Source: Haloarchaeobius salinus (GTDB lineage Archaea > Halobacteriota > Halobacteria > Halobacteriales > Natrialbaceae). Taken from it: a DNA stretch of 64,000 bases. The position numbers and the translations under genes are program-made. Below are positions 1-64,000 of this stretch, one piece after another (within the stretch, counting starts at the first letter, position 1; each line of letters opens with the position of its first letter). The stretch is from NCBI RefSeq assembly GCF_024464185.1, contig NZ_JANHAU010000002.1, forward strand, positions 434,001 through 498,000, in the 5' to 3' direction. The notes beneath the pieces were generated by a model that was given only the letters and a program-made list of their open reading frames with translations, was not told the DNA's origin and ran no database searches.

Positions 1-1
1 C

Positions 2-1525
2 CTGCCCTCGATCCCGGAGGCGGTCGCGGTGATGCTCGCCTGCGCCCGTATCGGTGCCGTTCACAACGTCGTCTTCGCGGGCTTCTCGGCGGACGCGCTC
101 GCCACCCGGATGGAGCGTGCGGAGTCGCGCTACCTCGTCACCTGCGACGGCTACTACCGTCGCGGCGAGGCGGTGAACCAGCGCCGCCGGGCGGACAACG
201 CGCGGATGGCGCTCCCGTACGAGCTCGAGGCGACGGTCGTCGTCGACCGGCTCGCCGCCGGCAGCGGGCGCGACGGCGGCGACGACACCGCCCGCTACGA
301 CGACATCCTCGCGGCGAACGAGGGTGCGACCGTCGACCCCGTCCCGCGCGAGGCCTCGGCCCCGCTCTTCCGGATGTACACCTCGGGCACGACCGGCGAG
401 CCCAAAGCCGTCACCCACACCACCGGCGGCTACCTCGCGCAGGTCGTCTGGACGAGCGAGCGCGTGCTCGACGTCGACCCCGGGACGACGGTCTGGAGCA
501 CCGCCGACCTCGGCTGGATCACCGGCCACAGCTACGTCGTCTACGGCCCGCTCTCGCTCGGCGCGACGACCGTCCTGAGCGAGGGGAGCCCCGACGCGGC
601 CGACCGCGACCGGCCGTGGGAGGTCGTCGAGCGGAACGGCGTGAACGTCCTCTACACCGCCCCGACCGTCGTCCGCTCGTTCATGAAGTGGGGGACGGCG
701 TCGCCCGATGCGCACGACCTCTCCAGCCTCCGGCTCCTCGGCAGCGTCGGCGAGCCGCTCGACGCGGAGACGTGGCACTGGTACCACGAGCACGTCGGCG
801 GCGGCGACTGCCCCGTGGTCGACACCTGGTGGCAGACCGAGACGGGTGCGGTGCTGCTGACGACGCTGCCGGGGGTCGACGCGATGAAGCCCGGCTCGGT
901 CGGCCGGCCACTGGCCGGTATCGACGCCACCGTCCGCGACGACGCCGACGCGGTCTGTCCCCCGGGCGAGCGGGGCTGGCTCTCGGTCGACCGGCCCTGG
1001 CCCGCGATGGCGCGCGAGCTCGCCACCGCCAGCGAGTGGGGCGCGGCGGCCGACGCGGCCGGGCGCTGGCGCTACCGCGTCGGCGACGAGGCGGTGACCG
1101 ACGCGGACGGCTACGTCACCGTGCTCGGTCGGGTCGACGACGTGCTGAACGTGGGTGGCCGGCGGTTCAGCACCGCCGAGATAGAGCACGCCATCGTCGA
1201 GGTCGACGGCGTCGCCGAGGCGGCCGTCATCGGTCGCGACGATCCAGACGTCGGGACCGCCATCGTCGCCTACGTCACCACCGAGGACGGTCCGGCCGGC
1301 GCGACCGTCTCGCACGACGACGTCGACGCGGCGGTCTCGGCTGCCATCGGCGCGGGCTCGACGCCCGACGAGGTCGTGTTCACGCCCGACCTGCCGAAGA
1401 CCCGCTCCGGGAAGATCATGCGCAGACTGCTCGGCGACATCGCCAACGGCGAGGACTACGGCGACACGAGCGCGCTGCGCAACCCGGAGGTCGTCGGCGA
1501 GCTGGAGGCGCGCCAGCGCGAGTAG
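2..1525 (+). CDS. Acetyl-CoA synthetase paralogue (5' end outside window)
   Basis: AMP-forming acyl-CoA synthetase; members activate acetate or a similar short acid to the acyl-CoA through an acyl-adenylate. The reading frame is already open at base 2 and matches the middle and end of the family, so the N-terminus lies upstream. Visible motifs are the P-loop YTSGTTGEPKAV, the acetate-pocket motif DTWWQTETG and the C-terminal PKTRSGKIM with the adenylation lysine. It is clearly paralogous to the complete enzyme at 3555, but the hinge/A8 region reads NVGGRRFSTAEIE instead of NVSGHRLGTMEIE, and the stretch before it (about 1010-1080) lacks the usual R-x-x-Y-x-x-x-x-x-R-F segment. Substrate or CoA handling may therefore differ. 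Confidence 0.93.
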   Translation: MPSIPEAVAVMLACARIGAVHNVVFAGFSADALATRMERAESRYLVTCDGYYRRGEAVNQRRRADNARMALPYELEATVVVDRLAAGSGRDGGDDTARYDDILAANEGATVDPVPREASAPLFRMYTSGTTGEPKAVTHTTGGYLAQVVWTSERVLDVDPGTTVWSTADLGWITGHSYVVYGPLSLGATTVLSEGSPDAADRDRPWEVVERNGVNVLYTAPTVVRSFMKWGTASPDAHDLSSLRLLGSVGEPLDAETWHWYHEHVGGGDCPVVDTWWQTETGAVLLTTLPGVDAMKPGSVGRPLAGIDATVRDDADAVCPPGERGWLSVDRPWPAMARELATASEWGAAADAAGRWRYRVGDEAVTDADGYVTVLGRVDDVLNVGGRRFSTAEIEHAIVEVDGVAEAAVIGRDDPDVGTAIVAYVTTEDGPAGATVSHDDVDAAVSAAIGAGSTPDEVVFTPDLPKTRSGKIMRRLLGDIANGEDYGDTSALRNPEVVGELEARQRE

Positions 1526-1612
1526 CTCGTCTCGCCAGGCCAACACGAGTTCGCTGCTGACAGAGAGCCGAAATAGAGATGGTCGATTGTAGTCGAACGG
1601 ACTCCGGCCAGC

Positions 1613-1632
1613 GTCCAGTCCCCGAGCTGGAC
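1613..1632. repeat. Small inverted repeat upstream of the Bat-type regulator
   Basis: GTCCAG (1613-1618) and CTGGAC (1627-1632) form a perfect 6-bp inverted repeat with an 8-base spacer. It lies about 55-70 bases before the regulator start at 1685 and 90 bases after the preceding stop, so it could be an operator or a termination hairpin. A 6-bp match alone is weak evidence. Confidence 0.3.
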
Positions 1633-1684
1633 GGAACTGAAGCGGCGATACAACTATTTCGCTGGCTGTGGATAGCCGAAACAC

Positions 1685-3334
1685 ATGGGTCGACCGCTCA
1701 CTGACGCGGGCTACGACCGCCTCCGACGGCACGCCGAGAGCCACCGCGAGGACCTCGTCTGCCGGCTCTGTGCCGAGGCCGGACTCCGTCCAGCGGAGGT
1801 GACGCAGGTGACGCCGGACTCGGTCGTCGCGGTCGACGACGCGTTCCTGCTCGACCTCCCGGACCGGACGGCGTTCCTGCCGGCCGACGTGGCGCACGAC
1901 CTGCGGCTGTACGCCGACGCGACGGACTGCGCGCCCGACGAGCCCGTCGTCGACGTGTCGCCGCGCCGGGTACAGATGCTCGTCCGCGAGGTCGCCGACC
2001 GCGCCGCCGACGTGACCGGCGAGGCGCGCTTCGCCGACGTGTCGAGTCGGGACCTCCGTGAGCAGTTCGTCCTCCGGCACCTCCAGGCCGGCGTCGACCC
2101 ACGGGTGGTCGCCGCCGCGGCCGGGTTCGAGGGCGTGGCCGGGCTCGCACCGTACCTCGACGAGCCCTCGGGCGTGGAGCTCGCGGCCGCGCTCTCCGGG
2201 GGCGACGGCCACGACGACGACGAGCTGTCGGCCCGGTCGCGCGCCGCCGTCGACCTCCTCGCGACGCTCGCAGGCGATCTCGGAGCCGTGACGACGACGG
2301 AGGAGCTGTACGCCCGGCTCTGCGACCGGGTCGTGAGCGTCGCGGGCTACGAGTCGGCCTGGGTCGCGCGGGCGACCGACGACGGGCTGGAACGGCGGGC
2401 ACACGCGGGCTTCGACGGGGCCGTCGTCGACACCCTCCTCGCGGACTACGCGGACGACCTCGACGCGGTCCTGCGCTCCGGCACACACCGCGTCCTCGAC
2501 CTCGCTGGCGACGACGTTGCGGTCTGCCTGCCCTTCGGCGCGACGGAGGGCGCGGACCGCGTGCTCGGCGTGGGCGTCGCGGGTCCGGTCGCCGACGCCG
2601 AGACGGACGCACTCGTCGCGCTCGGCGGGCTGGCCGGCCGGGCGCTCGACGCGCTCCGCCGCCGTCGCCGGCTCGTCGCCGACGTGGTGACGGAACTCCG
2701 GTTCACCGTCCGCGACAGCGATGCCGTCGTCGTCGACCTCTCGACCGGCCCGGCCGACCGCGTCGAGGTGACCGGCGTCGTCCCCGGCGGCCCCGGACTG
2801 GTGCTGTACGCCGTCGTCGCGGGGGCGACGCCGGACGCCGTCTCCGACTCCCTCGCCGACGACGAGCGCGTCGAACGGGTGCGCTACGTCGACGACACCG
2901 TCGACGGCCCCGTCGTCGAGCTCGCGCTGTCGAACTCGCCGGCGTCGAGACTCGTCGAGTTCGACGCCCGCGTCGAGTCCTACGTCGCCGAGGACGGCGT
3001 CGGGTCGCTCGTCGCCACGGTCGCGACCGACGCCGACGTGCGCGCGGTGGTCGACGGGCTGACCGAGCGGTACCCGGATTCGGGCCTCGGCGCGAAGGAG
3101 ACCGTCGAACGCACGGTCGACCCCGGCGCGGGCTTCTCGGCGTCGCTGCGGGACGACCTCACCGAACGGCAGGCCGCGGTCCTCCGGGCGGCGTACCACG
3201 GTGGCTACTTCCAGTGGCCCCGCGAGTCGACCGCCGAGGAGCTCGCTGACTCGCTGGACGTGGCCTCGCCGACGCTGCACAACCACCTGCGGGTGGCCCA
3301 GGCGAAGCTGCTCGACGCGTACTTCGAGGGCTGA
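1685..3334 (+). CDS. Bat-type HTH_10 regulator with recombinase-like N-terminus
   Basis: Predicted transcription regulator of the bacterio-opsin-activator family, 549 residues. Residues about 1-165 resemble the catalytic fold of tyrosine recombinases (AGLRPAEV early on, then a region ending LREQFVLRHLQAGVDPRVVAAAAGF), but the full set of recombinase catalytic residues is not evident. Residues about 185-330 look like a GAF sensor, followed by a Bat-specific region. The C-terminus (about 490-549, from LTERQAAVLRAAY to the end) is the HTH_10 DNA-binding domain. It sits between two acetyl-CoA synthetase genes on the same strand, so control of acetate activation is the obvious inference. What the GAF domain senses is unknown. 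Confidence 0.88.
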   Translation: MGRPLTDAGYDRLRRHAESHREDLVCRLCAEAGLRPAEVTQVTPDSVVAVDDAFLLDLPDRTAFLPADVAHDLRLYADATDCAPDEPVVDVSPRRVQMLVREVADRAADVTGEARFADVSSRDLREQFVLRHLQAGVDPRVVAAAAGFEGVAGLAPYLDEPSGVELAAALSGGDGHDDDELSARSRAAVDLLATLAGDLGAVTTTEELYARLCDRVVSVAGYESAWVARATDDGLERRAHAGFDGAVVDTLLADYADDLDAVLRSGTHRVLDLAGDDVAVCLPFGATEGADRVLGVGVAGPVADAETDALVALGGLAGRALDALRRRRRLVADVVTELRFTVRDSDAVVVDLSTGPADRVEVTGVVPGGPGLVLYAVVAGATPDAVSDSLADDERVERVRYVDDTVDGPVVELALSNSPASRLVEFDARVESYVAEDGVGSLVATVATDADVRAVVDGLTERYPDSGLGAKETVERTVDPGAGFSASLRDDLTERQAAVLRAAYHGGYFQWPRESTAEELADSLDVASPTLHNHLRVAQAKLLDAYFEG

Positions 3335-3440
3335 CCTGCGGTCGGTGTCCGGCGAGCGCATCCGGCGGCTAACTGTCTAGAGACCACCGTCGTCGAGCCG
3401 CAACCAACGGTTACTGCCGCGGGAGATCCCCTCTCCGGCC

Positions 3441-3482
3441 GAACGGGCGTTTGAGACGCCAGCGCGCCCGAGAACGGGCGTT
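3441..3482. promoter_or_regulatory. Paired 11-bp direct repeats before acs
   Basis: GAACGGGCGTT occurs at 3441-3451 and again at 3472-3482, a 31-base period or about three helical turns. The second copy also forms a short inverted repeat with CGCCCG at 3465-3470. Both copies are upstream of the TATA-like element at 3526, a suitable place for an activator. The neighbouring Bat-type regulator is the natural candidate to bind here; that is inference. Confidence 0.4.
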
Positions 3483-3525
3483 CACCCGGTTCCCGACTGC
3501 CGGTCGCCCCGATTAGCGCCCCCGC

Positions 3526-3533
3526 TTTTTACG
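3526..3533 (+). promoter_or_regulatory. TATA-like element of acs
   Basis: TTTTTACG is centred about 26 bases before the ATG at 3555. This fits a haloarchaeal promoter giving a leaderless or nearly leaderless transcript and supports that start codon. Confidence 0.5.
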
Positions 3534-3554
3534 TGGCATGGTGGCTGATGGCAT

Positions 3555-5543
<1,989 letters not shown>

Positions 5544-5622
5544 GCGCGGGCTCCACCACCACCACTCGCCATTTGCTGTTGCATCGCACACGACCGCACG
5601 ACACACCACCACGACACGAACC

Positions 5623-6045
5623 ATGGCAGACACCGACACTCACGATACAGATTCGCACGCACCCGTCGAGACCGACGGCGGTCACGACACCGCCGACTAC
5701 CTCGACGTGGAGGTACACATGTTCAAACCCGCGACGCCGTTCATGCGCGACCACCTCAGGATCATCTGGGCGATGTTCGTCGCCTGGGCGCTGTTCGTCT
5801 TCGGGCCGGTGCTCGCGACCTACTTCGCGACGGACCTCATGACGAGCACCACGCTCATCGGCTTCCCGTTGCACTACCTGCTGACGGCCATCGGTGCGCC
5901 GGGCGGCGCACTGGTGCTCTCGTTCGTCTACGCACGGCAGCGCGACAAGCTGGACGCGAAGTACGGCATCGACCACTCGACCGACGAGGAGCCCGGTAGC
6001 GACGCGGACACCGTCGCCGCGACCGACGGAGGGGTCGACGAATGA
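5623..6045 (+). CDS. DUF4212 small subunit of a sodium/solute symporter
   Basis: A 140-residue membrane protein of the DUF4212 family, the small partner of SSS-type symporters. After an acidic N-terminus the conserved region (FMRDHLRIIWAMFVAWALF and onward, residues about 43-110) has two membrane spans. The C-terminal tail after KYGI is acidic and poorly conserved. The stop overlaps the start of the large subunit at 6042 by four bases, so the two proteins are translationally coupled, as in other organisms. Placed directly after acs, acetate or another short carboxylate is the likely solute, but substrate cannot be read from the sequence. Confidence 0.92.
   Translation: MADTDTHDTDSHAPVETDGGHDTADYLDVEVHMFKPATPFMRDHLRIIWAMFVAWALFVFGPVLATYFATDLMTSTTLIGFPLHYLLTAIGAPGGALVLSFVYARQRDKLDAKYGIDHSTDEEPGSDADTVAATDGGVDE
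6028..6034 (+). promoter_or_regulatory. Ribosome binding site of the symporter gene
   Basis: GGAGGGG ends seven bases before ATG 6042 inside the end of the DUF4212 gene. Recognisable Shine-Dalgarno sites here occur mainly at internal operon genes, while first genes tend to have leaderless promoters. Confidence 0.5.
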
Positions 6046-7835
6046 CGGTTGCGGCCGGACAGCCGGCGCTCGCGGCCGGCGACGCGACGCTCGCACCGCT
6101 CCAGCTCCTGCCGGACGCGCTGAACGCCTCGTTCAAGCTCGTCCCGGCGATCATGGTCTCGCTGATGCTCCTGCTGTTCCTCGGCATCGGCTACGCGTTC
6201 CGGGTCGCCGACACGGAAGACCTGTGGGTCGCCGGGCGCTCCATCGGCAACGTCGAGAACGGCATGGCGATCGGCGCGAACTGGATGTCGGCCGCGTCGT
6301 ACCTCGGGATGGCCGCGCTCATCGCCCTCTCGGGCTACTACGGACTGGCGTTCGTCGTCGGCTGGTCGACGGGCTACTTCATCCTGCTCATCTTCCTGGC
6401 CGCGCAGATGCGCCGGTTCGGGAAGTACACCGCGCCGGACTTCGTCGGCGACCGCTTCGACTCCGACGCCGCCCGCGCCATCGCCGCACTGACGACCATC
6501 CTCATCGGCTTCGTCTACTCGGTCGGGCAGGCCCGCGGGATGGGGCTCGTCGGCATCTACGTCTTCGGCGGTGATTACGTCACCATGGTGATCCTGATGA
6601 TGGGCATCACGGTCGGCTACCTCGCCCTCTCCGGCATGCTCGGGGCGACGAAGAACATGGCGGTGCAGTACGTCATCCTCATCGTCGCGTTCCTCGCCGG
6701 CCTCTACGCCGTCGGCTTCACCCAGGGCTACTCGACCGTGCTCCCGCAGGTGGAGTACGGCGCACTGCTGTCCCAGCTCGACACCGAGTTCACCGAGCCG
6801 TTCGCGACCGGCGGCGTCTACATCTGGATCGCCACGGCGTTCAGCCTCATCGTCGGCACCTGCGGGCTCCCGCACGTGCTCGTCCGGTTCTACACGGTCG
6901 AGAGCGAGCGCACCGCGCGCTGGTCGACGGTCTGGGGTCTGTTCTTCATCTGCCTGCTCTACCTCTCGGCACCCGCGTTCGCCGCCTTCGGCACCGATCT
7001 CTACGCGAACCAGGTCGGCGAGGTGTACGGCGCGAACGGGATGTCCGGCGCGGAGGGCGACGTCATCGTCGTCCTGGCGAGCCAGCTCGCGAACCTCCCG
7101 ACGTGGTTCGTCGGTCTCGTCGCCGCCGGCGGTATCGCTGCCGCCATCGCGACCACGGCCGGGCTGTTCATCGCCGCCTCCTCGGCGGCCGCCCACGACA
7201 TCTACACGAACATCATCAACCCCGAGGCGACCCAGCGTCAGCAGCTCCTCGTGGGCCGCGCGACCATCATCGCGCTCGGGGCCATCGTCACCCTGTTCGC
7301 GCTCGACCCGCCGGCACTCGTCGGCGAACTCGTCTCCTACGCCTTCTCCCTCGCGGGGCTCGTCCTGTTCCCGATGTTCTTCCTCGGGCTCTGGTGGGAG
7401 AACGCCAACCGGCAGGGCGCACTCGCCGGCATGACGACCGGTCTGCTCATCTGGACCGCCGCCATCGTCAACGAGGTGCTCCCGGCGTACGTCGGCTTCC
7501 TCGCCGACGCGGCCGGTGAGAGCGGGGCCATCGTCCCGATCTATGCGGACATCTTCCCGGCCATCGGGGCCGCGCTGGCGGGCACGCCCATCGTCTTCGC
7601 CGTGACCATCCTCGTCTCGATGGCGACGGAGGAGCCCGACGAGGAGATAAAGCGCATCGTCCGGCAGTGCCACAGTCCCGAACCGATGGGCCAGCAGCAG
7701 TCCGCCGAGGAGGTCGCCGCGACCGACGGCGGGACGACCGTCACCGACGGCGGCCGTTCCGCCGACCCGTCGGCGACGGCGACCGACGCGGAGGCCGGTA
7801 CGCCCGAGGAGACCGGCGGCACCACGGAGGAGTGA
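6042..7835 (+). CDS. Sodium:solute symporter family carrier (ActP-like)
   Basis: A 597-residue SSS-family transporter with about 13 predicted membrane spans, starting near residue 30. The family signature region is seen in DLWVAGRSIGNVENGMAIGANWMSAASYLG and GFVYSVGQARGMGLVG. The last 60 residues after EEIKRIVRQCHSPE are a cytosolic, low-complexity acidic tail. With the DUF4212 small subunit it should import a carboxylate with sodium ions, and its place behind acs suggests acetate. Four-base overlap with the upstream gene and a two-base gap to the UspA gene indicate one transcript. Acetate versus a related acid such as pyruvate or lactate cannot be separated by reading. Confidence 0.93.
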   Translation: MTVAAGQPALAAGDATLAPLQLLPDALNASFKLVPAIMVSLMLLLFLGIGYAFRVADTEDLWVAGRSIGNVENGMAIGANWMSAASYLGMAALIALSGYYGLAFVVGWSTGYFILLIFLAAQMRRFGKYTAPDFVGDRFDSDAARAIAALTTILIGFVYSVGQARGMGLVGIYVFGGDYVTMVILMMGITVGYLALSGMLGATKNMAVQYVILIVAFLAGLYAVGFTQGYSTVLPQVEYGALLSQLDTEFTEPFATGGVYIWIATAFSLIVGTCGLPHVLVRFYTVESERTARWSTVWGLFFICLLYLSAPAFAAFGTDLYANQVGEVYGANGMSGAEGDVIVVLASQLANLPTWFVGLVAAGGIAAAIATTAGLFIAASSAAAHDIYTNIINPEATQRQQLLVGRATIIALGAIVTLFALDPPALVGELVSYAFSLAGLVLFPMFFLGLWWENANRQGALAGMTTGLLIWTAAIVNEVLPAYVGFLADAAGESGAIVPIYADIFPAIGAALAGTPIVFAVTILVSMATEEPDEEIKRIVRQCHSPEPMGQQQSAEEVAATDGGTTVTDGGRSADPSATATDAEAGTPEETGGTTEE

Positions 7836-7837
7836 CC

Positions 7838-8302
7838 ATGTACGACAGCATCCTCATCCCCACGGACGGCAGCCCGACGGCGGAGCTGGCGGTCGACCGC
7901 GCGCTCGCCATCGCGGAGGCGTTCGACTCGACCGTCCACACACTGTTCGTCGTCGACACCGACGCGATGGAGCTGAGCCTCGGCACCGAGCAGGTCGACC
8001 GCATCCGGTCGGGCCGCTTCGGCGAGATGGACGAACTGGAGGCCCGTGCCCGCGAGGCGACCGACCACGTCGTCGAGGCCGGCCGCGAGCGCGGCGTCGA
8101 CGTGACCGCGCACTTCCGGGCGGGCCAGCCCCACAGGGTCATCGCCGACTTCGCCGAGGACCACGACGTCGACCTCGTCGTGATGGGCAGCCACGGGCGC
8201 TCGGGCGTCCGGCGGGTACTGCTCGGCAGCGTGACCGAGAACGTGCTGCGGTCGACGCACCGCCCCGTCATGGTCGTCGACGAGCGCGGGGAGGACGACT
8301 GA
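7838..8302 (+). CDS. Universal stress protein, UspA family
   Basis: A single-domain UspA protein of 154 residues. It opens with MYDSILIPTDGS and carries the ATP-binding pattern G-S-H-G-R-S-G-x9-G-S near residues 115-130, so it is of the nucleotide-binding class. ATG 7838 is chosen because it matches the family N-terminus and is preceded by GGAGG at 7826-7830. It follows the symporter by two bases; haloarchaeal transporters are often paired with a Usp, which is thought to modulate them. Role inferred from context only. Confidence 0.93.
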   Translation: MYDSILIPTDGSPTAELAVDRALAIAEAFDSTVHTLFVVDTDAMELSLGTEQVDRIRSGRFGEMDELEARAREATDHVVEAGRERGVDVTAHFRAGQPHRVIADFAEDHDVDLVVMGSHGRSGVRRVLLGSVTENVLRSTHRPVMVVDERGEDD

Positions 8303-8303
8303 G

Positions 8304-8528
8304 ATGGTCGACACCGCCGCCCTCGCCGACCACGTCCGCGAGCACCGGTTCGGGATGGCCGCAGACCTCGCGTTCGCGGTCGTCTGGGTCGCCGTCGTGA
8401 CCGCGCTGTTCGGTTGGCTCGGCAGCCCGCGGTGGGCGTACCACCTCGCGCTCGCCGGTGGCGTCGTCGCCTACTACGGCTTCTTCGGCTCGCTGGACGC
8501 TGTCCGGGGGCGCGACCGCGAGTCGTAG
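8304..8528 (+). CDS. Small two-span membrane protein
   Basis: A 74-residue protein with two hydrophobic stretches, about residues 19-40 (DLAFAVVWVAVVTALFGWL) and 46-63 (AYHLALAGGVVAYYGFFG). It begins one base after the UspA stop and is the last gene of the run that starts at acs. I do not recognise a family; its position suggests an accessory part of the transport operon. Confidence 0.7.
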   Translation: MVDTAALADHVREHRFGMAADLAFAVVWVAVVTALFGWLGSPRWAYHLALAGGVVAYYGFFGSLDAVRGRDRES

Positions 8529-8596
8529 CGGGCACCCGCTCCACCCGGCTCGCCGGGACCGACGGACAGTTGTGCCATCCCGTACACCTCCGAACC

Positions 8597-9823
8597 ATGC
8601 GGGCCACCCGACCGCACACCGTCGTCGCCGCCGTCATCGCCTGTACGTTCTTCGTCGGCTTCGGCGGCGGCGTCGTCTTCCCCATCCTGCCGAACCTCGG
8701 CGCGGTGCTCGGCATCTCGTCGTTCATGGTCGGGCTCATCCTGAGCGCCAACCGGTTCGTCCGGCTGTTCGCGAACGCACCGGCCGGTGCGCTCGTCGAC
8801 CGGATCGGTACCCGGAAGCCGTTCATCGCGGGGCTGGCCATCGAGGGGGTGGCGACGCTCGGCTACAACGTCGCCATCGAGTCTGCGGCCCCGGAGGCGT
8901 GGTTCCTGCTCGCCAGGATCGCCTGGGGGCTCGGCAGCGCGCTCGTGTTCGCGACGGCGTACACCATCACCGCGGACGTGAGCGAGGCCAAGTCGCGGGG
9001 CACGAGCATGGGGTTCGTCCGGGCGGGCATCACCTTCGGCTTCCCCGCGGGGCTCGTCCTCGGCGGCGTCGTCAGCGACCTCTACAGCGTCCCGGTCGCG
9101 TTCTCCGTCGCCGCCGCGTTCGCGCTCGTCGCCAGCGGCCTCGCGTACGCCATCGTCCCCGAGACCCACGCGAGCGAGGTGCAGTCCTCGGTGAAGCCCT
9201 GGGAGATCGACCCGAGCGTCCCCGCGCTGACGACGGGACTCGTCAACTTCGGGCTCTACTTCTCCTACGTCGGCGTGCTGTTCTCGACGCTCGTCGTCTT
9301 CCTCGGCGAGCGCGGCATCGCCGTCCTCGGCTACACCGCACAGGGCACCTCGGGCTTCCTCATGGCGGGGACGGTGCTCGCCGGCTCCGTGTTCATGCTC
9401 GTCGGCGGGAGCCTCAGCGACCGTCTCGGTGCGCGGGTCCCCATCGTGCTCGTGTTCCTCGTCGCCGCCTGCGCCGGCTTCCTCGCCCTCTCGGTCGCCG
9501 ACACCGCAGCCGGACTGCTCGTCGGCTGTCTGCTCATCGGCGCGGGCCAGGGCGGTGTCGGCGGCCCGCTGCTCGCGCTGCTGGCGGACCTAACCCCCGG
9601 CGACCGGATGGGCCGGGCGACGGGGACGAACAACGTCCTCGGCGACGTCGGCGGTGGGCTCGGCCCGCTCGTCGGCCTCCCCGCCGTCGAGACGTTCGGC
9701 TTCGTCCCGGTGTACGCGGCCTGTGCCGTCCTCCCGCTCGCGGCCGGGCTCGTTCTCCTCGTCGGCGTCTACAGCCACACCGGGAGTCTGAACCCGCAGG
9801 TCGACGACGCGCCGGCGGACTGA
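8597..9823 (+). CDS. MFS transporter
   Basis: Major facilitator superfamily carrier of 408 residues with about 12 predicted spans. The loop between spans 2 and 3 reads ANRFVRLFANAPAGALVDRIGTRKP, the usual MFS D-R-x-G-x-R/K signature. A start at ATG 8597 gives an N-terminus (MRATRPHTVVAAVIAC) typical of the family. The gene stands alone between the acetate operon and a convergent unknown gene, so the substrate is open; drug or metabolite efflux is common among such proteins. Confidence 0.88.
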   Translation: MRATRPHTVVAAVIACTFFVGFGGGVVFPILPNLGAVLGISSFMVGLILSANRFVRLFANAPAGALVDRIGTRKPFIAGLAIEGVATLGYNVAIESAAPEAWFLLARIAWGLGSALVFATAYTITADVSEAKSRGTSMGFVRAGITFGFPAGLVLGGVVSDLYSVPVAFSVAAAFALVASGLAYAIVPETHASEVQSSVKPWEIDPSVPALTTGLVNFGLYFSYVGVLFSTLVVFLGERGIAVLGYTAQGTSGFLMAGTVLAGSVFMLVGGSLSDRLGARVPIVLVFLVAACAGFLALSVADTAAGLLVGCLLIGAGQGGVGGPLLALLADLTPGDRMGRATGTNNVLGDVGGGLGPLVGLPAVETFGFVPVYAACAVLPLAAGLVLLVGVYSHTGSLNPQVDDAPAD

Positions 9824-9824
9824 C

Positions 9825-10418
9825 TCAGCCGTCGAGGTAGGCGACGAACACGAGTCCGTCCGTCTTCAGCTCGTACTCGACGTCGGTCACCAGCCCGGTG
9901 TAGTCGAACGGGTCGGTGACGAGGTGGAAGCCGTTCGGGGTCTCCCTGCGGAGGCGAATCGTGGTCCGCTCGCGGAGCTCGGATTCGAGCGCGTCGGCGT
10001 CGACCGCCGTCGCGTCGTCCAGGTCGAAGACGAAGTTGGTCTCGTCGCGGCAGCCGTCGGACTGCAGCGTCGACGTGAACTCGCCGTCGACCCGCCCGAA
10101 CTTCCGCAGCACGTCCGTGGAGCCGTTCAGCCGCGCCTCCAGCCAGTCGTCCATCGACCGGCGGAGCGCGAACAGCGCCTGCTGGGTGTTGCGGGCGTTC
10201 GCCGTGAGGTAGAGCCGGTAGGTCGCGTCGAACCGCGAGACGGCGTGGTCGAGCTCCGCAGCCGCGGGTTCGAGGTCGTCGGCGTCACGGACGACCTTGC
10301 GGATGGCCGACGGGCCCTCGTGCGCCTCGTTCTCCTTCGACCGCGCCAGCGCGAGCAGCAGGTAGACACGCTCCGGGCCGAACTCGCAGTACTCGCGGAG
10401 TGTCGGGATGTACTCCAT
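9825..10418 (-). CDS. Unknown protein, possible primase-polymerase-like core
   Basis: I do not recognise a named family for this 197-residue protein. The N-terminal half (about 1-110) is helical. The C-terminal half has FVFDLDD (131-135) followed by ETPNGFHLV with His165, and ends VFVAYLDG. This order of an acidic DxD motif then a G-x-H motif resembles archaeo-eukaryotic primase-type active sites, which is a hypothesis only. The start is supported by CTTTTGG on the minus strand at 10444-10450, 28 bases upstream. It converges with the MFS gene, one base apart, and is divergent from the dioxygenase gene. Confidence 0.75.
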   Translation of the reverse strand: MEYIPTLREYCEFGPERVYLLLALARSKENEAHEGPSAIRKVVRDADDLEPAAAELDHAVSRFDATYRLYLTANARNTQQALFALRRSMDDWLEARLNGSTDVLRKFGRVDGEFTSTLQSDGCRDETNFVFDLDDATAVDADALESELRERTTIRLRRETPNGFHLVTDPFDYTGLVTDVEYELKTDGLVFVAYLDG

Positions 10419-10528
10419 GGTGGGCGTCGGTTTCGCGGGAGTACCAAAAGCTGTCCCGGGGCCGTGGTGGGTGGTGCCACACCCGGCGCTACCTACATCC
10501 GGCCGGCCCGCGAACCACGACCATCGCG

Positions 10529-11482
10529 ATGCTCACAGACTCGCCCGGCATCCACCACGTGACCGCCATCGTCGGCGAGGCCCAGACGAACGTCGAGTTC
10601 CACGTCGGGGTGCTCGGCCTGCGGCTCGTCAAGCGGACGGTGAACTACGAGAACATGCTCGCCTACCACCTCTACTACGGCAACGGGACGGCCGAACCGG
10701 GCACCGTCCTCACCTGCTTCCCGTACCCGAACGACGTGCCTGCACGCCTCGGCAAGCCGCAGTGGGAGTCCGTCGGCTTCGCCGTCCCGCCGGACTCGCT
10801 GGCGTACTGGGCCGACCGCCTCGACGACCACGCCGTCGAGTTCTCGGGGCCGGTCGAGCGCTTCGACGAGCGCCTGCTCCACTTTTCGGACCCGGCCGAT
10901 ACCCGCATCGAACTCGTCGAGCGCGACAGCCCGGTCGCCCCGTGGAGCGACGGCTCCGTGCCCACCGAGCACGCCATCCGGGGGGTCCACGGCGTCACCG
11001 CGCTGTCGGCGAACCCGTACGCCACCGCCGGCATGCTCGACACGCTCGGCTTCGAGATGGTCGGGGAGGAACCGGATACCGGGTCCGAGGGCACCCGCGT
11101 CCGCTACCGCGCCGGCGGCGACCACGCCAGCGTCGTCGACGTGCTCGACCGCTCCGCCGACTACGGCCGCGAGGGCATCGGCACCATCCAGCACGTCGCG
11201 GTCCGCGTCGGGGGCGTCGACGAGCTGTACGAGTGGCACGAGCTGTTCCGCGAGCGCGACTTCGACGTCTCGCGGGTCCGCGACCGGAACTACTTCCACT
11301 CGCTGTACGTCCGCGAGCCCGGCGGCGTCCTGTTCGAACTGGCGACCGAGGAGCCCGGCCTGACGGTCGACGAGGACGTCGCGACGCTCGGCGAGTCGCT
11401 CGTCCTGCCGGACTGGTTCGAGGAGGACCGCGAGCTCATCGAGTCCCAGCTCCCCCCGCTTTCCGTACCGGGGCTGAACTGA
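10529..11482 (+). CDS. Ring-cleaving dioxygenase, VOC/glyoxalase family (MhqO-like)
   Basis: A 317-residue protein with two vicinal-oxygen-chelate halves. It opens with SPGIHHVTAIVGEAQTNVEFH, the repeat unit of MhqO-type dioxygenases; the second half includes IQHVAVRVGG and GGVLFELATEEPG, which supply the His and Glu metal ligands typical of this fold. Such enzymes are linked to hydroquinone or catechol-type ring opening, but some act on other substrates. The ATG at 10529 matches the family start. The esterase gene begins three bases after the stop, and the same dioxygenase/esterase pairing is known in Bacillus (mhqO, mhqD). Confidence 0.88.
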   Translation: MLTDSPGIHHVTAIVGEAQTNVEFHVGVLGLRLVKRTVNYENMLAYHLYYGNGTAEPGTVLTCFPYPNDVPARLGKPQWESVGFAVPPDSLAYWADRLDDHAVEFSGPVERFDERLLHFSDPADTRIELVERDSPVAPWSDGSVPTEHAIRGVHGVTALSANPYATAGMLDTLGFEMVGEEPDTGSEGTRVRYRAGGDHASVVDVLDRSADYGREGIGTIQHVAVRVGGVDELYEWHELFRERDFDVSRVRDRNYFHSLYVREPGGVLFELATEEPGLTVDEDVATLGESLVLPDWFEEDRELIESQLPPLSVPGLN

Positions 11483-11485
11483 GCC

Positions 11486-12172
11486 ATGGCGGACGAGGCG
11501 GAGGACACGGCTGCTGCCGGTGAGGAGGGACCGGACCCGCACGCCGACCAGCCCGTCGTCACCGCCGGCGCGCCCAGCATGGCGGCCGAGGTCGCGGTCG
11601 TGCTCGTCCACGGGCGGGGCGCGACCGCCGACGGCGTCGTCAACCTCGCCGGGTCGTTCTACCGCCACGGCGTCGCCTTCTTCGCGCCGCAGGCGTCGCG
11701 CAGCCGGTGGTTCCCGTACGACGGCCGGGGCGATGTCGACCGCAACGAGCCACACCTCTCCTCGGCGGTCGGGGCCGTCGAGCGCGTGCTGGTCGCGGTC
11801 GCGGACGCCGGTATCCCGCCCGAGAGGACGGTACTGTTCGGCTTCTCGCAGGGTGCGGCCGTCGTCACGGAGCTCCTGTGCCGGAAGCCGCGACGGCTCG
11901 GCGGCGTGGTCGTCCTCTCCGGCGGCTTCGCCGGACCGGACGACAGGCGGTTCGCCGACCCGGGCGGCTCGCTCGCCGGGACGCCGGTGTTCGTCGGGTC
12001 CGGCGACGCCGACGAGTCCGTCCCGGTCGAGCGCGTCCGGGCGACGGCCGACCGCCTCCGTGCGCTCGACGGCGACGTGACCGTCCGGGTGGAGCCGGGG
12101 CTGGAGCACGGTATCTCGGAGGCCGAGTTCGAGGTCGTCCGGGAACTGCTGGACGACCTGCTGGCGGACTGA
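11486..12172 (+). CDS. Alpha/beta hydrolase, phospholipase/carboxylesterase type (MhqD-like)
   Basis: A 228-residue serine hydrolase. Seen are VVLVHGRGATADGVV (oxyanion region), the nucleophile elbow GFSQGA around residue 121, the Asp in VGSGDADESVPVE and the final His in GLEHGISEAE, a complete triad in the order of the carboxylesterase/dienelactone-hydrolase group. The first 30 residues are a non-conserved acidic extension. It is co-transcribed with the VOC dioxygenase just upstream, so it may hydrolyse a ring-cleavage product or detoxify quinone-derived esters. Substrate unproven. Confidence 0.88.
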   Translation: MADEAEDTAAAGEEGPDPHADQPVVTAGAPSMAAEVAVVLVHGRGATADGVVNLAGSFYRHGVAFFAPQASRSRWFPYDGRGDVDRNEPHLSSAVGAVERVLVAVADAGIPPERTVLFGFSQGAAVVTELLCRKPRRLGGVVVLSGGFAGPDDRRFADPGGSLAGTPVFVGSGDADESVPVERVRATADRLRALDGDVTVRVEPGLEHGISEAEFEVVRELLDDLLAD

Positions 12173-12194
12173 GGCGGACCGCCGGCGACGCCGG

Positions 12195-12908
12195 TCAGAT
12201 GAAGTCGGAGACGCTCGGGCCGTCGTCCTCGCCGCCACCCTCCTCGCCGCCGCCCATGCTCTGGAAGACGATGGGGTCCCGGGTCTGGAGCCAGACGCGG
12301 CCGTCGCCGGAGAACTTCGAGACGTAGCCCTCGCCGCCGAGCATCGTGGACTTGATGCCGCCGTCCTTCTGTCGGTCGAGGTTCAGGCCGTCGGTCCAGG
12401 CGACGAGGTGGTCCTCGTCGACGATGGCCGGCTCGCCCGGCGAGACGTCGACCTCGTACACCGAGCCGTACGCCGAGAGGAACGCCATGCCCGTGCCGTC
12501 GAGCGCGAGCACCTTCAGCTGGCCCGAGGAGAACAGGTTCCCCGTCTCGTTCATCGCCGAGGACTTGTTCACGTCGGGCCCCCACGCGAGCGTCGAGCCC
12601 GACTGGGACTTGATGCGCCCGGTCTCGCCGAGGTCGAACGCGACGATGTCGCCGGGGTGGTCGGGCGCGAGCACGACGTTCGCGCCGGACTCACGCGCCG
12701 TGAACTCGTTCGTGATGAGATCCTTGCTGCTGCTGACCGCGCTCTTGACCATGCCACCGAGCCCGCCGTCACCGCCGACGTTGGCCTCGGTGTCCATCGT
12801 GTCGCTCCGGCTGACCATCGCGCCGGTCTTGGCCCTGATCGACTCCCCCTGCTCCATCGTGACCCGCAAGATCGCGTTGCTGGGTCGCTTCTGGATGTCG
12901 AACTCCAT
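12195..12908 (-). CDS. AIM24 family protein
   Basis: A 237-residue beta-rich protein of the AIM24/TIGR00266 family, whose biochemical function is unknown (the yeast member is mitochondrial). Conserved signs are the opening MEFDIQKRPSNAILRV, the Q-G-E-S-I-R-A-K-T-G-A-M-V strand, AWGPDVN, and GGEGYVSKFSGDGRVWLQTRDP near the C-terminus, followed by a glycine/acid tail. ATG 12908 is preferred over a GTG seven codons upstream because the family begins there and a TATA-like element is 29 bases away at 12934-12941. Confidence 0.9.
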   Translation of the reverse strand: MEFDIQKRPSNAILRVTMEQGESIRAKTGAMVSRSDTMDTEANVGGDGGLGGMVKSAVSSSKDLITNEFTARESGANVVLAPDHPGDIVAFDLGETGRIKSQSGSTLAWGPDVNKSSAMNETGNLFSSGQLKVLALDGTGMAFLSAYGSVYEVDVSPGEPAIVDEDHLVAWTDGLNLDRQKDGGIKSTMLGGEGYVSKFSGDGRVWLQTRDPIVFQSMGGGEEGGGEDDGPSVSDFI

Positions 12909-12933
12909 ACACCCGTAGTCGTGTGGCACTCCA

Positions 12934-12985
12934 CTAATATGTTTTCATACCGATGCCAATCGGTCTGGTTTTTAATACCGATACC
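12934..12985 (-). promoter_or_regulatory. TATA-like element and direct repeats before the AIM24 gene
   Basis: On the minus strand ATATTAG (12934-12940) is centred 29 bases from the start codon. Just upstream, ATACCGATGCC (12947-12957) and ATACCGATACC (12975-12985) are near-identical copies 28 bases apart, each next to a T-rich tract. They may be a regulator binding pair. Confidence 0.4.
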
Positions 12986-13003
12986 GGATTCGAGGAGCGA
13001 TGG

Positions 13004-14209
13004 TCACTCGACCTCGCCGAACGCGCCCGTCGCGGCGAGCTCGTCCAGCGTCTCCTCGTCGTAGCCGACCTCGCGGAGCACCTCGCGGGTGTGCTCGCCG
13101 AGCTTCGGCGGGAGGTGGTCGAAGCCGCTCTCCGACCGCCCGTAGTTCAGCGGGTGCTCGATGACCGGCACCGTGCGCTCGCCGTCGGAGAGCTCCGTCA
13201 TCACGCCCCGCGCCTCGGTCTGCTCGTTGTACAGCGCGTCCTCGGGCTCGTTCACGGGACCGGCGGGGATGCCCGCGTCCTCGACCAGCACGTCCATCCA
13301 CTCGTCGGTCGTCCGTTCGCCGAACGCCGGTGCGAGTTCGGCCTCCAGTTCGTCCATGTGCTCGACGCGGTCGGCGTTCGTCTCGAACCGCTCGTCGTCG
13401 GCCAGGTCCGGGCGGCCGATGGCGTCACAGAGCCCGCGCCAGAGCTTCTGGTTGAGGCAGGCGACGTTGAGGTGGCCGTCGGCCGTCTCGAACGTCTGGT
13501 ACGGCGCGAGCACGGGGTCCTTCGTGCCCATCCGGCGGGGCTGCTCGCCCGCGAACACCTTCCCGGCCTGCTTCGTGAGCCAGGGCAGCGTCGCGTCGAG
13601 CATCGCGAGGTCGATGTACTCGCCCTCGCCCGTCACCTCGCGCCGGTAGAGCGCGGTGACGATGCCGAAGGCGGCCCACATCGCCGTGATGAGGTCCGTC
13701 TGCGGGAGCCCCACTTTCACGGGCCGGCCGTCTGGTTCGCCGGTGACGCTCATGATGCCGCTCATCCCCTGCACGAGCAGGTCGTAGCCCGGCCGCTGGC
13801 TCCACGGTCCGGTCTGGCCGAACGCCGAGATGGCGCAGTACACCACGTCGTCGTTCACCTCGCGGATGGAGTCCTCGTCGACGTGGAGCTTCGTGGCGGT
13901 GCCGGGACGGTAGTTCTGGACGAACACGTCGGCCTCGGCGACGATGTCGTACAGCGCCGCGAGGCCCTCCTCGCTCTTGAGGTTCAGTTCGACGCTGCGC
14001 TTGTCGTAGTTGATGGTCCAGAAGTACGGCGACTCGCCGTCGATGAACGGTGGCCCCGAGTGGCGGTTGTCGTCTCCCACGCCGGGGCGTTCGACCTTGA
14101 TGACCTCTGCACCCTGGTTCGCGAGCATCAGCGACGCGAAGCCGCCCGTGACGAACGTCGTCAGGTCGACCACGGTGATGCCGTCGAGTATCTGGCCGTC
14201 CGGGTTCAT
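13004..14209 (-). CDS. CaiB/BaiF family CoA-transferase (class III)
   Basis: A 401-residue class III CoA-transferase, which moves CoA between two carboxylic acids in the cytoplasm. It starts with ILDGITVVDLTTFVTGGFASLMLANQGAEVIKVE, the family opening, and has YDLLVQGMSGIMSVTGE and EGEYIDLAMLDATLPWL, the latter holding the catalytic Asp. The acids used cannot be told from sequence; relatives use formate/oxalate, mesaconate, succinate or carnitine. It stands alone; a TATA-like TTTTTGC lies 28 bases upstream on the minus strand (about 14234-14240). Confidence 0.93.
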   Translation of the reverse strand: MNPDGQILDGITVVDLTTFVTGGFASLMLANQGAEVIKVERPGVGDDNRHSGPPFIDGESPYFWTINYDKRSVELNLKSEEGLAALYDIVAEADVFVQNYRPGTATKLHVDEDSIREVNDDVVYCAISAFGQTGPWSQRPGYDLLVQGMSGIMSVTGEPDGRPVKVGLPQTDLITAMWAAFGIVTALYRREVTGEGEYIDLAMLDATLPWLTKQAGKVFAGEQPRRMGTKDPVLAPYQTFETADGHLNVACLNQKLWRGLCDAIGRPDLADDERFETNADRVEHMDELEAELAPAFGERTTDEWMDVLVEDAGIPAGPVNEPEDALYNEQTEARGVMTELSDGERTVPVIEHPLNYGRSESGFDHLPPKLGEHTREVLREVGYDEETLDELAATGAFGEVE

Positions 14210-14328
14210 GCTACCAATGCGCGAGGGGAACGCGCAAAAAGGTTCGTTTCGGTCCCGTACTCGGTATATCCCTCACGAACGATTCGACGGCAGAGCTACA
14301 TGTTCTCGTACCATGTGCCACGCTAGCG

Positions 14329-14928
14329 ATGAACCAGCCACCAACGCACTGCCCGTACTGTGGCACCGCCGTCGCCCCCGTCGATTCGCCGGTGGCCAGC
14401 GATGCCGCGGAGACGGCGGCGGTCTACCGCTGCGAGTCGTGCGACGACTACGTGTTCTACAACCCGACGCCCGGCGGGAGCGTGGCGGTGATCGACGGCG
14501 ACGGCGTGCTGCTCGTCGAGGACTTCCGATCGCCCGGCGAGTGGAAGCTGCCCTCCGGCCGCATCGAACTCGGGGAGACGCCGCGCGAGGGCGTCGCCCG
14601 CGAACTCGCGGAGGAGACCGGGCTGTCAGTCGACCCGGCCGAACTCGTCTACTTCTTCGACGAGGCGGGCGAGCCCGCCGACGAGCAGTACATGGTCGGG
14701 ATCGACTACGCAATCCACCGGGGCGACACCACGGGCAACGTCGCGGCGGCCTCGGACGCCACCGACGCGCGCTTCTTCACGCCCGACGAACTGGCGGCCC
14801 CGGCGCACGAGCTGAAGTTCACGCACGTCCAGCGCTTCGGCGACAGTCTGGAGTGGCTGGTCGCGGAGGCGAAGAGTGCGCTGGCGGCGTGTCGACCGCC
14901 GTCGACGCCGCCCGGCCGCACGTACTGA
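14329..14928 (+). CDS. Nudix hydrolase with N-terminal zinc ribbon
   Basis: A 199-residue protein. Residues about 8-42 form a zinc ribbon (CPYCG and CESCDD). The Nudix box is complete, GRIELGETPREG then VARELAEETGL, at about residues 82-104, with all acidic metal ligands. Zinc-ribbon Nudix enzymes include NADH pyrophosphatases and ADP-sugar hydrolases, but the NudC-specific signature after the box is not apparent, so the substrate is open. It faces away from the CoA-transferase gene and converges on moeA. Confidence 0.9.
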   Translation: MNQPPTHCPYCGTAVAPVDSPVASDAAETAAVYRCESCDDYVFYNPTPGGSVAVIDGDGVLLVEDFRSPGEWKLPSGRIELGETPREGVARELAEETGLSVDPAELVYFFDEAGEPADEQYMVGIDYAIHRGDTTGNVAAASDATDARFFTPDELAAPAHELKFTHVQRFGDSLEWLVAEAKSALAACRPPSTPPGRTY

Positions 14929-14963
14929 TAGCCGTCTGTGCGGTCGCCACTACGCCAGCGCCG

Positions 14964-16205
14964 CTACTCCAGCGCCCCGTACGGCACCACGTCGACCGTC
15001 TCGTCGGCCGCGAACCCGTCCTGCGTGAGGACCACCCCATCGGCCCGTGTCGCCCGCGTGGACGAGGCCAGCACGCTCGGGTCGAACGTCCGATCGTAGA
15101 TGGCGAATCCGGAGTCGGGGTGCCCGAGCGGCGTCGCGTTCCGGGTCGTCGCCGTCTGTCCTTCGTCGAGTACGACGGGTACGGCGTACACCACTCCCTC
15201 GCCACCGATGGCGTCGGCCTCGGACACGTCGAGGTCGACGGTCGCCGCCGCCGGGAGCGTCGGGAGCGACGCCGAGCCGGTGAACAGCGGCCGCGCGACG
15301 AGGCAGGCGGCGGTGTGGGCGGCGACCGGTTTTCCAGGCAGTGCGACCGCCACGGCACCCTGTTCCGGAAGGCGAGCGACCGTCACGGGCTTGCCGGGTC
15401 GGAGCGCGACGCCGTGGACGACGAGCTCGCCGAGGTCGGCGAGGGCGTCGACGACGTGGTCGCCGTGGCCGACGCTCGTCCCGCCCGTCGAGACGACGAC
15501 GTCGTGGCGCTCGGCCGCGTCCGTCAGGAGCGTCCGTACCGCGTCGGGGTCGTCTGGTGCCGTGCCGGCGAACGTCGCCCCGTGGCCCCAGGAGCGCGCC
15601 AGTCCGAGCAGCATGTTCGAGTCGCGGTCGGGCTGGCTCCCCTCGTGGATCTCCGTGCCGGTGGCGACGACGCCGACGGAGCCGCGCTCGCGGACCGTGA
15701 CGGACTCGACGCCGAGGTCGTCCAGCAGCACGGCGTCCTTCGGCGAGAGCCGCTCGCCGGCTTCGAACACCTGCTCGCCCGCCTGGACGGTGCTCCCGCG
15801 CCCGTAGACGTGCGTGCCCGGCGCGAGGTCCGGTCCGGTGAGTTCACCGTCGGCGACGGTCGTGTCCTCGCGCTTGACGACGACGGTCGCCCGTTCGGGC
15901 AGCGGCGCGCCGGTGGCGATGCGGACGGCCTCGCCGGGGTCGAGTTCGGGCGGGTCGTCGTCGGGTGTCACCTCGCTACCGACGACGGTGAGCGGGTAGT
16001 CGTCGGCGGCGTCGAACGCGAAGCCGTCCATCGTCGCGTAGTCCTGCGGCGGCACGTCGGCGGGCGCGTCGACGGGTTCGGCGAGGGTCCGGCCCGCGAC
16101 GGCGTCGGGACTGACGGGCTCCGTCGCACGGGCGGCCAGCGCGTCTGCGCGCAGCGAGAGCACCTGCTCGGCGGCGCGGTCGCGAGTGGGGAGGTCGTCG
16201 GTCAT
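14964..16205 (-). CDS. moeA: Molybdopterin molybdenumtransferase MoeA
   Basis: A 413-residue MoeA, which inserts molybdate into adenylated molybdopterin to give molybdenum cofactor. Typical pieces are APADVPPQDYATMDGFAF near residue 55, ATGAPLPERATVVVKREDT, the MPT-binding STGGTSVGHGDHV near residue 245, and LPGKPVA. A TATA-like GTTAAC is 28 bases upstream of the ATG. The window also holds a molybdenum hydroxylase with its maturation proteins 15-20 kb away, a possible consumer of this cofactor. MoeA paralogues are frequent in archaea, and some handle tungsten instead. Confidence 0.94.
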   Translation of the reverse strand: MTDDLPTRDRAAEQVLSLRADALAARATEPVSPDAVAGRTLAEPVDAPADVPPQDYATMDGFAFDAADDYPLTVVGSEVTPDDDPPELDPGEAVRIATGAPLPERATVVVKREDTTVADGELTGPDLAPGTHVYGRGSTVQAGEQVFEAGERLSPKDAVLLDDLGVESVTVRERGSVGVVATGTEIHEGSQPDRDSNMLLGLARSWGHGATFAGTAPDDPDAVRTLLTDAAERHDVVVSTGGTSVGHGDHVVDALADLGELVVHGVALRPGKPVTVARLPEQGAVAVALPGKPVAAHTAACLVARPLFTGSASLPTLPAAATVDLDVSEADAIGGEGVVYAVPVVLDEGQTATTRNATPLGHPDSGFAIYDRTFDPSVLASSTRATRADGVVLTQDGFAADETVDVVPYGALE

Positions 16206-16258
16206 GCCGGTTGGTTCGCCGGCGTTCGTGTTAACGGTTGGCGCGACGGGCGTGCGGC

Positions 16259-16681
16259 TCAGCTCGTCCGCTCCCAGCCAGCAGAGCCCTCGACGTAGGG
16301 GTCGAGCGCACCTTTCAGCGCCTCCACGTCCTCGGGGTAGATGGTGAGGTCGTCGGTCTCACCCTCGGCGCTGACGCGGACGCGGTCGCGGCGGCCGTAG
16401 GTGATGTAGAGGCTGACGCCGCCGGCGACGCAGAAGCCGACCCCGGCGATGAGGTTCCGCGGGATGGAGAAGAGGCCGAAGCCGACGAGCGCGAGGCTCA
16501 TGATGACGAGGAACCAGTCCAGCGGTTCGACGTGGATGGTCTCGATCTGGTCGAACTCGACGTACACCGGGTTCTCGTTCCGGTGGACGACGGCGAGCCT
16601 GTCCGGCGTGACGCCGACCCAGCCGCCGTCGCGCAGCTGTCCCCTGTATTCGAGGTTCGCCTCTATCTCCGACGCTTGCAC
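16259..16681 (-). CDS. Membrane protein with PH-like domain
   Basis: A 140-residue protein starting with GTG. The N-terminal part (GGWVGVTPDRLAVVHRNENPVYVEFDQIETI) has the strand pattern of bacterial PH-like domains, followed by two membrane spans at about 57-73 and 79-95, then a basic/acidic cytosolic tail with the remaining strands. Such proteins are widespread in haloarchaea without assigned function. It lies 53 bases upstream of moeA on the same strand, but no functional tie is evident. Confidence 0.75.
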   Translation of the reverse strand: MQASEIEANLEYRGQLRDGGWVGVTPDRLAVVHRNENPVYVEFDQIETIHVEPLDWFLVIMSLALVGFGLFSIPRNLIAGVGFCVAGGVSLYITYGRRDRVRVSAEGETDDLTIYPEDVEALKGALDPYVEGSAGWERTS

Positions 16682-16785
16682 GTTCCCCTCTCGCGACCCC
16701 CAGGCCCGTGACTGTTGCGGTGGGGCGGGCTGTCGCTGGCGGGACGATGTCGAAAGAAGGGGTGTGGCTGTGCGAACGGTCGCGG

Positions 16786-18402
16786 TCAGTCGCCGCCGGG
16801 TGCGGGGCTCTCGTCGTCGCCGCCGCCCATGCGCTCCCAGAACGGCTTGAAGTCGTCCGCGTCCTCGGTGATGTCCTCCCAGGTCGTCAGCCCGCGCTCC
16901 TCGCGGGTGCCGGGGATGGTGTTGTCGAGGACGAACGCGACGATGCCACCGACGGCCATGCCGGTGCTGCCGATGACGAACGTCGTCGTCGCGATGATGC
17001 CGAGCGGCGAGACGCCGGCCACCTCGACGCCCTCGAGCAGGGTGAACGGGAACTCGCCCGCCAGCCCGGTCTGGAACGCGGTCGCGCCGCCGACGTTACC
17101 CATGTACGCCGGGATGGCGAGGCCGGCGAACAGCGCGATGCCGATGATGAACACGTTCCGGTTCTTGTCGAGGTCGACGAACTTCAGCTGCGAGAGGCCG
17201 ACCGCCGCGATCTGCCCGAACATCGCCAGGAACAGCCCCCCGACGATGGGGTTCGGGATGGTCGCGACCAGCTGGCCGAAGTAGCCGACGAAGCCGACGA
17301 AGAGCATCACGATGGCACCGATCTGGACGACGTACCGGGAGGCGACGCCGGTGATACCGATCGCGCCGACGTTCTCCGTGTACGAGGTCGAGCCGTTGCC
17401 GGTCCCCATGAGCCCGGCGAACGTGTTGCCGATACCCTCCATGCCGATGCCGTGGTTGACGCGGCGGGCGTTCGGTGCACCCTTGCCGGCCATGCGGGCG
17501 ACGGAGTGGTAGTCACCGAAGCTCTCGATGACCGACGCGAGCATCCCGGCGAACATGCCGATGATGAACGAGCCGGTGAACTGCGGCATCCCCCACTGCA
17601 GCGGGTAGATGGCGAGGATGGGCTCTGCGTTGGTCACCGTGTCGAAGTTGATGTAGCCGGACGTCCCGGCCGCGTAGACGCCGGTGACCGACAGCACGGC
17701 CGCGACGAGCCACGCCGCGACGAGCGCGAGCAGGACCGGGAACAGCCGGAACGCCCGGTTGTAGTTGTTGAGGTACTGCGAGAACAGGACGATGAGCAGC
17801 ACCGTCAGGCCCAGCAGCCACCAGTTCTGCGTGGCCGTGGTGATCTGCGGCGTGCTGAACAGCGCCAGCCCGATGAGCGCGATGACCGGGGCGATGACGA
17901 TGGGGCCCATGTGCCGCTTGAGCCAGCCCATGACGCCGAGGTAGCCGATGAATATCTCGGCGATACCGGCCACGATGACCGCGCCCTGTAGCTCCAGTAT
18001 CATCGTCTCCCACCCGCCGCCGCTGCTGGCGATGACGCCGATGATGGCGAGTGCGGGTGCGAGCATCGAGAACGTCCCGCCCTGTACGAGTGGGTAGCGG
18101 TTTCCGAGTGTGGTCTGTGCCAGGGTTGCGATGCCGGAGACCACGAAGAACGTCCCGATGAGTTTCGCGGTCACGTCGGCCGGCATTCCCATCGCACCCG
18201 CGAGTACGAGCGGGATGGCGATGGTCGCGCCGACCATGGTGAGGTAGTGTTGGAACCCGAGGAAGATCGACTCCAGCAAGGGTGGTTTGTCTTCGATACC
18301 GTATTCTACGAAATCGGACTGTTCCGCCCCGCCCGCGGCGGCTCGCGCCTCCTCGGGAATCGGCGGCTCGTCCATATCGTCAGTGTTGTCTTCGTTACTC
18401 AT
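16786..18402 (-). CDS. NCS2 family nucleobase permease (first copy)
   Basis: A 538-residue nucleobase:cation symporter-2 protein of the uracil/xanthine permease group, with about 14 predicted spans. It shows the N-terminal motif YGIEDKPPLLESIFLGFQHY and the substrate-region pattern TYTE-like GTGNGSTSYTENVGAIGITGVASR. It should import uracil, xanthine or a similar base with H+ or Na+. A second member lies at 27301. The gene is preceded by an AT-rich promoter and an inverted repeat (18414-18445), suggesting repression by a dedicated regulator. Confidence 0.92.
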   Translation of the reverse strand: MSNEDNTDDMDEPPIPEEARAAAGGAEQSDFVEYGIEDKPPLLESIFLGFQHYLTMVGATIAIPLVLAGAMGMPADVTAKLIGTFFVVSGIATLAQTTLGNRYPLVQGGTFSMLAPALAIIGVIASSGGGWETMILELQGAVIVAGIAEIFIGYLGVMGWLKRHMGPIVIAPVIALIGLALFSTPQITTATQNWWLLGLTVLLIVLFSQYLNNYNRAFRLFPVLLALVAAWLVAAVLSVTGVYAAGTSGYINFDTVTNAEPILAIYPLQWGMPQFTGSFIIGMFAGMLASVIESFGDYHSVARMAGKGAPNARRVNHGIGMEGIGNTFAGLMGTGNGSTSYTENVGAIGITGVASRYVVQIGAIVMLFVGFVGYFGQLVATIPNPIVGGLFLAMFGQIAAVGLSQLKFVDLDKNRNVFIIGIALFAGLAIPAYMGNVGGATAFQTGLAGEFPFTLLEGVEVAGVSPLGIIATTTFVIGSTGMAVGGIVAFVLDNTIPGTREERGLTTWEDITEDADDFKPFWERMGGGDDESPAPGGD

Positions 18403-18413
18403 ACGTGCCTCCG

Positions 18414-18445
18414 ATAGTGTGTCACGTGTCCACCTGCCACACTAT
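18414..18445 (-). promoter_or_regulatory. 8-bp inverted repeat in front of the NCS2 permease
   Basis: ATAGTGTG (18414-18421) and CACACTAT (18438-18445) are a perfect inverted repeat with a 16-base spacer. On the minus strand it falls just downstream of the AT-rich box at 18465-18478, at or next to the expected transcription start, and 12 bases before ATG 18402. It fits a repressor operator or a leader hairpin. Chance 8-bp repeats of this spacing are expected several times in a window this size. Confidence 0.4.
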
Positions 18446-18464
18446 ACCCCTTCAATCAAAAACA

Positions 18465-18478
18465 TCATAATTAAAACT
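18465..18478 (-). promoter_or_regulatory. AT-rich promoter box of the NCS2 permease
   Basis: Minus-strand TTTTAATTATGATG is an AT-rich island in G+C-rich DNA, about 65-75 bases before ATG 18402. It is the best TATA candidate and implies a leader of roughly 40 bases. Confidence 0.5.
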
Positions 18479-18679
18479 GTCGTCGTTTCGTCGGTGGAAT
18501 CGGCCGTTCGGTGGGGGTGACAGGCAGTATCGGTGGGTTAGTCCGGCCTCCCGGGCCCGTCCAGACCGAACTAGTTGCGTCCCGCGGGCAGGTACGGTCG
18601 GCCCTCGCGGCCCCGATGTCCGGCCGGCAGGAACGATATGGGGGCAAGCTATTTGCAGTCCGTGGCGGTGTGTGGGTGT

Positions 18680-20602
18680 ATGACAGTCGAACCGAGATAC
18701 GCCGTGCACGCCGACCTGAACGTCATGATCGAGACGCGGGACGGCACCGGACTCGCGACGGACATCTACCGGCCGGCGGACCCTGACACCCACGAGCCAA
18801 TCGACGAGCCGCGACCCGTCATCCTCGACCGCACGCCGTACGACAAGACCGGCGGCCGGACCCGCCACGGCGAGTGGTACGCCTCCCGCGGCTACGTCAT
18901 CGCCATCCAGGACGTACGCGGGCGCTTCGACAGCGAAGGCGAGTTCGACATCCACGTCAACGAGGCCACGGACGGCGCGGATACCGTCGAGTGGCTCGCC
19001 GAGCGCGACTACTGCGACGGGCAGGTCGCCACGCTCGGCACCTCCTACGGCGCGTGGGTCCAGAGCGCGCTCGCCACGCAGGACCCCGACGGACTCGGTG
19101 CGATGTTCGTCAACATGGGCGCGGCCAACGGCCGGACGAAGACGTTCCGCCACAACGGCGCGTTCGAGCAGCGCTGGCTCTCCTGGGCGTTCACCCTCGG
19201 TGCCGGGTTCGCCCACGAGAGCCTCGCCGACCCCGACGTGCAGCAGGCCTTCGCGGACGTGGACTTCCGCGAGGTGCTGAGAGATGGCCCGGTCGAGCGC
19301 GGCGAGACCGCACTCGCCACTCTCCCCGGCTACGAGGAGTGGGCGTTCGACATCATGGAGACGGGCAGCGCGAGCGACGACCGCTGGCAGAACCCCGGCG
19401 TGAACTTCGAACGCCACTACGACGAGAGCGCCGACGTTCCCACCGTCTACTCGGGCGGCTGGTACGACTCCTACACCGGCGCGACCTGCGACAACTTCGT
19501 CGGCCTCGCCGACCGGAAGGACGCGGACCACTACCTGCTGATGGGGCCGTGGACCCACCTCGCCCGGCTCCCCGGCGGCCACGACCACAGCGAGCAGCTC
19601 CTCTTCCCGCCGCTGACGTGGGAGCACCCGACCGCCGGCGACCTCGCGTTCGGCGAGAACGCCACCAGGAAGTACCGCGAGACGCGCAAGCGCTTCTTCG
19701 ACCACTACCTCCGCGGCGAGGAGTCGTGGGACCACCCCCGCGTCGAGTACTTCCTGATGGGCACCGGCGACGGGCACCGGACGGAGGACGGCAACCTGTT
19801 CCACGGCGGCGAGTGGCGCAGCGCCGAGGAGTGGCCGCCAGCCGGCACGGCGATGACGAAGTTCTACGCCCACGGGGACGGCACGCTCTCGACCGAGGAA
19901 CCGACCGCGGCCGATTCGGCGACCACCTACGAGTTCGACCCGGACGACCCCGTCCCGACCATCGGCGGCAACACCTCCTCCTATCTGACCTACGAGCCCC
20001 GCGACGAGCCCGTCGGCGCGTACCCGCTCGGCGACCGGAACATCATCGACTTCGCCGGACGCGGGGGCTACGACCAGCGCACCGACGCGGACACGTTCGG
20101 CGCGAGCGAGCCCTACGGTCCCCTCGCCGACCGCGACGACGTCCAGGTGTTCCGGACGCCGCCGCTCGACGAGCCGGTCGAGATCGCCGGCCCCATCCGC
20201 GTCCGCGTCTACGGCGCGACCGACGGCCCCGACACGGACTTCACCGCGAAGCTGATCGACGAGTATCCCGAGAGCGAGGACTACCCCGACGGCTACGCGC
20301 TCAACCTCTCGGACTCCATCTGCCGGGGGCGCTACCGGGGCTACCGCGACGAGCCCGACCTGCTCGAGGCCGGCGATGTGTACGAGTTCTACATGGAGCC
20401 CTACGACACCGCGAACCGCTTCGACGCCGGCCACCGCATCCGGCTCGACATCTCCTCCTCGAACTGGCCGCGCTTCGACGTGAACCACAACACCGGCGGG
20501 CCGCTGTACGGCGGCGACGAGACGCGCGTCGCCGAGAACACCGTCTTCCACGAGGCCGACAACCCGACACACATCGAACTGCCGGTGCAGCCGACGGAGT
20601 GA
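18680..20602 (+). CDS. CocE/NonD family hydrolase (X-Pro dipeptidyl-peptidase S15 fold)
   Basis: A 640-residue serine hydrolase. The N-terminal alpha/beta hydrolase part has LDRTPYDKTGG, DVRGRFDSEGEF and the nucleophile GTSYGA near residue 116; MGPWTHLARLPGGHDHS supplies the expected His. The C-terminal jelly-roll region (from about 450) ends with RLDISSSNWPRFDVNHNTGG, typical of the CocE/S15 family. Members cleave esters, amides or X-Pro peptides; no signal peptide is seen, so it is cytoplasmic. ATG 18680 is chosen because a TATA-like GCTATTTGC is 29 bases upstream and the family starts there. Confidence 0.92.
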   Translation: MTVEPRYAVHADLNVMIETRDGTGLATDIYRPADPDTHEPIDEPRPVILDRTPYDKTGGRTRHGEWYASRGYVIAIQDVRGRFDSEGEFDIHVNEATDGADTVEWLAERDYCDGQVATLGTSYGAWVQSALATQDPDGLGAMFVNMGAANGRTKTFRHNGAFEQRWLSWAFTLGAGFAHESLADPDVQQAFADVDFREVLRDGPVERGETALATLPGYEEWAFDIMETGSASDDRWQNPGVNFERHYDESADVPTVYSGGWYDSYTGATCDNFVGLADRKDADHYLLMGPWTHLARLPGGHDHSEQLLFPPLTWEHPTAGDLAFGENATRKYRETRKRFFDHYLRGEESWDHPRVEYFLMGTGDGHRTEDGNLFHGGEWRSAEEWPPAGTAMTKFYAHGDGTLSTEEPTAADSATTYEFDPDDPVPTIGGNTSSYLTYEPRDEPVGAYPLGDRNIIDFAGRGGYDQRTDADTFGASEPYGPLADRDDVQVFRTPPLDEPVEIAGPIRVRVYGATDGPDTDFTAKLIDEYPESEDYPDGYALNLSDSICRGRYRGYRDEPDLLEAGDVYEFYMEPYDTANRFDAGHRIRLDISSSNWPRFDVNHNTGGPLYGGDETRVAENTVFHEADNPTHIELPVQPTE

Positions 20603-20694
20603 GGCCGTCGGCGAGGAGACCGGCCGTCGTCGGCGACTCCCGCCCGGCCGGAACCGAGGCCACGCTTTTGCCCTCGGCCCCAGTACGTGCCCGT

Positions 20695-20982
20695 ATGGCT
20701 CCCGTCCGTCGCCTCGTCATCGACGTCCTGAAACCGCACGACCCGCCGCTCGTCGAGTTCACCGAACAGCTGTCCGACCTGGGCGGCGTCGACGGCGTCA
20801 CGTCGTCGCTCGTCGAACTCGACAGGGAGGTCCAGAACGTCAAGCTCACCTTCGAGGGCGCGGCCGTCGACTACGACGCGGTCGAGGAGCGGGTGGAGAC
20901 CATCGGCGCGACGGTCCACTCGGTCGACGAGGTCGCCTGCGGGGAACGGGTCGTCGAGGACCGCCGGACCCCGCAGGACTGA
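20695..20982 (+). CDS. DUF211 family protein
   Basis: A 95-residue archaeal protein of the DUF211 family, which has a ferredoxin-like fold and no assigned activity. Typical text is RRLVIDVLKPHDPPLVEFTEQL at the start, VTSSLVELDREVQNVKLTFEG in the middle and IHSVDEV-like TVHSVDEVACG at the end. The membrane protein gene follows two bases later with a GTG start, so the two are probably co-expressed, as DUF211 and VIT1-like genes are in related genomes. Confidence 0.88.
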   Translation: MAPVRRLVIDVLKPHDPPLVEFTEQLSDLGGVDGVTSSLVELDREVQNVKLTFEGAAVDYDAVEERVETIGATVHSVDEVACGERVVEDRRTPQD

Positions 20983-20984
20983 CC

Positions 20985-21566
20985 GTGCCCTCGATATACC
21001 AGCGCCTCCTGCGCCTGCTCGGCAAGGAGGACGTCCGCTCTATCGCCCGACGGTACTTCATCTCGAACGGCTTCGACGGCACGCTGACGAGCGTCGGCAT
21101 CGTCGTCGGCGCGGTGCTGACCGGCGTCCCCGACGGTATCACGGTCGTGAAGATCGGACTCGGCGCGGCCGTCGGGCTCACCACGTCGGCCGTCTGGAGC
21201 GTCTGGGAGATCGAGCGCGCCGAGACGAGCGCCGAGATCAGACGGCTGGAGCGGGCGATGCTCACCGACCTCGACGACACGCGCATCCAGCGCGAGCAGA
21301 GTGGCGCGCGACTGTTCCACGCCATCGCGAGCGGGCTCGGACCACTGCTCGGGGTCCTCGTCCCGCTCTCGCCGTTCCTGTTCGAGGGCTCGCTGTTCAG
21401 CATGGTCGAGGCCGCCATCGTCGGCGTCGCCCTCGGCGTCGGCGTGCTCTCGACGTTCGGCGCGTACATGGGCTCCATCTCGGGGCACCCCTGGTACGTC
21501 TCGGCGGCCCGGATGGGGCTGGCGGGGCTCGTCGTCGCCGGTATCAACCTGCTGCTCCCGGGCTGA
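20985..21566 (+). CDS. VIT1/CCC1-like membrane protein
   Basis: A 193-residue membrane protein beginning with GTG two bases after the DUF211 stop. It has an N-terminal amphipathic part (RYFISNGFDGTLTSVGIVVGAVL) like the first span of VIT1/CCC1 iron-manganese transporters, then about four more spans. The metal-binding insert of classical VIT1 is replaced by a short charged segment (EIERAETSAEIRRLERAML). Transport of a divalent metal is therefore only a suggestion. Its last 23 bases overlap the end of the convergent ATPase gene. Confidence 0.82.
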   Translation: MPSIYQRLLRLLGKEDVRSIARRYFISNGFDGTLTSVGIVVGAVLTGVPDGITVVKIGLGAAVGLTTSAVWSVWEIERAETSAEIRRLERAMLTDLDDTRIQREQSGARLFHAIASGLGPLLGVLVPLSPFLFEGSLFSMVEAAIVGVALGVGVLSTFGAYMGSISGHPWYVSAARMGLAGLVVAGINLLLPG

Positions 21567-24234
21567 GGTCGGCGTCGTCGCCATCGCTGCCGGCCCCGTC
21601 GTCGTGGTGGCCGGTGTGGCGTTTCACCAGCCAGCCGACACCCAGCAACGGGCCGAGCCCGACGAGCAGCGCCGCGCCGAGGACGCCCCAGTCGGCGAGG
21701 CCGAGCGGGACGGTGCCGAAGTACTCCGAGAGCGGCGTGTACAGCACCGACAGGTGCAGCGCGAGCGACGCGGCGACGGCGAGCCCGAGCCACCGGTTCG
21801 AGACGAGCGGCGTGTCCCGCGACCAGCGGACGACGTACAGCTTCAGGAACTCGAAGACGACGAAGCCGGTGAACACCATCGTCATCGCGTACGGCGTCAC
21901 GCTGGCCGCACCGTCGAGGACGTAGACGAGCAGGCCGAGCATGACGACGGTGACGACGAGGCCCGCGCCGCCGATGAACGTGAGCATCTCGCGGTCGATG
22001 ATGCCGGCGTCGCGGCTGCGCGGCTCGCGTTCCATCACGTCGCCGGCGGGGTCGGTCCCGAGCGCGAGCGCGGGCAGGCCGTCGGTGAGCAGGTTGATCC
22101 AGAGCAGCTGGACCGCCGGGAGGACGAGGTAGCCGAACAGGGAGGCGATGAACACCAGCGCGACCTCGGCGGCGTTCGCGCTGAGCAGGTACGCGACGAA
22201 CTTCCAGACGTTGTCGAATATCTTCCGCCCGCGGCTGATGGCGGTGCGGATGGTCGCGTAGTTGTCGTCGAGCAGGACGATGTCGCTGGCCTGCTTGGCC
22301 ACGTCGGTGCCCCGGATGCCCATGGCGATGCCCACGTCGGCGTTCTTCAGCGCCGGCGCGTCGTTGACGCCGTCGCCGGTCATCGCCACGGAGTAGCCGA
22401 GCGCCTGCAGCGCCTGCAGGATGCGCACCTTGTGGACGGGCTCGGCGCGGGCGAACACGTCGATCTCCTCGACGCGGTCCTGCAGCTCGGACTCGGAGAG
22501 CTCGGCGACCTCGCTCCCGGTCATCACGTCGGACTCGATGCCGACCTCGCGGGCGACCGCGGCCGCAGTGACCGCGTTGTCGCCGGTGATCATCTTCACG
22601 CCGATGCCGGCGCGGTGGGTGTCGGCGATGGCGTCACGGACCTCCCTCCGTGGCGGGTCCATCAGCCCCTGGAGGCCGACGAAGACGAGGTTCTCGTCGA
22701 TATCCCCGTCGTCGTCTCGTGGTTTGTACGCGAACGCGAGCACCCGAAGGGCGTCGGCGGCGAACGTCTCCACCTGCTCGCGGATCCGGTCCCTGCCGGC
22801 GTCGTCGAGTTCGACCGGGCCGTCGTCGCCGAGGATGCGGGTCGAGCGTTCGAGGACGACCTCGGGTGCGCCCTTGACGTACACCACGTCGTCGTGGACG
22901 GTCGCCATGCGCTTGCGCTCCGCGGAGAACGGCAGTTCGTCGACGCGCTCGCGTTCGTCCCGGAGCGCCGCGACGTCGATACCGTGGTCGGCGGCGGCCG
23001 CGACGAGCGCCCGCTCGGTGGGGTCGCCGTCCTCGGCCGTCGCGTCGTTGCAGAGCGCGCCGATCTCCAGCAGGAGACCCACCCGGTCGCCCGTCCCGGC
23101 GGCCGCGACCGATTCGGCGGTTTCGGGCATCTCGCCACCGTCGCTGGCGGGCGCGCCGGGGTCGGCGTCACCATCGCCCGACCCCTCCTCCAGGTCGACC
23201 GTCTCGTCGTACACCCAGCCGGCCTGGACGCGCATCTCGCCCTCGGTGAGCGTGCCGGTCTTGTCGGTGCAGACGACGTCGACGGCACCGAGCGCCTCGA
23301 CCGCCGGGAGGGTGCGGACGAGCGCGTTCTCGTCGGCCATCTTCCTGACCCCGAGCGCGAGCGTCAGCGTGACGATGGCGGGTAGCCCCTCGGGGATGGC
23401 GGCGACGGCGAGCGAGACGCCGGTCAGCCCGGCCTGCACCCACGACGTGCCGCCGTAGACGAGCACGGGGATGACGATGGCGGCGAGCACGATGACGGCG
23501 ACGCCGAGCCGGCGGCCGAGCGCGTCGAGGCTGCGCTGGAGCGGTGTCTGGGTCTCCTCCGCACCGAGCAGCTCGGTCGCGATGGCACCCATCTCGGTCT
23601 CCATGCCGGTGCCGACGACGACCGCATCGGCGCGGCCGCGGGTGACGCTCGTCCCCCGGTAGACGGTGTTCGACCGCTCCGCGAGCGCCGTCTCCGCCGG
23701 CAGCGTCCCGGTCGACTTCGAGACGGGGACGCTCTCGCCGGTGAGCGCGGCCTCGTCGACCTCGATGGAGTGTGTCTCGACGAGGCGCGCGTCGGCGGGC
23801 ACCACGTCGCCCTCGCCGAGGACGAGCACGTCGCCCGGCACGAGCTCGGTCGCCGGGACGCTCCGCTCCTCCCCGCCGCGCCGGACCACGACCTCGGGTG
23901 CCGACAGCTCCCGCAGTGCCTCGAGGCTCTGCTCCGCGCGGTACTCCTGGACGAAGCCGAACACCCCGTTCGCGAGCAGGATGATGCCGATGAGGATCGC
24001 GTCGACGGCGTGGCCGACGACGAGCGAGAGCGCGGCGGCCGCGATCAGCACCCAGATGAGCGCGCTGGTGAACTGCGCGAGGAACACCCGGAGCGGGCCG
24101 CGGGCCGCCCCGGTGTGGATCTCGTTCGCCCCGTGCTCCTCGAGCCGGCGGGCCGCCTCGTCGGTGTCGAGCCCCTCGGGCGACGAGTCGACCGACTCGA
24201 ACACCGCCTCGACGTCCTCGGTGTGCCAGGGCAT
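21544..24234 (-). CDS. P2-type cation-transporting ATPase (HAD family)
   Basis: An 896-residue P-type ATPase related to SERCA/PMR1 calcium pumps and Na/K pumps. In order: N-terminal cation ATPase domain, actuator with LTGESVPV, ion-binding AAIPEGLPAIVTL, phosphorylation loop CTDKTGTLT with Asp about 324, nucleotide domain with KGAPE, the hinge MTGDGVNDAPALKNADVGIAMG, and C-terminal spans with NAAEVALVF and LLWINLLTDGLPALALGTDP. These M4-M6 ligands fit Ca2+ (or Mn2+) export. The protein is in the cytoplasmic membrane. Its 3' end overlaps the VIT1-like gene, which may also concern divalent metals. Confidence 0.95.
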   Translation of the reverse strand: MPWHTEDVEAVFESVDSSPEGLDTDEAARRLEEHGANEIHTGAARGPLRVFLAQFTSALIWVLIAAAALSLVVGHAVDAILIGIILLANGVFGFVQEYRAEQSLEALRELSAPEVVVRRGGEERSVPATELVPGDVLVLGEGDVVPADARLVETHSIEVDEAALTGESVPVSKSTGTLPAETALAERSNTVYRGTSVTRGRADAVVVGTGMETEMGAIATELLGAEETQTPLQRSLDALGRRLGVAVIVLAAIVIPVLVYGGTSWVQAGLTGVSLAVAAIPEGLPAIVTLTLALGVRKMADENALVRTLPAVEALGAVDVVCTDKTGTLTEGEMRVQAGWVYDETVDLEEGSGDGDADPGAPASDGGEMPETAESVAAAGTGDRVGLLLEIGALCNDATAEDGDPTERALVAAAADHGIDVAALRDERERVDELPFSAERKRMATVHDDVVYVKGAPEVVLERSTRILGDDGPVELDDAGRDRIREQVETFAADALRVLAFAYKPRDDDGDIDENLVFVGLQGLMDPPRREVRDAIADTHRAGIGVKMITGDNAVTAAAVAREVGIESDVMTGSEVAELSESELQDRVEEIDVFARAEPVHKVRILQALQALGYSVAMTGDGVNDAPALKNADVGIAMGIRGTDVAKQASDIVLLDDNYATIRTAISRGRKIFDNVWKFVAYLLSANAAEVALVFIASLFGYLVLPAVQLLWINLLTDGLPALALGTDPAGDVMEREPRSRDAGIIDREMLTFIGGAGLVVTVVMLGLLVYVLDGAASVTPYAMTMVFTGFVVFEFLKLYVVRWSRDTPLVSNRWLGLAVAASLALHLSVLYTPLSEYFGTVPLGLADWGVLGAALLVGLGPLLGVGWLVKRHTGHHDDGAGSDGDDADLSPGAAG

Positions 24235-24302
24235 CTCGTGTCGGATGGGATGACGGGGCCCGGGAAGTTAGCGTTAGTGTCGCCGGCACCGCCGACCGTT
24301 CG

Positions 24303-25502
24303 TCAGTGGCGCGCCAGCCCGACGGTCCGTGTCCACAGCAGCGCGACGCCACCGACCGTCACTGCCATCGCGCCGAGGCCGACCGCGAACGTCCCCGTGG
24401 CGACCAGCGCGCGCCCGACGAGCCACGGGTACGCGAGCGCGGCGAGGTTGCCGACGACGAGCATCCCGACGAGCGTGACGCCCGGGTCGGGCGCGATCTC
24501 CGTGAACGCCAGCGCGAAAAGCGGGCCGAACGGGACGCCGAACCCGAGCCCCGTCAGCACGACGCCGACGGCGACGAGCGACGGTCGGTCCGCCGCGACG
24601 GCCGCCGCGGTCCCGCCGAGGACGACGGTCTGCCCGACGAGCGACCAGCCGACCGTGGCGGCCTCGCCCACCCGGGCCGCGAGCACGCCGCCGGCCGCGC
24701 GTCCGGCGACGGTCGCGAGCGCGAAGCCGACCAGCACCGCCGTCGCCGGGACAGCGGCCCCCGCGAGCAGGTCGGCGTACCACGTGCCGGCGACGATGAG
24801 GAAGCCGAACGTCGCGGCGTTGCCCAGTGCGAGCGTCGCGGCGACCGGCTCCCGGAGCGCCCGGAGGTAGCCCTCGACCGACGGCACGCCCCACGACGAG
24901 GTGGCCCGACCGAGGGCGAGTGCGCCGACGCCGCCGACTGCGACGACGGCCGCGGAGACGAGCGCCGGTGCAACGGTTCCGAGTCGGGCGATGACGCCGG
25001 GCCCCGCGGCGAGCCCGACCGCGAAGCCGAGCGTGAAGCCCGCGCCGAGCAGTCCCTGGGCGGTCGCGGTGTCGTCCCCGGTCGTCAGCCGCCCGACGTG
25101 GATCATCGCCGCGACGAACGCGGCACCCTGGCCGAGGCCGACGAGGGCCCGGGAGGCCAGCACGGCTGCGACGGTCGTGCTCGCGAGCAGCGCCGCGCCG
25201 ACGGCAGCGAGGACGAACCCACCGGCGGCGACGCTCCGCGGCGCGTACCGCCGGGTGAGCCGGTCGGCCGGGAGCACGGCGAGGGCCTGTCCGAGCAGGA
25301 ACGCGCTGGTGCCGGCCCCCGCAACGTCGGCTGGGACGCCGCGCTCGACGAGCACCGGGACCACCGCGCCGTAGCCGCCGACGGTGAGCCCGAGCCCGAA
25401 CAGGCCCGTGCCGAGGACGAGGATGGCGCGACGGGGGAGACCCTCGCGGACCGTGTCGGCGGGCTCGGTTGCGGTTTCACCAGCGGCCGATGCGTCGCTC
25501 AC
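24303..25502 (-). CDS. MFS transporter
   Basis: A major facilitator carrier of about 399 residues with 12 predicted spans; the GADRLTRRYAPRS-type loop (PADRLTRRYAPRSVA) follows span 2. The start is uncertain: GTG 25502 (MSDASAAGE) is preferred because the next upstream GTG at 25556 would add 18 basic residues unlike a haloarchaeal N-terminus. The sequence is unusually rich in Ala and Gly. It lies 69 bases downstream of the phosphodiesterase gene on the same strand. Substrate unknown. Confidence 0.85.
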   Translation of the reverse strand: MSDASAAGETATEPADTVREGLPRRAILVLGTGLFGLGLTVGGYGAVVPVLVERGVPADVAGAGTSAFLLGQALAVLPADRLTRRYAPRSVAAGGFVLAAVGAALLASTTVAAVLASRALVGLGQGAAFVAAMIHVGRLTTGDDTATAQGLLGAGFTLGFAVGLAAGPGVIARLGTVAPALVSAAVVAVGGVGALALGRATSSWGVPSVEGYLRALREPVAATLALGNAATFGFLIVAGTWYADLLAGAAVPATAVLVGFALATVAGRAAGGVLAARVGEAATVGWSLVGQTVVLGGTAAAVAADRPSLVAVGVVLTGLGFGVPFGPLFALAFTEIAPDPGVTLVGMLVVGNLAALAYPWLVGRALVATGTFAVGLGAMAVTVGGVALLWTRTVGLARH

Positions 25503-25571
25503 GCCCTCCGTTGCTCGGGGAGGGACAAGGGCGTTCCGGCGTTGGCGGTCGGTCACGGGAGCCGACTTCGC

Positions 25572-26066
25572 TCATCGCTCGTGTACCGTCACCTCGACCT
25601 CGCCGGCCTCGACCTCGGCGGTGAGCATCGTCGCGGCCGTCGCGGGGTCCGCGCCGGTCACCGAGCCGGGGTTCAGCAGGCGAACGCCGTCGTGGACCAG
25701 GTCCTCCAGCCGGTGGGTGTGGCCGCCGACGCCGACGCGGGGCTCGTCGGCGTGTTCCCGTGCCGTCTCGGCGATGGTGTCGTACCAGTCCTCGAGCGAC
25801 CGCACCGTCCCGTGGGTCACGACGAACGTGACGCCGCCGAGCTCGACCGATGCGACGGAGGGGAGGTCGATGTCGTCGCCGTCTACGTTCCCGTGGACGG
25901 CGGTCAGCTCGCTCGCGAGTTCGCGGACCGTGGCCAGCGTGTCGGTGCTCGTGAAGTCGCCGGCGTGGAGCACGTGGTCGGCGGTGGCGATTCGCTCGCG
26001 GAGCGCCGCCGGAATCGACTCCTCGCGGTCGGGGATGTGCGAATCCGAGATGATGGCGACCTGCAT
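25572..26066 (-). CDS. YfcE/MJ0936-type metallophosphodiesterase
   Basis: A 164-residue calcineurin-like phosphoesterase of the small YfcE/MJ0936 group. All metal motifs are present: SDSHIPDR, HAGDF, VHGNVDGD, VTHGT, GGHTH, and the family end marker LNPGSVTG. Members hydrolyse phosphodiesters in vitro; the physiological substrate is unknown. ATG 26066 (MQVAIISD) is supported by minus-strand CTTTTGA 27 bases upstream, so the transcript is likely leaderless. It precedes an MFS gene. Confidence 0.92.
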   Translation of the reverse strand: MQVAIISDSHIPDREESIPAALRERIATADHVLHAGDFTSTDTLATVRELASELTAVHGNVDGDDIDLPSVASVELGGVTFVVTHGTVRSLEDWYDTIAETAREHADEPRVGVGGHTHRLEDLVHDGVRLLNPGSVTGADPATAATMLTAEVEAGEVEVTVHER

Positions 26067-26141
26067 ATCCTCTCTCGTGTCGGTCTGCCTCAAAAGGGTT
26101 CGGTCGGTGTGGGTCGCGATGCGGTGTCGTCCCGTGTCGCC

Positions 26142-27185
26142 CTACGGCTCCAGCACGCCCATCCCGCTCGTCTCGCCGGTACGGAGCCGTCGGTGGTAGT
26201 CGGGCACCTCGTCGAGCGAGAGGGACTCGCCAACGTCGGCGTCGACGCGTCCGTCGGCCACGAGCCGAGCGGCGCGGACGACCTCGTCTCGGGTCGCGTA
26301 CCTGGACCCGATGAAGGAGGCCTCCTTGACGACGTACTCCTTCATCGGCACATCGAACACCCGGTCGTGGTGGGTGGTCAGCGAGACGACGCGGCCGCCC
26401 ATCGCCAGCGCGTCCCAGGCGTCGTGCAGGGTGTCGCGGTCGCCGACGGTGTCGACGACGACGGTCGGGCCGTCGCCGTGGGGCGTCGCGTCGGTGAGGG
26501 CCGCCGAGAGGTCGTCCCGCCGGGCGTCGACCGCGGTGACGTGCTCGCCGGCCGTCTCGGCGTGGGCCAGGCGCTCGTCGGTCACGTCTGCGGCGAGGAC
26601 CTGTGCCCCACGGAGCCCGGCGACCTGTGCGAGGTGGTAGCCGATCCGTCCGGCCGCGCCGACGACGAGCACGGTGTCGGCGTCGGTCACGTCGGCGCGC
26701 TCGCAGACGTGGATGGGCGTGGCGACCCCGTCGGCCGCAACCGCGCCCTCGGCGAAGCTCGCGGCGTCGGGCAGCGGGAGCGCGTTCTCGGCCGGGAGCA
26801 CCGTGCTCTCGGCGTACGCGCCGTCGGAGTTCACGCCGAACCAGCCGCCGAAGTCGGTGCACTGGGCGGTGTCGCCGCGGCGGCAGGCGTCGCACTCGCC
26901 GCAGGTCAGGTAGAAGTACGCCAGCACGCGCTCGCCGACGCGGTCGGGGTCGACTCCCTCGCCGACCGCGTCGACGACGCCGGCGAACTCGTGTCCCGGG
27001 ATTCGTGGGGTGAGGTCGGGGTCGTCGGAGAGCCCGCCCTGGATCGCGTTCTCGATGGTGCGCGTGACGCCGCAGGCGCGCACCTCGACGCGGGCCTCGC
27101 CGGGGCCGGGCTCCGGTCTGTCGACTTCCCGTACCGTGAGTTCCCCACCCCACTCGTCGAGGATGGCCGCGTGTATCGTCGACAT
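26142..27185 (-). CDS. Zinc-dependent alcohol dehydrogenase
   Basis: A 347-residue medium-chain dehydrogenase/reductase. The structural zinc site is CGECDACRRGDTAQC, the catalytic zinc motifs include ACGVTRT and IPGHEFAG, and the NAD(P)-binding Rossmann motif is VVGAAGRIGYHLAQV. It should oxidise an alcohol or reduce an aldehyde or enoyl compound. It is divergent from the NCS2 permease of the catabolic island, with 115 bases between the starts, so it may belong functionally to that island. Its exact substrate is not readable. Confidence 0.92.
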   Translation of the reverse strand: MSTIHAAILDEWGGELTVREVDRPEPGPGEARVEVRACGVTRTIENAIQGGLSDDPDLTPRIPGHEFAGVVDAVGEGVDPDRVGERVLAYFYLTCGECDACRRGDTAQCTDFGGWFGVNSDGAYAESTVLPAENALPLPDAASFAEGAVAADGVATPIHVCERADVTDADTVLVVGAAGRIGYHLAQVAGLRGAQVLAADVTDERLAHAETAGEHVTAVDARRDDLSAALTDATPHGDGPTVVVDTVGDRDTLHDAWDALAMGGRVVSLTTHHDRVFDVPMKEYVVKEASFIGSRYATRDEVVRAARLVADGRVDADVGESLSLDEVPDYHRRLRTGETSGMGVLEP

Positions 27186-27269
27186 ACCTGCTCCCTCGCC
27201 CCCGAGTAAGTTAGTCGTACTGCCGTTTTCTCCCTTCTCGCGCCGGATTTAGCCCGATTCCGTCTGAAA

Positions 27270-27277
27270 TTATAAAT
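27270..27277 (+). promoter_or_regulatory. TATA box of the second NCS2 permease
   Basis: TTATAAAT is centred 27-28 bases before ATG 27301. It is one of the clearest TATA boxes in the window and predicts a leaderless mRNA, fixing the start at 27301 rather than the GTG at 27289. Confidence 0.65.
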
Positions 27278-27300
27278 AGAATGCCATCGTGGACGTTTGC

Positions 27301-28719
27301 ATGTCTGATGCTACCGAATCACAAGGGCGTTCCGGAACGCGACTCGCCGAGTACGGCATCGAGGACAAACCAGACCTGGAGAAGGCCATCCCGCTCGGGA
27401 TACAGCACCTCCTGGCGATGTTCCTCTCCACGGTGGCGCTGCCACTCGTCATCGCCGGGGCCATCGGCCTCTCGTCGGCGGACACGCAGTTCATCGTCCA
27501 GATGGCGCTGCTGGTCGCCGGGGTGGCGACCATCGTCCAGGTCTACCCACTCGGACCCGTAGGGGCGAAGCTCCCCATCGTGATGGGGACGAGCGCCATC
27601 TTCGTCGCACCGCTCATCAGCATCGGCAGCGAGTTCGGGTTGGCCGCCATCTTCGGCGCGGTGCTGGTCGCTGCACCCATCGAGGTGATCATCGGGTACT
27701 TCTTCGACGACGTGAAGCGACTGTTCCCGCCGCTCGTCACCGGCATCGTCGTCATGCTGGTCGGGCTGACGCTGATTCCCATCGCGATGCAGTACTCGGC
27801 CGGTGGCCCCGGAGCCGATACGTACGGGAACCTGGCCAACCTCGGACTGGCCGGGCTGGTCTTCGTCGTCGCGGTCGTCCTGAACCAGTTCTTCAGCGGC
27901 TTCCTCAGGGCCGGTGCCGTCCTCGTGGCGGTCGTGGTCGGCTACCTGGCGGCCATCCCCCTCGGCCTGCTGGACCTCTCCGGGGTCGCGTCGGCCGGCT
28001 GGGTGTCGGTTCCCGTGCCACTCTCGTACGGCCTCGCGTTCGAGCCCAGCGCGATCATCGTCGTCGCCTTCGCCTACGTCATCACGTCGATGGAGACCAT
28101 CGGCGACATCTCCGGGACGACCGAGTCGGTCGGGCGTGATCCCACCTCGGAGGAGGTGAAAGGCGGCCTCGTCGCCGACGGCGTGATGAGCGCGTTCGCC
28201 GCCGTGTTCAACGCCTTCCCGAACACGTCGTTCTCCCAGAACGTCGGCCTCATCGGCTTCACCGGCGTCGCCAGCCGGTTCGTCGTCGCCATCACCGGCG
28301 TGTTCCTCGTCGTGCTCGGGTTCATCCCGAAGGTCGCAGCGGTCGTCTCCGCGATGCCGGCACCGGTCCTCGGCGGGGCGGCGGTCGTCCTCTTCGGGAT
28401 GATCATCTCCATCGGCCTGCGCATCATCTCCCGCGGGGCGGCGCTCACCCAGCGCAACCTCACCATCATCGCCGTCTCCCTCGTCCTCGGCGTCGGGGTC
28501 GAGGTCCAGTCGGACATCCTCGTGAACGTCCCCTCCGATATCCAGGTGCTGGTCGGCTCGGGGCTCATCTCGGGCGGCGTCACCGCGCTGGTGCTGAACG
28601 CCGTACTCCCCGAGGGTGACGACGCCGCACGCGGCCCCGAGTCCGACCCCGACCCGGCCGTCGACAGCGTCGACGAGGACATCACGGACACCGACGAGGA
28701 GGCCGCGACGGGCAACTGA
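27301..28719 (+). CDS. NCS2 family nucleobase permease (second copy)
   Basis: A 472-residue NCS2 permease of the uracil/xanthine group with about 12-14 spans. It shares the YGIEDKP start motif with the copy at 16786 (AEYGIEDKPDLEKAIPLGIQHLL) and has NTSFSQNVGLIGFTGVASRF, the conserved region before the second half. It is the leftmost gene of the molybdenum-hydroxylase island, directly followed by a convergent ring-opening-type hydrolase. It probably imports the heterocycle that the island breaks down. Nucleobase versus another ring compound cannot be decided here. Confidence 0.92.
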   Translation: MSDATESQGRSGTRLAEYGIEDKPDLEKAIPLGIQHLLAMFLSTVALPLVIAGAIGLSSADTQFIVQMALLVAGVATIVQVYPLGPVGAKLPIVMGTSAIFVAPLISIGSEFGLAAIFGAVLVAAPIEVIIGYFFDDVKRLFPPLVTGIVVMLVGLTLIPIAMQYSAGGPGADTYGNLANLGLAGLVFVVAVVLNQFFSGFLRAGAVLVAVVVGYLAAIPLGLLDLSGVASAGWVSVPVPLSYGLAFEPSAIIVVAFAYVITSMETIGDISGTTESVGRDPTSEEVKGGLVADGVMSAFAAVFNAFPNTSFSQNVGLIGFTGVASRFVVAITGVFLVVLGFIPKVAAVVSAMPAPVLGGAAVVLFGMIISIGLRIISRGAALTQRNLTIIAVSLVLGVGVEVQSDILVNVPSDIQVLVGSGLISGGVTALVLNAVLPEGDDAARGPESDPDPAVDSVDEDITDTDEEAATGN

Positions 28720-28753
28720 GGACCAGGCGGTAGCGAGCGTGTCGTAGTCGACC

Positions 28754-28758
28754 AAAAA
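28754..28758 (-). terminator. T-run after the cyclase gene
   Basis: The minus strand reads TTTTT here, 16-20 bases past the stop of the cyclase gene. Short T-runs are the usual archaeal transcription terminators. Confidence 0.4.
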
Positions 28759-28773
28759 CCGACCGCGCGCCGC

Positions 28774-29538
28774 TCAGGCCTCGGTGAAGGCGACGACGCG
28801 GGACACCGAGGACTCGCCGCCGCGGAACCGCCACGGGAACGTCCCGATCTGGCAGCGCTCGTTCAGCAGCTCCTCGGGGACCTGCGCGTTCTCGACGTGG
28901 ACGATTCCCTCGGGGAACAGCTCGGTGTGCATGAGCTGGTAGCCCTCCGGCGGGAATATCTCGTCGAGGTCGTCGACGCCGTGCTTCTCGCGGGCCTCGC
29001 GGGCGAGTTCGGGGCGCACGTCGCGGATGACCGTGTTCATCGGGTGGTCCGCGCTCCCGCAGTCGAGTATCAGGTAGTTCAGGTCCATGTCGCGGCACCA
29101 CTCCGCGAACTCCATGTTCGGGCCGGGGTGCTTGCAGAAGAACGCGTGCGGGTCGGCCTCCTCGCGGTGCCAGGCGTACTTCTGGTAGCCGGTGTGGACG
29201 AACAGGATGTCGCCCTCGCGCACGTCGCAGACGTCCTCTATCATCTCGCTGGTGTAGACGTCGTAGTCCCCGACCTTGTCGGAGATGTCGGCGACGACGG
29301 CGTCGCTCACGAGTTCGTCGAGCGGCATCGACTCGATGTCCCGCCCGTGGGCGATGAAGTGCTTCTCGCCGTCGAGGTGGGTCCCCGTGTGGTTCATGAA
29401 CTCGATCTTCTGGCCGTTGACCTTCTCCGTGTCGAGGCTCTTCTCGTACCAGATCTTCGGGTTGTCGTACGTGGGCCAGGCGGGCGTGTCCTGGGACCAG
29501 GGCTGTGTCAGGTCGTGCATCTCGTAGCCGTCGAGCAT
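28774..29538 (-). CDS. Cyclase/kynurenine-formamidase-like metal hydrolase
   Basis: A 254-residue protein of the cyclase family (kynurenine formamidase, isatin hydrolase). The metal-binding motif H-T-G-T-H-L-D-x3-H is at residues about 50-60, and DLTQPWSQDTPAWP opens the fold. Family members hydrolyse amide or lactam bonds with Zn or Mn. ATG 29538 (MLDGYEMHDL) is preferred over an upstream GTG because a TATA-like CTTTCATTAC stands about 29 bases before it. It is divergent from the FAD subunit of the molybdenum hydroxylase, so it may open or process the hydroxylated ring. Substrate inferred only. Confidence 0.9.
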   Translation of the reverse strand: MLDGYEMHDLTQPWSQDTPAWPTYDNPKIWYEKSLDTEKVNGQKIEFMNHTGTHLDGEKHFIAHGRDIESMPLDELVSDAVVADISDKVGDYDVYTSEMIEDVCDVREGDILFVHTGYQKYAWHREEADPHAFFCKHPGPNMEFAEWCRDMDLNYLILDCGSADHPMNTVIRDVRPELAREAREKHGVDDLDEIFPPEGYQLMHTELFPEGIVHVENAQVPEELLNERCQIGTFPWRFRGGESSVSRVVAFTEA

Positions 29539-29615
29539 GGCATTGAAACACACGGGGAGGGGTAATGAAAGTTCGCCGCAGATCGGGGCGGGACAAGTGC
29601 TCACACACGCCAAGA

Positions 29616-29662
29616 TTTAATACACCGTCCTCCCGTGTTATTGGGTATCGTTCGCCCAACAC
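29616..29662 (+). promoter_or_regulatory. TATA-like box and leader hairpin of the FAD-subunit operon
   Basis: TTTAATA (29616-29622) is the best TATA candidate for the coxM-like gene at 29693. It implies a leader of about 45 bases, unlike most promoters here. GTGTT-A-TTGGG (29635-29645) can pair with CCCAACAC (29655-29662), leaving a small bulge. The element lies in the 154-base space shared with the divergent cyclase gene. Confidence 0.4.
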
Positions 29663-29692
29663 CGCCCGAGTCGGTCAGTCACAACAGTCACA

Positions 29693-30598
29693 ATGAAACC
29701 AGCCCAGTTCCAGTACCACCGTCCCACCTCGGCCGCCGAAGCAGTCGAACTCGCGGCCGAATTGGAGGAGGCAGAGTTCATGGCAGGTAACCAGTCGCTC
29801 GGCATCGTGATGTCGAACCGGCTGGCGACGCCTGCGAACATCGTCGATCTGAGCCGCGTCGACGAGCTCGACTTCGTCGAGGTCGACGAGGACACGGTTC
29901 GCGTCGGCGCGCTCACGACACACCGCAGCATCTCGCAGTCGGACGCGCTCGCCGAGCACGTCCCGATGCTACCCGCGGCGGCCGAGCAGATCGCCGGCCC
30001 GAGCGTCCGCAACCGCGGCACCCTCGGCGGGAGCCTCGGCGAGGCCGACCCGGCGGGCAACTACCCGGCCGCGCTGGTCGCCCTCGACGGCGACATCACG
30101 CTCCGTGGACCGGACGGAACCCGGACCACCAGCGCCCGCGACTTCTTCATCGCGTACATGTTCACCGACATGACCGAGGCGGAGCTCATCGAGTCCGTCT
30201 CGGTGCCACGGGAGCCGTTCCCGCCCGACCGGACGGGGATGGCGTTCGACGAGCTGAAGCGCGCCGCCCAGACGTGGCCGACCATCTCGGCCGGGGCGTC
30301 GGTCCGCGTCGACGACCCCGACGCCGACGAGCCGACGATCGAGGACGCCCGGCTCGCGCTGGCGAACGCGGCGGACGTCCCGCTGCACGTGCCCGACGCC
30401 GAGGCCGCCGTCGAGGGCGAGCCGCTCTCGGAGGCGACGCTCGACGAGGTGGGCGCGGCGGCCCGCGAGGCCGCCGACCCGTCCGAGGAGATGCACGCCG
30501 ACCGCGAGTTCAAGCTCGACGTCGCCGCGGAGTACAGCCGGCGGGCGCTCGAGACGGCGTACGGCCGGGCCTGCGGCACGGGAGGTGGGGCCGCATGA
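29693..30598 (+). CDS. FAD-binding subunit of a molybdenum hydroxylase (CoxM-type)
   Basis: A 301-residue medium subunit of the xanthine dehydrogenase/CO dehydrogenase family. It carries electrons from the iron-sulfur subunit to an acceptor through FAD. The two FAD motifs are modified but recognisable: AGNQSLGIVMSNRLATP near residue 28 and IAGPSVRNRGTLGGSLGEADPAGNYPAA near residue 100. The C-terminal CO-dehydrogenase flavoprotein domain follows. It overlaps the CoxG gene by four bases. The Mo and Fe-S subunits are encoded 4-8 kb away on the other strand, an unusual split. Confidence 0.92.
   Translation: MKPAQFQYHRPTSAAEAVELAAELEEAEFMAGNQSLGIVMSNRLATPANIVDLSRVDELDFVEVDEDTVRVGALTTHRSISQSDALAEHVPMLPAAAEQIAGPSVRNRGTLGGSLGEADPAGNYPAALVALDGDITLRGPDGTRTTSARDFFIAYMFTDMTEAELIESVSVPREPFPPDRTGMAFDELKRAAQTWPTISAGASVRVDDPDADEPTIEDARLALANAADVPLHVPDAEAAVEGEPLSEATLDEVGAAAREAADPSEEMHADREFKLDVAAEYSRRALETAYGRACGTGGGAA
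30581..30586 (+). promoter_or_regulatory. Ribosome binding site of the CoxG gene
   Basis: GGAGGT lies eight bases before ATG 30595, inside the end of the FAD-subunit gene. Together with the ATGA overlap it shows translational coupling. Confidence 0.5.
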
Positions 30599-31110
30599 TC
30601 GAGTTCGACGGCGAGTTCGAACTGGACATGCCCCCGGAGGAGCTGTGGCCGTACTTCACCGACCCCGACGTCATCGCGGACTGCGCGCCGGGGATGAAGG
30701 AGCTGAAGCTGAACTCGCCGTCGGACCTCGAGGCCGTGATGTCCGTGAAGGTCGGCAGCGTCAGCCCCACCTTCGACGTGGACGTGACGGTCGTCGAAGC
30801 GACGGAGCCGTCGACCCTGCGGATGAGTGCGGTCGGGAACTCCAGCCGGAACGCGTTCGAGACGGCCGCGCACATGGACCTCCAGCCGACCGACGAGGGT
30901 GGGACGCTTGCGACCTGGCACGCGAGCGCCGAGGTGTCGGGCCTCATCGCCAGCCTCGGCCAGCGCGCGCTCGGCGGCGTCACCACCCGGCTCGTCAACA
31001 ACTTCTTCGACGACCTGCAGGCGGCCGCCGAGGAGGGCGAGCCCGCCGAGTCGAAGCTGGAGGGGGCCGAGGACGCCGAACCGGTGGTCGAGGTCGACAC
31101 CGACGAGTGA
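30595..31110 (+). CDS. CoxG family protein (SRPBCC fold)
   Basis: A 171-residue CoxG protein. The SRPBCC fold is seen from MIEFDGEFELDMPPEELWPYFTDPDVIADCAPGM through SGLIASLGQRALGGVTTRLVNNFFDDL; the tail after residue 150 is acidic. CoxG proteins are regular partners of CO-dehydrogenase-type molybdenum enzymes; in carboxydotrophs CoxG anchors the enzyme to the membrane, which may or may not hold for this island. Coupled to the FAD subunit by an ATGA overlap. Confidence 0.92.
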   Translation: MIEFDGEFELDMPPEELWPYFTDPDVIADCAPGMKELKLNSPSDLEAVMSVKVGSVSPTFDVDVTVVEATEPSTLRMSAVGNSSRNAFETAAHMDLQPTDEGGTLATWHASAEVSGLIASLGQRALGGVTTRLVNNFFDDLQAAAEEGEPAESKLEGAEDAEPVVEVDTDE

Positions 31111-31115
31111 GCCGA

Positions 31116-31149
31116 CTGGGAGACCGACCGCTCCCAGCCGATGTCTTTT
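31116..31149 (+). terminator. Hairpin plus short T-run after coxM-coxG
   Basis: CTGGGAG (31116-31122) and CTCCCAG (31131-31137) form a perfect 7-bp stem with an 8-base loop, followed by TTTT at 31146-31149. It starts six bases after the CoxG stop. The T-run (within TCTTTTCG) is at the same time a TATA-like element 30 bases before ATG 31177, so one sequence may end one transcript and start the next. Confidence 0.45.
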
Positions 31150-31176
31150 CGACCCTCGCGGTCCGTCTCTCGGTCG

Positions 31177-31824
31177 ATGAAGTCGATGTCCGTCGAGCTC
31201 CGCTACGCCGAGTCGGCGCTCGCGCCGATGCACCGCGGGCTCTGTGAGTCGTCCGACCTCGACCGCGAGGTCGTCCTCGGCGGGCAGTCCGTCGACGGTG
31301 TCGAGACGGTCAGCTCGTTCGTCTACGGCGAGCCGGACGCGTACGAGGCGCTGCTGACCGACCGAGAGGCGGTACTGGAGTACGACATCACGCCAACCGA
31401 GGACGGCTGCTTCGTCTACGTCCGGCAGGAGCTCGGCCCGGAGGGACTCTCGCTCCTGGACTCGCTCGCACAGGACACCGTGGTCGTCGTCCCGCCCATC
31501 GAGTTCCGTTCCGACCGGACGATGGCGCTCACGCTCGTCGGCCACGGCGACGACCTCAGGGCCGTCCTCGACTCGTTCCCCGAGGCGGTCACGGTCGACG
31601 TCCGACGGGTGAGCGACGGCGTGACCGCCCACGACACGGCCGTCTCGGCGCGCCAGCAGGACGCGCTCCGGGCGGCGTGGGACCTGGGCTACTACGAGAT
31701 ACCCCGGCGCAACGGCATCGAGGCCGTCGCCGACGAACTCGACTGCGCCGTCTCGACCGCCTCGGAGCTCCTCCGGCGGGCCGAGGCCCACGCAGTCGGT
31801 GAGGTGCTCGGCGGCGACGTATAA
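31177..31824 (+). CDS. HTH_10 (Bat-type) regulator
   Basis: A 215-residue regulator: an N-terminal ligand or effector region (SVELRYAESALAPMHRGL onward) and a C-terminal HTH_10 domain from about residue 155 (SARQQDALRAAWDLGYYEIPRRNGIEAVADELDCAVSTASELLRRAE). ATG 31177 is preferred over ATG 31141, since the TATA-like TCTTTTCG sits between them; ATG 31186 is also possible. It follows the FAD subunit and CoxG and is the only regulator inside the island, so it is the best candidate for controlling it. Confidence 0.88.
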   Translation: MKSMSVELRYAESALAPMHRGLCESSDLDREVVLGGQSVDGVETVSSFVYGEPDAYEALLTDREAVLEYDITPTEDGCFVYVRQELGPEGLSLLDSLAQDTVVVVPPIEFRSDRTMALTLVGHGDDLRAVLDSFPEAVTVDVRRVSDGVTAHDTAVSARQQDALRAAWDLGYYEIPRRNGIEAVADELDCAVSTASELLRRAEAHAVGEVLGGDV

Positions 31825-31877
31825 AGCCACGATAGCTATCGGGGGAAGGCCGGTGCCCCCGGCGCACCGAGCTATCG
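31819..31877 (+). promoter_or_regulatory. TATA box with palindrome before the methyltransferase gene
   Basis: GTATAAAG (31819-31826) is a good TATA box that contains the stop codon of the regulator. Eight bases on is the perfect palindrome CGATAGCTATCG (31830-31841), and a half copy AGCTATCG (31870-31877) touches ATG 31879. The arrangement fits a repressor operator, possibly of the adjacent HTH_10 regulator. A 12-base palindrome alone is not rare in 64 kb. Confidence 0.45.
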
Positions 31878-31878
31878 T

Positions 31879-32595
31879 ATGGCCGAGACCACGATGCCGT
31901 CGGGCGAGCACCGGAGCCGTGTGGAACGCAGCCGTCGCAAGTGGGACTTCTGGAGCTCGTGCGAGCGGCTGTGGTCGGTCTACGAGCGGGACACCGTCGA
32001 GGTGCGACGCGACGCCGTCGCACAGCTCGACCTGGAGCCGGGCGACGCCGTCATCGACATCGGCTGCGGCCGGGGCGCGAACTTCGAGCTGCTCCGGGAG
32101 GCGGTCGGTCCGGACGGCTCCGTCCTCGGCGTCGACTACAGCCCGGGGATGCTGGCCGGCGCGGCCGAGCGCATCGAGGAGCACGGCTGGGAGAACGTCG
32201 AGACGCTTCGCGCCGACGCGACCGCGCTCCCGGTCGCCACCGAGCGGTTCGACGGCGCGCTGGCGACGACCGCCGTGAGCGCCATGCCCGACGTGCGGGC
32301 CGTCGTCGAGAACGTCCACGACGCGCTCGCGCCGGGTGCGAGCTTCGCGGTGTACGACATCCGGCTGGCACCGTCGGGAGCCGCCAGACTCCTGAACCCG
32401 CTGGTCTACGCCGGGTACCGACTCATCGGGAACTGGAACCGGGAGGAGAGCGTTCTCGACGAGCTGGAGCGGGCGTTCGCGGACGTAGAGCTGGTCGAGA
32501 CGTTCGCGCTCGGGACGAACTACGTCGCCGTGGCGAGGAAGGCAGGACTGGAGTCGGGTCGTGCTGCTGCCGCCGAGGTCGACGGCGACGAGTGA
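31879..32595 (+). CDS. Class I SAM-dependent methyltransferase
   Basis: A 238-residue methyltransferase with motif I VIDIGCGRGANFELL near residue 60, the acidic loop GVDYSPGML, and motif IV region TERFDGALATTAVSAMP. A short conserved part AGYRLIGNWNREESVLDEL follows. Methyl acceptor unknown; the UbiE/Methyltransf_11 group covers quinones, lipids and small molecules. It ends one base before the interrupted lipoprotein gene on the other strand. No obvious link to the molybdenum island around it. Confidence 0.88.
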   Translation: MAETTMPSGEHRSRVERSRRKWDFWSSCERLWSVYERDTVEVRRDAVAQLDLEPGDAVIDIGCGRGANFELLREAVGPDGSVLGVDYSPGMLAGAAERIEEHGWENVETLRADATALPVATERFDGALATTAVSAMPDVRAVVENVHDALAPGASFAVYDIRLAPSGAARLLNPLVYAGYRLIGNWNREESVLDELERAFADVELVETFALGTNYVAVARKAGLESGRAAAAEVDGDE

Positions 32596-32596
32596 C

Positions 32597-33235
32597 TCAG
32601 GACAGCGAGAGCGAGAGTCTCCCGTCCCGACCGACTCGAAGTGTACACATCACGTTCTGTTCGATTGACGAGCCCGACTCCATGTGTTGGTCACCCCGGG
32701 GCTGGCCGATCTCGATGGCGACCTCCGTCCGATACTCGCCAGTCGGCAAACAGCGGTCCGCAGGGCCGTGGTAGTACACCTGCTGCCGAGCCGTGTACGT
32801 CTCACCGCCGGGGATGTGGACGGCGGGTGCCATGGAGATGAAGGAAACGTAGGCCTCGCCGTCGTCGCCGTCAACGACCCGCCAGCAACCGGCCTCCCGT
32901 TGCCGCTCGCCCCGGCGGACGTCGACCTGGCTCGACTGCTCCGGGAGCAGGATCACCTCGCCGTGCTCGCCGGCCAGCTCGGAGACGAACTCGAACGGGC
33001 TGGCACCGAGATTCGCGTGCTTGACACCGAGAACTGCGCCGCCCGCGTTCTCGATCCGAATCTCGGTCCGGCCGGGGGCGTCGGCGGACGGCTGTTCGAC
33101 CACGGCACCGTCGAACTGCAGGGGCGGTTCGTCGTGACCGTCGCCCTGGTCGGTCGGCAGTCAACCACAGCCCGCGAGGCCGCCGACGGTCGCGACGGCC
33201 GCCGACTGGAGGAACCGCCGCCTGTGGAGGGGCAT
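32597..33235 (-). pseudogene. Secreted lipoprotein gene interrupted by an in-frame TGA
   Basis: From ATG 33235 the minus strand encodes MPLHRRRFLQSAAVATVGG then LAGCG, a twin-arginine-type lipoprotein signal with lipobox Cys23. Codon 25 (33163-33161) is TGA. The same frame then stays open to 32597 with a normal haloarchaeal protein: an acidic linker LPTDQGDGHDEPP, then a beta-rich domain (TEIRIENAGGAVLGVKH to the end). I do not recognise the domain. The intact product would be about 212 residues. The downstream part could still be made from GTG 33103, but without export. A single base change or a sequencing error explains the stop. Confidence 0.8.
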
Positions 33236-33366
33236 ATCGTGTTCTGTGACACGTCGTGGCAAGTGCTTTGTCCCGCGTCCACCCGGCCGTTCACGGGGCA
33301 CCTGCACCCGGCTGGCGGGTCACGTTCCGTAACACTATACCCGGAGCCGACCCTCGCCACGACCAG

Positions 33367-34719
33367 ATGACGCTGGCGAACGTCCCCCGCTACGCCGAGT
33401 CGGTGGTCTCCCGGCAGGGCGAGCACGCCGTCGTCGTCGGGGCGAGCATGGCCGGGCTGGTCGCGGCCAGGGTGCTCGCGGACGCGTTCGACCGCGTGAC
33501 CGTGCTCGACCGCGATTCGCTCCCGGACGACCCGGTCACCCGACGGGGCGTGCCGCAGGGCCACCAGCCGCACGTGCTGCTGGAGGCGGGACGGGCGACG
33601 CTCGCGGACCTGTTCCCGGGCTTCGCGGAGGAGCTGCTGGCGAGCGGCGGGCTGGTCATCGACTGGACGCACGACCTCGTCCACTACGAGGCGGGCGACT
33701 ATCTCGAACCCGGACCGACACGACGGCCGATGTACGCGGCGAGCCGGCCGCTGTTCGAGGCGGTCAGCCGACGCTGTCTGGCGACGGTCGACGGCGTGCG
33801 GCTCCGTCCTTCGTGCCGGTTCGTCGACTACCACCTCGCCGACGACGGGAGACGGGTCGACGGTGTGGTCGTCGACTCCGGCGACGACGCGGACACCGCT
33901 ACCCTCCCTGCTGACCTCGTCGTCGACGCGACGGGGCGGACCTCCCGGACGCCCGCGTGGCTCGCCGAACACGGCTACGAGCGCCCGCCGGAGGAGGAGG
34001 TGATGGTGGACGTCCGCTACGCGACGGCGGTCGTCGACCGACCGCCCGGGGACCGCCGCGCCTTCTTCGTGCCGCCGACCGCGCCCCGGACCCGCGGGGG
34101 TGGCGCGTTCCCCGTCGAGGGCGACCGCTGGCTCGTCACGCTCCAGGGCGTCCACGGCGACGACCCGCCGACGGACCCGGCGGGGCTGCAGGCGTTCGCG
34201 GCGAGTCTGCCGGTCGACCACCTCGCGCGGCTGCTCGACGAGCGCGAGTGGGTGGGCGATGGCGTCCAGAGCTACCCGTTCCCGTCGAACAGGCGTCGCT
34301 ACTACGAGCGGTTGGACCGGTTCCCCGACGGGCTGGTCGTCGTCGGCGACGCCGTCGCGAGCTTCAACCCGGTGTACGGGCAGGGGATCTCGGTTGCGGC
34401 GCTTGAGGCGCTCGTCCTGCACCACGCGCTCGCAGACGGCGGGGTCGACGGACTCGGCCCTCGCTTCTTCGACCGGGCGAGCGAGGTGGTCGACGTGGCC
34501 TGGACGATGGCGGTCGGCTCGGACCTCGGCTACGAGGCGACCGAGGGCTCGCAGTCGGCGGTCGAGTGGCTGTTCACGCGCTACCTCGCGCGACTGGTCA
34601 GGACCGCACAGGACGACGGGGCGGTCGCCGACGCCTACGGCCGGGTCGTGACGATGGCGGAGCCGCCGTCGTCGCTGCTCAGGCCGGGGCTCGCGGCGCG
34701 TGTGCTGTCGCCGCGGTAA
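33367..34719 (+). CDS. FAD-dependent oxidoreductase/monooxygenase-like
   Basis: A 450-residue flavoprotein of the p-hydroxybenzoate hydroxylase/geranylgeranyl reductase superfamily. The dinucleotide motif is AVVVGASMAGLVAARVLAD near residue 20; the second FAD motif is LVVVGDAVASFNPVYGQGIS near residue 330, and DLVVDATGRTSRTPAWL is the middle GD-type motif. A hydroxylase or reductase acting on a hydrophobic substrate is likely. ATG 33367 is supported by the TATA-like CTATAC 29 bases upstream. It converges with the molybdenum subunit gene 25 bases away, but its role in the island is unproven. Confidence 0.87.
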   Translation: MTLANVPRYAESVVSRQGEHAVVVGASMAGLVAARVLADAFDRVTVLDRDSLPDDPVTRRGVPQGHQPHVLLEAGRATLADLFPGFAEELLASGGLVIDWTHDLVHYEAGDYLEPGPTRRPMYAASRPLFEAVSRRCLATVDGVRLRPSCRFVDYHLADDGRRVDGVVVDSGDDADTATLPADLVVDATGRTSRTPAWLAEHGYERPPEEEVMVDVRYATAVVDRPPGDRRAFFVPPTAPRTRGGGAFPVEGDRWLVTLQGVHGDDPPTDPAGLQAFAASLPVDHLARLLDEREWVGDGVQSYPFPSNRRRYYERLDRFPDGLVVVGDAVASFNPVYGQGISVAALEALVLHHALADGGVDGLGPRFFDRASEVVDVAWTMAVGSDLGYEATEGSQSAVEWLFTRYLARLVRTAQDDGAVADAYGRVVTMAEPPSSLLRPGLAARVLSPR

Positions 34720-34744
34720 CGGGGACGTCGACAGCTCGTCACCG

Positions 34745-37195
34745 CTATTCCTCCGCCTCCCGAAGCCGCTTCCGTGCCCGGTGCGCCGTAAAGGGAAGGC
34801 GGTCGGCGGTCACGCCCAGCGGTTCCAGCGCGTCGTTGATGGAGCAAGCGATGGCCGCGGGCGCGTCTATCATCCCGCCCTCGCCGACGCCCTTCGCGCC
34901 GGTCTCGGTGAACGGCGACGGGTGGCTCGTGTGCTCCATCTCGATGTCGGGCATGTTCTTCGTCGACGGCAGCAGGTAGTCGAACATCGTGATTGCCTGC
35001 GGCTGGCCGGAGCCCTGGTCGTAGCCGAACTCCTCCATGAGCGCCGCGCCGAGGCCCTGCGCGATACCGCCGTGGGCCTGCCCCTCGACGATCATCGGGT
35101 TGAGCATCGTCCCGCAGTCCCGGAGCGTGTAGAACTTCAGCACCTCGACCTCGCCCGTCTCGACGTCCACCTCGACGATGGGCGCGTCGACGGCGTAGGC
35201 CGCGGTCGGGTACACCGGATACTTGCTTGTCAGGGCGTCGTCGAACTCGGAGATGCCGGTCGCGGGATGCTCGTAGTCGTAGCTGACGCGGGTGCGTCCC
35301 TCGTCGTCGAGCTCGGCGAGCTTCGCGAGCGAGAGCGACTCGTCGGTGCCGCCCCGTTCGACGCGACCGTCGCGGTAGGAGACGGCCTCGCGTTCGACGC
35401 CCCAGTGGTCGGCCGCGAGTTCGGCGAGGTTCTCGCGCAACTGCTCGCCGACGCCGACGCTCGCGCCCGAGAGCATCACGGCCATGCGGGAGGCGGCGCT
35501 GCCGTACTCGGTCGGGGCCTCGACGCTGTCGAGGTAGTCGACCTCGATGTCGCTCGGCAGGAGTCCGAGCTCGTCGGCGAGCAGCTGGGCGACGAGCGTC
35601 TGGTGGCCCTGCCCGGAGCTGTCGGTGGCGAGCCACGCGAGCACCGTGCCGTCGGGTTTCACCTCCGCGCGGAGGTGTTCGGGGAGCTCCGCGACGTCCT
35701 CGCGGGTACGGTTCTCGATGGTCTCGTCGTCGGTGCGCTGGCGGTCGGTCCAGTCCGACCCGGAGACGCCGGGCTCGATGAGGACCGCGGTCTGGGTGCC
35801 CCGGTAGTAGCCCTCCTCGCGACGCTGTTCGACGATGTCCGGGTCGAGTAGGCCGCCCTCGCAGCGCTCGTTCTCGTCCAGTATCTCGTCCATCCGGTCC
35901 ATCGCGCCGGGGTAGTCGCCGGAGTCGTAGATGTTCCCCGAGGGGATGCGGTACGGCAGCTGGTCGGGCGTGATGAGGTTCCGGCGGCGGAACTCGGTCG
36001 GGTCGATGTCGAGCTCGCGCGCGGCGTCGTCGACCAGCATCTCCAGCGCGTACTGGTGCGGGTCGACGCCGAAGCCGCGGTAGGCGGTCTGTGCGGTCTT
36101 GTTCGTCAGCACGAGGTCGTACTCGTAGACGACGTCCTCGACGTCGTACGAGTTGGTCAGCACGGACAGGGGCTTGAGCACCTGGTTGACCGGGTAGTGC
36201 GGCCACGCGCCGAAGTCATCGACGAACCAGACGTCCAGCCCGCGCATGGTGCCGTCGTCGTCGACGGCCAGCCGCATCTCGTACCGGCGCTCCGAGCAGT
36301 GCATGTCCCCGCCCTGCAGGTTCTCGATGCGGTCCTCGACGAACTTGACGGGCTGGCCGAGCTGTTCGGCGGCCATCGCGGCGAGGTTGCAGTACCGGTG
36401 GATGGCGATCTTCGTCCCGAAGCTCCCGCCGACGTCGGCGGGGACGTTCAGCTCGACGCGGTCGGCTGGTCGGCCGAGCGTCTCGTAGACGGTGTCGTCG
36501 ACGAGGGTGTGCAGCTGGATGTTGCAGTCGATGTGGAAGCTGTCGCCGTTCTCGTCGTACTGGGCGACGACGCCCGCCGTCTCCAGGGGGACCCCGGAGA
36601 CGCGGCCCCACTCGTAGGTCCCCTCGACGACGTGGTCGGCGTCCTCGAACGCGCCGTCGGGGTCGCCGAACGCGATGCGCTCGTTGTCGGCGACGTTCGA
36701 CCCGTACTCCTCGTGGACGAGCACCTCGCCCTCGCGGGCGGTCATCCCGTCGACGACCGGGTCGAGCGTCTCGTACTCGACGTTCACGAGGTCGGCCATA
36801 TCCTCGGCGAGGTAGCGGTCCTCGGCGACGACGACGGCGATGGGTTCCCCGACGAAGCGGGCCTTCCCGTCCGCGAGCGACCACTCCTCGAACCCTTCCA
36901 GCCCGCAGGGCTGTGGATTGTACGACTCCTTGAGGTCCTCGACGGTCATGACGAGCTCGCAGTCCGGGTGCTCCTCGGCGGCGCTCGTGTCCACGTCGAC
37001 GATGTCCGCGTGGGCGTGGACGCTCCGGACGATGGCCATCTCGAGGCAGTTCGGCGGCGTCACGTCGTGGATGTACTCGGCCTCGCCGGTGAGGATGCGC
37101 CGGTCCTCGAACCGGCGGACGCTCTGGCCGGTGAACGACCGGTCCTCCAGCTCGCCGGTCGTCTCGTGGCCGGCCTGCGGTTCGGACTCCGACAT
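34745..37195 (-). CDS. Molybdenum subunit of a xanthine-dehydrogenase-family hydroxylase
   Basis: An 816-residue catalytic subunit binding molybdopterin cofactor. Order: N-terminal a/b hammerhead domain (RRFEDRRILTGEAEYIHDV), then Mo-binding domains with VPADVGGSFGTKIA near 251, the active-site loop TAYRGFGVDPHQY near 370-379, and GAKGVGEGGMIDAP with the likely catalytic Glu772. The loop reads RGFG as in xanthine dehydrogenases; the Cys-containing CSFR loop of CO dehydrogenase is absent, so this is not a CO oxidiser. It should hydroxylate an electron-poor carbon, such as in an N-heterocycle, with water. It begins directly after the [2Fe-2S] subunit stop. Confidence 0.94.
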   Translation of the reverse strand: MSESEPQAGHETTGELEDRSFTGQSVRRFEDRRILTGEAEYIHDVTPPNCLEMAIVRSVHAHADIVDVDTSAAEEHPDCELVMTVEDLKESYNPQPCGLEGFEEWSLADGKARFVGEPIAVVVAEDRYLAEDMADLVNVEYETLDPVVDGMTAREGEVLVHEEYGSNVADNERIAFGDPDGAFEDADHVVEGTYEWGRVSGVPLETAGVVAQYDENGDSFHIDCNIQLHTLVDDTVYETLGRPADRVELNVPADVGGSFGTKIAIHRYCNLAAMAAEQLGQPVKFVEDRIENLQGGDMHCSERRYEMRLAVDDDGTMRGLDVWFVDDFGAWPHYPVNQVLKPLSVLTNSYDVEDVVYEYDLVLTNKTAQTAYRGFGVDPHQYALEMLVDDAARELDIDPTEFRRRNLITPDQLPYRIPSGNIYDSGDYPGAMDRMDEILDENERCEGGLLDPDIVEQRREEGYYRGTQTAVLIEPGVSGSDWTDRQRTDDETIENRTREDVAELPEHLRAEVKPDGTVLAWLATDSSGQGHQTLVAQLLADELGLLPSDIEVDYLDSVEAPTEYGSAASRMAVMLSGASVGVGEQLRENLAELAADHWGVEREAVSYRDGRVERGGTDESLSLAKLAELDDEGRTRVSYDYEHPATGISEFDDALTSKYPVYPTAAYAVDAPIVEVDVETGEVEVLKFYTLRDCGTMLNPMIVEGQAHGGIAQGLGAALMEEFGYDQGSGQPQAITMFDYLLPSTKNMPDIEMEHTSHPSPFTETGAKGVGEGGMIDAPAAIACSINDALEPLGVTADRLPFTAHRARKRLREAEE

Positions 37196-37753
37196 CTACC
37201 GCTCGCCCCCGTCGGTCGCGGTGTCGTCCGCCCCGCCGTCGGTCTCGACGGCGTCCAGCTTGTCGGCGGCGCGGTCGACGGCGCGGTAGATGTTCTGGTA
37301 GCCGGTGCAGCGACAGATGTTGTCCGCGAGCCCCTCCTTCACCTCGTCGCGGTCGGGGTCGGGGTTCTCCTCGAGCAGGGATTTGGTGGCCATGACGAAC
37401 CCGCTGGTGCAGAAGCCACACTGGAGCGCGTGCTCCTCGTGGAACGCCTCCTGGACGGGGTGGAGCTGGCCGTCATCGGCCAGTCCCTCGACCGTCTCGA
37501 CCGCGAGGCCCTCGGCCTGGACCGCGTACAGCAGACAGCTCTTGACCGTGTCGCCGTCGAGCGAGACGGTGCAGGCACCGCAGACACCGTGCTCGCAGCC
37601 GACGCGGACCCCCTGGAGGTCGCACTCGTTCCGGAGGAAGTCGGAGAGCTTCAGCCGTGGCTCGACCTCCCTGGTCACTTCTTCACCATTGACGGTGACC
37701 GAGATCTCGCGCGTCGGGCGGTCCCCAGAATGGGGCATGTCCTCGATGCTCAT
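37196..37753 (-). CDS. [2Fe-2S] subunit of the molybdenum hydroxylase (CoxS-type)
   Basis: A 185-residue iron-sulfur subunit that passes electrons from molybdenum to FAD. The plant-type cluster ligands are in GCEHGVCGACTVSLDG and the following KSC; the second cluster uses CGFCTSGF and NICRCTGY. The C-terminal tail (after about 155) is acidic. ATG 37753 (MSIEDMPHSG) is preferred over an upstream GTG. Its stop touches the start of the molybdenum subunit gene, so the pair is one operon. It shares a 133-base promoter region with the divergent amidohydrolase. Confidence 0.94.
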   Translation of the reverse strand: MSIEDMPHSGDRPTREISVTVNGEEVTREVEPRLKLSDFLRNECDLQGVRVGCEHGVCGACTVSLDGDTVKSCLLYAVQAEGLAVETVEGLADDGQLHPVQEAFHEEHALQCGFCTSGFVMATKSLLEENPDPDRDEVKEGLADNICRCTGYQNIYRAVDRAADKLDAVETDGGADDTATDGGER

Positions 37754-37785
37754 GGTAGATACCACCGTACTTTCGGCGATTCGAC

Positions 37786-37860
37786 CTTAAGCGTTGCCGT
37801 GAGTCGCGGGGGACAATCACTCGACCAGCCCCGGGGGGACCGTGATTGGGATAGCTCTAA
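37786..37860. promoter_or_regulatory. Divergent promoter with inverted repeat between coxS-type and amidohydrolase genes
   Basis: Minus-strand CTTAAG (37786-37791) lies about 35 bases before the [2Fe-2S] start; plus-strand CTCTAA (37855-37860) lies about 30 bases before the amidohydrolase start. Between them CAATCAC (37814-37820) and GTGATTG (37842-37848) form a perfect 7-bp inverted repeat with a 21-base spacer, placed to control both directions. Confidence 0.42.
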
Positions 37861-37886
37861 GTCCCCCGCCTCTGTCTTTTGGTACC

Positions 37887-39311
37887 ATGCCACGAGCAGA
37901 GCTCTGCATCCACAACGCTCGCGTCGTCACCCCCTCGGGTACCATCCACGGTGGCGTCGCGTCGACCGACGGCACCATCACGGCGGTCGGCGGCGACGCG
38001 TCGCTGCCCGATGCTGACCGGACCATCGACGCCGAGGGGAACTACCTCATCCCCGGCTTCATCGACCCGCACGTCCACTGGGGGCTGTCCCGCTACGAGT
38101 TCGAGTACCACGACGGGCTCGAGCACGACTTCGAGACCGAGACGCGGGGCGCGGTCCACGGCGGCGTCACGACCGTCGTGAACTTCCTGCTCCAGCCCGA
38201 GCCCTACCTGCCCGACATGGAGTTCTTCCGGGAGGCCGGCGCGGAGAACTCCTACATCGACTTCGCGTACCACGCCATCATCCACAAGGACCACCATTTC
38301 GATGAGATAGACGGGCTCGCCGAGGAGGGCGTCCGGTCGTTCAAGATATTCTTCAACTGGTACAAGCACGCCTCGCCCGAGCTGGGCATCGAACACTCCG
38401 ACGCGGGCCGGGTGTACAACCTGCTGTCGCAGGTGGCCGACATCCCGGGGGGCGTCGTGATGTTCCACGCCGAGAACGAGGACATCGCCTACGAGCGCCG
38501 CCAGGAGCTGCAGGACGAGGGGCGCAACGACCTCCCCTCGTGGTCGGAGTCGGCACCGAACATCTGCGAGTTCATGCAGATCGAGCAGATCGGCCACATG
38601 ACCGAGCTGACCGACTCCCGGGCGTACATCGTCCACATGTCCACGGGCGAGGGCGTCGACATCTGCAAGCGCTTCCAGGAGCGGGGCGTGAACCTCCACG
38701 CGGAGACGCTGCCGGCCTTCCTCACCCACACGAAAGACGAGGAGGAGCTGGGCGTGTGGGGGAAGATCTCGCCGCCGCTCCGTGGCGAGTGGAGCAAGGA
38801 CCGCCTCTGGCAGGGGCTCCGGGAGGGCACCGTCGAGTACATGGGGACCGACCACTGCCCGCACAAGATCGAGTTCAAGGAGAAGGACACGGGCAAGCAC
38901 GGCGACATCTGGGACGCCATCCCGGGCGACAACAACGGCATCGAGTACTTCCTGCCGGTGATGATGAGCGAGGGCGTGAACCGGAACCGCATCAGCATGG
39001 AGCGGCTCGTCGAGGTCTGCGCCGAGAACAACGCCAAGCGCTGGGGCCTCTACCCCCGGAAGGGCGCGCTCGTCGAGGGCAGCGACGCCGACATGGTCGT
39101 CGTCGACATGGGGAAGTCGAAGGTCGTCGACGACGACTTCTACCACACGATGGAGCCCCGGTACTCGACGATGCACGGGATGGAGCTGACGGGCCTGCCG
39201 ACCCACACCGTCGTCGGGGGCGAGGTCGTCGTCGAGGACGACGAGCTGCAGGTCGAGCCCGGCGGCCGGAACTACCTCCACCGCGGCGACAGCGGCGTCG
39301 AACTGGAGTAG
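37887..39311 (+). CDS. Dihydropyrimidinase-like amidohydrolase
   Basis: A 474-residue cyclic amidohydrolase of the dihydropyrimidinase/hydantoinase/allantoinase group. Metal ligands are visible: DPHVHWG (His62, His64), the lysine that is carboxylated in this family in SFKIFF (about Lys153), FHAENED, VHMST and the final GTDHCPH. Family members open cyclic ureides or imides. Since it is divergent from the molybdenum hydroxylase genes and followed by a cofactor cytidylyltransferase, it most likely opens the ring made by that enzyme. The precise ring (dihydropyrimidine, hydantoin, allantoin or other) is not decided by the sequence. Confidence 0.93.
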   Translation: MPRAELCIHNARVVTPSGTIHGGVASTDGTITAVGGDASLPDADRTIDAEGNYLIPGFIDPHVHWGLSRYEFEYHDGLEHDFETETRGAVHGGVTTVVNFLLQPEPYLPDMEFFREAGAENSYIDFAYHAIIHKDHHFDEIDGLAEEGVRSFKIFFNWYKHASPELGIEHSDAGRVYNLLSQVADIPGGVVMFHAENEDIAYERRQELQDEGRNDLPSWSESAPNICEFMQIEQIGHMTELTDSRAYIVHMSTGEGVDICKRFQERGVNLHAETLPAFLTHTKDEEELGVWGKISPPLRGEWSKDRLWQGLREGTVEYMGTDHCPHKIEFKEKDTGKHGDIWDAIPGDNNGIEYFLPVMMSEGVNRNRISMERLVEVCAENNAKRWGLYPRKGALVEGSDADMVVVDMGKSKVVDDDFYHTMEPRYSTMHGMELTGLPTHTVVGGEVVVEDDELQVEPGGRNYLHRGDSGVELE

Positions 39312-39314
39312 GGC

Positions 39315-39959
39315 GTGGTGAGCGAGAGCGACGACGCCGACGGCGAGGTCGCGTCCGACACCGTCGTCGGCGTCCTCCTCGCTGCCGGCACCGCCTCGCG
39401 CTTCGGCGACGACCAGAAGCTGCTGGCGGAGCTCGACGGCGAGCCGCTGGTCCGCCACGCCGCCCGGACGCTGCTCGACGCGAACCTCGACGGCGTCGTC
39501 GCGGTGCTCGGCCACGAACGCGAGCGCGTCGCGGCGGCGCTCCCGGACGGTATCGAGACGGTCCACAACCCCGACTACGCCGGCGGGCAGGCGACGACGG
39601 TCGCCCGTGGAGCCCGCGCCGCGGCGGAACGCGGTGCTGATGCGGCCGTCTTCGCGCTCGGGGACATGCCCTGTGTCGACCCGTCAACGGTCGACGCGCT
39701 GGTCGCAACGTACCGCAGCCGGAGCCGCGGTACGGACGCCGACATCGTCGTCCCGACGTACGGAGGCCGACGCGGAAATCCGGTACTGTTCGGCGCTACC
39801 CACTTCGACGCGCTCCAGGACGTGTCGGGCGATACCGGCGGTCGCGCGCTGTTCGACGAGTTCCCCGTCGAGCGCGTGGTCGTCGACGACCCCGGCATCC
39901 ACCGCGACGTGGACACCGACGACGACCTGCGCGAGCTGGCGGACCGCTGCGGGGAGTAG
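39315..39959 (+). CDS. Molybdenum cofactor cytidylyltransferase (MocA-like)
   Basis: A 214-residue nucleotidyltransferase of the MobA/MocA family. It has the pyrophosphorylase signature VGVLLAAGTASRFGDDQKLL near residue 18 and FALGDMPCVDP near 115, with YGGRRGNPVLF after it, as in MocA, which makes molybdopterin cytosine dinucleotide for xanthine-dehydrogenase-family enzymes. It begins with GTG three bases after the amidohydrolase stop (39315 or 39318). Together with XdhC at 41075 it forms the cofactor supply for the hydroxylase of this island. Confidence 0.88.
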   Translation: MVSESDDADGEVASDTVVGVLLAAGTASRFGDDQKLLAELDGEPLVRHAARTLLDANLDGVVAVLGHERERVAAALPDGIETVHNPDYAGGQATTVARGARAAAERGADAAVFALGDMPCVDPSTVDALVATYRSRSRGTDADIVVPTYGGRRGNPVLFGATHFDALQDVSGDTGGRALFDEFPVERVVVDDPGIHRDVDTDDDLRELADRCGE

Positions 39960-39964
39960 TCCCG

Positions 39965-41005
39965 CTACGGCAGGACGACCGCCCGATACCGCACGTCCCC
40001 GCTGTCCATCGCCCGGTAGGCGGCCTCGGCGTCGGCGAGGTCGAACGTCTCGACGGTCGTCTCGATGTCCCGGCGCGCGCCGAAGGCGACGGTGTCCTCG
40101 GCGTCGCTCGGGGTACCCGACGCCCAGCCGGAGAAACTGCCCCGCGTCGCGGTGAGGCTCCCGACCTCGACCGGGACGGGCTCCTCGGGGATGCCGACCG
40201 CGACGACCTCGCCGTTCGGACCCAGCCCGTCGATGGCGGCGGCGATAGCGTCGCTGGCGGGCGCGGTGGCGAGCACGAGGTCCACCCCACCGAGGTCGGT
40301 GAGGGCTTCGGCGGGGTCCTGTGCCTCGCTGTCGACGAAGTGCGCCGCACCGTAGTCGAGGGCAGCCTCGCGTTTCTCGGTGCCTCGCGAGACCGCGACC
40401 GTCTCGAAGCCCGCCTCGTGTGCGTACTGGAGCGCGAGGTGGCCGAGCCCGCCGATACCGACGACGGCGACGAGGTCGCCCGGGCGTACGTCGGCGTTCC
40501 GGAGCGCGTTGAACGAGGTCAACCCGGCACAGAGCAGCGGCGCGGTCGTCGCGGCGTCGGACCCCTCGGGGATGGCGGCGAGGGCCTCTGCGCGCGCCGT
40601 CGCGTACTCGGCGTAGCCGCCGTCGCGGTCCATTCCCGTCACCGGCTTCTCCTCGCAGAGGACGAACTCGCCGTCGCGGCAGGGCTCGCAGGTGAAGCAG
40701 TGCCCGCCGTGCCAGCCGACGCCGACGCGGTCGCCCACTGCCCATTCGGTGACGCGGTCGCCGACGGCGTCGATGTAGCCGACGAACTCGTGGCCCGGGA
40801 TTCTGGGGTAGTCCACGTGCTCGGCTCCGCCCTCGCAGACGTGGCCGTCGCCGCGGCAGACCCCGCAGGCCGCGACCGCGATGCGGACCTCGTCGTCGGC
40901 CGGCTCGGGGATGGGGCGCTCGACGAGTTCGAACCCGCCGGCCTCGGTCACCTGCATCGCGCGCATCGTCTCGTCGGTGTCGGCTGTGGAACCATCGTTC
41001 GACAT
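39965..41005 (-). CDS. Zinc-dependent alcohol dehydrogenase
   Basis: A 346-residue zinc medium-chain dehydrogenase. Motifs: ACGVCRGDGHVCEGG and IPGHEFVGYIDAVG (catalytic zinc), CFTCEPCRDGEFVLCEE (structural zinc), and VVGIGGLGHLALQYA (Rossmann). The PHALLCAGLTS-like segment APLLCAGLTSFNAL fits the alcohol dehydrogenase group acting on small alcohols and aldehydes. ATG 41005 is preferred to a GTG three codons upstream. It converges with the MocA-like gene six bases away and is followed upstream by xdhC on the same strand, so it may take part in the island's pathway. Confidence 0.92.
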   Translation of the reverse strand: MSNDGSTADTDETMRAMQVTEAGGFELVERPIPEPADDEVRIAVAACGVCRGDGHVCEGGAEHVDYPRIPGHEFVGYIDAVGDRVTEWAVGDRVGVGWHGGHCFTCEPCRDGEFVLCEEKPVTGMDRDGGYAEYATARAEALAAIPEGSDAATTAPLLCAGLTSFNALRNADVRPGDLVAVVGIGGLGHLALQYAHEAGFETVAVSRGTEKREAALDYGAAHFVDSEAQDPAEALTDLGGVDLVLATAPASDAIAAAIDGLGPNGEVVAVGIPEEPVPVEVGSLTATRGSFSGWASGTPSDAEDTVAFGARRDIETTVETFDLADAEAAYRAMDSGDVRYRAVVLP

Positions 41006-41074
41006 GGGCGGCACGTTACAGCCCCAGCAACGTCAGTGATTCCGGACGCGAATTCACGTAGAAACGCCGACACC

Positions 41075-42220
41075 TCAGTCGTCGACGATGATCTCCCGCT
41101 CGCCGTGGATCGCTCCCTCGCGGTCCCGGAGTCGACCGCCCTCGCGGCCGTTGAGCACCGCGAGCGCCTCGCTGACGATGCTCAGTGCGATCTGGACCGG
41201 TTCGCCGCCGCCGACGTCGAGGCCGACGGGTGTGGCGACGCGGGCCAGCTGTTCGTCGGTGAACTCGACGCCGTCGGTGGCGAGCTCCTCGCGGATCTGC
41301 TCGAACCGTTCCCGGGGGCCCATCAGCCCGACGTAGGGCGCGTCGGTCTCCAGCACCGAGGCGAGCGCGAGCTCGTCGTCGAGCTTGTTGTGGCTCATCA
41401 GCACCACGGCGGTGCGGTCGTCGGCGTGCTCGCCAAGGTTCGCGGGCCGGAGCGACAGCACCTCGTCGGCTGCCGGGAACCGCTCGGGGTCGGCGTGGCC
41501 GCCGCGGGCGGTCGCGACGGTCACCGCGAAGCCGACGTGGCGCGCGAGGCTCGAGACCGGGCCGGTGTCGGGCTGGCCGCCGAAGACGAGCATCTCCGGT
41601 GCCGGCTCGACGCCGTCGACGAACACCGTCACGTCGTCCGCGTCGGTCGTGACGGTCCGGGCGATCCAGGTGCCCGTCTCGGCGCAGTCGACCGCCTCAT
41701 CGCGGATCGCCTCGACGACCGCGTCGGGCAGCCCCGCCCGGTCCGACGGCGTGGTGACCGACCCATCCGTCTCGACGACGGCGCGCGCGCCGAGCGGTGC
41801 GTCGCCCTCGACGGCGGTGACGGTGGCGACGCTCTCGCCGGCCTCGAGCGCGTCGAGCACCGGGTCCCACGAGTCGTCGACGGGTTCGACCAGCACGTCG
41901 ATGACGCCGTTGCAGCCCAGCCCCAGCCCCCATTCGTCGTCGTCCATCAGGTCGAACGTCTCGCTGACCGGCTCGCCCGACTCGAACACCCGGCCCGCGA
42001 GGTCGACGACCGGCCCCTCCAGACAGCCCGCCGTGATGCCGCCGAGGTGGTCACCCTCGGGTGTCAGTACCATCTTCGCCCCCGGCCGGCGGTACGCCGA
42101 CCCCTCGACGCCGACCACCGTCGCCACCGCGCCCTGTTCGCCGGACTCGCGGAGCGCGGACAGCCGCCGCTGGACGTCGAGTGCGGTCGCACTCCAGGGG
42201 TCCGCCGTGGATTCGTGCAT
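41075..42220 (-). CDS. XdhC/CoxF-family molybdenum enzyme maturation protein
   Basis: A 381-residue XdhC family protein, which binds molybdenum cofactor and helps to sulfurate it and insert it into xanthine-dehydrogenase-type enzymes. The N-terminal XdhC/CoxI domain shows GSAYRRPGAKMVLTPEGDHLGGITAGCLEG, with GLGCNGVIDVLVEP after it. The C-terminal Rossmann domain begins at EMLVFGGQPDTGPVSSLARHVGF, and ends with PVGLDVGGGEPVQIALSIVSE. It is the right-hand end of the molybdenum island and runs 69 bases upstream of the alcohol dehydrogenase. Confidence 0.94.
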   Translation of the reverse strand: MHESTADPWSATALDVQRRLSALRESGEQGAVATVVGVEGSAYRRPGAKMVLTPEGDHLGGITAGCLEGPVVDLAGRVFESGEPVSETFDLMDDDEWGLGLGCNGVIDVLVEPVDDSWDPVLDALEAGESVATVTAVEGDAPLGARAVVETDGSVTTPSDRAGLPDAVVEAIRDEAVDCAETGTWIARTVTTDADDVTVFVDGVEPAPEMLVFGGQPDTGPVSSLARHVGFAVTVATARGGHADPERFPAADEVLSLRPANLGEHADDRTAVVLMSHNKLDDELALASVLETDAPYVGLMGPRERFEQIREELATDGVEFTDEQLARVATPVGLDVGGGEPVQIALSIVSEALAVLNGREGGRLRDREGAIHGEREIIVDD

Positions 42221-42294
42221 GGTATCATCTAGCGGTCGAGGTGGTTTAGCCGTTGTCCCACGGAACCGCTGTCACATGGCAGGACAACCCGACG

Positions 42295-42302
42295 TTTCAA
42301 AT
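42295..42302 (+). promoter_or_regulatory. TATA-like element of the zinc HNH-like gene
   Basis: TTTCAAAT is centred 28 bases before ATG 42327, fixing that start over the in-frame ATG at 42276. Confidence 0.45.
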
Positions 42303-42326
42303 CCCACACCGCCCAACCCACTCCCG

Positions 42327-42869
42327 ATGGAGAAGACGCCGACCGGGACCTCCGTGGGGGTGGACGACCCGTACGAGCACGCCACGCTCTGTGACCACCT
42401 CACGGGCGAGGGAACCTGTCGGTACGCCTTCGAGCACCCGCAGCACGACCCCGAGTTCGCCCGGGAGCGCCGCACGGACGAGTTCGCGTGTCCGGTCGTC
42501 AGCGACGACGCGAGCGCGGACTGGGACTGGGGCGACTGCCCGCACTTCCGGGCGACGGCGACGAACCGGGAGTGCGCCCGCTGCGGACTGGAGGCGAAGC
42601 CGATGCAGCTCGACCCGGACGAGCGGCCGCTGCTGGAGGAGCACCACCTCTCCTACGCCGACGCGGGGCGGGAGGTGAGCCACGAGATCACGGTGTACCT
42701 CTGCCGGTGGTGCCACGCGAAGGTGCACAACTCGTGGGCGAGAGTGACCGACGACGTGAACCCGGACCCGGAGGCCATCGCGGCACTGGAGGAGCGCCGG
42801 AGCAGGGAGCAGCGCGAGCTGTCGTTCGACACGGCGCGGGAGCGGCGGTCGGGGGACGACGGGCACTGA
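42327..42869 (+). CDS. Zinc-binding HNH-like protein, function unknown
   Basis: A 180-residue protein rich in Cys and His: CDHLTGEGTC near residue 23, then CPHF, CARCG, and LLEEHHLSYAD followed by ITVYLCRWCHAKVHN. The last block (HH...C-x2-C-H-x3-H) resembles the zinc-stabilised HNH nuclease fold, with CARCG as the other knuckle; a full catalytic set is not certain. Acid-rich C-terminus. It is probably co-transcribed with the next gene (one base apart) but shows no obvious shared role. Uncharacterised haloarchaeal family as far as I can tell. Confidence 0.75.
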   Translation: MEKTPTGTSVGVDDPYEHATLCDHLTGEGTCRYAFEHPQHDPEFARERRTDEFACPVVSDDASADWDWGDCPHFRATATNRECARCGLEAKPMQLDPDERPLLEEHHLSYADAGREVSHEITVYLCRWCHAKVHNSWARVTDDVNPDPEAIAALEERRSREQRELSFDTARERRSGDDGH

Positions 42870-42870
42870 G

Positions 42871-44085
42871 ATGGACCGGCGCACGCCACCGCGGCTGGTG
42901 CTGCTGGCGGCGGTCGTCGTCGGCTGCATCATGCTCGGCTCGCTCCGGCTGAAGCGCCCGGGCGACCTCGGGCTCGACCTCGCGGTGTACCGGGTCGCGG
43001 CCGACGCGTGGCTCTCGGGCGGGCCGCTGTACGATGTCTCGCCGGCCCGTGCGCCCGAGTTCACGTTCCTCTACCCGCCGGTCGCGGTGCTCGCGTTCGT
43101 CCCGTTCGCGGTGGTACCAGAGGCCGTCGCCCTCGTCGCCTTCTCGGCGCTGAACGTCGCGACGGGGCTGGCGCTGGCGTGGGTACTCGTCCGCTATCTC
43201 CGGGGCCGGGGTGTCGACCTCGCACGAGCCGACGTGGCGCTGCTCGCGGCGGCGTGTACGGTGTCGGGCTACCGGGGCGCGTCGCTGTTCTTCTCGCAGG
43301 TGAACGTGTTCCTCGCGCTGGCGCTGGCTGTCGGGTTCGTCGCACTGGAACGCGAGCGGGAGGCGCTGGCCGGCGCGGCACTGGCGCTCCCGGCGTTCCT
43401 GAAGCTCTTCCCCGCCGTCGTCGGTGCGTGGCTGCTCCGCCGGAGAGCGTGGCGCGGTGTCGGTGCGGCGGTCGCCGTCGGCCTCGGCCTGCACCTGCTC
43501 GGGGCGCTGGTGTTCGGGCCGGACCTCGTCGCGGCGTACGTCGAGGTCGTCCTGTCGGAGCGGACCGGCGTCGGGGTGTTCGCGGGTGGGCTCGCGCCGA
43601 CCGAGACGTACCTGACGCTGCACCGTGCCGGCTCGCACCTCGTCGGCGGGGGGAGCCTGGCACGGTACGGCGTCGCCGCCGCGATACTGCTCCCGGCGCT
43701 GGCGGTCTGCTACCGGGACACCTCGATGCCGGACCGACGGCTCACGGCGTGGTTCGCGACGCTCGTCGCGATGCTGCTCGGCTTCCCGTCCTACCAGGTG
43801 TACGTCGGCCTCCTGCTGTTCCCGCTGTTCGCGCTGCTGTACCTGTTCCCCCCGGGCCGCGCTCGGCTGCTGTTCCTCGGTGGGGCGGCGCTGTCGACGA
43901 CGGTGTACGCCGGCGGGGAGTTCGTCGCGGCGGCGGCGGCCGTGCCGGTCGCCGGGGGACTGCTCGCGGGCGTGCTCCGGCCGGTGCTGACGCTCGCCGC
44001 GCCGGCGACGTACGGCCTGCTGTGCTGCCTCGCGGCATGCGTGGCGTTCCACCTCGGGGACGGGTCCACCGGCGGTGCGCCCTGA
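42871..44085 (+). CDS. GT87/DUF2029-like membrane glycosyltransferase
   Basis: A 404-residue integral membrane protein with about 10 spans. The early loop DLAVYRVAADAWLSGGPLYDVSP followed by FTFLYPPVAVLAFVPF is the signature of the DUF2029 (GT87) family, relatives of mycobacterial mannosyltransferases that use polyprenyl-phosphate sugars on the outer face; LPAFLKLFPAVVGAWLL is the second conserved region. It would add a sugar to a lipid or cell-surface glycan. One base separates it from the HNH-like gene. Confidence 0.87.
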   Translation: MDRRTPPRLVLLAAVVVGCIMLGSLRLKRPGDLGLDLAVYRVAADAWLSGGPLYDVSPARAPEFTFLYPPVAVLAFVPFAVVPEAVALVAFSALNVATGLALAWVLVRYLRGRGVDLARADVALLAAACTVSGYRGASLFFSQVNVFLALALAVGFVALEREREALAGAALALPAFLKLFPAVVGAWLLRRRAWRGVGAAVAVGLGLHLLGALVFGPDLVAAYVEVVLSERTGVGVFAGGLAPTETYLTLHRAGSHLVGGGSLARYGVAAAILLPALAVCYRDTSMPDRRLTAWFATLVAMLLGFPSYQVYVGLLLFPLFALLYLFPPGRARLLFLGGAALSTTVYAGGEFVAAAAAVPVAGGLLAGVLRPVLTLAAPATYGLLCCLAACVAFHLGDGSTGGAP

Positions 44086-44153
44086 ACGCGATTGCCGAAA
44101 ATGACGGAGCAGCGGCTACCGGGAGTCGGGTCGTGGAGGAGAGCGACAGCGGA

Positions 44154-44399
44154 CTAGTGCACCAGCGGTGGGTCCGCGGGGTCGTCTCCGGTGCGCGCCT
44201 CGGTGACGGTGTCGATGCCGGCGAGCAGGCGGTGGATGGCGACTTCGTGGTCTCGTTTGTTCCGGTTGCACGCGTTCGGGGCGACGCCGAGTTCGTCGTA
44301 GGCCGCGAACGCGTCCGATGGAACCGACTCCTCCGTCTCTAGATTCCGACGCACCACGCTCAACAGCTGGTGTACGTGGAGGAGCTCTTGTTTACGCAT
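44154..44399 (-). CDS. UPF0058 family protein
   Basis: An 81-residue small helical protein of the archaeal UPF0058 family, opening MRKQELLHVHQLLSVVRRNL. Function is unknown; the H-x-H cluster at the start hints at metal binding. A TATA-like TTTTAC on the minus strand at about 44428-44434 is about 30 bases upstream of the start. Confidence 0.85.
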   Translation of the reverse strand: MRKQELLHVHQLLSVVRRNLETEESVPSDAFAAYDELGVAPNACNRNKRDHEVAIHRLLAGIDTVTEARTGDDPADPPLVH

Positions 44400-44503
44400 C
44401 GCGAGACGTTGTAGCCCTCCGACCCGTGTAAAAGTGTGGCATCGTTCGGTGCCTGAATCCCTGGATTGTAAGGGGGTTACTCGTCGTTTTCGCCGCGCGC
44501 CGC

Positions 44504-44698
44504 TCAGATGATGTCGCCGATGCGCCGGGGTTCGCCCTTCAGGTCGGGGTTCTCCTCGACCATCTGCAGCACCTCGTGGTCGGTGACGTCGCGGTAGTCC
44601 TTCTCTATGGCCTCCTCGATGAGCGCGCGCTCGAGTCGGAACTCGGTGCCTTCGTACACCACGTCGCAGCCGTCGTCGTCGAACGAGAGGGTCGTCAT
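44504..44698 (-). CDS. Small acidic protein (DUF5800-like)
   Basis: A 64-residue strongly acidic protein, MTTLSFDDDGCDVVYEG to GEPRRIGDII. It resembles a small haloarchaeal family that I recall as DUF5800, of unknown function; that name is from memory. ATG 44698 is backed by minus-strand GTTTTTAAC centred 28 bases upstream (about 44721-44730), so it is a leaderless gene. It is divergent from the bactofilin-like gene, 103 bases away. Confidence 0.78.
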   Translation of the reverse strand: MTTLSFDDDGCDVVYEGTEFRLERALIEEAIEKDYRDVTDHEVLQMVEENPDLKGEPRRIGDII

Positions 44699-44771
44699 AC
44701 CGGGGCAGATGTGACGCGCAGTTAAAAACCCACAGAAGCGCGTCTGACGGGCGTCAGACGCGGACACGGGG

Positions 44772-44777
44772 TTTAAG
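44772..44777 (+). promoter_or_regulatory. TATA-like element of the bactofilin-like gene
   Basis: TTTAAG is centred about 27 bases before GTG 44802 and supports that start over TTG 44793. Confidence 0.5.
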
Positions 44778-44801
44778 AGGCCGTAGAGCCGATTGCGCTG
44801 T

Positions 44802-45656
44802 GTGTCGCTGAGTACGGACCCACTCGACGAACTCTCCATTCCCGACGGGACGACGGTGGAGGAGCACGACCTCGTGACCGACGGCGACGTGCTCATGGGC
44901 GGGCGGTCGACCGTCGAGTTCGGTATCCGGGGACGGAACGTCCTCGCGGGCGAGGGGGTCCGCATCGGCGGTGGCGTCGAAGCAGAGGCGGACTGCCGCC
45001 TCGACATGTGGTCCGACGTGGCCGGGAACGTCCTCGTCGGCCGCGACGCGTTCATCGGCGAGCGGACCCACATCGGCGGCCAGCTCATGGTCTCGGGCGA
45101 CCTCGACGTCGGCGACGACGTGGACATCGAGGACGGCTTCGAGGCCAACGGCTGGATCGTCATCCGGAACCCGATGCCGACCATCGTCTTCCTGTTCGTC
45201 TACCTCAAGCAGCTGATGCTGCTCGGGGAGGAGGAGGCCGCGGAGAACCTGGTGAACGAACTGTCCGACGAGGAGGACCCCGACGAGCCGCCGCTCATCG
45301 TCCCGCGCGGTGCGACGGTGAGCGACGACGCCTGGCGGGTCTCGACGCCGGCGTCCATCGGCGACGAGTGCCGGCTCCACGGCAACATCCGCGCCGAGTC
45401 CATCGAGGTCGGCGAGGACTGCAACATCTTCGGCAGCCTGCGCGCCAAGCACGACATCTACATCGGCGAGGGCACCCGCGTCCACGGCGACGTGACCACC
45501 CGCAAGGGCGAGGTCCGTATCGCCCCCGGCGCGCTCGTCCTCGGCGACGTCTCCTGTTCGGACCTCGAACTCTCGAAGGGTGCCGAGGTCGACGGGACGA
45601 TGCGCGCCCGCGGCAACATCACGATGCAGGGCATCGCGCGGCGCGACGTGGAGTAG
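44802..45656 (+). CDS. Polymer-forming (bactofilin-like) protein
   Basis: A 284-residue protein made of two right-handed beta-helix parts. Six-residue-type turns are visible at 30-115 (VLMGGRSTVEFGIRGRNVLAGEGVRIGG, then DLDVGDDVDIEDGFEANG) and at 180-280 (SIEVGEDCNIFGSLRAKHDIYIGEGTRVHGDV). Between them is an unusual segment with a hydrophobic helix (TIVFLFVYLKQLMLL) and an acidic helix, residues about 126-160. Bactofilins polymerise into cytoskeletal filaments; this archaeal protein may do so at the membrane through the insert. GTG start. Confidence 0.85.
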   Translation: MSLSTDPLDELSIPDGTTVEEHDLVTDGDVLMGGRSTVEFGIRGRNVLAGEGVRIGGGVEAEADCRLDMWSDVAGNVLVGRDAFIGERTHIGGQLMVSGDLDVGDDVDIEDGFEANGWIVIRNPMPTIVFLFVYLKQLMLLGEEEAAENLVNELSDEEDPDEPPLIVPRGATVSDDAWRVSTPASIGDECRLHGNIRAESIEVGEDCNIFGSLRAKHDIYIGEGTRVHGDVTTRKGEVRIAPGALVLGDVSCSDLELSKGAEVDGTMRARGNITMQGIARRDVE

Positions 45657-45710
45657 CGCGGTCGCTGTTCTTCCGGAACTACTGCGGGCTAGGGACCCAG
45701 AAAGCGAGGC

Positions 45711-46241
45711 TTACCCGTCGAGCGTCGTCTCCAGCAGCACCCTTTGCTCGACGAACTCGCCGTTCCAGACGACGGTGACGGTCTGGCCGGCTTCCGCCTC
45801 GAAGTACACCTTGTTCCCGACCGAGATGGGGTAGTCGACGGCGGCGGCCTCGCCCTGGCCCAGCTGGTCCTCGTCGGCGGCCCAGTAGGCGAACGTGTCA
45901 CGCTCGTCGAGGCTGCTCGTGCCCGCGAAGCTGCTGGTCGAGGTGGCGTCGGGGACGACGGGGACGCGCTCGCCGTCGACGCGGACCTCGACGGAGGCGG
46001 TCGCGCCGGAGGTTATCTCGTCGCCGTCCATGTGGACGACCTTCCGCCAGGTCGCCTCGACGGTCTCGACGGCCATGCGCAGTTCGGGGGCGGCGCGCGG
46101 GTCGGTGCGTGTCGTCGCCGTCTCGGTCGGGTCGGTCGGCTGGCCGCCGGGACTGCCCGTGCCCAGCGTCGAGACACAGCCGGCGAGGCCGAGCGTCGAC
46201 AGCGTCGCCGTGGTGGCGGCGAGGAGGTCGCGTCGTTTCAT
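45711..46241 (-). CDS. Tat-exported lipoprotein, unknown domain
   Basis: A 176-residue predicted secreted lipoprotein. The signal MKRRDLLAATTATLSTLGLAGC has a twin Arg and a lipobox ending at Cys22, so it should be lipid-anchored outside the cell. A Thr/Pro/Ser linker (to about residue 48) leads to a beta-rich domain like those following haloarchaeal pilin or archaellin signal regions (EVRVDGERVPVVPDA, GNKVYFEAEAGQTVTVVWNG). No enzyme motif is seen. Ligand or partner unknown. Confidence 0.85.
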   Translation of the reverse strand: MKRRDLLAATTATLSTLGLAGCVSTLGTGSPGGQPTDPTETATTRTDPRAAPELRMAVETVEATWRKVVHMDGDEITSGATASVEVRVDGERVPVVPDATSTSSFAGTSSLDERDTFAYWAADEDQLGQGEAAAVDYPISVGNKVYFEAEAGQTVTVVWNGEFVEQRVLLETTLDG

Positions 46242-46430
46242 ACGTGTAACTCTTCATCGGAACGGGGTTTAGGACGTTTCGGGTTATCGCCGCTTCGTGT
46301 TGCGGTCTCTCGGTCCGTGTCATCGTGTGCCGTACTATCACGGGACTGATGTGAGCGGCGGTCGCCGACCGATACGAACCCGTGCCACCGACCGAAAGGC
46401 AGTTTCCCACGGCGCGAGTAGCCGACCGGT

Positions 46431-47612
46431 ATGCTCTCTATCGCGCTGGCGGGCAAGCCCAACGCGGGCAAGTCCACGTTCTACTCGGCGGCGACGCGGG
46501 CGGAGGTCGACGTGGCGAACTACCCCTTCACGACCATCGACGCGAATCGAGGGGTCACCCACGTCCGCACCGACTGTCCCTGTCTCGACCGCGACGAGCG
46601 CTGCGGCAACGACAACTGCCACGACGGCAAGCGCTACGTCCCCGTCGAGCTCCTCGACGTGGCAGGCCTCGTCCCCGGCGCACACGAGGGGAAGGGCCTC
46701 GGCAACCAGTTCCTCGACGAGCTGACGAACGCGGACGTCATCGTCAACGTCGTCGACGCCTCCGGCGCGACCGACGAGAAGGGCGAGCCGGTCGAGCCCG
46801 GCAGCCACGACCCGCTCGACGACGTGGACTTCATCGAGGCGGAGATGGACCTCTGGCTGGCGGGCATCGTCGACCGCAACTGGGAGTCCGTCGAGCGCAA
46901 GTCCCGCTCCCCGGATTTCGACATGGACGAGGCGCTCGCGGACATGCTCACCGGCTTCGGTGCGACCCAGGCCGACGTGCAGGCGGTGCTGCGGGGGCTG
47001 GACTACTCGCCGGACCCGATGGCCTGGGACGACGCGGACCGCGAGGCCCTCGCCCGCGACGTGCGCCAGCGCACGAAGCCGATCGTCGTCGTCGCCAACA
47101 AGGCCGACGTGGCCCCGCCGGAGAACGTCGAGCGCCTGCTCGCCCTCGACAAGCCCGTCATCCCCGCGACGGCCCAGGGCGAGCTCGCGCTCCGGAAGGG
47201 AGCCGAAGCCGGTGCCGTCGACTACGACCCCGGCGACGAGTCCTTCGACGTCGTCGGCGAGGTGTCCGACGCCCAGCGCGACCTCCTCGAGGGCCTGCGC
47301 GACACGATGGCGGAGTACGGCGGCACCGGCGTGCAGGCCGCGCTGGACTACGCCGTCTACGACCTGCTCGACCACCTGACCGCGTACCCGGTACAGGACG
47401 CCTCGAAGTGGACGGACGCGAAGGGGAACGTGCTGCCCGACGCCTTCCTGCTGCCGCGGGGGTCGACGCCCGTGGACCTGGCCTACGCGGTCCACTCTGA
47501 CATCGGCGATGCCTACCTGCACGCCGTCGATGCGCGGTCCTCGCGCGAGATCTCGGATTCGTACGAACTGGCGGAGGGCGACGTCGTGAAGATCGTCTCG
47601 ACGGCGAAGTGA
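46431..47612 (+). CDS. OLA1/YchF-type GTP-binding protein
   Basis: A 393-residue Obg-related P-loop NTPase of the archaeal YchF/OLA1 branch. G1 is LAGKPNAGKSTFYSA at residue 5, G3 is LLDVAGLVPGAHEGKGLGN, and G4 is VVANKADV near 222. A helical insert (about 105-185) and a C-terminal TGS domain (FLLPRGSTPVDLAYAVHSDIG) follow. An internal CPCLDRDERCGNDNC segment gives a metal-binding-like Cys cluster near 50-65. The group binds ribosomes or translation factors; some members prefer ATP. Confidence 0.94.
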   Translation: MLSIALAGKPNAGKSTFYSAATRAEVDVANYPFTTIDANRGVTHVRTDCPCLDRDERCGNDNCHDGKRYVPVELLDVAGLVPGAHEGKGLGNQFLDELTNADVIVNVVDASGATDEKGEPVEPGSHDPLDDVDFIEAEMDLWLAGIVDRNWESVERKSRSPDFDMDEALADMLTGFGATQADVQAVLRGLDYSPDPMAWDDADREALARDVRQRTKPIVVVANKADVAPPENVERLLALDKPVIPATAQGELALRKGAEAGAVDYDPGDESFDVVGEVSDAQRDLLEGLRDTMAEYGGTGVQAALDYAVYDLLDHLTAYPVQDASKWTDAKGNVLPDAFLLPRGSTPVDLAYAVHSDIGDAYLHAVDARSSREISDSYELAEGDVVKIVSTAK

Positions 47613-47765
47613 GCCGGATCCGGGTTCGCACTCCACGTACCCTTTCGCGGCGACGAACCTGCAATCCGACGGTACCCTCGGCCTGGCGTCCTCGGTCGCC
47701 GCCTGCACGGAACCGGTTCACATACCACCCGATCGCTTTTCTCCACCTCCCACGACGCACGCCAC

Positions 47766-48152
47766 ATGGTCGACTGGCTCCCCATCGACGAGCCCCAGCC
47801 GAGCCAGTGCTACCTGAGCAGGGCGAAGCTGGACGGCGTCGTCTCGTGGTTCGACCCCGACGAGCCGGCGTACGAGCCGCTGCCGGTCATCGAACTCGAC
47901 GCCGAGTGGGTCCTCGTCGACGGGCACACCCGGGCGTTCGTCGCGAGCCTCGCGGGGGCCGACGAACTGCGCGTCGTCCACGACACCGACGACCACCCGC
48001 GCGAGCTGTACGGGCGCTGCGTAGCGTGGTGCCGGGAGGCGGGCATCACCGAGGTGGCGGAGCTCCACGGACGGCTCGTGAGCGAGGCGGCGTACGAGCG
48101 GCTGTGGGTCGACCGGTGTACGCGGGCGGCCCGGGCGCTGGAGGGCGGGTAG
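47766..48152 (+). CDS. ParB-like nuclease-fold protein
   Basis: A 128-residue protein. Residues 40-75 (PLPVIELDAEWVLVDGHTRAFVASLAGADELRV) look like the ParB/sulfiredoxin core, with the D-G-H-T-R motif of that fold; a helical tail follows. ParB/Srx relatives bind nucleotides such as CTP or act as nucleases; here there is no DNA-binding HTH and no parA nearby, so plasmid partition is unlikely. TATA-like GCTTTTC is about 28 bases upstream. Confidence 0.8.
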   Translation: MVDWLPIDEPQPSQCYLSRAKLDGVVSWFDPDEPAYEPLPVIELDAEWVLVDGHTRAFVASLAGADELRVVHDTDDHPRELYGRCVAWCREAGITEVAELHGRLVSEAAYERLWVDRCTRAARALEGG

Positions 48153-48199
48153 CGCCCCGACCGGCACGTCTTTGAGCCCCCGTCGGGTACGTAGGTCGA

Positions 48200-48856
48200 A
48201 TGTCTGACCGTCGGAACCCCGCGGAGCTCAAACGCGAGACGGAGGTGGACGCAGTCGCGTCGCTGTTCCTCTGGGTGAAGGGGAGCGCGGTCGGCGGGCT
48301 CGCCTTCCTCGTCGGCCTCGGTCTGATCCACTTCCTCGTCCGGACGCGCTTCGTCGGCGAGGCCGCGGTCGCGGCGTCGTCGGTCGGTCGCTGGCGGGTC
48401 TCGGCGTGGATCTACTACAACGCCCACCTCGTCCCGACGGAGGGTATCACCTTCGAGCGGGCGGCCGTCGTCGCCGAGTCCGGGAACTCGCTCGCACGGC
48501 TCGCAGCGGCCGACTCGTCGCTGTTCGTGGCGTTCCTGCTCCCGCCCGCGCTGCTCGTGGTCACGGGCTACGCGGTGGCCAAGCGCCGGCCGAGGAACGT
48601 CCACTGGCTCCGGGCCGGGCTGGCGACGTTCGTCGGCTACTTCTTCGTCGCCGTGGTGTTCATGCTGGTCGCCTCCATCCAGCCCGAGGGGGCGGTCCAG
48701 GGCGTCCCGACGGACTCGGAGTTCCGGCCGAACCCGTGGTACGCCATCGGGCTGGCGGCCGTCGCCTACCCGGCGGTGTTCGCGCTCGTCGGCGCGATGC
48801 TGGGTCGGCGGACGGCCTGGAACCGACCGAGCAGGCAGGGGAAGCGACGGCCGTGA
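48200..48856 (+). CDS. Four-span membrane protein, unknown
   Basis: A 218-residue protein with a charged N-terminus and about four membrane spans (near 25-45, 110-130, 145-165, 180-200) separated by an extracytoplasmic loop of about 60 residues. I do not recognise the family; similar haloarchaeal membrane proteins are annotated as transporters without evidence. CTTTGAG 28 bases upstream fits a promoter. It ends one base before the convergent prenyltransferase gene. Confidence 0.78.
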   Translation: MSDRRNPAELKRETEVDAVASLFLWVKGSAVGGLAFLVGLGLIHFLVRTRFVGEAAVAASSVGRWRVSAWIYYNAHLVPTEGITFERAAVVAESGNSLARLAAADSSLFVAFLLPPALLVVTGYAVAKRRPRNVHWLRAGLATFVGYFFVAVVFMLVASIQPEGAVQGVPTDSEFRPNPWYAIGLAAVAYPAVFALVGAMLGRRTAWNRPSRQGKRRP

Positions 48857-48857
48857 G

Positions 48858-49709
48858 TCAGGCCAGGGGCTCGTAGTACACCGCGACGAGCAACACAGCG
48901 AGGAACAGGTAGCAGCCCCGCACGAGCAGCATCGTCGCCAGCTCGTCGGTCCCGCGGTGGGCGAACGCGGCGACCGGGACGAACACGAGGACCGCGGCCG
49001 CGGCCGACGGCGGGAACACGCTGACGGCGGCGAACGCGAGCACGACGAGGAGCCCGACGGCCATCAGCCCGAAGGCGACGGTGCGGGCGCGCTCGCGCCC
49101 GACGACGACGGCGACGGTGCGCTTGCGGATGGAGCGGTCGTACTCGTAGTCCTTCGCGTCGTCGATGACCTTCACGCCCGAGAGCAGGACGAGGAAGACG
49201 AGGGCGAAGGCGACGGGAACGGCCGCGAGGCTCGCGGTCTGGACGTAGTAGCCGCCGACGATGGCGACCGCGATGCCGAGCGGGTAGCCCGTCGTGGTGG
49301 TCACGGGGTTCGTGTCGAGCTGGGGGGCGTGGTGGTAGGCGATGAGCCAGCAGGGCAGCGTCACGAGCGCCGCGACCGGGTCGACGAGCAGCCAGAGCGC
49401 GCCGAGGCAGAGGAAGAAGCCGGTCGTGGAGAGCGCGAGGGCGAGGCGACAGCCCCGCTCGGTCAGGGGGTGGTCGTCGTCCTCGTCGCGGACGTAGAAG
49501 TCGACGTAGCCGTCTTTCACGTGGGCGGTGTAGACCGCGAGGAAGACGGCGACCATGTGGAGCGCGCCGAGGGCCACGTCGAACTCCCCGGCGAGGACGC
49601 TCCCGAACCACGAGGCGGCGAGCGGTGGGAGCATGAACACGGGATGGACCTGCGAGGAGAGCGCGCGGGCGTCGGCGACGACTCCGGAGCCGTGCCGGGA
49701 GAACGTCAT
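48858..49709 (-). CDS. UbiA family prenyltransferase
   Basis: A 283-residue membrane prenyltransferase with about eight spans. The two Asp-rich motifs that bind prenyl diphosphate through Mg2+ are seen as HVKDGYVDFYVRDEDDD (around 65-80) and DDAKDYEYDRSIRKRT (around 180-195). Members attach isoprenoid chains to quinone rings, haem or, in archaea, geranylgeranylglyceryl phosphate; the acceptor here is not clear. A TATA-like GTTATTG is 27 bases upstream on the minus strand. Confidence 0.9.
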   Translation of the reverse strand: MTFSRHGSGVVADARALSSQVHPVFMLPPLAASWFGSVLAGEFDVALGALHMVAVFLAVYTAHVKDGYVDFYVRDEDDDHPLTERGCRLALALSTTGFFLCLGALWLLVDPVAALVTLPCWLIAYHHAPQLDTNPVTTTTGYPLGIAVAIVGGYYVQTASLAAVPVAFALVFLVLLSGVKVIDDAKDYEYDRSIRKRTVAVVVGRERARTVAFGLMAVGLLVVLAFAAVSVFPPSAAAAVLVFVPVAAFAHRGTDELATMLLVRGCYLFLAVLLVAVYYEPLA

Positions 49710-49814
49710 GTGCTATCGTTCGTCACGGACGCCAATAACTGCGGGGGTCGGCGACTGGACTGCCGGAGTGCACACGTGAGAACGGGAGTCGGGACGGCAG
49801 GACGGACCGACGCT

Positions 49815-51521
49815 TCAGACCGTCTCGTCGACGAACGACTCGAGCAGCTTGCGTTCGGCGGCGCGGAGGTGCTCGTGGAGCGTCGGCGCGGCGATGTCCA
49901 TCGCGTCTGCGACCTCCTCGGCGGTGGAGTCGCGGGGCCACTCGTAGTAGCCCGCCGAGTACGCCGTCTCGAGGGCGGCGCGCTGGCGGTCGGTCAGCCG
50001 GTCGCCGAGGTCCTGCCGGAACGACTCCGTCGACTGGACGGAGCGTTCGACCTCCCGCTTCGAGACGAGGTCGATGTCGTCGTACGTGGACTGGACGGCG
50101 CTGGCGATGGCCTTCAGGTCGGCGTCCGGTGCGGCCTCGACGACGACGCTCCCCTCGCCGTCGGTCACGTCGAACGAGCGGACGGTCGCGCCGACGCCCG
50201 AGAGCGTCTCGATGGCGGCATCGGTGACGGAGAGCTCGAGCAGCGACTCCTCGCCATCGGCGGCGAGACGCGCGTTCCCGATGCCCGACAGCTCGGCGGC
50301 GAGTTCGAGCGCCGTCTCGCCGTCGCCGCCGACGAGGTCGACGAAGCAGGTCAGTCCGGACTCGTCGTTCGAGGCGATGCCCCGCAGCGAGAGGTCGCCG
50401 CCGGTCTCCGCCGCGATGCGGACGAGCGGGTCGGCCCGGTCGCTGTGGCGGAACTCCAGTTCGGCGACGGTGTCAGCGAGCAGGAGGCGGCGCTGTTCGA
50501 CGGCCGTGATGCCGTTGCCGATGCGTGCGCCGAGCTGGGCGAACACGTCGAGCTCGTGGTCGCTGACCGTGTGGTCCGTCGTCGTCCCGACGACGAGCGC
50601 GCCGTAGGACTTCTCGCGGTACGACAGCGGCGTCACGAGCGCGACCCCGTCGTCGACCCCGGCCGCGTCAGCGTCGAGGTCGGTCAGCAGCTGGACCTCG
50701 CCGTCGTCGACCGCGGACTCGACGCCGTCTGCGAGCCCGCTGCCGGTGATGTCGGCCGCCTCGTCGACCGCCCCGGCGGTCTCGCGGAGCCGGACACCCC
50801 TGCTGTGGTCGGTGTACTCGGCGACCAGTGCGGCGCGGTACGGCTCGGTCCCGACGACGGCCTCGCAGACGGCGGTGTCGATGGCGTCCCGTGTGTCCGC
50901 GTCGACGAGCGCGCGGTCCACGCGCCGGATGACGCGGTTGACGTTCGTGAGGCGCTCTAGCTGCTGCTCGCGCCGGGCGATGGCCTCCTCGTTCGCCTCG
51001 TACGTCTCGTCGAGCTCGCTCTCGAGTTCGACGAGCTGGTCCTCGTCACGGAGTGCTTCCCGTTCCCGGCTCGAGAGCGCGGCCTCGGTCGCCTCCAGCG
51101 CGAAGTACTCGCGGACGGTCTCGGAGAAGTCGGAGCGGGCGAGCAGTTCGTCCGCGGTGTCGACCACGTCGTCGCGGTCGACCGGCTTCACGAGGTACTC
51201 GTCGAACGGCATGTCGACGATGTCGGTGTCGGGCGCGACGGCGGTCATCATCGCGACCGGGAACTCGTAGCCCTCCTCGCGGAGGACGTCGAGCGTCTCG
51301 TCGCCCGACTTGCGGGGCATCCGACGGTCGAGCAGGACGAGGTCGACCTGGTCGTCGACCGCCTCCAGTGCGTCCTCGCCGCTGTAGGCGGTCCGGACGC
51401 GGTAGTCGTCGTCCTCCAGCCAGTAGCGGCACGTGTCCGCGAGGTCCTCGTCGTCGTCCACCACGAGGACCGTGGGTCGGGAACTGCCGACCTCGGCGTC
51501 CCGCGACAGGTTCGTTGCCAT
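49815..51521 (-). CDS. Response regulator with GAF and HTH_10 domains
   Basis: A 568-residue regulator. Residues 15-120 form a receiver with acidic pocket VVDDDED, phospho-acceptor Asp65 in LVLLDRRMP and Lys112 in YLVKPVD. A HalX-like helical linker follows (FALEATEAALSSREREALRDEDQLVELESELDE, 140-185), then a GAF domain (about 195-330), a Bat-associated region and a C-terminal HTH_10 domain (LTDRQRAALETAYSAGYYEWPRDSTAEEVADAMDIAAPTLHEHL). It should receive phosphate from an unlinked histidine kinase, sense a small ligand and control transcription. No kinase lies in the window. It shares its end domain with the regulator at 1685. Confidence 0.92.
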   Translation of the reverse strand: MATNLSRDAEVGSSRPTVLVVDDDEDLADTCRYWLEDDDYRVRTAYSGEDALEAVDDQVDLVLLDRRMPRKSGDETLDVLREEGYEFPVAMMTAVAPDTDIVDMPFDEYLVKPVDRDDVVDTADELLARSDFSETVREYFALEATEAALSSREREALRDEDQLVELESELDETYEANEEAIARREQQLERLTNVNRVIRRVDRALVDADTRDAIDTAVCEAVVGTEPYRAALVAEYTDHSRGVRLRETAGAVDEAADITGSGLADGVESAVDDGEVQLLTDLDADAAGVDDGVALVTPLSYREKSYGALVVGTTTDHTVSDHELDVFAQLGARIGNGITAVEQRRLLLADTVAELEFRHSDRADPLVRIAAETGGDLSLRGIASNDESGLTCFVDLVGGDGETALELAAELSGIGNARLAADGEESLLELSVTDAAIETLSGVGATVRSFDVTDGEGSVVVEAAPDADLKAIASAVQSTYDDIDLVSKREVERSVQSTESFRQDLGDRLTDRQRAALETAYSAGYYEWPRDSTAEEVADAMDIAAPTLHEHLRAAERKLLESFVDETV

Positions 51522-51634
51522 TGGCGATGGGTACGGGGTCGACGAGCAAATGGAGTCGGACCTAAACAGTTTGGCTCCCCGGCCGTCGAGGAGAGAATCG
51601 GCCGATCACACCCGGTCCGTGGCGACGGTGGGCC

Positions 51635-52756
51635 TCACCGAACTGCGTCCGTCGCCTCGCGCATCACGTCGAGGGCCTCCTCCAGCTCCTCGGTGCTGGT
51701 GGCGTAGGAGATGCGGGCGTAGCCCTCGCCGTGTTCGCCGAACGCCTCGCCGGGGACGACGACGACCCCACGGTCGAGCACCTCGTCGACCCAGCCGTCG
51801 GGGACCTTCGGCATGACGTAGAACGCGCCCTTCGGCTCGGGCACCTCGAGACCCATGTCGGTGAGGCCGTCGACGACGAGGTCGCGGCGCTCCTCGAACG
51901 TGGCGACCATCTCGTCGACGACGTCCTGCGGGCCGTCGATGGCCCCCTCGGCGGCGTACTGCGCCGGGGCGGAGGCACACGCCTGCACGTACTGGTGGAC
52001 GCGGAGCATGCGCTCGATGCGCTCGTTCGAGCCGACCACCCAGCCGAGCCGCCAGCCGGTCATCGAGTAGGTCTTGGAGCAGGCGGAGACGACGACGACG
52101 TTGCCGGAGTCGGTGAACTCCATCGGGGAGTGGTGCGCGCCGTCGAAGACGATGTGCTCGTACACCTCGTCGGAGACGCAGAGCACGTCGTGCTCCTCGG
52201 CGATGCGGGCGAACTCCTTCATGTCCTCCTCGGACTGGACCGCACCGGTCGGGTTGCCGGGGCTGTTGACGATGAACGCCGCGGTGTCCTCGGTGATGTG
52301 CTCCTCGACCGTCGCGGGGTCGAGCGTGAGGTCCTCGCGGAGCGGCACCGGCGTCGGGTCGCCGCCGGCGACGTGGGTGAGCGCCTCGTACGCCACGAAG
52401 CCGGGGTCGGGGTAGATGACCTCGTCGCCCTGGTCGACGTGGGCCTCCATGACGAGGTGCAGCGCCTCCGAACCGCCGGCCGTCGCGATGATGTCTTCGG
52501 GGTCGACCGCGAGTCCGCGGTCGCGCTCGAACTTCGCCGAGATGCTCTCGCGGAGCGATTCGGTGCCCTTGTTCGAGGTGTAGGCGTCGGTCTTGCCCGC
52601 CTGGATCGCCTCGACGGCGGCCGAGCGCGCGTGCTCGGGCGTCGGGAAGTCGGGCTGTCCGAGGCCGAGGTTGATGGCGTCCTCGCCCGCCGCCTCGAAT
52701 ACCTCGCGGATGCCACTGATACTGACCCGTTCGACCCGGTTCGAGAACTCGGTCAT
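51635..52756 (-). CDS. Class I/II PLP-dependent aminotransferase
   Basis: A 373-residue aspartate-aminotransferase-fold enzyme. PLP Lys228 lies in SACSKTYSMTGWRLGW, the Asn/Pro loop is NSPGNPTGAV and the phosphate-binding arginine is in TGWRLGW. It moves an amino group between an amino acid and a 2-oxo acid; aspartate, aromatic or branched-chain substrates are all possible. The start is supported by minus-strand GAGTTATCC about 30 bases upstream. A 9-bp inverted repeat lies just behind it (52793-52816). Confidence 0.94.
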   Translation of the reverse strand: MTEFSNRVERVSISGIREVFEAAGEDAINLGLGQPDFPTPEHARSAAVEAIQAGKTDAYTSNKGTESLRESISAKFERDRGLAVDPEDIIATAGGSEALHLVMEAHVDQGDEVIYPDPGFVAYEALTHVAGGDPTPVPLREDLTLDPATVEEHITEDTAAFIVNSPGNPTGAVQSEEDMKEFARIAEEHDVLCVSDEVYEHIVFDGAHHSPMEFTDSGNVVVVSACSKTYSMTGWRLGWVVGSNERIERMLRVHQYVQACASAPAQYAAEGAIDGPQDVVDEMVATFEERRDLVVDGLTDMGLEVPEPKGAFYVMPKVPDGWVDEVLDRGVVVVPGEAFGEHGEGYARISYATSTEELEEALDVMREATDAVR

Positions 52757-52792
52757 ACACCAACCAGCGTAGCGATTGCGGATAACTCTTGA

Positions 52793-52816
52793 TGTGATTC
52801 GTGGTATCGAATCACA
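52793..52816 (-). promoter_or_regulatory. 9-bp inverted repeat upstream of the aminotransferase
   Basis: TGTGATTCG and CGAATCACA are perfectly inverted around a 6-base centre. On the minus strand it is directly upstream of the TATA-like box of the aminotransferase, where a regulator would act, and 16 bases after the stop of the PAC2 gene, where a termination hairpin would sit. No T-run follows it, so an operator is more likely. Confidence 0.45.
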
Positions 52817-52831
52817 CCGAACCGAACCGGG

Positions 52832-53569
52832 CTACTGGTACATCCGGAGCGGCTGTGCCTTCGAACTCTCCTCGTCTTTCGCCTGGCGCATCTTCTCGGC
52901 GAGCTTCTCCTTCTGCTTGCGGATCTCCTCGGCGTGGTCGACCAGCTCGGAGATGTCGACCTCGATGTCGGTCAGCGGGCCGATCCCGTGCTCGATGAGG
53001 ACCCGCGCGGCCTCGGGGTCGGGGAACCGCTCGTTCGACTGCACGACGAGTCCCACGCCGTCGAGCCCGGCCTCCCCGGCCTCGTTGAGGAACGCCCCGG
53101 TCGGACCACTGACGACGCCGTTCTCGGGTGGCAGGTCGATGTCGATGTCGTCGAGCAGGTCCCCCGCGCCACCCGTCGAGATGCCGAACAGCTCGGGGAC
53201 CCCCGACTTCTCGGCGGGGAGGCCGCTGAGGAAGACGGGCGTGACGTTCTCGTTTTCGAGCCAGCCGACGAGGCAGTCCGCGAACTCGGCGACCGCGGCC
53301 GAGTTCACCGGGATGTCGCTCTGGAGCGCCACGAGGTCCTCGTCGGGGGCGGCGTAGAGCCGGACCGGCGGGAGCAGCTCGCGCTCGCCCTCGTGGTAGA
53401 CCCCGATGGGTGCGAGGCTCTCGCAGTGGACCGTCCCGTACAGCTCCATGTCGAACTCCTCGACGAGGTGATCCGTCGCGATCTTCCCGACGAGGCCGAC
53501 GCCGGGCATCCCCTCGACGAGCATCGCGCCGTCGATGTCCATCTCCGCGTGCTGCTGGATGTGTCCCAT
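52832..53569 (-). CDS. PAC2 family (proteasome-assembly-chaperone-like) protein
   Basis: A 245-residue archaeal PAC2-family protein (TIGR00162 type). The conserved glycine-rich strands are LVEGMPGVGLVGKIATDHLV near 16-35, GISTGGAGDLLDDI near 130 and NGVVSGPTGAFLNEAGEAG near 150; a C-terminal coiled tail (EEIRKQKEKLAEKMRQAKDEESSKA) is also seen. Family relatives of Pac1/Pac2 help 20S proteasome assembly in eukaryotes; the archaeal function is inferred. ATG 53569 (MGHIQQHAEMD) is chosen for the family start. Confidence 0.9.
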   Translation of the reverse strand: MGHIQQHAEMDIDGAMLVEGMPGVGLVGKIATDHLVEEFDMELYGTVHCESLAPIGVYHEGERELLPPVRLYAAPDEDLVALQSDIPVNSAAVAEFADCLVGWLENENVTPVFLSGLPAEKSGVPELFGISTGGAGDLLDDIDIDLPPENGVVSGPTGAFLNEAGEAGLDGVGLVVQSNERFPDPEAARVLIEHGIGPLTDIEVDISELVDHAEEIRKQKEKLAEKMRQAKDEESSKAQPLRMYQ

Positions 53570-53663
53570 GCTCGAACCGACACACCGACGCGAGGTAAAA
53601 GCTCCCCACGGGTGCGCCGGCCGTTCGAAACCGACAAACCGCTCCCCCGCGAAACCGCGCTCG

Positions 53664-54590
53664 ATGGAGCCATTCGAGCGGTACCGGGACGTTGTCGACG
53701 ACTTCGAGGCGTTCATCGACGCCTGCGGTCGCTCGCTCCCGATGGCGGTCCGCGTGAACACGCTGAAGGCGACGCCAGAGCAGGTCGAGCACGCGTTCGA
53801 CGAGGCCGGGGTCGGCTACGAGCGCGCCGGCTGGCACCCCCACGTGATGCGCGTCGAGACGGACACGCCCGGAGCCACGTGGCCGAGCTTCCACGGCTGG
53901 GTCCACGGGCAGGAGGAGGTGTCGGCGATCCCGGCTACCGTCCTCGCACCGGAGCCGGGCGAGCGCGTCCTCGACGCCTGCGCCGCGCCCGGGAGCAAGG
54001 CGACCCAGCTCGCCGCCGAGATGGACGACGAGGGGACGCTCGTCGCCAACGACAACAACCTCGGCCGACTCTCCGCGCTGCGGTTCAACTGCGAGCGCCT
54101 CGGCGTCACCAACGTCGCGGTCACGAACCGCGATGCCAGGAACTTCTCGCTGAAGCCGTTCGCCGCCGACGGCGAGCGCGAGGGGCCGAAGTTCGACCGC
54201 GTACTCGTCGACGCCCCCTGCTCGTGCGAGGGGACCATCCGGAAGAACCCGGACGCACTCGACGGCTGGAGCGAGGACCACGTCGCCGGCATCGCGGGCG
54301 TCCAGAAGGGCATCCTCCGGCGAGCCGTCCAGGTCACCCGCGACGGCGGCACCGTCGTCTACTCCACCTGCACGTTCGCGCCCGAGGAGAACGAGGCCGT
54401 GCTCGACCACGTCCTCCGGCAGGAGGACTGCCGCCTCGTCGACTACGACCTCGCGCTCGAGCACGACGACGGGCTCACCGAGTGGGAGGGAACCGAGTTC
54501 GACCCGCAGGTGACGAAGGCAAAGCGCGTCTACCCGCACCAGAACGACACGGGCGGCTTCTTCACCGCGAAGCTGGAGGTGGGCGCATGA
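53664..54590 (+). CDS. RNA cytosine-5 methyltransferase (NSUN/RsmB family)
   Basis: A 308-residue SAM-dependent RNA m5C methyltransferase. Motif I is VLDACAAPGSKATQLAAEM (near 105), and the catalytic pair is in DAPCSCEGTIRKN (motif IV) and VYSTCTFAPEENE (motif VI), the latter supplying the nucleophile Cys. GGFFTAKL is the usual end. The N-terminal PUA or ferredoxin-like part is short, so RNA recognition may need a partner: the next gene overlaps by four bases (ATGA) with GGAGGTG before it. Confidence 0.93.
   Translation: MEPFERYRDVVDDFEAFIDACGRSLPMAVRVNTLKATPEQVEHAFDEAGVGYERAGWHPHVMRVETDTPGATWPSFHGWVHGQEEVSAIPATVLAPEPGERVLDACAAPGSKATQLAAEMDDEGTLVANDNNLGRLSALRFNCERLGVTNVAVTNRDARNFSLKPFAADGEREGPKFDRVLVDAPCSCEGTIRKNPDALDGWSEDHVAGIAGVQKGILRRAVQVTRDGGTVVYSTCTFAPEENEAVLDHVLRQEDCRLVDYDLALEHDDGLTEWEGTEFDPQVTKAKRVYPHQNDTGGFFTAKLEVGA
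54575..54581 (+). promoter_or_regulatory. Ribosome binding site of the PUA-like gene
   Basis: GGAGGTG ends five bases before ATG 54587, inside the end of the methyltransferase gene, so the second protein is translated by coupling. Confidence 0.5.
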
Positions 54591-55090
54591 CCGGGAACGA
54601 CGGCCAGCGGTTCGACCGTCTCCCCGCCACCGAGGACGACCGCGAGGTCGACGGACGGGCCACCCGCGAGGAGGTCCTCGACTGGTGGGAGAATCGGTTC
54701 GACATCCCCGCCGACACTTTCGAGAACCACACGTTCTGGGAGAAGGGCGCGGGCAAGATATGGATCTTCGGGGGCGACGTACCCACCCCGATCTCGGTCG
54801 AGGGCCTCGGGATGACGTTCCTCCGCACCCGTCAAGAGCACTGGAAGCCGACGACCGACGCGGTCCAGCGATTCGGCCGGCTCGCCACGACGAACGTGTT
54901 CGAGCTCACCGACGAGCAGGCGGAACGCTTCGTCGCCGGCGAGGACCAGGAGATACCGTACGACGGCGACTGGGGCTACGTCATCGCCGCCCACGAGATC
55001 GCCGGCGAACGCGAGCCGATCGGCGTCGGGCTCTACGTCTACGGCGAACTCAAGTCGACGGTGCCGAAGGGTCGGCAGCGCTCGGTCTGA
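54587..55090 (+). CDS. Small partner of the RNA methyltransferase (possible PUA-like fold)
   Basis: A 167-residue protein coupled to the m5C methyltransferase. It has KIWIFGGDVPTPISVEGLGMTFLRTRQEHWKPTTDAVQRFG, and its later half (AERFVAGEDQEIPYDGDWGYVIAAHEIAGEREPIGVGLYVYGELKS) has the small beta-barrel pattern with G-Y-V and G-V-G-L strands found in PUA-type RNA-binding domains. I infer it supplies RNA binding to the enzyme, much as the C-terminal domain does in longer NSUN proteins. Family otherwise unknown to me. Confidence 0.82.
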   Translation: MTGNDGQRFDRLPATEDDREVDGRATREEVLDWWENRFDIPADTFENHTFWEKGAGKIWIFGGDVPTPISVEGLGMTFLRTRQEHWKPTTDAVQRFGRLATTNVFELTDEQAERFVAGEDQEIPYDGDWGYVIAAHEIAGEREPIGVGLYVYGELKSTVPKGRQRSV

Positions 55091-55108
55091 ACTCCCACCC
55101 TCCAACCC

Positions 55109-55113
55109 TTTTT
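55109..55113 (+). terminator. T-run after the methyltransferase operon
   Basis: TTTTT followed by ATT starts 19 bases after the stop at 55090 and is preceded by C-rich sequence. It is the clearest plus-strand terminator seen in the window. A hairpin GGTGCG-TGA-CGCACC lies further on (55174-55188), in the middle of the convergent gap to Bax1. Confidence 0.45.
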
Positions 55114-55252
55114 ATTCGAACCCGGACCCAGATGCGGCGTGTCCTGACCAACCGACGTGCGACGGCCGAGGCGGGTGCGTGACGCACCGTCGCGCGAACG
55201 ACCGCGTCGCCTGTTCGCCAATCCTGCCAGCGACGGCTCGGCTCTCACCCGT

Positions 55253-56776
55253 TCACTCCTCGTCGGCGTCGGCCACCCGAACCGTCCCCCCGTCGAGCCC
55301 GGCCCACTCGACTCGATAGCCGAGCCGCGAGAGCGTCGCACCCGCGTCGTCCAGCCCGAACTCGTCGAGCACCGTCTCCGCCTCGTCGAGCCCCATCCCG
55401 GCCTCGACGCGCTCGCCCACCGCGTCGAGCACCGCCTGCCGCACGAGCGTCCGTCCGACGCGCTCGTGCTCGGGGAAGGACTTCCCCTCGACGGCACTCT
55501 CGCTGACGCCGTGGCGGTCCGCGAGTGCCGACAGCGTCACCACGTCGTCGTCCGGGACGAGTGCGTCCGGTAGCTCCCCGGCCGCGGCCGCCACCAGTTC
55601 GCCCTCGTAGCGTCGAAGCGCGTCGCGGACGTCCTTCACCCGGATGGATCCCGAGTAGGTGATGACGCGGTGGTCCATCGCGGCGATCTCCTCGCCGACG
55701 CCGAGCGACTCGTCGACCGCGACGAGCATCTCCACATCCTCCAGATCGTCGAGCTGTGAGAGCTTCTTCGCGACGTACTCGGGCGTCCAGAACCCCATCA
55801 CCTCGAAGTACACGCGGAACTCGTCGTCGCCCGGGAGCCAGTCGAACGCGAAGTCCGGGATCATCACCCGCGAGCCGGTCGCGAGCGGCTCGGGCTCCCG
55901 GACGATATCCCAGTCCAGCCCGAGCGACTCGAACCGCGTCGCCACGTCGCGCTCGACCTCGCTGTCGAACTCGACCTCGGTGACCGGCTCCGTGCCGGGC
56001 ACTCGAACGGGGTCCTCGTCGGTGAGCACCAGCTCCCGCTCGGTGCCGCGGTCGTCGATGGTCGCGGCCAGCCGCCAGTCGTCGGTCTTCGCGACGGTCC
56101 GGAGCAGCCGGGCGAAGCGGGTGCCGTAGCGGCGCGACCGGCGAAAGAGCGCGTCGGGGCCGGTGACGACGACCTCGCGGCCGCCGTCGGTCCGGTGGAT
56201 CTCGTACATGAGCCGGAGGCGCTTGACCGCCGAGACGAGTGCCTTCGGGTCCGACGAGCGCACCCTGATCTCGGTCGCATCGAACAGCGCCGTCTGCGCG
56301 AGCGAGAGGTTGTACTGGGCGACGAGTTCGGCCGGAGACCACGGCGCGTCGACGCTCGCGAGCACCTGCCGGTCCTCGAGGTCGGCGTACAGCGACGCGG
56401 CGAGCTCGTCGGGAGCGACGCCACGGTCGGCCGCCGCCCGTGCGAGTGCGTCGTCGCGCTCGGCGGTGGTGACGACGCCCACCTCCTCGGCGGCCTCGAA
56501 CGCGGCCCGCCGGGCCTGCGGCGGTTCGACCGGCGCGCGCGTCTCCAGCGTCGTCTCCCGTTCGAGGAGCTTCGCGAACCCGCGGACGAGCTTGAAGTCG
56601 GGTGCGTCGGCCTCCAGCTCGGCGAGTGCGTCCTGCAGGTCGCCCCACTGCTCGTCGACGTGGCCCTGGAACACGCCGAGGGTGCGTGCCGCGAGCGCCT
56701 CGTGCTCCGGGCCGGCGAACTGCGGGTGGTAGCCGCCGCCGGCGCGTGACACCCGGAGCAGGTCCTTCGTCAGCAT
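55253..56776 (-). CDS. bax1: Bax1 nuclease (DUF790), XPB partner
   Basis: A 507-residue DUF790 protein, known in archaea as Bax1 (binds archaeal XPB), a structure-specific endonuclease working with XPB helicase in nucleotide excision repair. The C-terminal nuclease part is recognisable by VMIPDFAFDWLPGDDEFRVYFEVMGFWTPEYVAKKL (Asp, Glu and Lys of a PD-(D/E)xK-like site, residues about 330-365). ATG 56776 (MLTKDLLRVSR) matches the family. The XPB gene lies upstream on the same strand but is separated by a lipoprotein gene in the opposite direction, so they are probably not one transcript. Confidence 0.9.
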   Translation of the reverse strand: MLTKDLLRVSRAGGGYHPQFAGPEHEALAARTLGVFQGHVDEQWGDLQDALAELEADAPDFKLVRGFAKLLERETTLETRAPVEPPQARRAAFEAAEEVGVVTTAERDDALARAAADRGVAPDELAASLYADLEDRQVLASVDAPWSPAELVAQYNLSLAQTALFDATEIRVRSSDPKALVSAVKRLRLMYEIHRTDGGREVVVTGPDALFRRSRRYGTRFARLLRTVAKTDDWRLAATIDDRGTERELVLTDEDPVRVPGTEPVTEVEFDSEVERDVATRFESLGLDWDIVREPEPLATGSRVMIPDFAFDWLPGDDEFRVYFEVMGFWTPEYVAKKLSQLDDLEDVEMLVAVDESLGVGEEIAAMDHRVITYSGSIRVKDVRDALRRYEGELVAAAAGELPDALVPDDDVVTLSALADRHGVSESAVEGKSFPEHERVGRTLVRQAVLDAVGERVEAGMGLDEAETVLDEFGLDDAGATLSRLGYRVEWAGLDGGTVRVADADEE

Positions 56777-56865
56777 CGTCTGCCCATGGGCGGCGTGGGG
56801 TGAAAAGCGCCACTCCCCGCGGCGAGTCACAAAGGTTTCGTACCGACCCACCGAAGCCGCGGTCG

Positions 56866-57336
56866 ATGCGACGGCGTGCTCTCTGTCGGAGCCTCGTCAC
56901 CGGGGCCGTGCTGTTCGCGGGCTGTAGCCGGCGGCCCGGCGACCAGCCCGGGGCCGACCAGCGACCGCCCCAGACGGAGCCAGCGGTGCCGACGACGGAC
57001 GGCTCGGAGCCCGCCAGTTCGACACCGACGACCAGCCTCGGGGAGAACATCTCGATCGGGCTGGAGACGGACGAGACCGACGACGAGTTCGTCGTGACGG
57101 CGGTCGTCGCCAACAACCGGGAGTCGATGGTCGACCTGACGCTCGTGGCGGTCTGGACACGGGACGATGAGCGACTGGAACGGGCGCGTCGGGTGCGACT
57201 CGCCGCCGGGGCGACGGGACGCTTCGAGTACACGTTCGACCGGGTCGGCTCCATCTCCTTCGAGTGGCGCGACCCCGGCGCGTCGGCTAGCTTCGACGGC
57301 GGCTCGCGACGCGCTCCTCCGCGGTCTCGGCGCTGA
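56866..57336 (+). CDS. Short secreted lipoprotein
   Basis: A 156-residue predicted lipoprotein. Signal: MRRRALCRSLVTGAVLFAGC with basic start and lipobox Cys20, then a Pro/Thr-rich linker to about residue 55 and a beta domain (ENISIGLETDETDDEFVVTAVVANNRESMVDLTLVAVW). The basic C-terminal end (GGSRRAPPRSRR) is out of character and comes from the last 50 bases, which overlap the convergent XPB gene. It sits between XPB and Bax1 on the opposite strand. Ligand unknown. Confidence 0.72.
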   Translation: MRRRALCRSLVTGAVLFAGCSRRPGDQPGADQRPPQTEPAVPTTDGSEPASSTPTTSLGENISIGLETDETDDEFVVTAVVANNRESMVDLTLVAVWTRDDERLERARRVRLAAGATGRFEYTFDRVGSISFEWRDPGASASFDGGSRRAPPRSRR

Positions 57337-58666
57337 CGAGTTCGTAGAGTAGCGCGCGACCGCCGTCGGATTTCGGTCGCAGGATGCGCCCGAGCCGCTG
57401 GGTGAACTCCCGCTCGCTCCCGCTGCCCGAGAGGATGACGGCGACGTTCGCGTCGGGCACGTCGACGCCCTCGTCGAGGACGTTCGAGGTGACCACACGG
57501 GAGTAGGTGCCGTCACGGAACTTCTCGAGCACGTCGCGGCGCTCGTGCGTCCCGGTCTCGTGCGTGATGGTCGGAACGAGGAACCGCTCCGAGATGTCGT
57601 AGGCCAGGGCGTTGTGTGCGGTGAAGACGATGACGCGGTCGTCGCGGTGGTCGTCGAGGATGTCGGCGAGCGCGTCGACCTTCGCCTGGCTGCCCATCAT
57701 GATGCGCCGGGCGCGCTGTTTCGCCAGCAGCGCCTCGCGAGCCTCGGGGTCCGTGCCGGAACGCTTGACGAGCTCCTGGTAGTCGCTCCCGCTGGTGAAC
57801 CGGATGTTGCTGCGGGCGAGGTAGTCGGTGAACGTGGACTGGTGCTCCTCGTAGCGCTCGCGCTCTTCGGCGGTGAGTTCGACGGTGAGACGCTTCACGT
57901 CGTAGCTGGCGAGGTGGTCGCCGGCGAGATCGTCGGCGGAGAGTCGGTAGACGAGCGGACCGGCGAGCCCCGCGACCGCCTCGTGGGCGTCGTCCGGCCG
58001 CTCGAACGTCGCGGTGAGGCCCATCCGGGCGGGCGCGGCGAGCAGTCGACCGATGTCGCGGTAGCCCTCGCCGCCGAGGTGGTGGACCTCGTCGAAGACC
58101 ACGAGCCCGAAACGGTCGCCGATGTCCTCGGCCTTGAGGTACGCCGAGTCGTAGGTGGAGACCGTCAGCACCTCCTCGCGCTGTTCGCCGCCGCCGAACT
58201 GGCCGACGGGGAGGTCGAACTCGCGTTCGAGCTCGGTCCGCCACTGGTGGACGAGGTCGAGCGTCGGCACGACGACGAGCGTCGGCGTCCGGAGTCGCTC
58301 GATGGCACCGATGGCGACGACGGTCTTGCCGCTGCCCGTCGGGAGCTCGATGCAGCCACGGTTCGGGAGCGGACCGTCGCCGTTCGTGCCGTCCGTCACT
58401 CCCCCCTCGCTCCAGGCGTCGAGGGCGTCCTGCTGGTAGCTGCGGAGCTCGTAGTCGGAGTGGAGGTCGGGGACGGGGTCGAGGGAGAGCACGCCGTCGT
58501 CGACCGTGCGGCCGTGGCGGTCGAGCCAGTCGCGAACCGCGGCGTAGCGGTGCGCTGGCGCGCGGCCGGAGTCGCTCCGGTCGTCGTACTCGACGTGCGG
58601 GATCTCGTCGAGTCCGTCGCCGTCCACCCGGAGCGTACCGTCTTCGTAGCGGAGCGAGACCGTCAC
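57287..58666 (-). CDS. XPB/ERCC3-type DNA helicase
   Basis: A 459-residue superfamily 2 helicase of the archaeal XPB type, which unwinds or translocates DNA in nucleotide excision repair with Bax1. Walker A is IELPTGSGKT (about 107-115), the DExH box is VVFDEVHHLGG, and motif VI is FTQRLGRILRPK; GLTATFERPDD is motif III. The N-terminal damage-recognition domain is short. GTG 58666 (MTVSLRYEDGT) is chosen, since the frame upstream encodes a long basic extension lacking haloarchaeal character. It is divergent from grpE. Confidence 0.93.
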   Translation of the reverse strand: MTVSLRYEDGTLRVDGDGLDEIPHVEYDDRSDSGRAPAHRYAAVRDWLDRHGRTVDDGVLSLDPVPDLHSDYELRSYQQDALDAWSEGGVTDGTNGDGPLPNRGCIELPTGSGKTVVAIGAIERLRTPTLVVVPTLDLVHQWRTELEREFDLPVGQFGGGEQREEVLTVSTYDSAYLKAEDIGDRFGLVVFDEVHHLGGEGYRDIGRLLAAPARMGLTATFERPDDAHEAVAGLAGPLVYRLSADDLAGDHLASYDVKRLTVELTAEERERYEEHQSTFTDYLARSNIRFTSGSDYQELVKRSGTDPEAREALLAKQRARRIMMGSQAKVDALADILDDHRDDRVIVFTAHNALAYDISERFLVPTITHETGTHERRDVLEKFRDGTYSRVVTSNVLDEGVDVPDANVAVILSGSGSEREFTQRLGRILRPKSDGGRALLYELVSAETAEERVASRRRS

Positions 58667-58751
58667 GGGCCGGTGGTTGCCACCCGGGCGAGTTACGTGT
58701 TCCGGGTGTGCGGGTGACCGTTGGCTTCGGGTGTCTCCCTCGCCGCGTACC

Positions 58752-58767
58752 TGAACCCTTTTGTTCA
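58752..58767 (+). promoter_or_regulatory. TATA-like element of grpE within an inverted repeat
   Basis: CTTTTG (58758-58763) is centred 29 bases before ATG 58789. It sits between TGAAC (58752-58756) and GTTCA (58763-58767), a 5-bp inverted repeat. A repressor binding here would block TBP, but so short a repeat can be chance. Confidence 0.4.
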
Positions 58768-58788
58768 CCCACGGGTTTTGTTTCGCAC

Positions 58789-59829
58789 ATGGACGAAGAC
58801 GAGGATACGGAGCAGTCGCCCCCTGATCAGGGGTCGACAGCCGCAGACGAGCCACCGGAGTCGCCACCGGAGGAGGCCGAGGAACCCACCGATGACGCGG
58901 CGGTCGACGAGGAGCAGACCGCCGAGGCGTCGGCCGAGGCAGACGCGCCGGACGCCGGCACGTCCGAGGCCGCGCAGGCGACGGCTACCGAGGGTGACTC
59001 TGCGACGGACGAGGACGCGGACACCGAAGCGGCGGGGACGGACGCCGAGTCCGTCGGCTCCCCGGTGGGCGAGGACCTCGTCGGCCGCGCCAGTCAGTAC
59101 GACGAGGACCTCGGTGCGGAGGTCGCCGCGCTCGTCGAGCGCGCGTTCGAGCTGAAGGACGACACGGACGACCTCCGACGCCGCGTCGACGAACTGGAGG
59201 CGGAGGTGGACGAGCTCGAGGACGAGCGCGAGGACCTGAAACAGCGCCTCGTGCGGAAGCAGGCCGACTTCAAGAACTACAAGGAGCGCGCGAAGAAGAA
59301 GCAGGACCAGATCCGAGAGCGCGCCACCGAGGACCTCGTCGAGCGCCTCCTTCCGGTCCGGGACAACCTCACCCGGGCGCTGGAACAGGAGGGCGAGGAC
59401 GCGGACATCCGCGAGGGTGTCGAGGCGACGCTGCGCGACTTCGACCGCGTGCTGGAGGAGGAGAACGTCGAGGAGATCGTCCCGGCGGCGGGCGACGACG
59501 TCGACCCGCAGCGCCACGAGGTGATGGTGCGTGTCGACAGCGAGCTCCCCGAGGGCGACATCGTCGACGTCTACCGACCGGGCTACGAGATGGCCGAGAA
59601 GGTCATCCAGACCGCGCAGGTCACGGTGAGCAACGGGGCCGACCACGAGCCCGAGGAGGAGGCCGTCGCACTCGGCGGTGAGGTCGAGGCGGACGACGAC
59701 GGGTCGGCCGCGGACGGCGCGGCGGCGGAGGTCTCGGAGGTGGCGGCGGACGACGACGCGGAGTCGGCCGAGGGTGAGGACGACACGGTGGCGGAAGAGG
59801 AAGCCACCACCGGTGACAACCGACACTGA
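58789..59829 (+). CDS. grpE: GrpE nucleotide exchange factor
   Basis: A 346-residue GrpE, the DnaK nucleotide exchange factor. The core (about residues 125-280) has the long coiled coil (RRRVDELEAEVDELEDEREDLKQRLVRKQADFKNYKERAKKKQDQ) and the beta head with HEVMVRVDSELPEGDIVDVYRPGYE. It is much longer than bacterial GrpE because of low-complexity acidic extensions at both ends (1-110 and 285-346), a common haloarchaeal trait. It starts at ATG 58789 with a TATA-like element 29 bases upstream and precedes dnaK by 149 bases. Confidence 0.94.
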   Translation: MDEDEDTEQSPPDQGSTAADEPPESPPEEAEEPTDDAAVDEEQTAEASAEADAPDAGTSEAAQATATEGDSATDEDADTEAAGTDAESVGSPVGEDLVGRASQYDEDLGAEVAALVERAFELKDDTDDLRRRVDELEAEVDELEDEREDLKQRLVRKQADFKNYKERAKKKQDQIRERATEDLVERLLPVRDNLTRALEQEGEDADIREGVEATLRDFDRVLEEENVEEIVPAAGDDVDPQRHEVMVRVDSELPEGDIVDVYRPGYEMAEKVIQTAQVTVSNGADHEPEEEAVALGGEVEADDDGSAADGAAAEVSEVAADDDAESAEGEDDTVAEEEATTGDNRH

Positions 59830-59944
59830 CGGCGGTCAGTGGCCGCAAGCGTAAAGCCAATCTCCACGAACGCGAAAATTAACTCTGCTGGCGGTATGTC
59901 GGCGAGTAACGGCTTTAATTCGTTGGATAGTCGAGTAAAGCAAG

Positions 59945-59952
59945 TTTTAAAA
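59945..59952 (+). promoter_or_regulatory. TATA box of dnaK
   Basis: TTTTAAAA, itself a palindrome, is centred about 30 bases before ATG 59979. Another AT-rich stretch (CTTTAATTC, 59913-59921) lies further upstream. Both are in the 149-base gap after grpE, so dnaK has its own promoter. Confidence 0.55.
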
Positions 59953-59978
59953 CCTCAAGCGAGTTAGTAGACCACAAC

Positions 59979-61883
59979 ATGGCGAGCAACAAGATAATCG
60001 GAATCGACCTTGGGACGACCAACTCCGCGTTCGCGGTGATGGAAGGTGGCGACCCCGAGATCATCGTCAACAGCGAGGGCAACCGGACGACGCCCTCCGT
60101 CGTCGCGTTCACCGACGACGGCGAGCGACTCGTCGGGAAACCGGCGAAGAACCAGGCCATCCAGAACCCCGAGCGCACCATCGCGTCCATCAAGCGGCAC
60201 ATGGGCGAGGACGACTACACCGTCGAGATCGACGGCGAGGACTACACGCCCGAGGAGATCTCGGCGATGATCCTCGGGAAGCTCAAGCGCGACGCCGAGG
60301 AGTACCTCGGCGAGGAGGTCGAGAAGGCGGTCATCACGGTGCCGGCGTACTTCAGCGACCGCCAGCGCCAGGCGACCAAGGACGCCGGCGAGATCGCCGG
60401 CTTCGAGGTCGAGCGCATCATCAACGAGCCGACCGCCGCCGCGATGGCGTACGGGCTCGACGACGACTCCGACCAGACCGTGCTCGTCTACGACCTCGGT
60501 GGGGGCACGTTCGACGTCTCCATCCTCGACCTCGGTGGCGGCGTCTACGAGGTCGTCGCGACGAACGGTGACAACGACCTCGGTGGCGACGACTGGGACG
60601 AGGCCATCATCGACTGGCTCGCCGACGAGTTCGAGAACGACCACGGCATCGACCTCCGCGAGGACCGCCAGGCGCTCCAGCGGCTCAAGGACGCCGCCGA
60701 GGAGGCGAAGATCGAGCTCTCCAGCCGGAAGGAGACGGAGATCAACCTCCCCTTCATCACGGCGACCGACGACGGCCCCATCCACCTGGAGAAGTCGATG
60801 ACGCGGGCGAAGTTCGAGAACCTCACGGGCGACCTCATCGACCGCACGGTCGAGCCGACCGAGCAGGCGCTCGAGGACGCGAGCTACGACAAGGACGACA
60901 TCGACGAGGTGCTGCTCGTCGGCGGCTCCACCCGGATGCCCCAGGTCAAGGAGAAGGTCGCGGAGCTCATCGGCCAGGAGCCGAAGAAGAACGTCAACCC
61001 CGACGAGGCGGTCGCGCTGGGCGCGGCCATCCAGGGCGGCGTGCTCGGCGGCGAGGTCGACGACATCGTCCTGCTCGACGTGACGCCGCTCAGCCTCGGT
61101 ATCGAGGTCAAGGGCGGCCTGTTCGAGCGTCTCATCGAGAAGAACACGACCATCCCGACCGAGGAGTCGAAGATCTTCACCACGGCCGCGGACAACCAGA
61201 CGTCCGTGCAGGTCCGCGTGTTCCAGGGTGAGCGCGAGATGGCCGAGGACAACGAGCTGCTCGGCGAGTTCCACCTGACCGGCATCCCGCCGGCACCGGC
61301 CGGAACGCCGCAGATCGAGGTCACGTTCAGCATCGACGAGAACGGCATCGTCAACGTCTCCGCCGAGGACAAGGGCTCGGGCAACCGCGAGGACATCACC
61401 ATCGAGGGTGGTGCGGGCCTCTCGGACGCCGAGATCGACCAGATGCAGGCCGAGGCCGAGGAGCACGCCGAGGAGGACCGCAAGCGCCGCGAGCGCATCG
61501 AGGCGAAGAACAACGCCGAGGCGACGCTCCAGCGCGCCGAGACGCTGCTCGAGGAGAACGAGGACGCCGTCGACGACGACCTCCGCGAGACCATCGAGGC
61601 CGAGATGGACGAGGTCGAGGCGGTCATCTCCGACGACGACGCCAGCAAGGACGAGATCGAGGCCGCCGCGGAGTCGCTCTCGAAGGAGTTGCAGGAGATC
61701 GGCAAGCAGATGTACGAGGGCGCGGCGGCCGCCAACGGCGGCGCTGGCGCGGCCGGAGCAGGGCCGGGCGGCGCGGCCGGCGGTGCGGCCCCCGGCGGTG
61801 ACGCGGCCGAGGACGACGAGGAGTACGTCGACGCCGACTTCGAGGACGTGGAGGACGAGCCGGCCGAAGACGACGAGGAGTAG
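59979..61883 (+). CDS. dnaK: Chaperone DnaK (Hsp70)
   Basis: A 634-residue Hsp70. The ATPase domain begins [19 protein letters not shown] and contains [41 protein letters not shown] and [12 protein letters not shown]; the interdomain linker [15 protein letters not shown] and the substrate-binding domain follow, then a helical lid and a Gly/Ala-rich, acidic end (from about 585). It binds unfolded peptides with GrpE and DnaJ, whose genes flank it. Hsp70 is not universal in archaea and is thought to have come from bacteria; codon and base use look like those of neighbours. Confidence 0.97.
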
Positions 61884-61985
61884 GTAGTCGAATCCGACGA
61901 CGGCAGCCCCGTCGTCGAGCGGGACACGCTCGCCAGCCGAACCCGTTCTTTTCAAGTGTTCCAATCCGCTACAGTGTGATAACCA

Positions 61986-63161
61986 ATGAGTGAGGACTTC
62001 TACGACGTTCTCGGTGTCGGCAGGGACGCGTCCGAGGACGAGATCAAGCAGGCCTACCGGAAGAAGGCCGCCGAGTACCACCCGGACGTGTCCGACGCGG
62101 AGGACGCAGAGGAGAAGTTCAAGCAGGTGAAGAAGGCGAAGGAGGTCCTCACCGACGACCAGAAGCGCCAGGCGTACGACCGCCTCGGCCACGAGCGCTT
62201 CGAGCAGGCCGAGAAGCGCGGCGGCTTCGACCAGGGTGCTGGCGGTGGCGCTGGCGGCTTCGGCGGCGGTCGCGGTGGGGACCCCTTCGGCGGCCAGGGC
62301 GGCATGGGCGGCATCAACGACATCTTCGAGCAGTTCTTCGGCGGCGGCCAGGGCGGCCAGCGCGGACGCGACCGCGGTCCACAGCCCGGCCGCGACCTCC
62401 GCACGCAGATCACCCTCGACCTCGAGGAGGTGTACGAGGGCGTCGAGAAGCAGGTGACCATCTCACGGCCCGCGCACTGCGACACGTGCGAGGGCGAGGG
62501 CCACCCGCCGGACGCCGACGTCGAGACCTGCCCCGAGTGCAACGGCCAGGGCCGGGTCACCCGCGTCCAGCAGACGCCGCTCGGGCGCGTGCAGCAGACC
62601 CAGACCTGCCACCGGTGCGAGGGCGAGGGAGAACTGTACGACGAGCAGTGCGCGGACTGCGGCGGCGACGGCGTCGTCGCCGAGGAGGCCTCCCTCTCAG
62701 TCGAGATCCCCCCCGGCGTGCAGAACGGCCAGACCATCCGCATGGGTGGCGAGGGTGCGGTCGGGGACCCCGGCGCGCCGCGTGGCGACCTCATCATCGA
62801 GGTCAGCGTCGCCGACCACGAGGACTTCGAGCGCGAGGGCGACGACCTCTACTACCGGCTGGCCATCTCCTTCCCGCAGGCCGTCTTCGGCGACACCGTC
62901 GAGATCGAGACCCTCGGCGGCCGCGTCGAGCTCGACATCCCCGAGGGCACCCAGAGCGGCGAGACCTTCCGCCTGCGCGGCAAGGGCATGCCCCACCTGC
63001 GGCGGCGGGGCGAGGGCGACCTGTTCGTCCAGGCCCACGTGGTGACGCCCTCGGACCTGAACGAGGAGCAGCGCGAGGCGCTCGAGGCGTTCGCCGAGGC
63101 CGGCGGCGAGGATATCGAGGTCAAGAAGGGGTTCTTCGAGAAGATCGAGAGCTTCTTCTGA
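61986..63161 (+). CDS. dnaJ: Chaperone DnaJ (Hsp40)
   Basis: A 391-residue class I DnaJ. The J domain carries the HPD motif in EYHPDVSDAED near residue 35; the Gly/Phe-rich linker (about 75-125) is Gly/Gln-rich here. Four CxxCxGxG zinc repeats follow: CDTCEGEG, CPECNGQG, CHRCEGEG and CADCGGDG, complete. The C-terminal substrate domain ends with GKGMPHLRRRGEGDLFVQ. It brings substrates to DnaK and stimulates its ATPase. A TATA-like TTCTTTTC about 35 bases upstream gives it an independent promoter as well. Confidence 0.97.
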   Translation: MSEDFYDVLGVGRDASEDEIKQAYRKKAAEYHPDVSDAEDAEEKFKQVKKAKEVLTDDQKRQAYDRLGHERFEQAEKRGGFDQGAGGGAGGFGGGRGGDPFGGQGGMGGINDIFEQFFGGGQGGQRGRDRGPQPGRDLRTQITLDLEEVYEGVEKQVTISRPAHCDTCEGEGHPPDADVETCPECNGQGRVTRVQQTPLGRVQQTQTCHRCEGEGELYDEQCADCGGDGVVAEEASLSVEIPPGVQNGQTIRMGGEGAVGDPGAPRGDLIIEVSVADHEDFEREGDDLYYRLAISFPQAVFGDTVEIETLGGRVELDIPEGTQSGETFRLRGKGMPHLRRRGEGDLFVQAHVVTPSDLNEEQREALEAFAEAGGEDIEVKKGFFEKIESFF

Positions 63162-63584
63162 AAGATTCGGGTTGATTTGTTTCGGCTGTTGATCGCGTTC
63201 CTGAGTGGTGAGTCTTGACTGGCGTGAGAACTGCTGGTGTCGATTACTGCCAGAAAGCCCCGAGGCGCTGGAGCGGGGGGACTCGCTGCGCTCCTCGTAC
63301 CTGCGGTGCCTGAGCGCTTCGCGCTCAGACTAACGAGAGCTTCGCTCTCGTGTCGCTTGCTTCGTCCGCCTTCCTCCAGCGCCTCGCCCCTTTCAGTCCC
63401 ACCAGACTGCACCTCACACCTCCCCAGCCTATTCGCTCGGTCGCAGGCTCCCTCGCTCATCCCTCGCGCGCGGAATGGCTCGCGGGCTTCGCCACGCGAG
63501 CCAGCGCGCGCCAGCCGGAAGGTTCCCGGGCATCGCCACGTGGAACTCCACGCACTTTTCCCGACATGCACCTAACACTGAGCC
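63162..63584. repeat. Non-coding stretch after dnaJ with repeats and hairpins
   Basis: This 423-base gap has no convincing gene. It contains a long imperfect inverted repeat: 63253-63273 and 63374-63394 pair at 18 of 21 positions, including the perfect 13-mer CGAGGCGCTGGAG/CTCCAGCGCCTCG, about 142 bases end to end. Inside are two hairpins with TTC loops, TGAGCGC-TTC-GCGCTCA (63311-63327) and ACGAGAGC-TTC-GCTCTCGT (63333-63351). A third, with outer stem GGCTCGCG (63477-63484) and CGCGAGCC (63495-63502) and inner GGC-TTC-GCC, lies downstream. It looks like the intergenic repeats seen in haloarchaea, possibly a MITE-like remnant; copy number is unknown. Confidence 0.6.
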
Positions 63585-64000
63585 ATGCAGACGCTCGCCG
63601 ACGTGCTGGCACGGGACCGCCGGAGCGACGCGCCCGCCCTGTTCGCCGAGGGGCCGACGACCCAGCGGTACGACTACCGGCGCTTCCTGACGACGGCGTG
63701 GAAGACGGGCAACCTCCTGCACAAGCTGGGCGTGCGGACGGGCGCTGAAGTCGCCATCGTGCCGTCGGCGCGCGCCCAGCCCGTGCTCACGTTTCTCGGG
63801 GCGTCGTTGCTGGGCGCGGTGACGACGTTCGACCCGTCCCGGGAGGTCGAAGCGCGGGCGTTCGTCGCGCCGACCGACCGGCTCGGAGAGTACGACATCG
63901 CGCCGGGGACGGCGACGATAGGCTACGGCGCGGACCCGGAGAACCCGGCACACGACTACTGGGAGGGCGGCGTCTGGAGCGAGAACCCGACGATGCCGCC
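63585..64000 (+). CDS. Acyl-adenylate-forming enzyme-like protein (3' end outside window)
   Basis: An open frame starts at ATG 63585 and runs off the window end (138 codons visible). It begins MQTLADVLARDRRSDAPALF, then TTQRYDYRRFLTTAWKTGNLLHKLGVRTGAEVAIVPSAR and LTFLGASLLGAVTTFDPS. This is the layout of the N-terminal domain of AMP-forming acyl-CoA synthetases (W-K-x-G-N-x-L-x-x-L-G-V-x-x-G then L-x-x-L-G-A-x-L-x-G-A), although the catalytic motifs lie beyond the window. Activity therefore cannot be confirmed; a non-catalytic relative is possible. Confidence 0.75.
   Translation, partial: MQTLADVLARDRRSDAPALFAEGPTTQRYDYRRFLTTAWKTGNLLHKLGVRTGAEVAIVPSARAQPVLTFLGASLLGAVTTFDPSREVEARAFVAPTDRLGEYDIAPGTATIGYGADPENPAHDYWEGGVWSENPTMP

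Follow-up and report, generated by a model that had tools for sequence, protein, structure and literature searches.

A gene of the haloarchaeon Haloarchaeobius salinus lies between two acetyl-CoA synthetase (acs) genes and encodes a Bat-type regulator whose N-terminus looks like the catalytic domain of a tyrosine recombinase. This raises the question of what a recombinase fold does in a transcription regulator, and also of what the regulator controls at this place. Here we follow up an earlier note on the locus and analyse the gene in its window (the whole stretch of 64,000 nucleotides; Table 1) by comparison with related loci. Our data suggest that the protein is probably a dedicated regulator of the cluster for acetate uptake and activation, carrying an exapted and catalytically dead recombinase domain.

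In Haloferax volcanii, Northern blotting detected the acs7 (HVO_A0156)-HVO_A0155-ssf-uspA28 transcript on acetate but with neither glucose nor casamino acids, ssf encodes an acetate transporter that has been characterised, and acs8 is HVO_A0158 (PMC7746861). By gene order the regulator of this species should be HVO_A0157, a tag for which no paper was found in the open-access literature. In Haloferax mediterranei on acetate, the transcripts of HFX_5129 and HFX_5131 are up 3.47-fold and 3.06-fold, respectively, both proteins also increase, and growth at low acetate was restored by HFX_5131 and not by HFX_5129 (PMC11784441). Numbering and identity suggest that HFX_5129 is of the acs1 type, and by numbering the regulator would be HFX_5130. 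The regulator gene was not met in the available excerpts of PMC11237513, PMC8305020, PMC3403918 and PMC1502140. The architecture itself is already in print, filed among recombinases as fam30-04 by Badel et al. 2021 (PMC8371274), a family with the same Phage_integrase, BAT and HTH_10 domains and sometimes GAF_2, and this is the one paper found in the open-access literature that combines HTH_10 and Phage_integrase. The available excerpts of its description make no mention of catalytic loss, acetate genes or binding sites, and on the catalytic loss, acetate link and DNA sites of the fused family nothing was found in the open-access literature, outside which most subscription papers lie.

Table 1. 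Features of the regulator locus, numbered from the first nucleotide of the window
Feature	Position	Strand	Basis
acs1, 3' part	1..1525	+	AMP-binding and AMP-binding_C; genome match C2:433627-435510, 60% to acs2
Upstream inverted repeat TTCG-N15-CGAA	1550..1572	.	Pattern search
Promoter-proximal inverted repeat TTTCG-N15-CGAAA, ending 3 bases before the regulator ATG	1657..1681	.	Pattern search
Regulator (recombinase-like, GAF, BAT and HTH_10), 549 aa	1685..3334	+	ORF from ATG to TGA, Pfam, full model
Tyrosine-recombinase catalytic-domain fold, residues 1-172	1685..2200	+	Profile, model, structure alignment, residue counts
GAF fold, about residues 180-331	2222..2677	+	GAF_2 in orthologues, structure match of full model
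BAT domain, residues 333-484	2681..3136	+	Pfam
HTH_10 domain, residues 492-543	3158..3313	+	Pfam
UAS-like element CCGATTAG, degenerate form of [AG]NANYTAG	3509..3516	+	Motif search, comparison with orthologues
TATA-like stretch of acs2	3525..3531	+	Role inferred from orthologues
acs2, AMP-forming acetyl-CoA synthetase, 662 aa	3555..5543	+	Pfam, ORF list
DUF4212 protein, 140 aa	5623..6045	+	Pfam, ORF list
Sodium:solute symporter (SSF), likely acetate transporter	6042..7835	+	Pfam; Haloferax ssf precedent
Universal stress protein	7838..8302	+	Pfam, ORF list

Results

Domain organisation of the regulator

In a Pfam search with the single window protein, BAT (PF15915; E 1.5e-34, 119.5 bits against a cut-off of 25.8) and HTH_10 (PF04967; E 7.9e-19, 67.7 bits against a cut-off of 23.1) were both found above the cut-offs, and each was matched by 40/40 orthologues at E<=0.01, which bears out the description of the protein as a Bat-type regulator with an HTH_10 domain. 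Pfam GAF gave no match to the window protein itself in the single-sequence search. The GAF-like nature of the middle domain is nevertheless confirmed by GAF_2, matched by 25 of the 40 orthologues, and by the full-length model, in which residues ~174-331 match the GAF structures 5hl6_B (Z 15.4, the best match; rmsd 5.1) and 3mmh_A (Z 15.1, rmsd 3.0); the sensor domain expected of a Bat-like HTH_10 regulator is thereby present. The full-length model has a pLDDT of 84.9 and a pTM of 0.49, at which the mutual placement of the domains is unreliable. The best conserved part is HTH_10, with a mean pairwise identity of 0.705 against 0.491 for the N-terminal domain, and the closest relatives in the GTDB locus set are from Haloarchaeobius (90% and 88% over the N-terminal domain). 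Two further HTH_10 matches are located inside the window, which spans C2:434001-498000, at window positions 31648-31788 (+) and 49839-49997 (-), and the 3.85 Mb genome has 31 in all.

The integrase likeness of the first 165 residues, proposed in the earlier note, was upheld by both profile search and structure prediction. Phage_integrase is a sub-threshold Pfam match at residues 17-157 of the window protein (E 0.0033 with the whole protein, 1.8e-4 with residues 1-173 alone), and it is matched by 38/40 orthologues at E<=0.01 (best 5.7e-12), so that the orthologues have the domain set of fam30-04. A 40-row profile of the orthologous N-terminal domains found the archaeal XerC-like recombinase 4a8e (E 4e-15) and XerA 5hxy (E 1.9e-8). 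AF2 modelled residues 1-178 with a pLDDT of 94.0 and a pTM of 0.87, Foldseek ranked Cre and XerA at the top for this model (E about 3e-6), and its alignment to XerA by VIA-align (Z 18.2, rmsd 3.5, 161 aligned) gives the fold of a tyrosine-recombinase catalytic domain. Profile matches, model and structure alignment together rule out a chance match. The core-binding domain is absent, as the first residue of the model aligns with residue 101 of XerA and residue 105 of MrpR, a recombinase-fold repressor considered below.

Catalytic residues and origin of the N-terminal domain

The usual residue scheme of tyrosine recombinases is R, K, H, R, H/W, Y (PMC10516654). It was compared between 111 distinct fused sequences (123 loci) and 38 distinct free-standing relatives of ~200 aa (41 loci), six free-standing rows having been dropped (L136, in fact a fused gene whose frame is broken, and L215, L217, L250, L253 and L254, which are partial or broken). 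The hairpin Lys, counted as any Lys among the 14 residues preceding R61, is found in 0/111 fused sequences against 38/38 free-standing ones, and His-II in 2/111 against 37/38. Arg-I (91/111 against 37/38) and the Tyr nucleophile (70/111, hence gone in 41, against 38/38) are lost less often, the His/Trp place is occupied by Trp in 95, Tyr in 11 and Phe in 5 of the fused sequences against Trp in 38/38, and Arg-II is complete on both sides (111/111 and 38/38). Two fused sequences (L101 and L138) miss only the Lys and retain Arg, His, Arg, Trp and Tyr. The window protein does not have the full set: the hairpin Lys is lacking, Arg122 stands for His-II and Phe148 at the His/Trp place, while Tyr157 is present. 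The R-H-R-Y check suggested earlier is positive for the nucleophile of this protein and negative for its histidine.

The loss of the Lys in all 111 distinct fused sequences speaks strongly against an active recombinase, and the N-terminal domain appears to be an exapted recombinase domain that has lost catalysis. The reuse of the fold raised in the earlier note is supported in one form, that of a non-catalytic module, as Lys and His-II are lost in the fused clade and kept in its free-standing relatives. The fused clade also has marks of its own, R95 (111/111 against 1/38, in L206) and M98 (110/111 against 0/38), and Arg-II, R61, R94 and R95 are invariant in 111/111. Fixed residues of its own together with catalytic loss indicate a fold that is under constraint, and not for recombination. 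The net charge of the domain per 100 residues, -5.0 in fused against -4.5 in free-standing sequences, speaks neither way on DNA binding.

One branch with support 100/99 separates the 72 fused from the 19 free-standing sequences in a 91-row tree. The tree being unrooted, one fusion event is its most economical interpretation, and the domain would then descend from a free-standing haloarchaeal mini-integrase and have lost its chemistry after the fusion. Matches to the N-terminal domain at E<=0.001, free-standing forms counted too, were found in 308 of the order's 392 genomes. A search of 294 genomes from the phylum (E<=1e-10) gave matches outside the order in 11 genomes, in frames of 77-362 aa, none of which was of fused length. 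Among the free-standing relatives, a ~200-aa gene on the Halobacterium plasmid PHS4 (39796-40401, L110) is annotated as 'site-specific integrase' (WP_012289605), and since copies 83-95% identical to its product occur in at least 10 genomes of the order, it looks mobile. No match to the free-standing integrase was found in viral contigs. The window genome also has a free-standing mini-integrase match at C3:178318-178847 (L217, L299), which looks broken since it is split between two reading frames.

Conservation of the acetate gene cluster

Both neighbours of the regulator are of the AMP-forming acetyl-CoA synthetase type, with AMP-binding domains in both and ACAS_N in acs2, which confirms the position between two acs genes; judging from its genome match, acs1 would start about 430 bases to the left of the window. 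Among 40 fetched loci, taken from the best-scoring matches and mostly picked by similarity to the window gene, acs lies immediately 5' of the regulator in 40/40 and 3' in 38/40 (the second acs is missing in L078 and L087). The corresponding numbers are 80/80 and 78/80 in the GTDB set, for which 80 of 131 confirmed loci were kept and a pattern biased towards fused genes, the RRxQM stretch, was used; the two sets overlap in some genomes and the sequences are related, so the counts are not independent. The entire order acs-regulator-acs-DUF4212-SSF is found in 68/80 GTDB loci, several of the others being cut by contig ends, and the order and strand of acs and regulator are constant in 80/80. The acs1-regulator gap measures 112-603 bases in all 120 loci. 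Seven further fused-gene loci all have acs2, one of them (L262, in G178) without an upstream acs, and plasmid pHG2 of Haloferax gibbonsii has the same gene order under NCBI names, universal stress protein included.

The domain and DUF4212 also tend to occur in the same genomes: among 80 genomes (G121-G200), both were found in 37, the domain only in 9, DUF4212 only in 2 and neither in 32, a domain match meaning E<=1e-15, with free-standing forms counted as well (G130, G183 and G197 are examples). An acs2-like gene (75-83% identical) is present in 22 of 28 genomes with no or weak domain match, and these 22 have no additional acs copy above 44% among the matches listed, which indicates that acs2 without the regulator is also without acs1. 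A genome of the same genus carries a second acs-regulator-acs set (L259, G056:C2:1000000-1014000), in which DUF4212 and SSF were not matched within the 14 kb taken. At another locus (L256, G196:C1:812000-830000), acs2-DUF4212-SSF adjoins neither regulator nor acs1, and ~4.4 kb off on the same strand is a 557-aa frame whose C-terminus resembles BAT/HTH_10.

Conserved DNA elements in the cluster

Two kinds of element were counted in intergenic gaps, those shorter than 40 or longer than 420 bases being excluded; the shuffles used for comparison preserve base composition only, so that the contrasts between gap types are the better control. In the gaps between regulator and acs2, a motif search without preset pattern gave tTTtGcAtAatTAGAg, and sequence comparison places a conserved element directly above the acs2 TATA box. 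The strict pattern ([AG]NANYTAG, a spacer of 5-12 and a TATA-like stretch) occurs in 93/103 regulator-acs2 gaps, 90 of these 93 with a spacer of 7-8 bases, and a loose YTAG-TATA pattern in 102/103 linked acs2 promoters (shuffle mean 6.6). In contrast, the acs2 orthologues of regulator-less genomes have the strict and the loose pattern in 1/22 each (two different genomes), and neither is present before the unlinked 79% acs2 paralogue of the window genome (L297). The window copy, CCGATTAG, is degenerate and belongs to the 10/103 that miss the strict pattern. The acs1 promoters have the strict pattern in 5/104 and the loose one in 13/104 (loose shuffle mean 3.5), and the loose pattern is thus not wholly specific. 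A sigma-70 promoter scan, which is not suited to archaea, gave no match.

The second element is an inverted repeat, TTCG-N15/16-CGAA, found in 104 of 106 distinct gaps between acs1 and the regulator (shuffle mean 0.5), and in its longer form, TTTCG..CGAAA, in 83/106 (shuffle mean 0.03). Two copies are present in 80/106, the starts of the first and last copy being 94-100 bp apart in 43 and 105-110 bp apart in 20 of these 80, most often 95-98 or 107-109 bp. The repeat was absent from the regulator-acs2 gaps (0/103) and found in 2/104 acs1 promoters and 1/22 unlinked acs2 promoters, which rules out a general feature of haloarchaeal promoters. The short form is not rare by itself, as the 64 kb window has 9 copies (shuffle mean 2.0), 7 of them elsewhere in the window; the longer form TTTCG-N15-CGAAA has three sites in the whole 3.85 Mb genome, and the promoter-proximal repeat of Table 1 is one of them. 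Before free-standing integrases the short form shows a weak excess, 4/42 against 0.27 in shuffles, and this hints faintly that the repeat could be older than the fusion.

Discussion

The regulator shares an HTH_10-type C-terminus with Bat, DmsR and NarO, and differs from them in the recombinase-like N-terminus and the linkage to acetate genes. Bat itself is described as an activator with an upstream element (UAS) in its target promoters (PMC1447603, PMC1502140). A tyrosine-recombinase fold turned into a DNA-binding regulator is likewise known from MrpR (YopR, the repressor of the Bacillus prophage SPbeta) and from SroF of phi3T. MrpR has lost catalytic residues, as has the regulator described here, and represses by binding to DNA (PMC10516654). 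These two are phage repressors, whereas the present protein is a predicted regulator of host metabolism that carries GAF, BAT and HTH_10, and MrpR has a core-binding domain in front, whereas here the catalytic domain alone is kept. Its close kin on the sister side of the tree, the free-standing haloarchaeal integrases such as WP_012289605, keep Lys, His-II and Tyr and are without the regulator domains.

The earlier note took the position between two acs genes as pointing to control of acetate activation, and conserved synteny, co-occurrence and the YTAG element of the linked acs2 (102/103 against 1/22 in regulator-less genomes) support such a role. We propose that the GAF/BAT part is the sensor for a signal reporting acetate availability, and that the protein may activate acs2-DUF4212-SSF-usp from the YTAG element immediately above the acs2 TATA box and regulate its own expression at the one or two TTCG-N15/16-CGAA repeats over its promoter. 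HTH_10, and perhaps the recombinase-like domain too, would bind the two kinds of predicted site, the dead domain being most likely a non-cutting module for DNA binding or pairing beside HTH_10.

A possible alternative, which we take seriously, assigns all DNA contacts to HTH_10 and leaves the recombinase-like domain as nothing more than a scaffold for structure or dimerisation, or as a pocket for an anion or ligand made of the old phosphate-binding arginines. The higher conservation of HTH_10 (0.705 against 0.491) agrees with this, as does the residue pattern, since the fused clade can do without Lys and His-II but shows no variation at Arg-II, R61, R94 and R95 (111/111). Since CGAA half-sites also compose the denitrification-promoter motif CGAAYATDKTYG, whose regulator is suspected to be Bat-like in the available excerpts of PMC11218638, the repeats themselves could be read by HTH_10. 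On the other hand, the repressors of recombinase fold use this fold on DNA, MrpR as reported in PMC10516654 and SroF according to a structure title that names it DNA-bound, and two distinct conserved DNA elements suit two binding modules. That the regulator is a passenger, with the YTAG element and acetate induction depending on another factor and synteny reflecting inheritance or transfer of the cluster, seems unlikely to us. The tie between element and regulator does rest on comparison, which leaves room for this reading, but either pattern occurs in 1/22 regulator-less acs2 orthologues, the 79% unlinked paralogue is without it, and the inverted repeats precede the regulator and hardly occur elsewhere in the cluster.

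Far less probable still is a recombinase with full or partial activity that switches the acetate operon by inverting or excising the DNA between paired repeats. It would account for the recombinase fold, for the Tyr and Arg-I kept in 70/111 and 91/111, and for the two repeats in 80/106 gaps, with starts 94-110 bp apart in 63/80. Against it stand the loss of Lys in 111/111, of His-II in 109/111 and of Tyr in 41/111, and the constant order and strand of acs and regulator in 80/80 GTDB loci. It is tempting to speculate on a bolder form of the dedicated regulator with a dead recombinase domain, a frozen synapse in which paired N-terminal domains on the two repeats hold a small DNA loop over the regulator promoter, while HTH_10 and GAF/BAT open or move this loop on acetate. 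We regard this as a rather doubtful proposal; if true, the old pairing contacts of a recombination site would have been reused, and a recombination machine turned into a metabolic switch.

With a dedicated regulator as the probable reading, the protein is a widely conserved candidate for the factor responsible for the acetate-specific induction seen in model haloarchaea, and two binding sites are predicted for it. It would also be an example from outside phages, in a regulator of host metabolism, of a recombinase catalytic domain retained after the loss of its chemistry, and it suggests that haloarchaeal proteins filed as 'tyrosine recombinase' include regulators.

The two synthetase genes of the cluster differ in their rate of change. 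acs1 is the faster-evolving one, with a mean identity of 0.64 against 0.78 for acs2, and the Lys of its TSGTTGxPKG stretch is replaced by Thr or Arg in 24/115 acs1 sequences against 0/106 for acs2. It is possible that acs1 serves the regulator as a partner with a specialised or sensing role.
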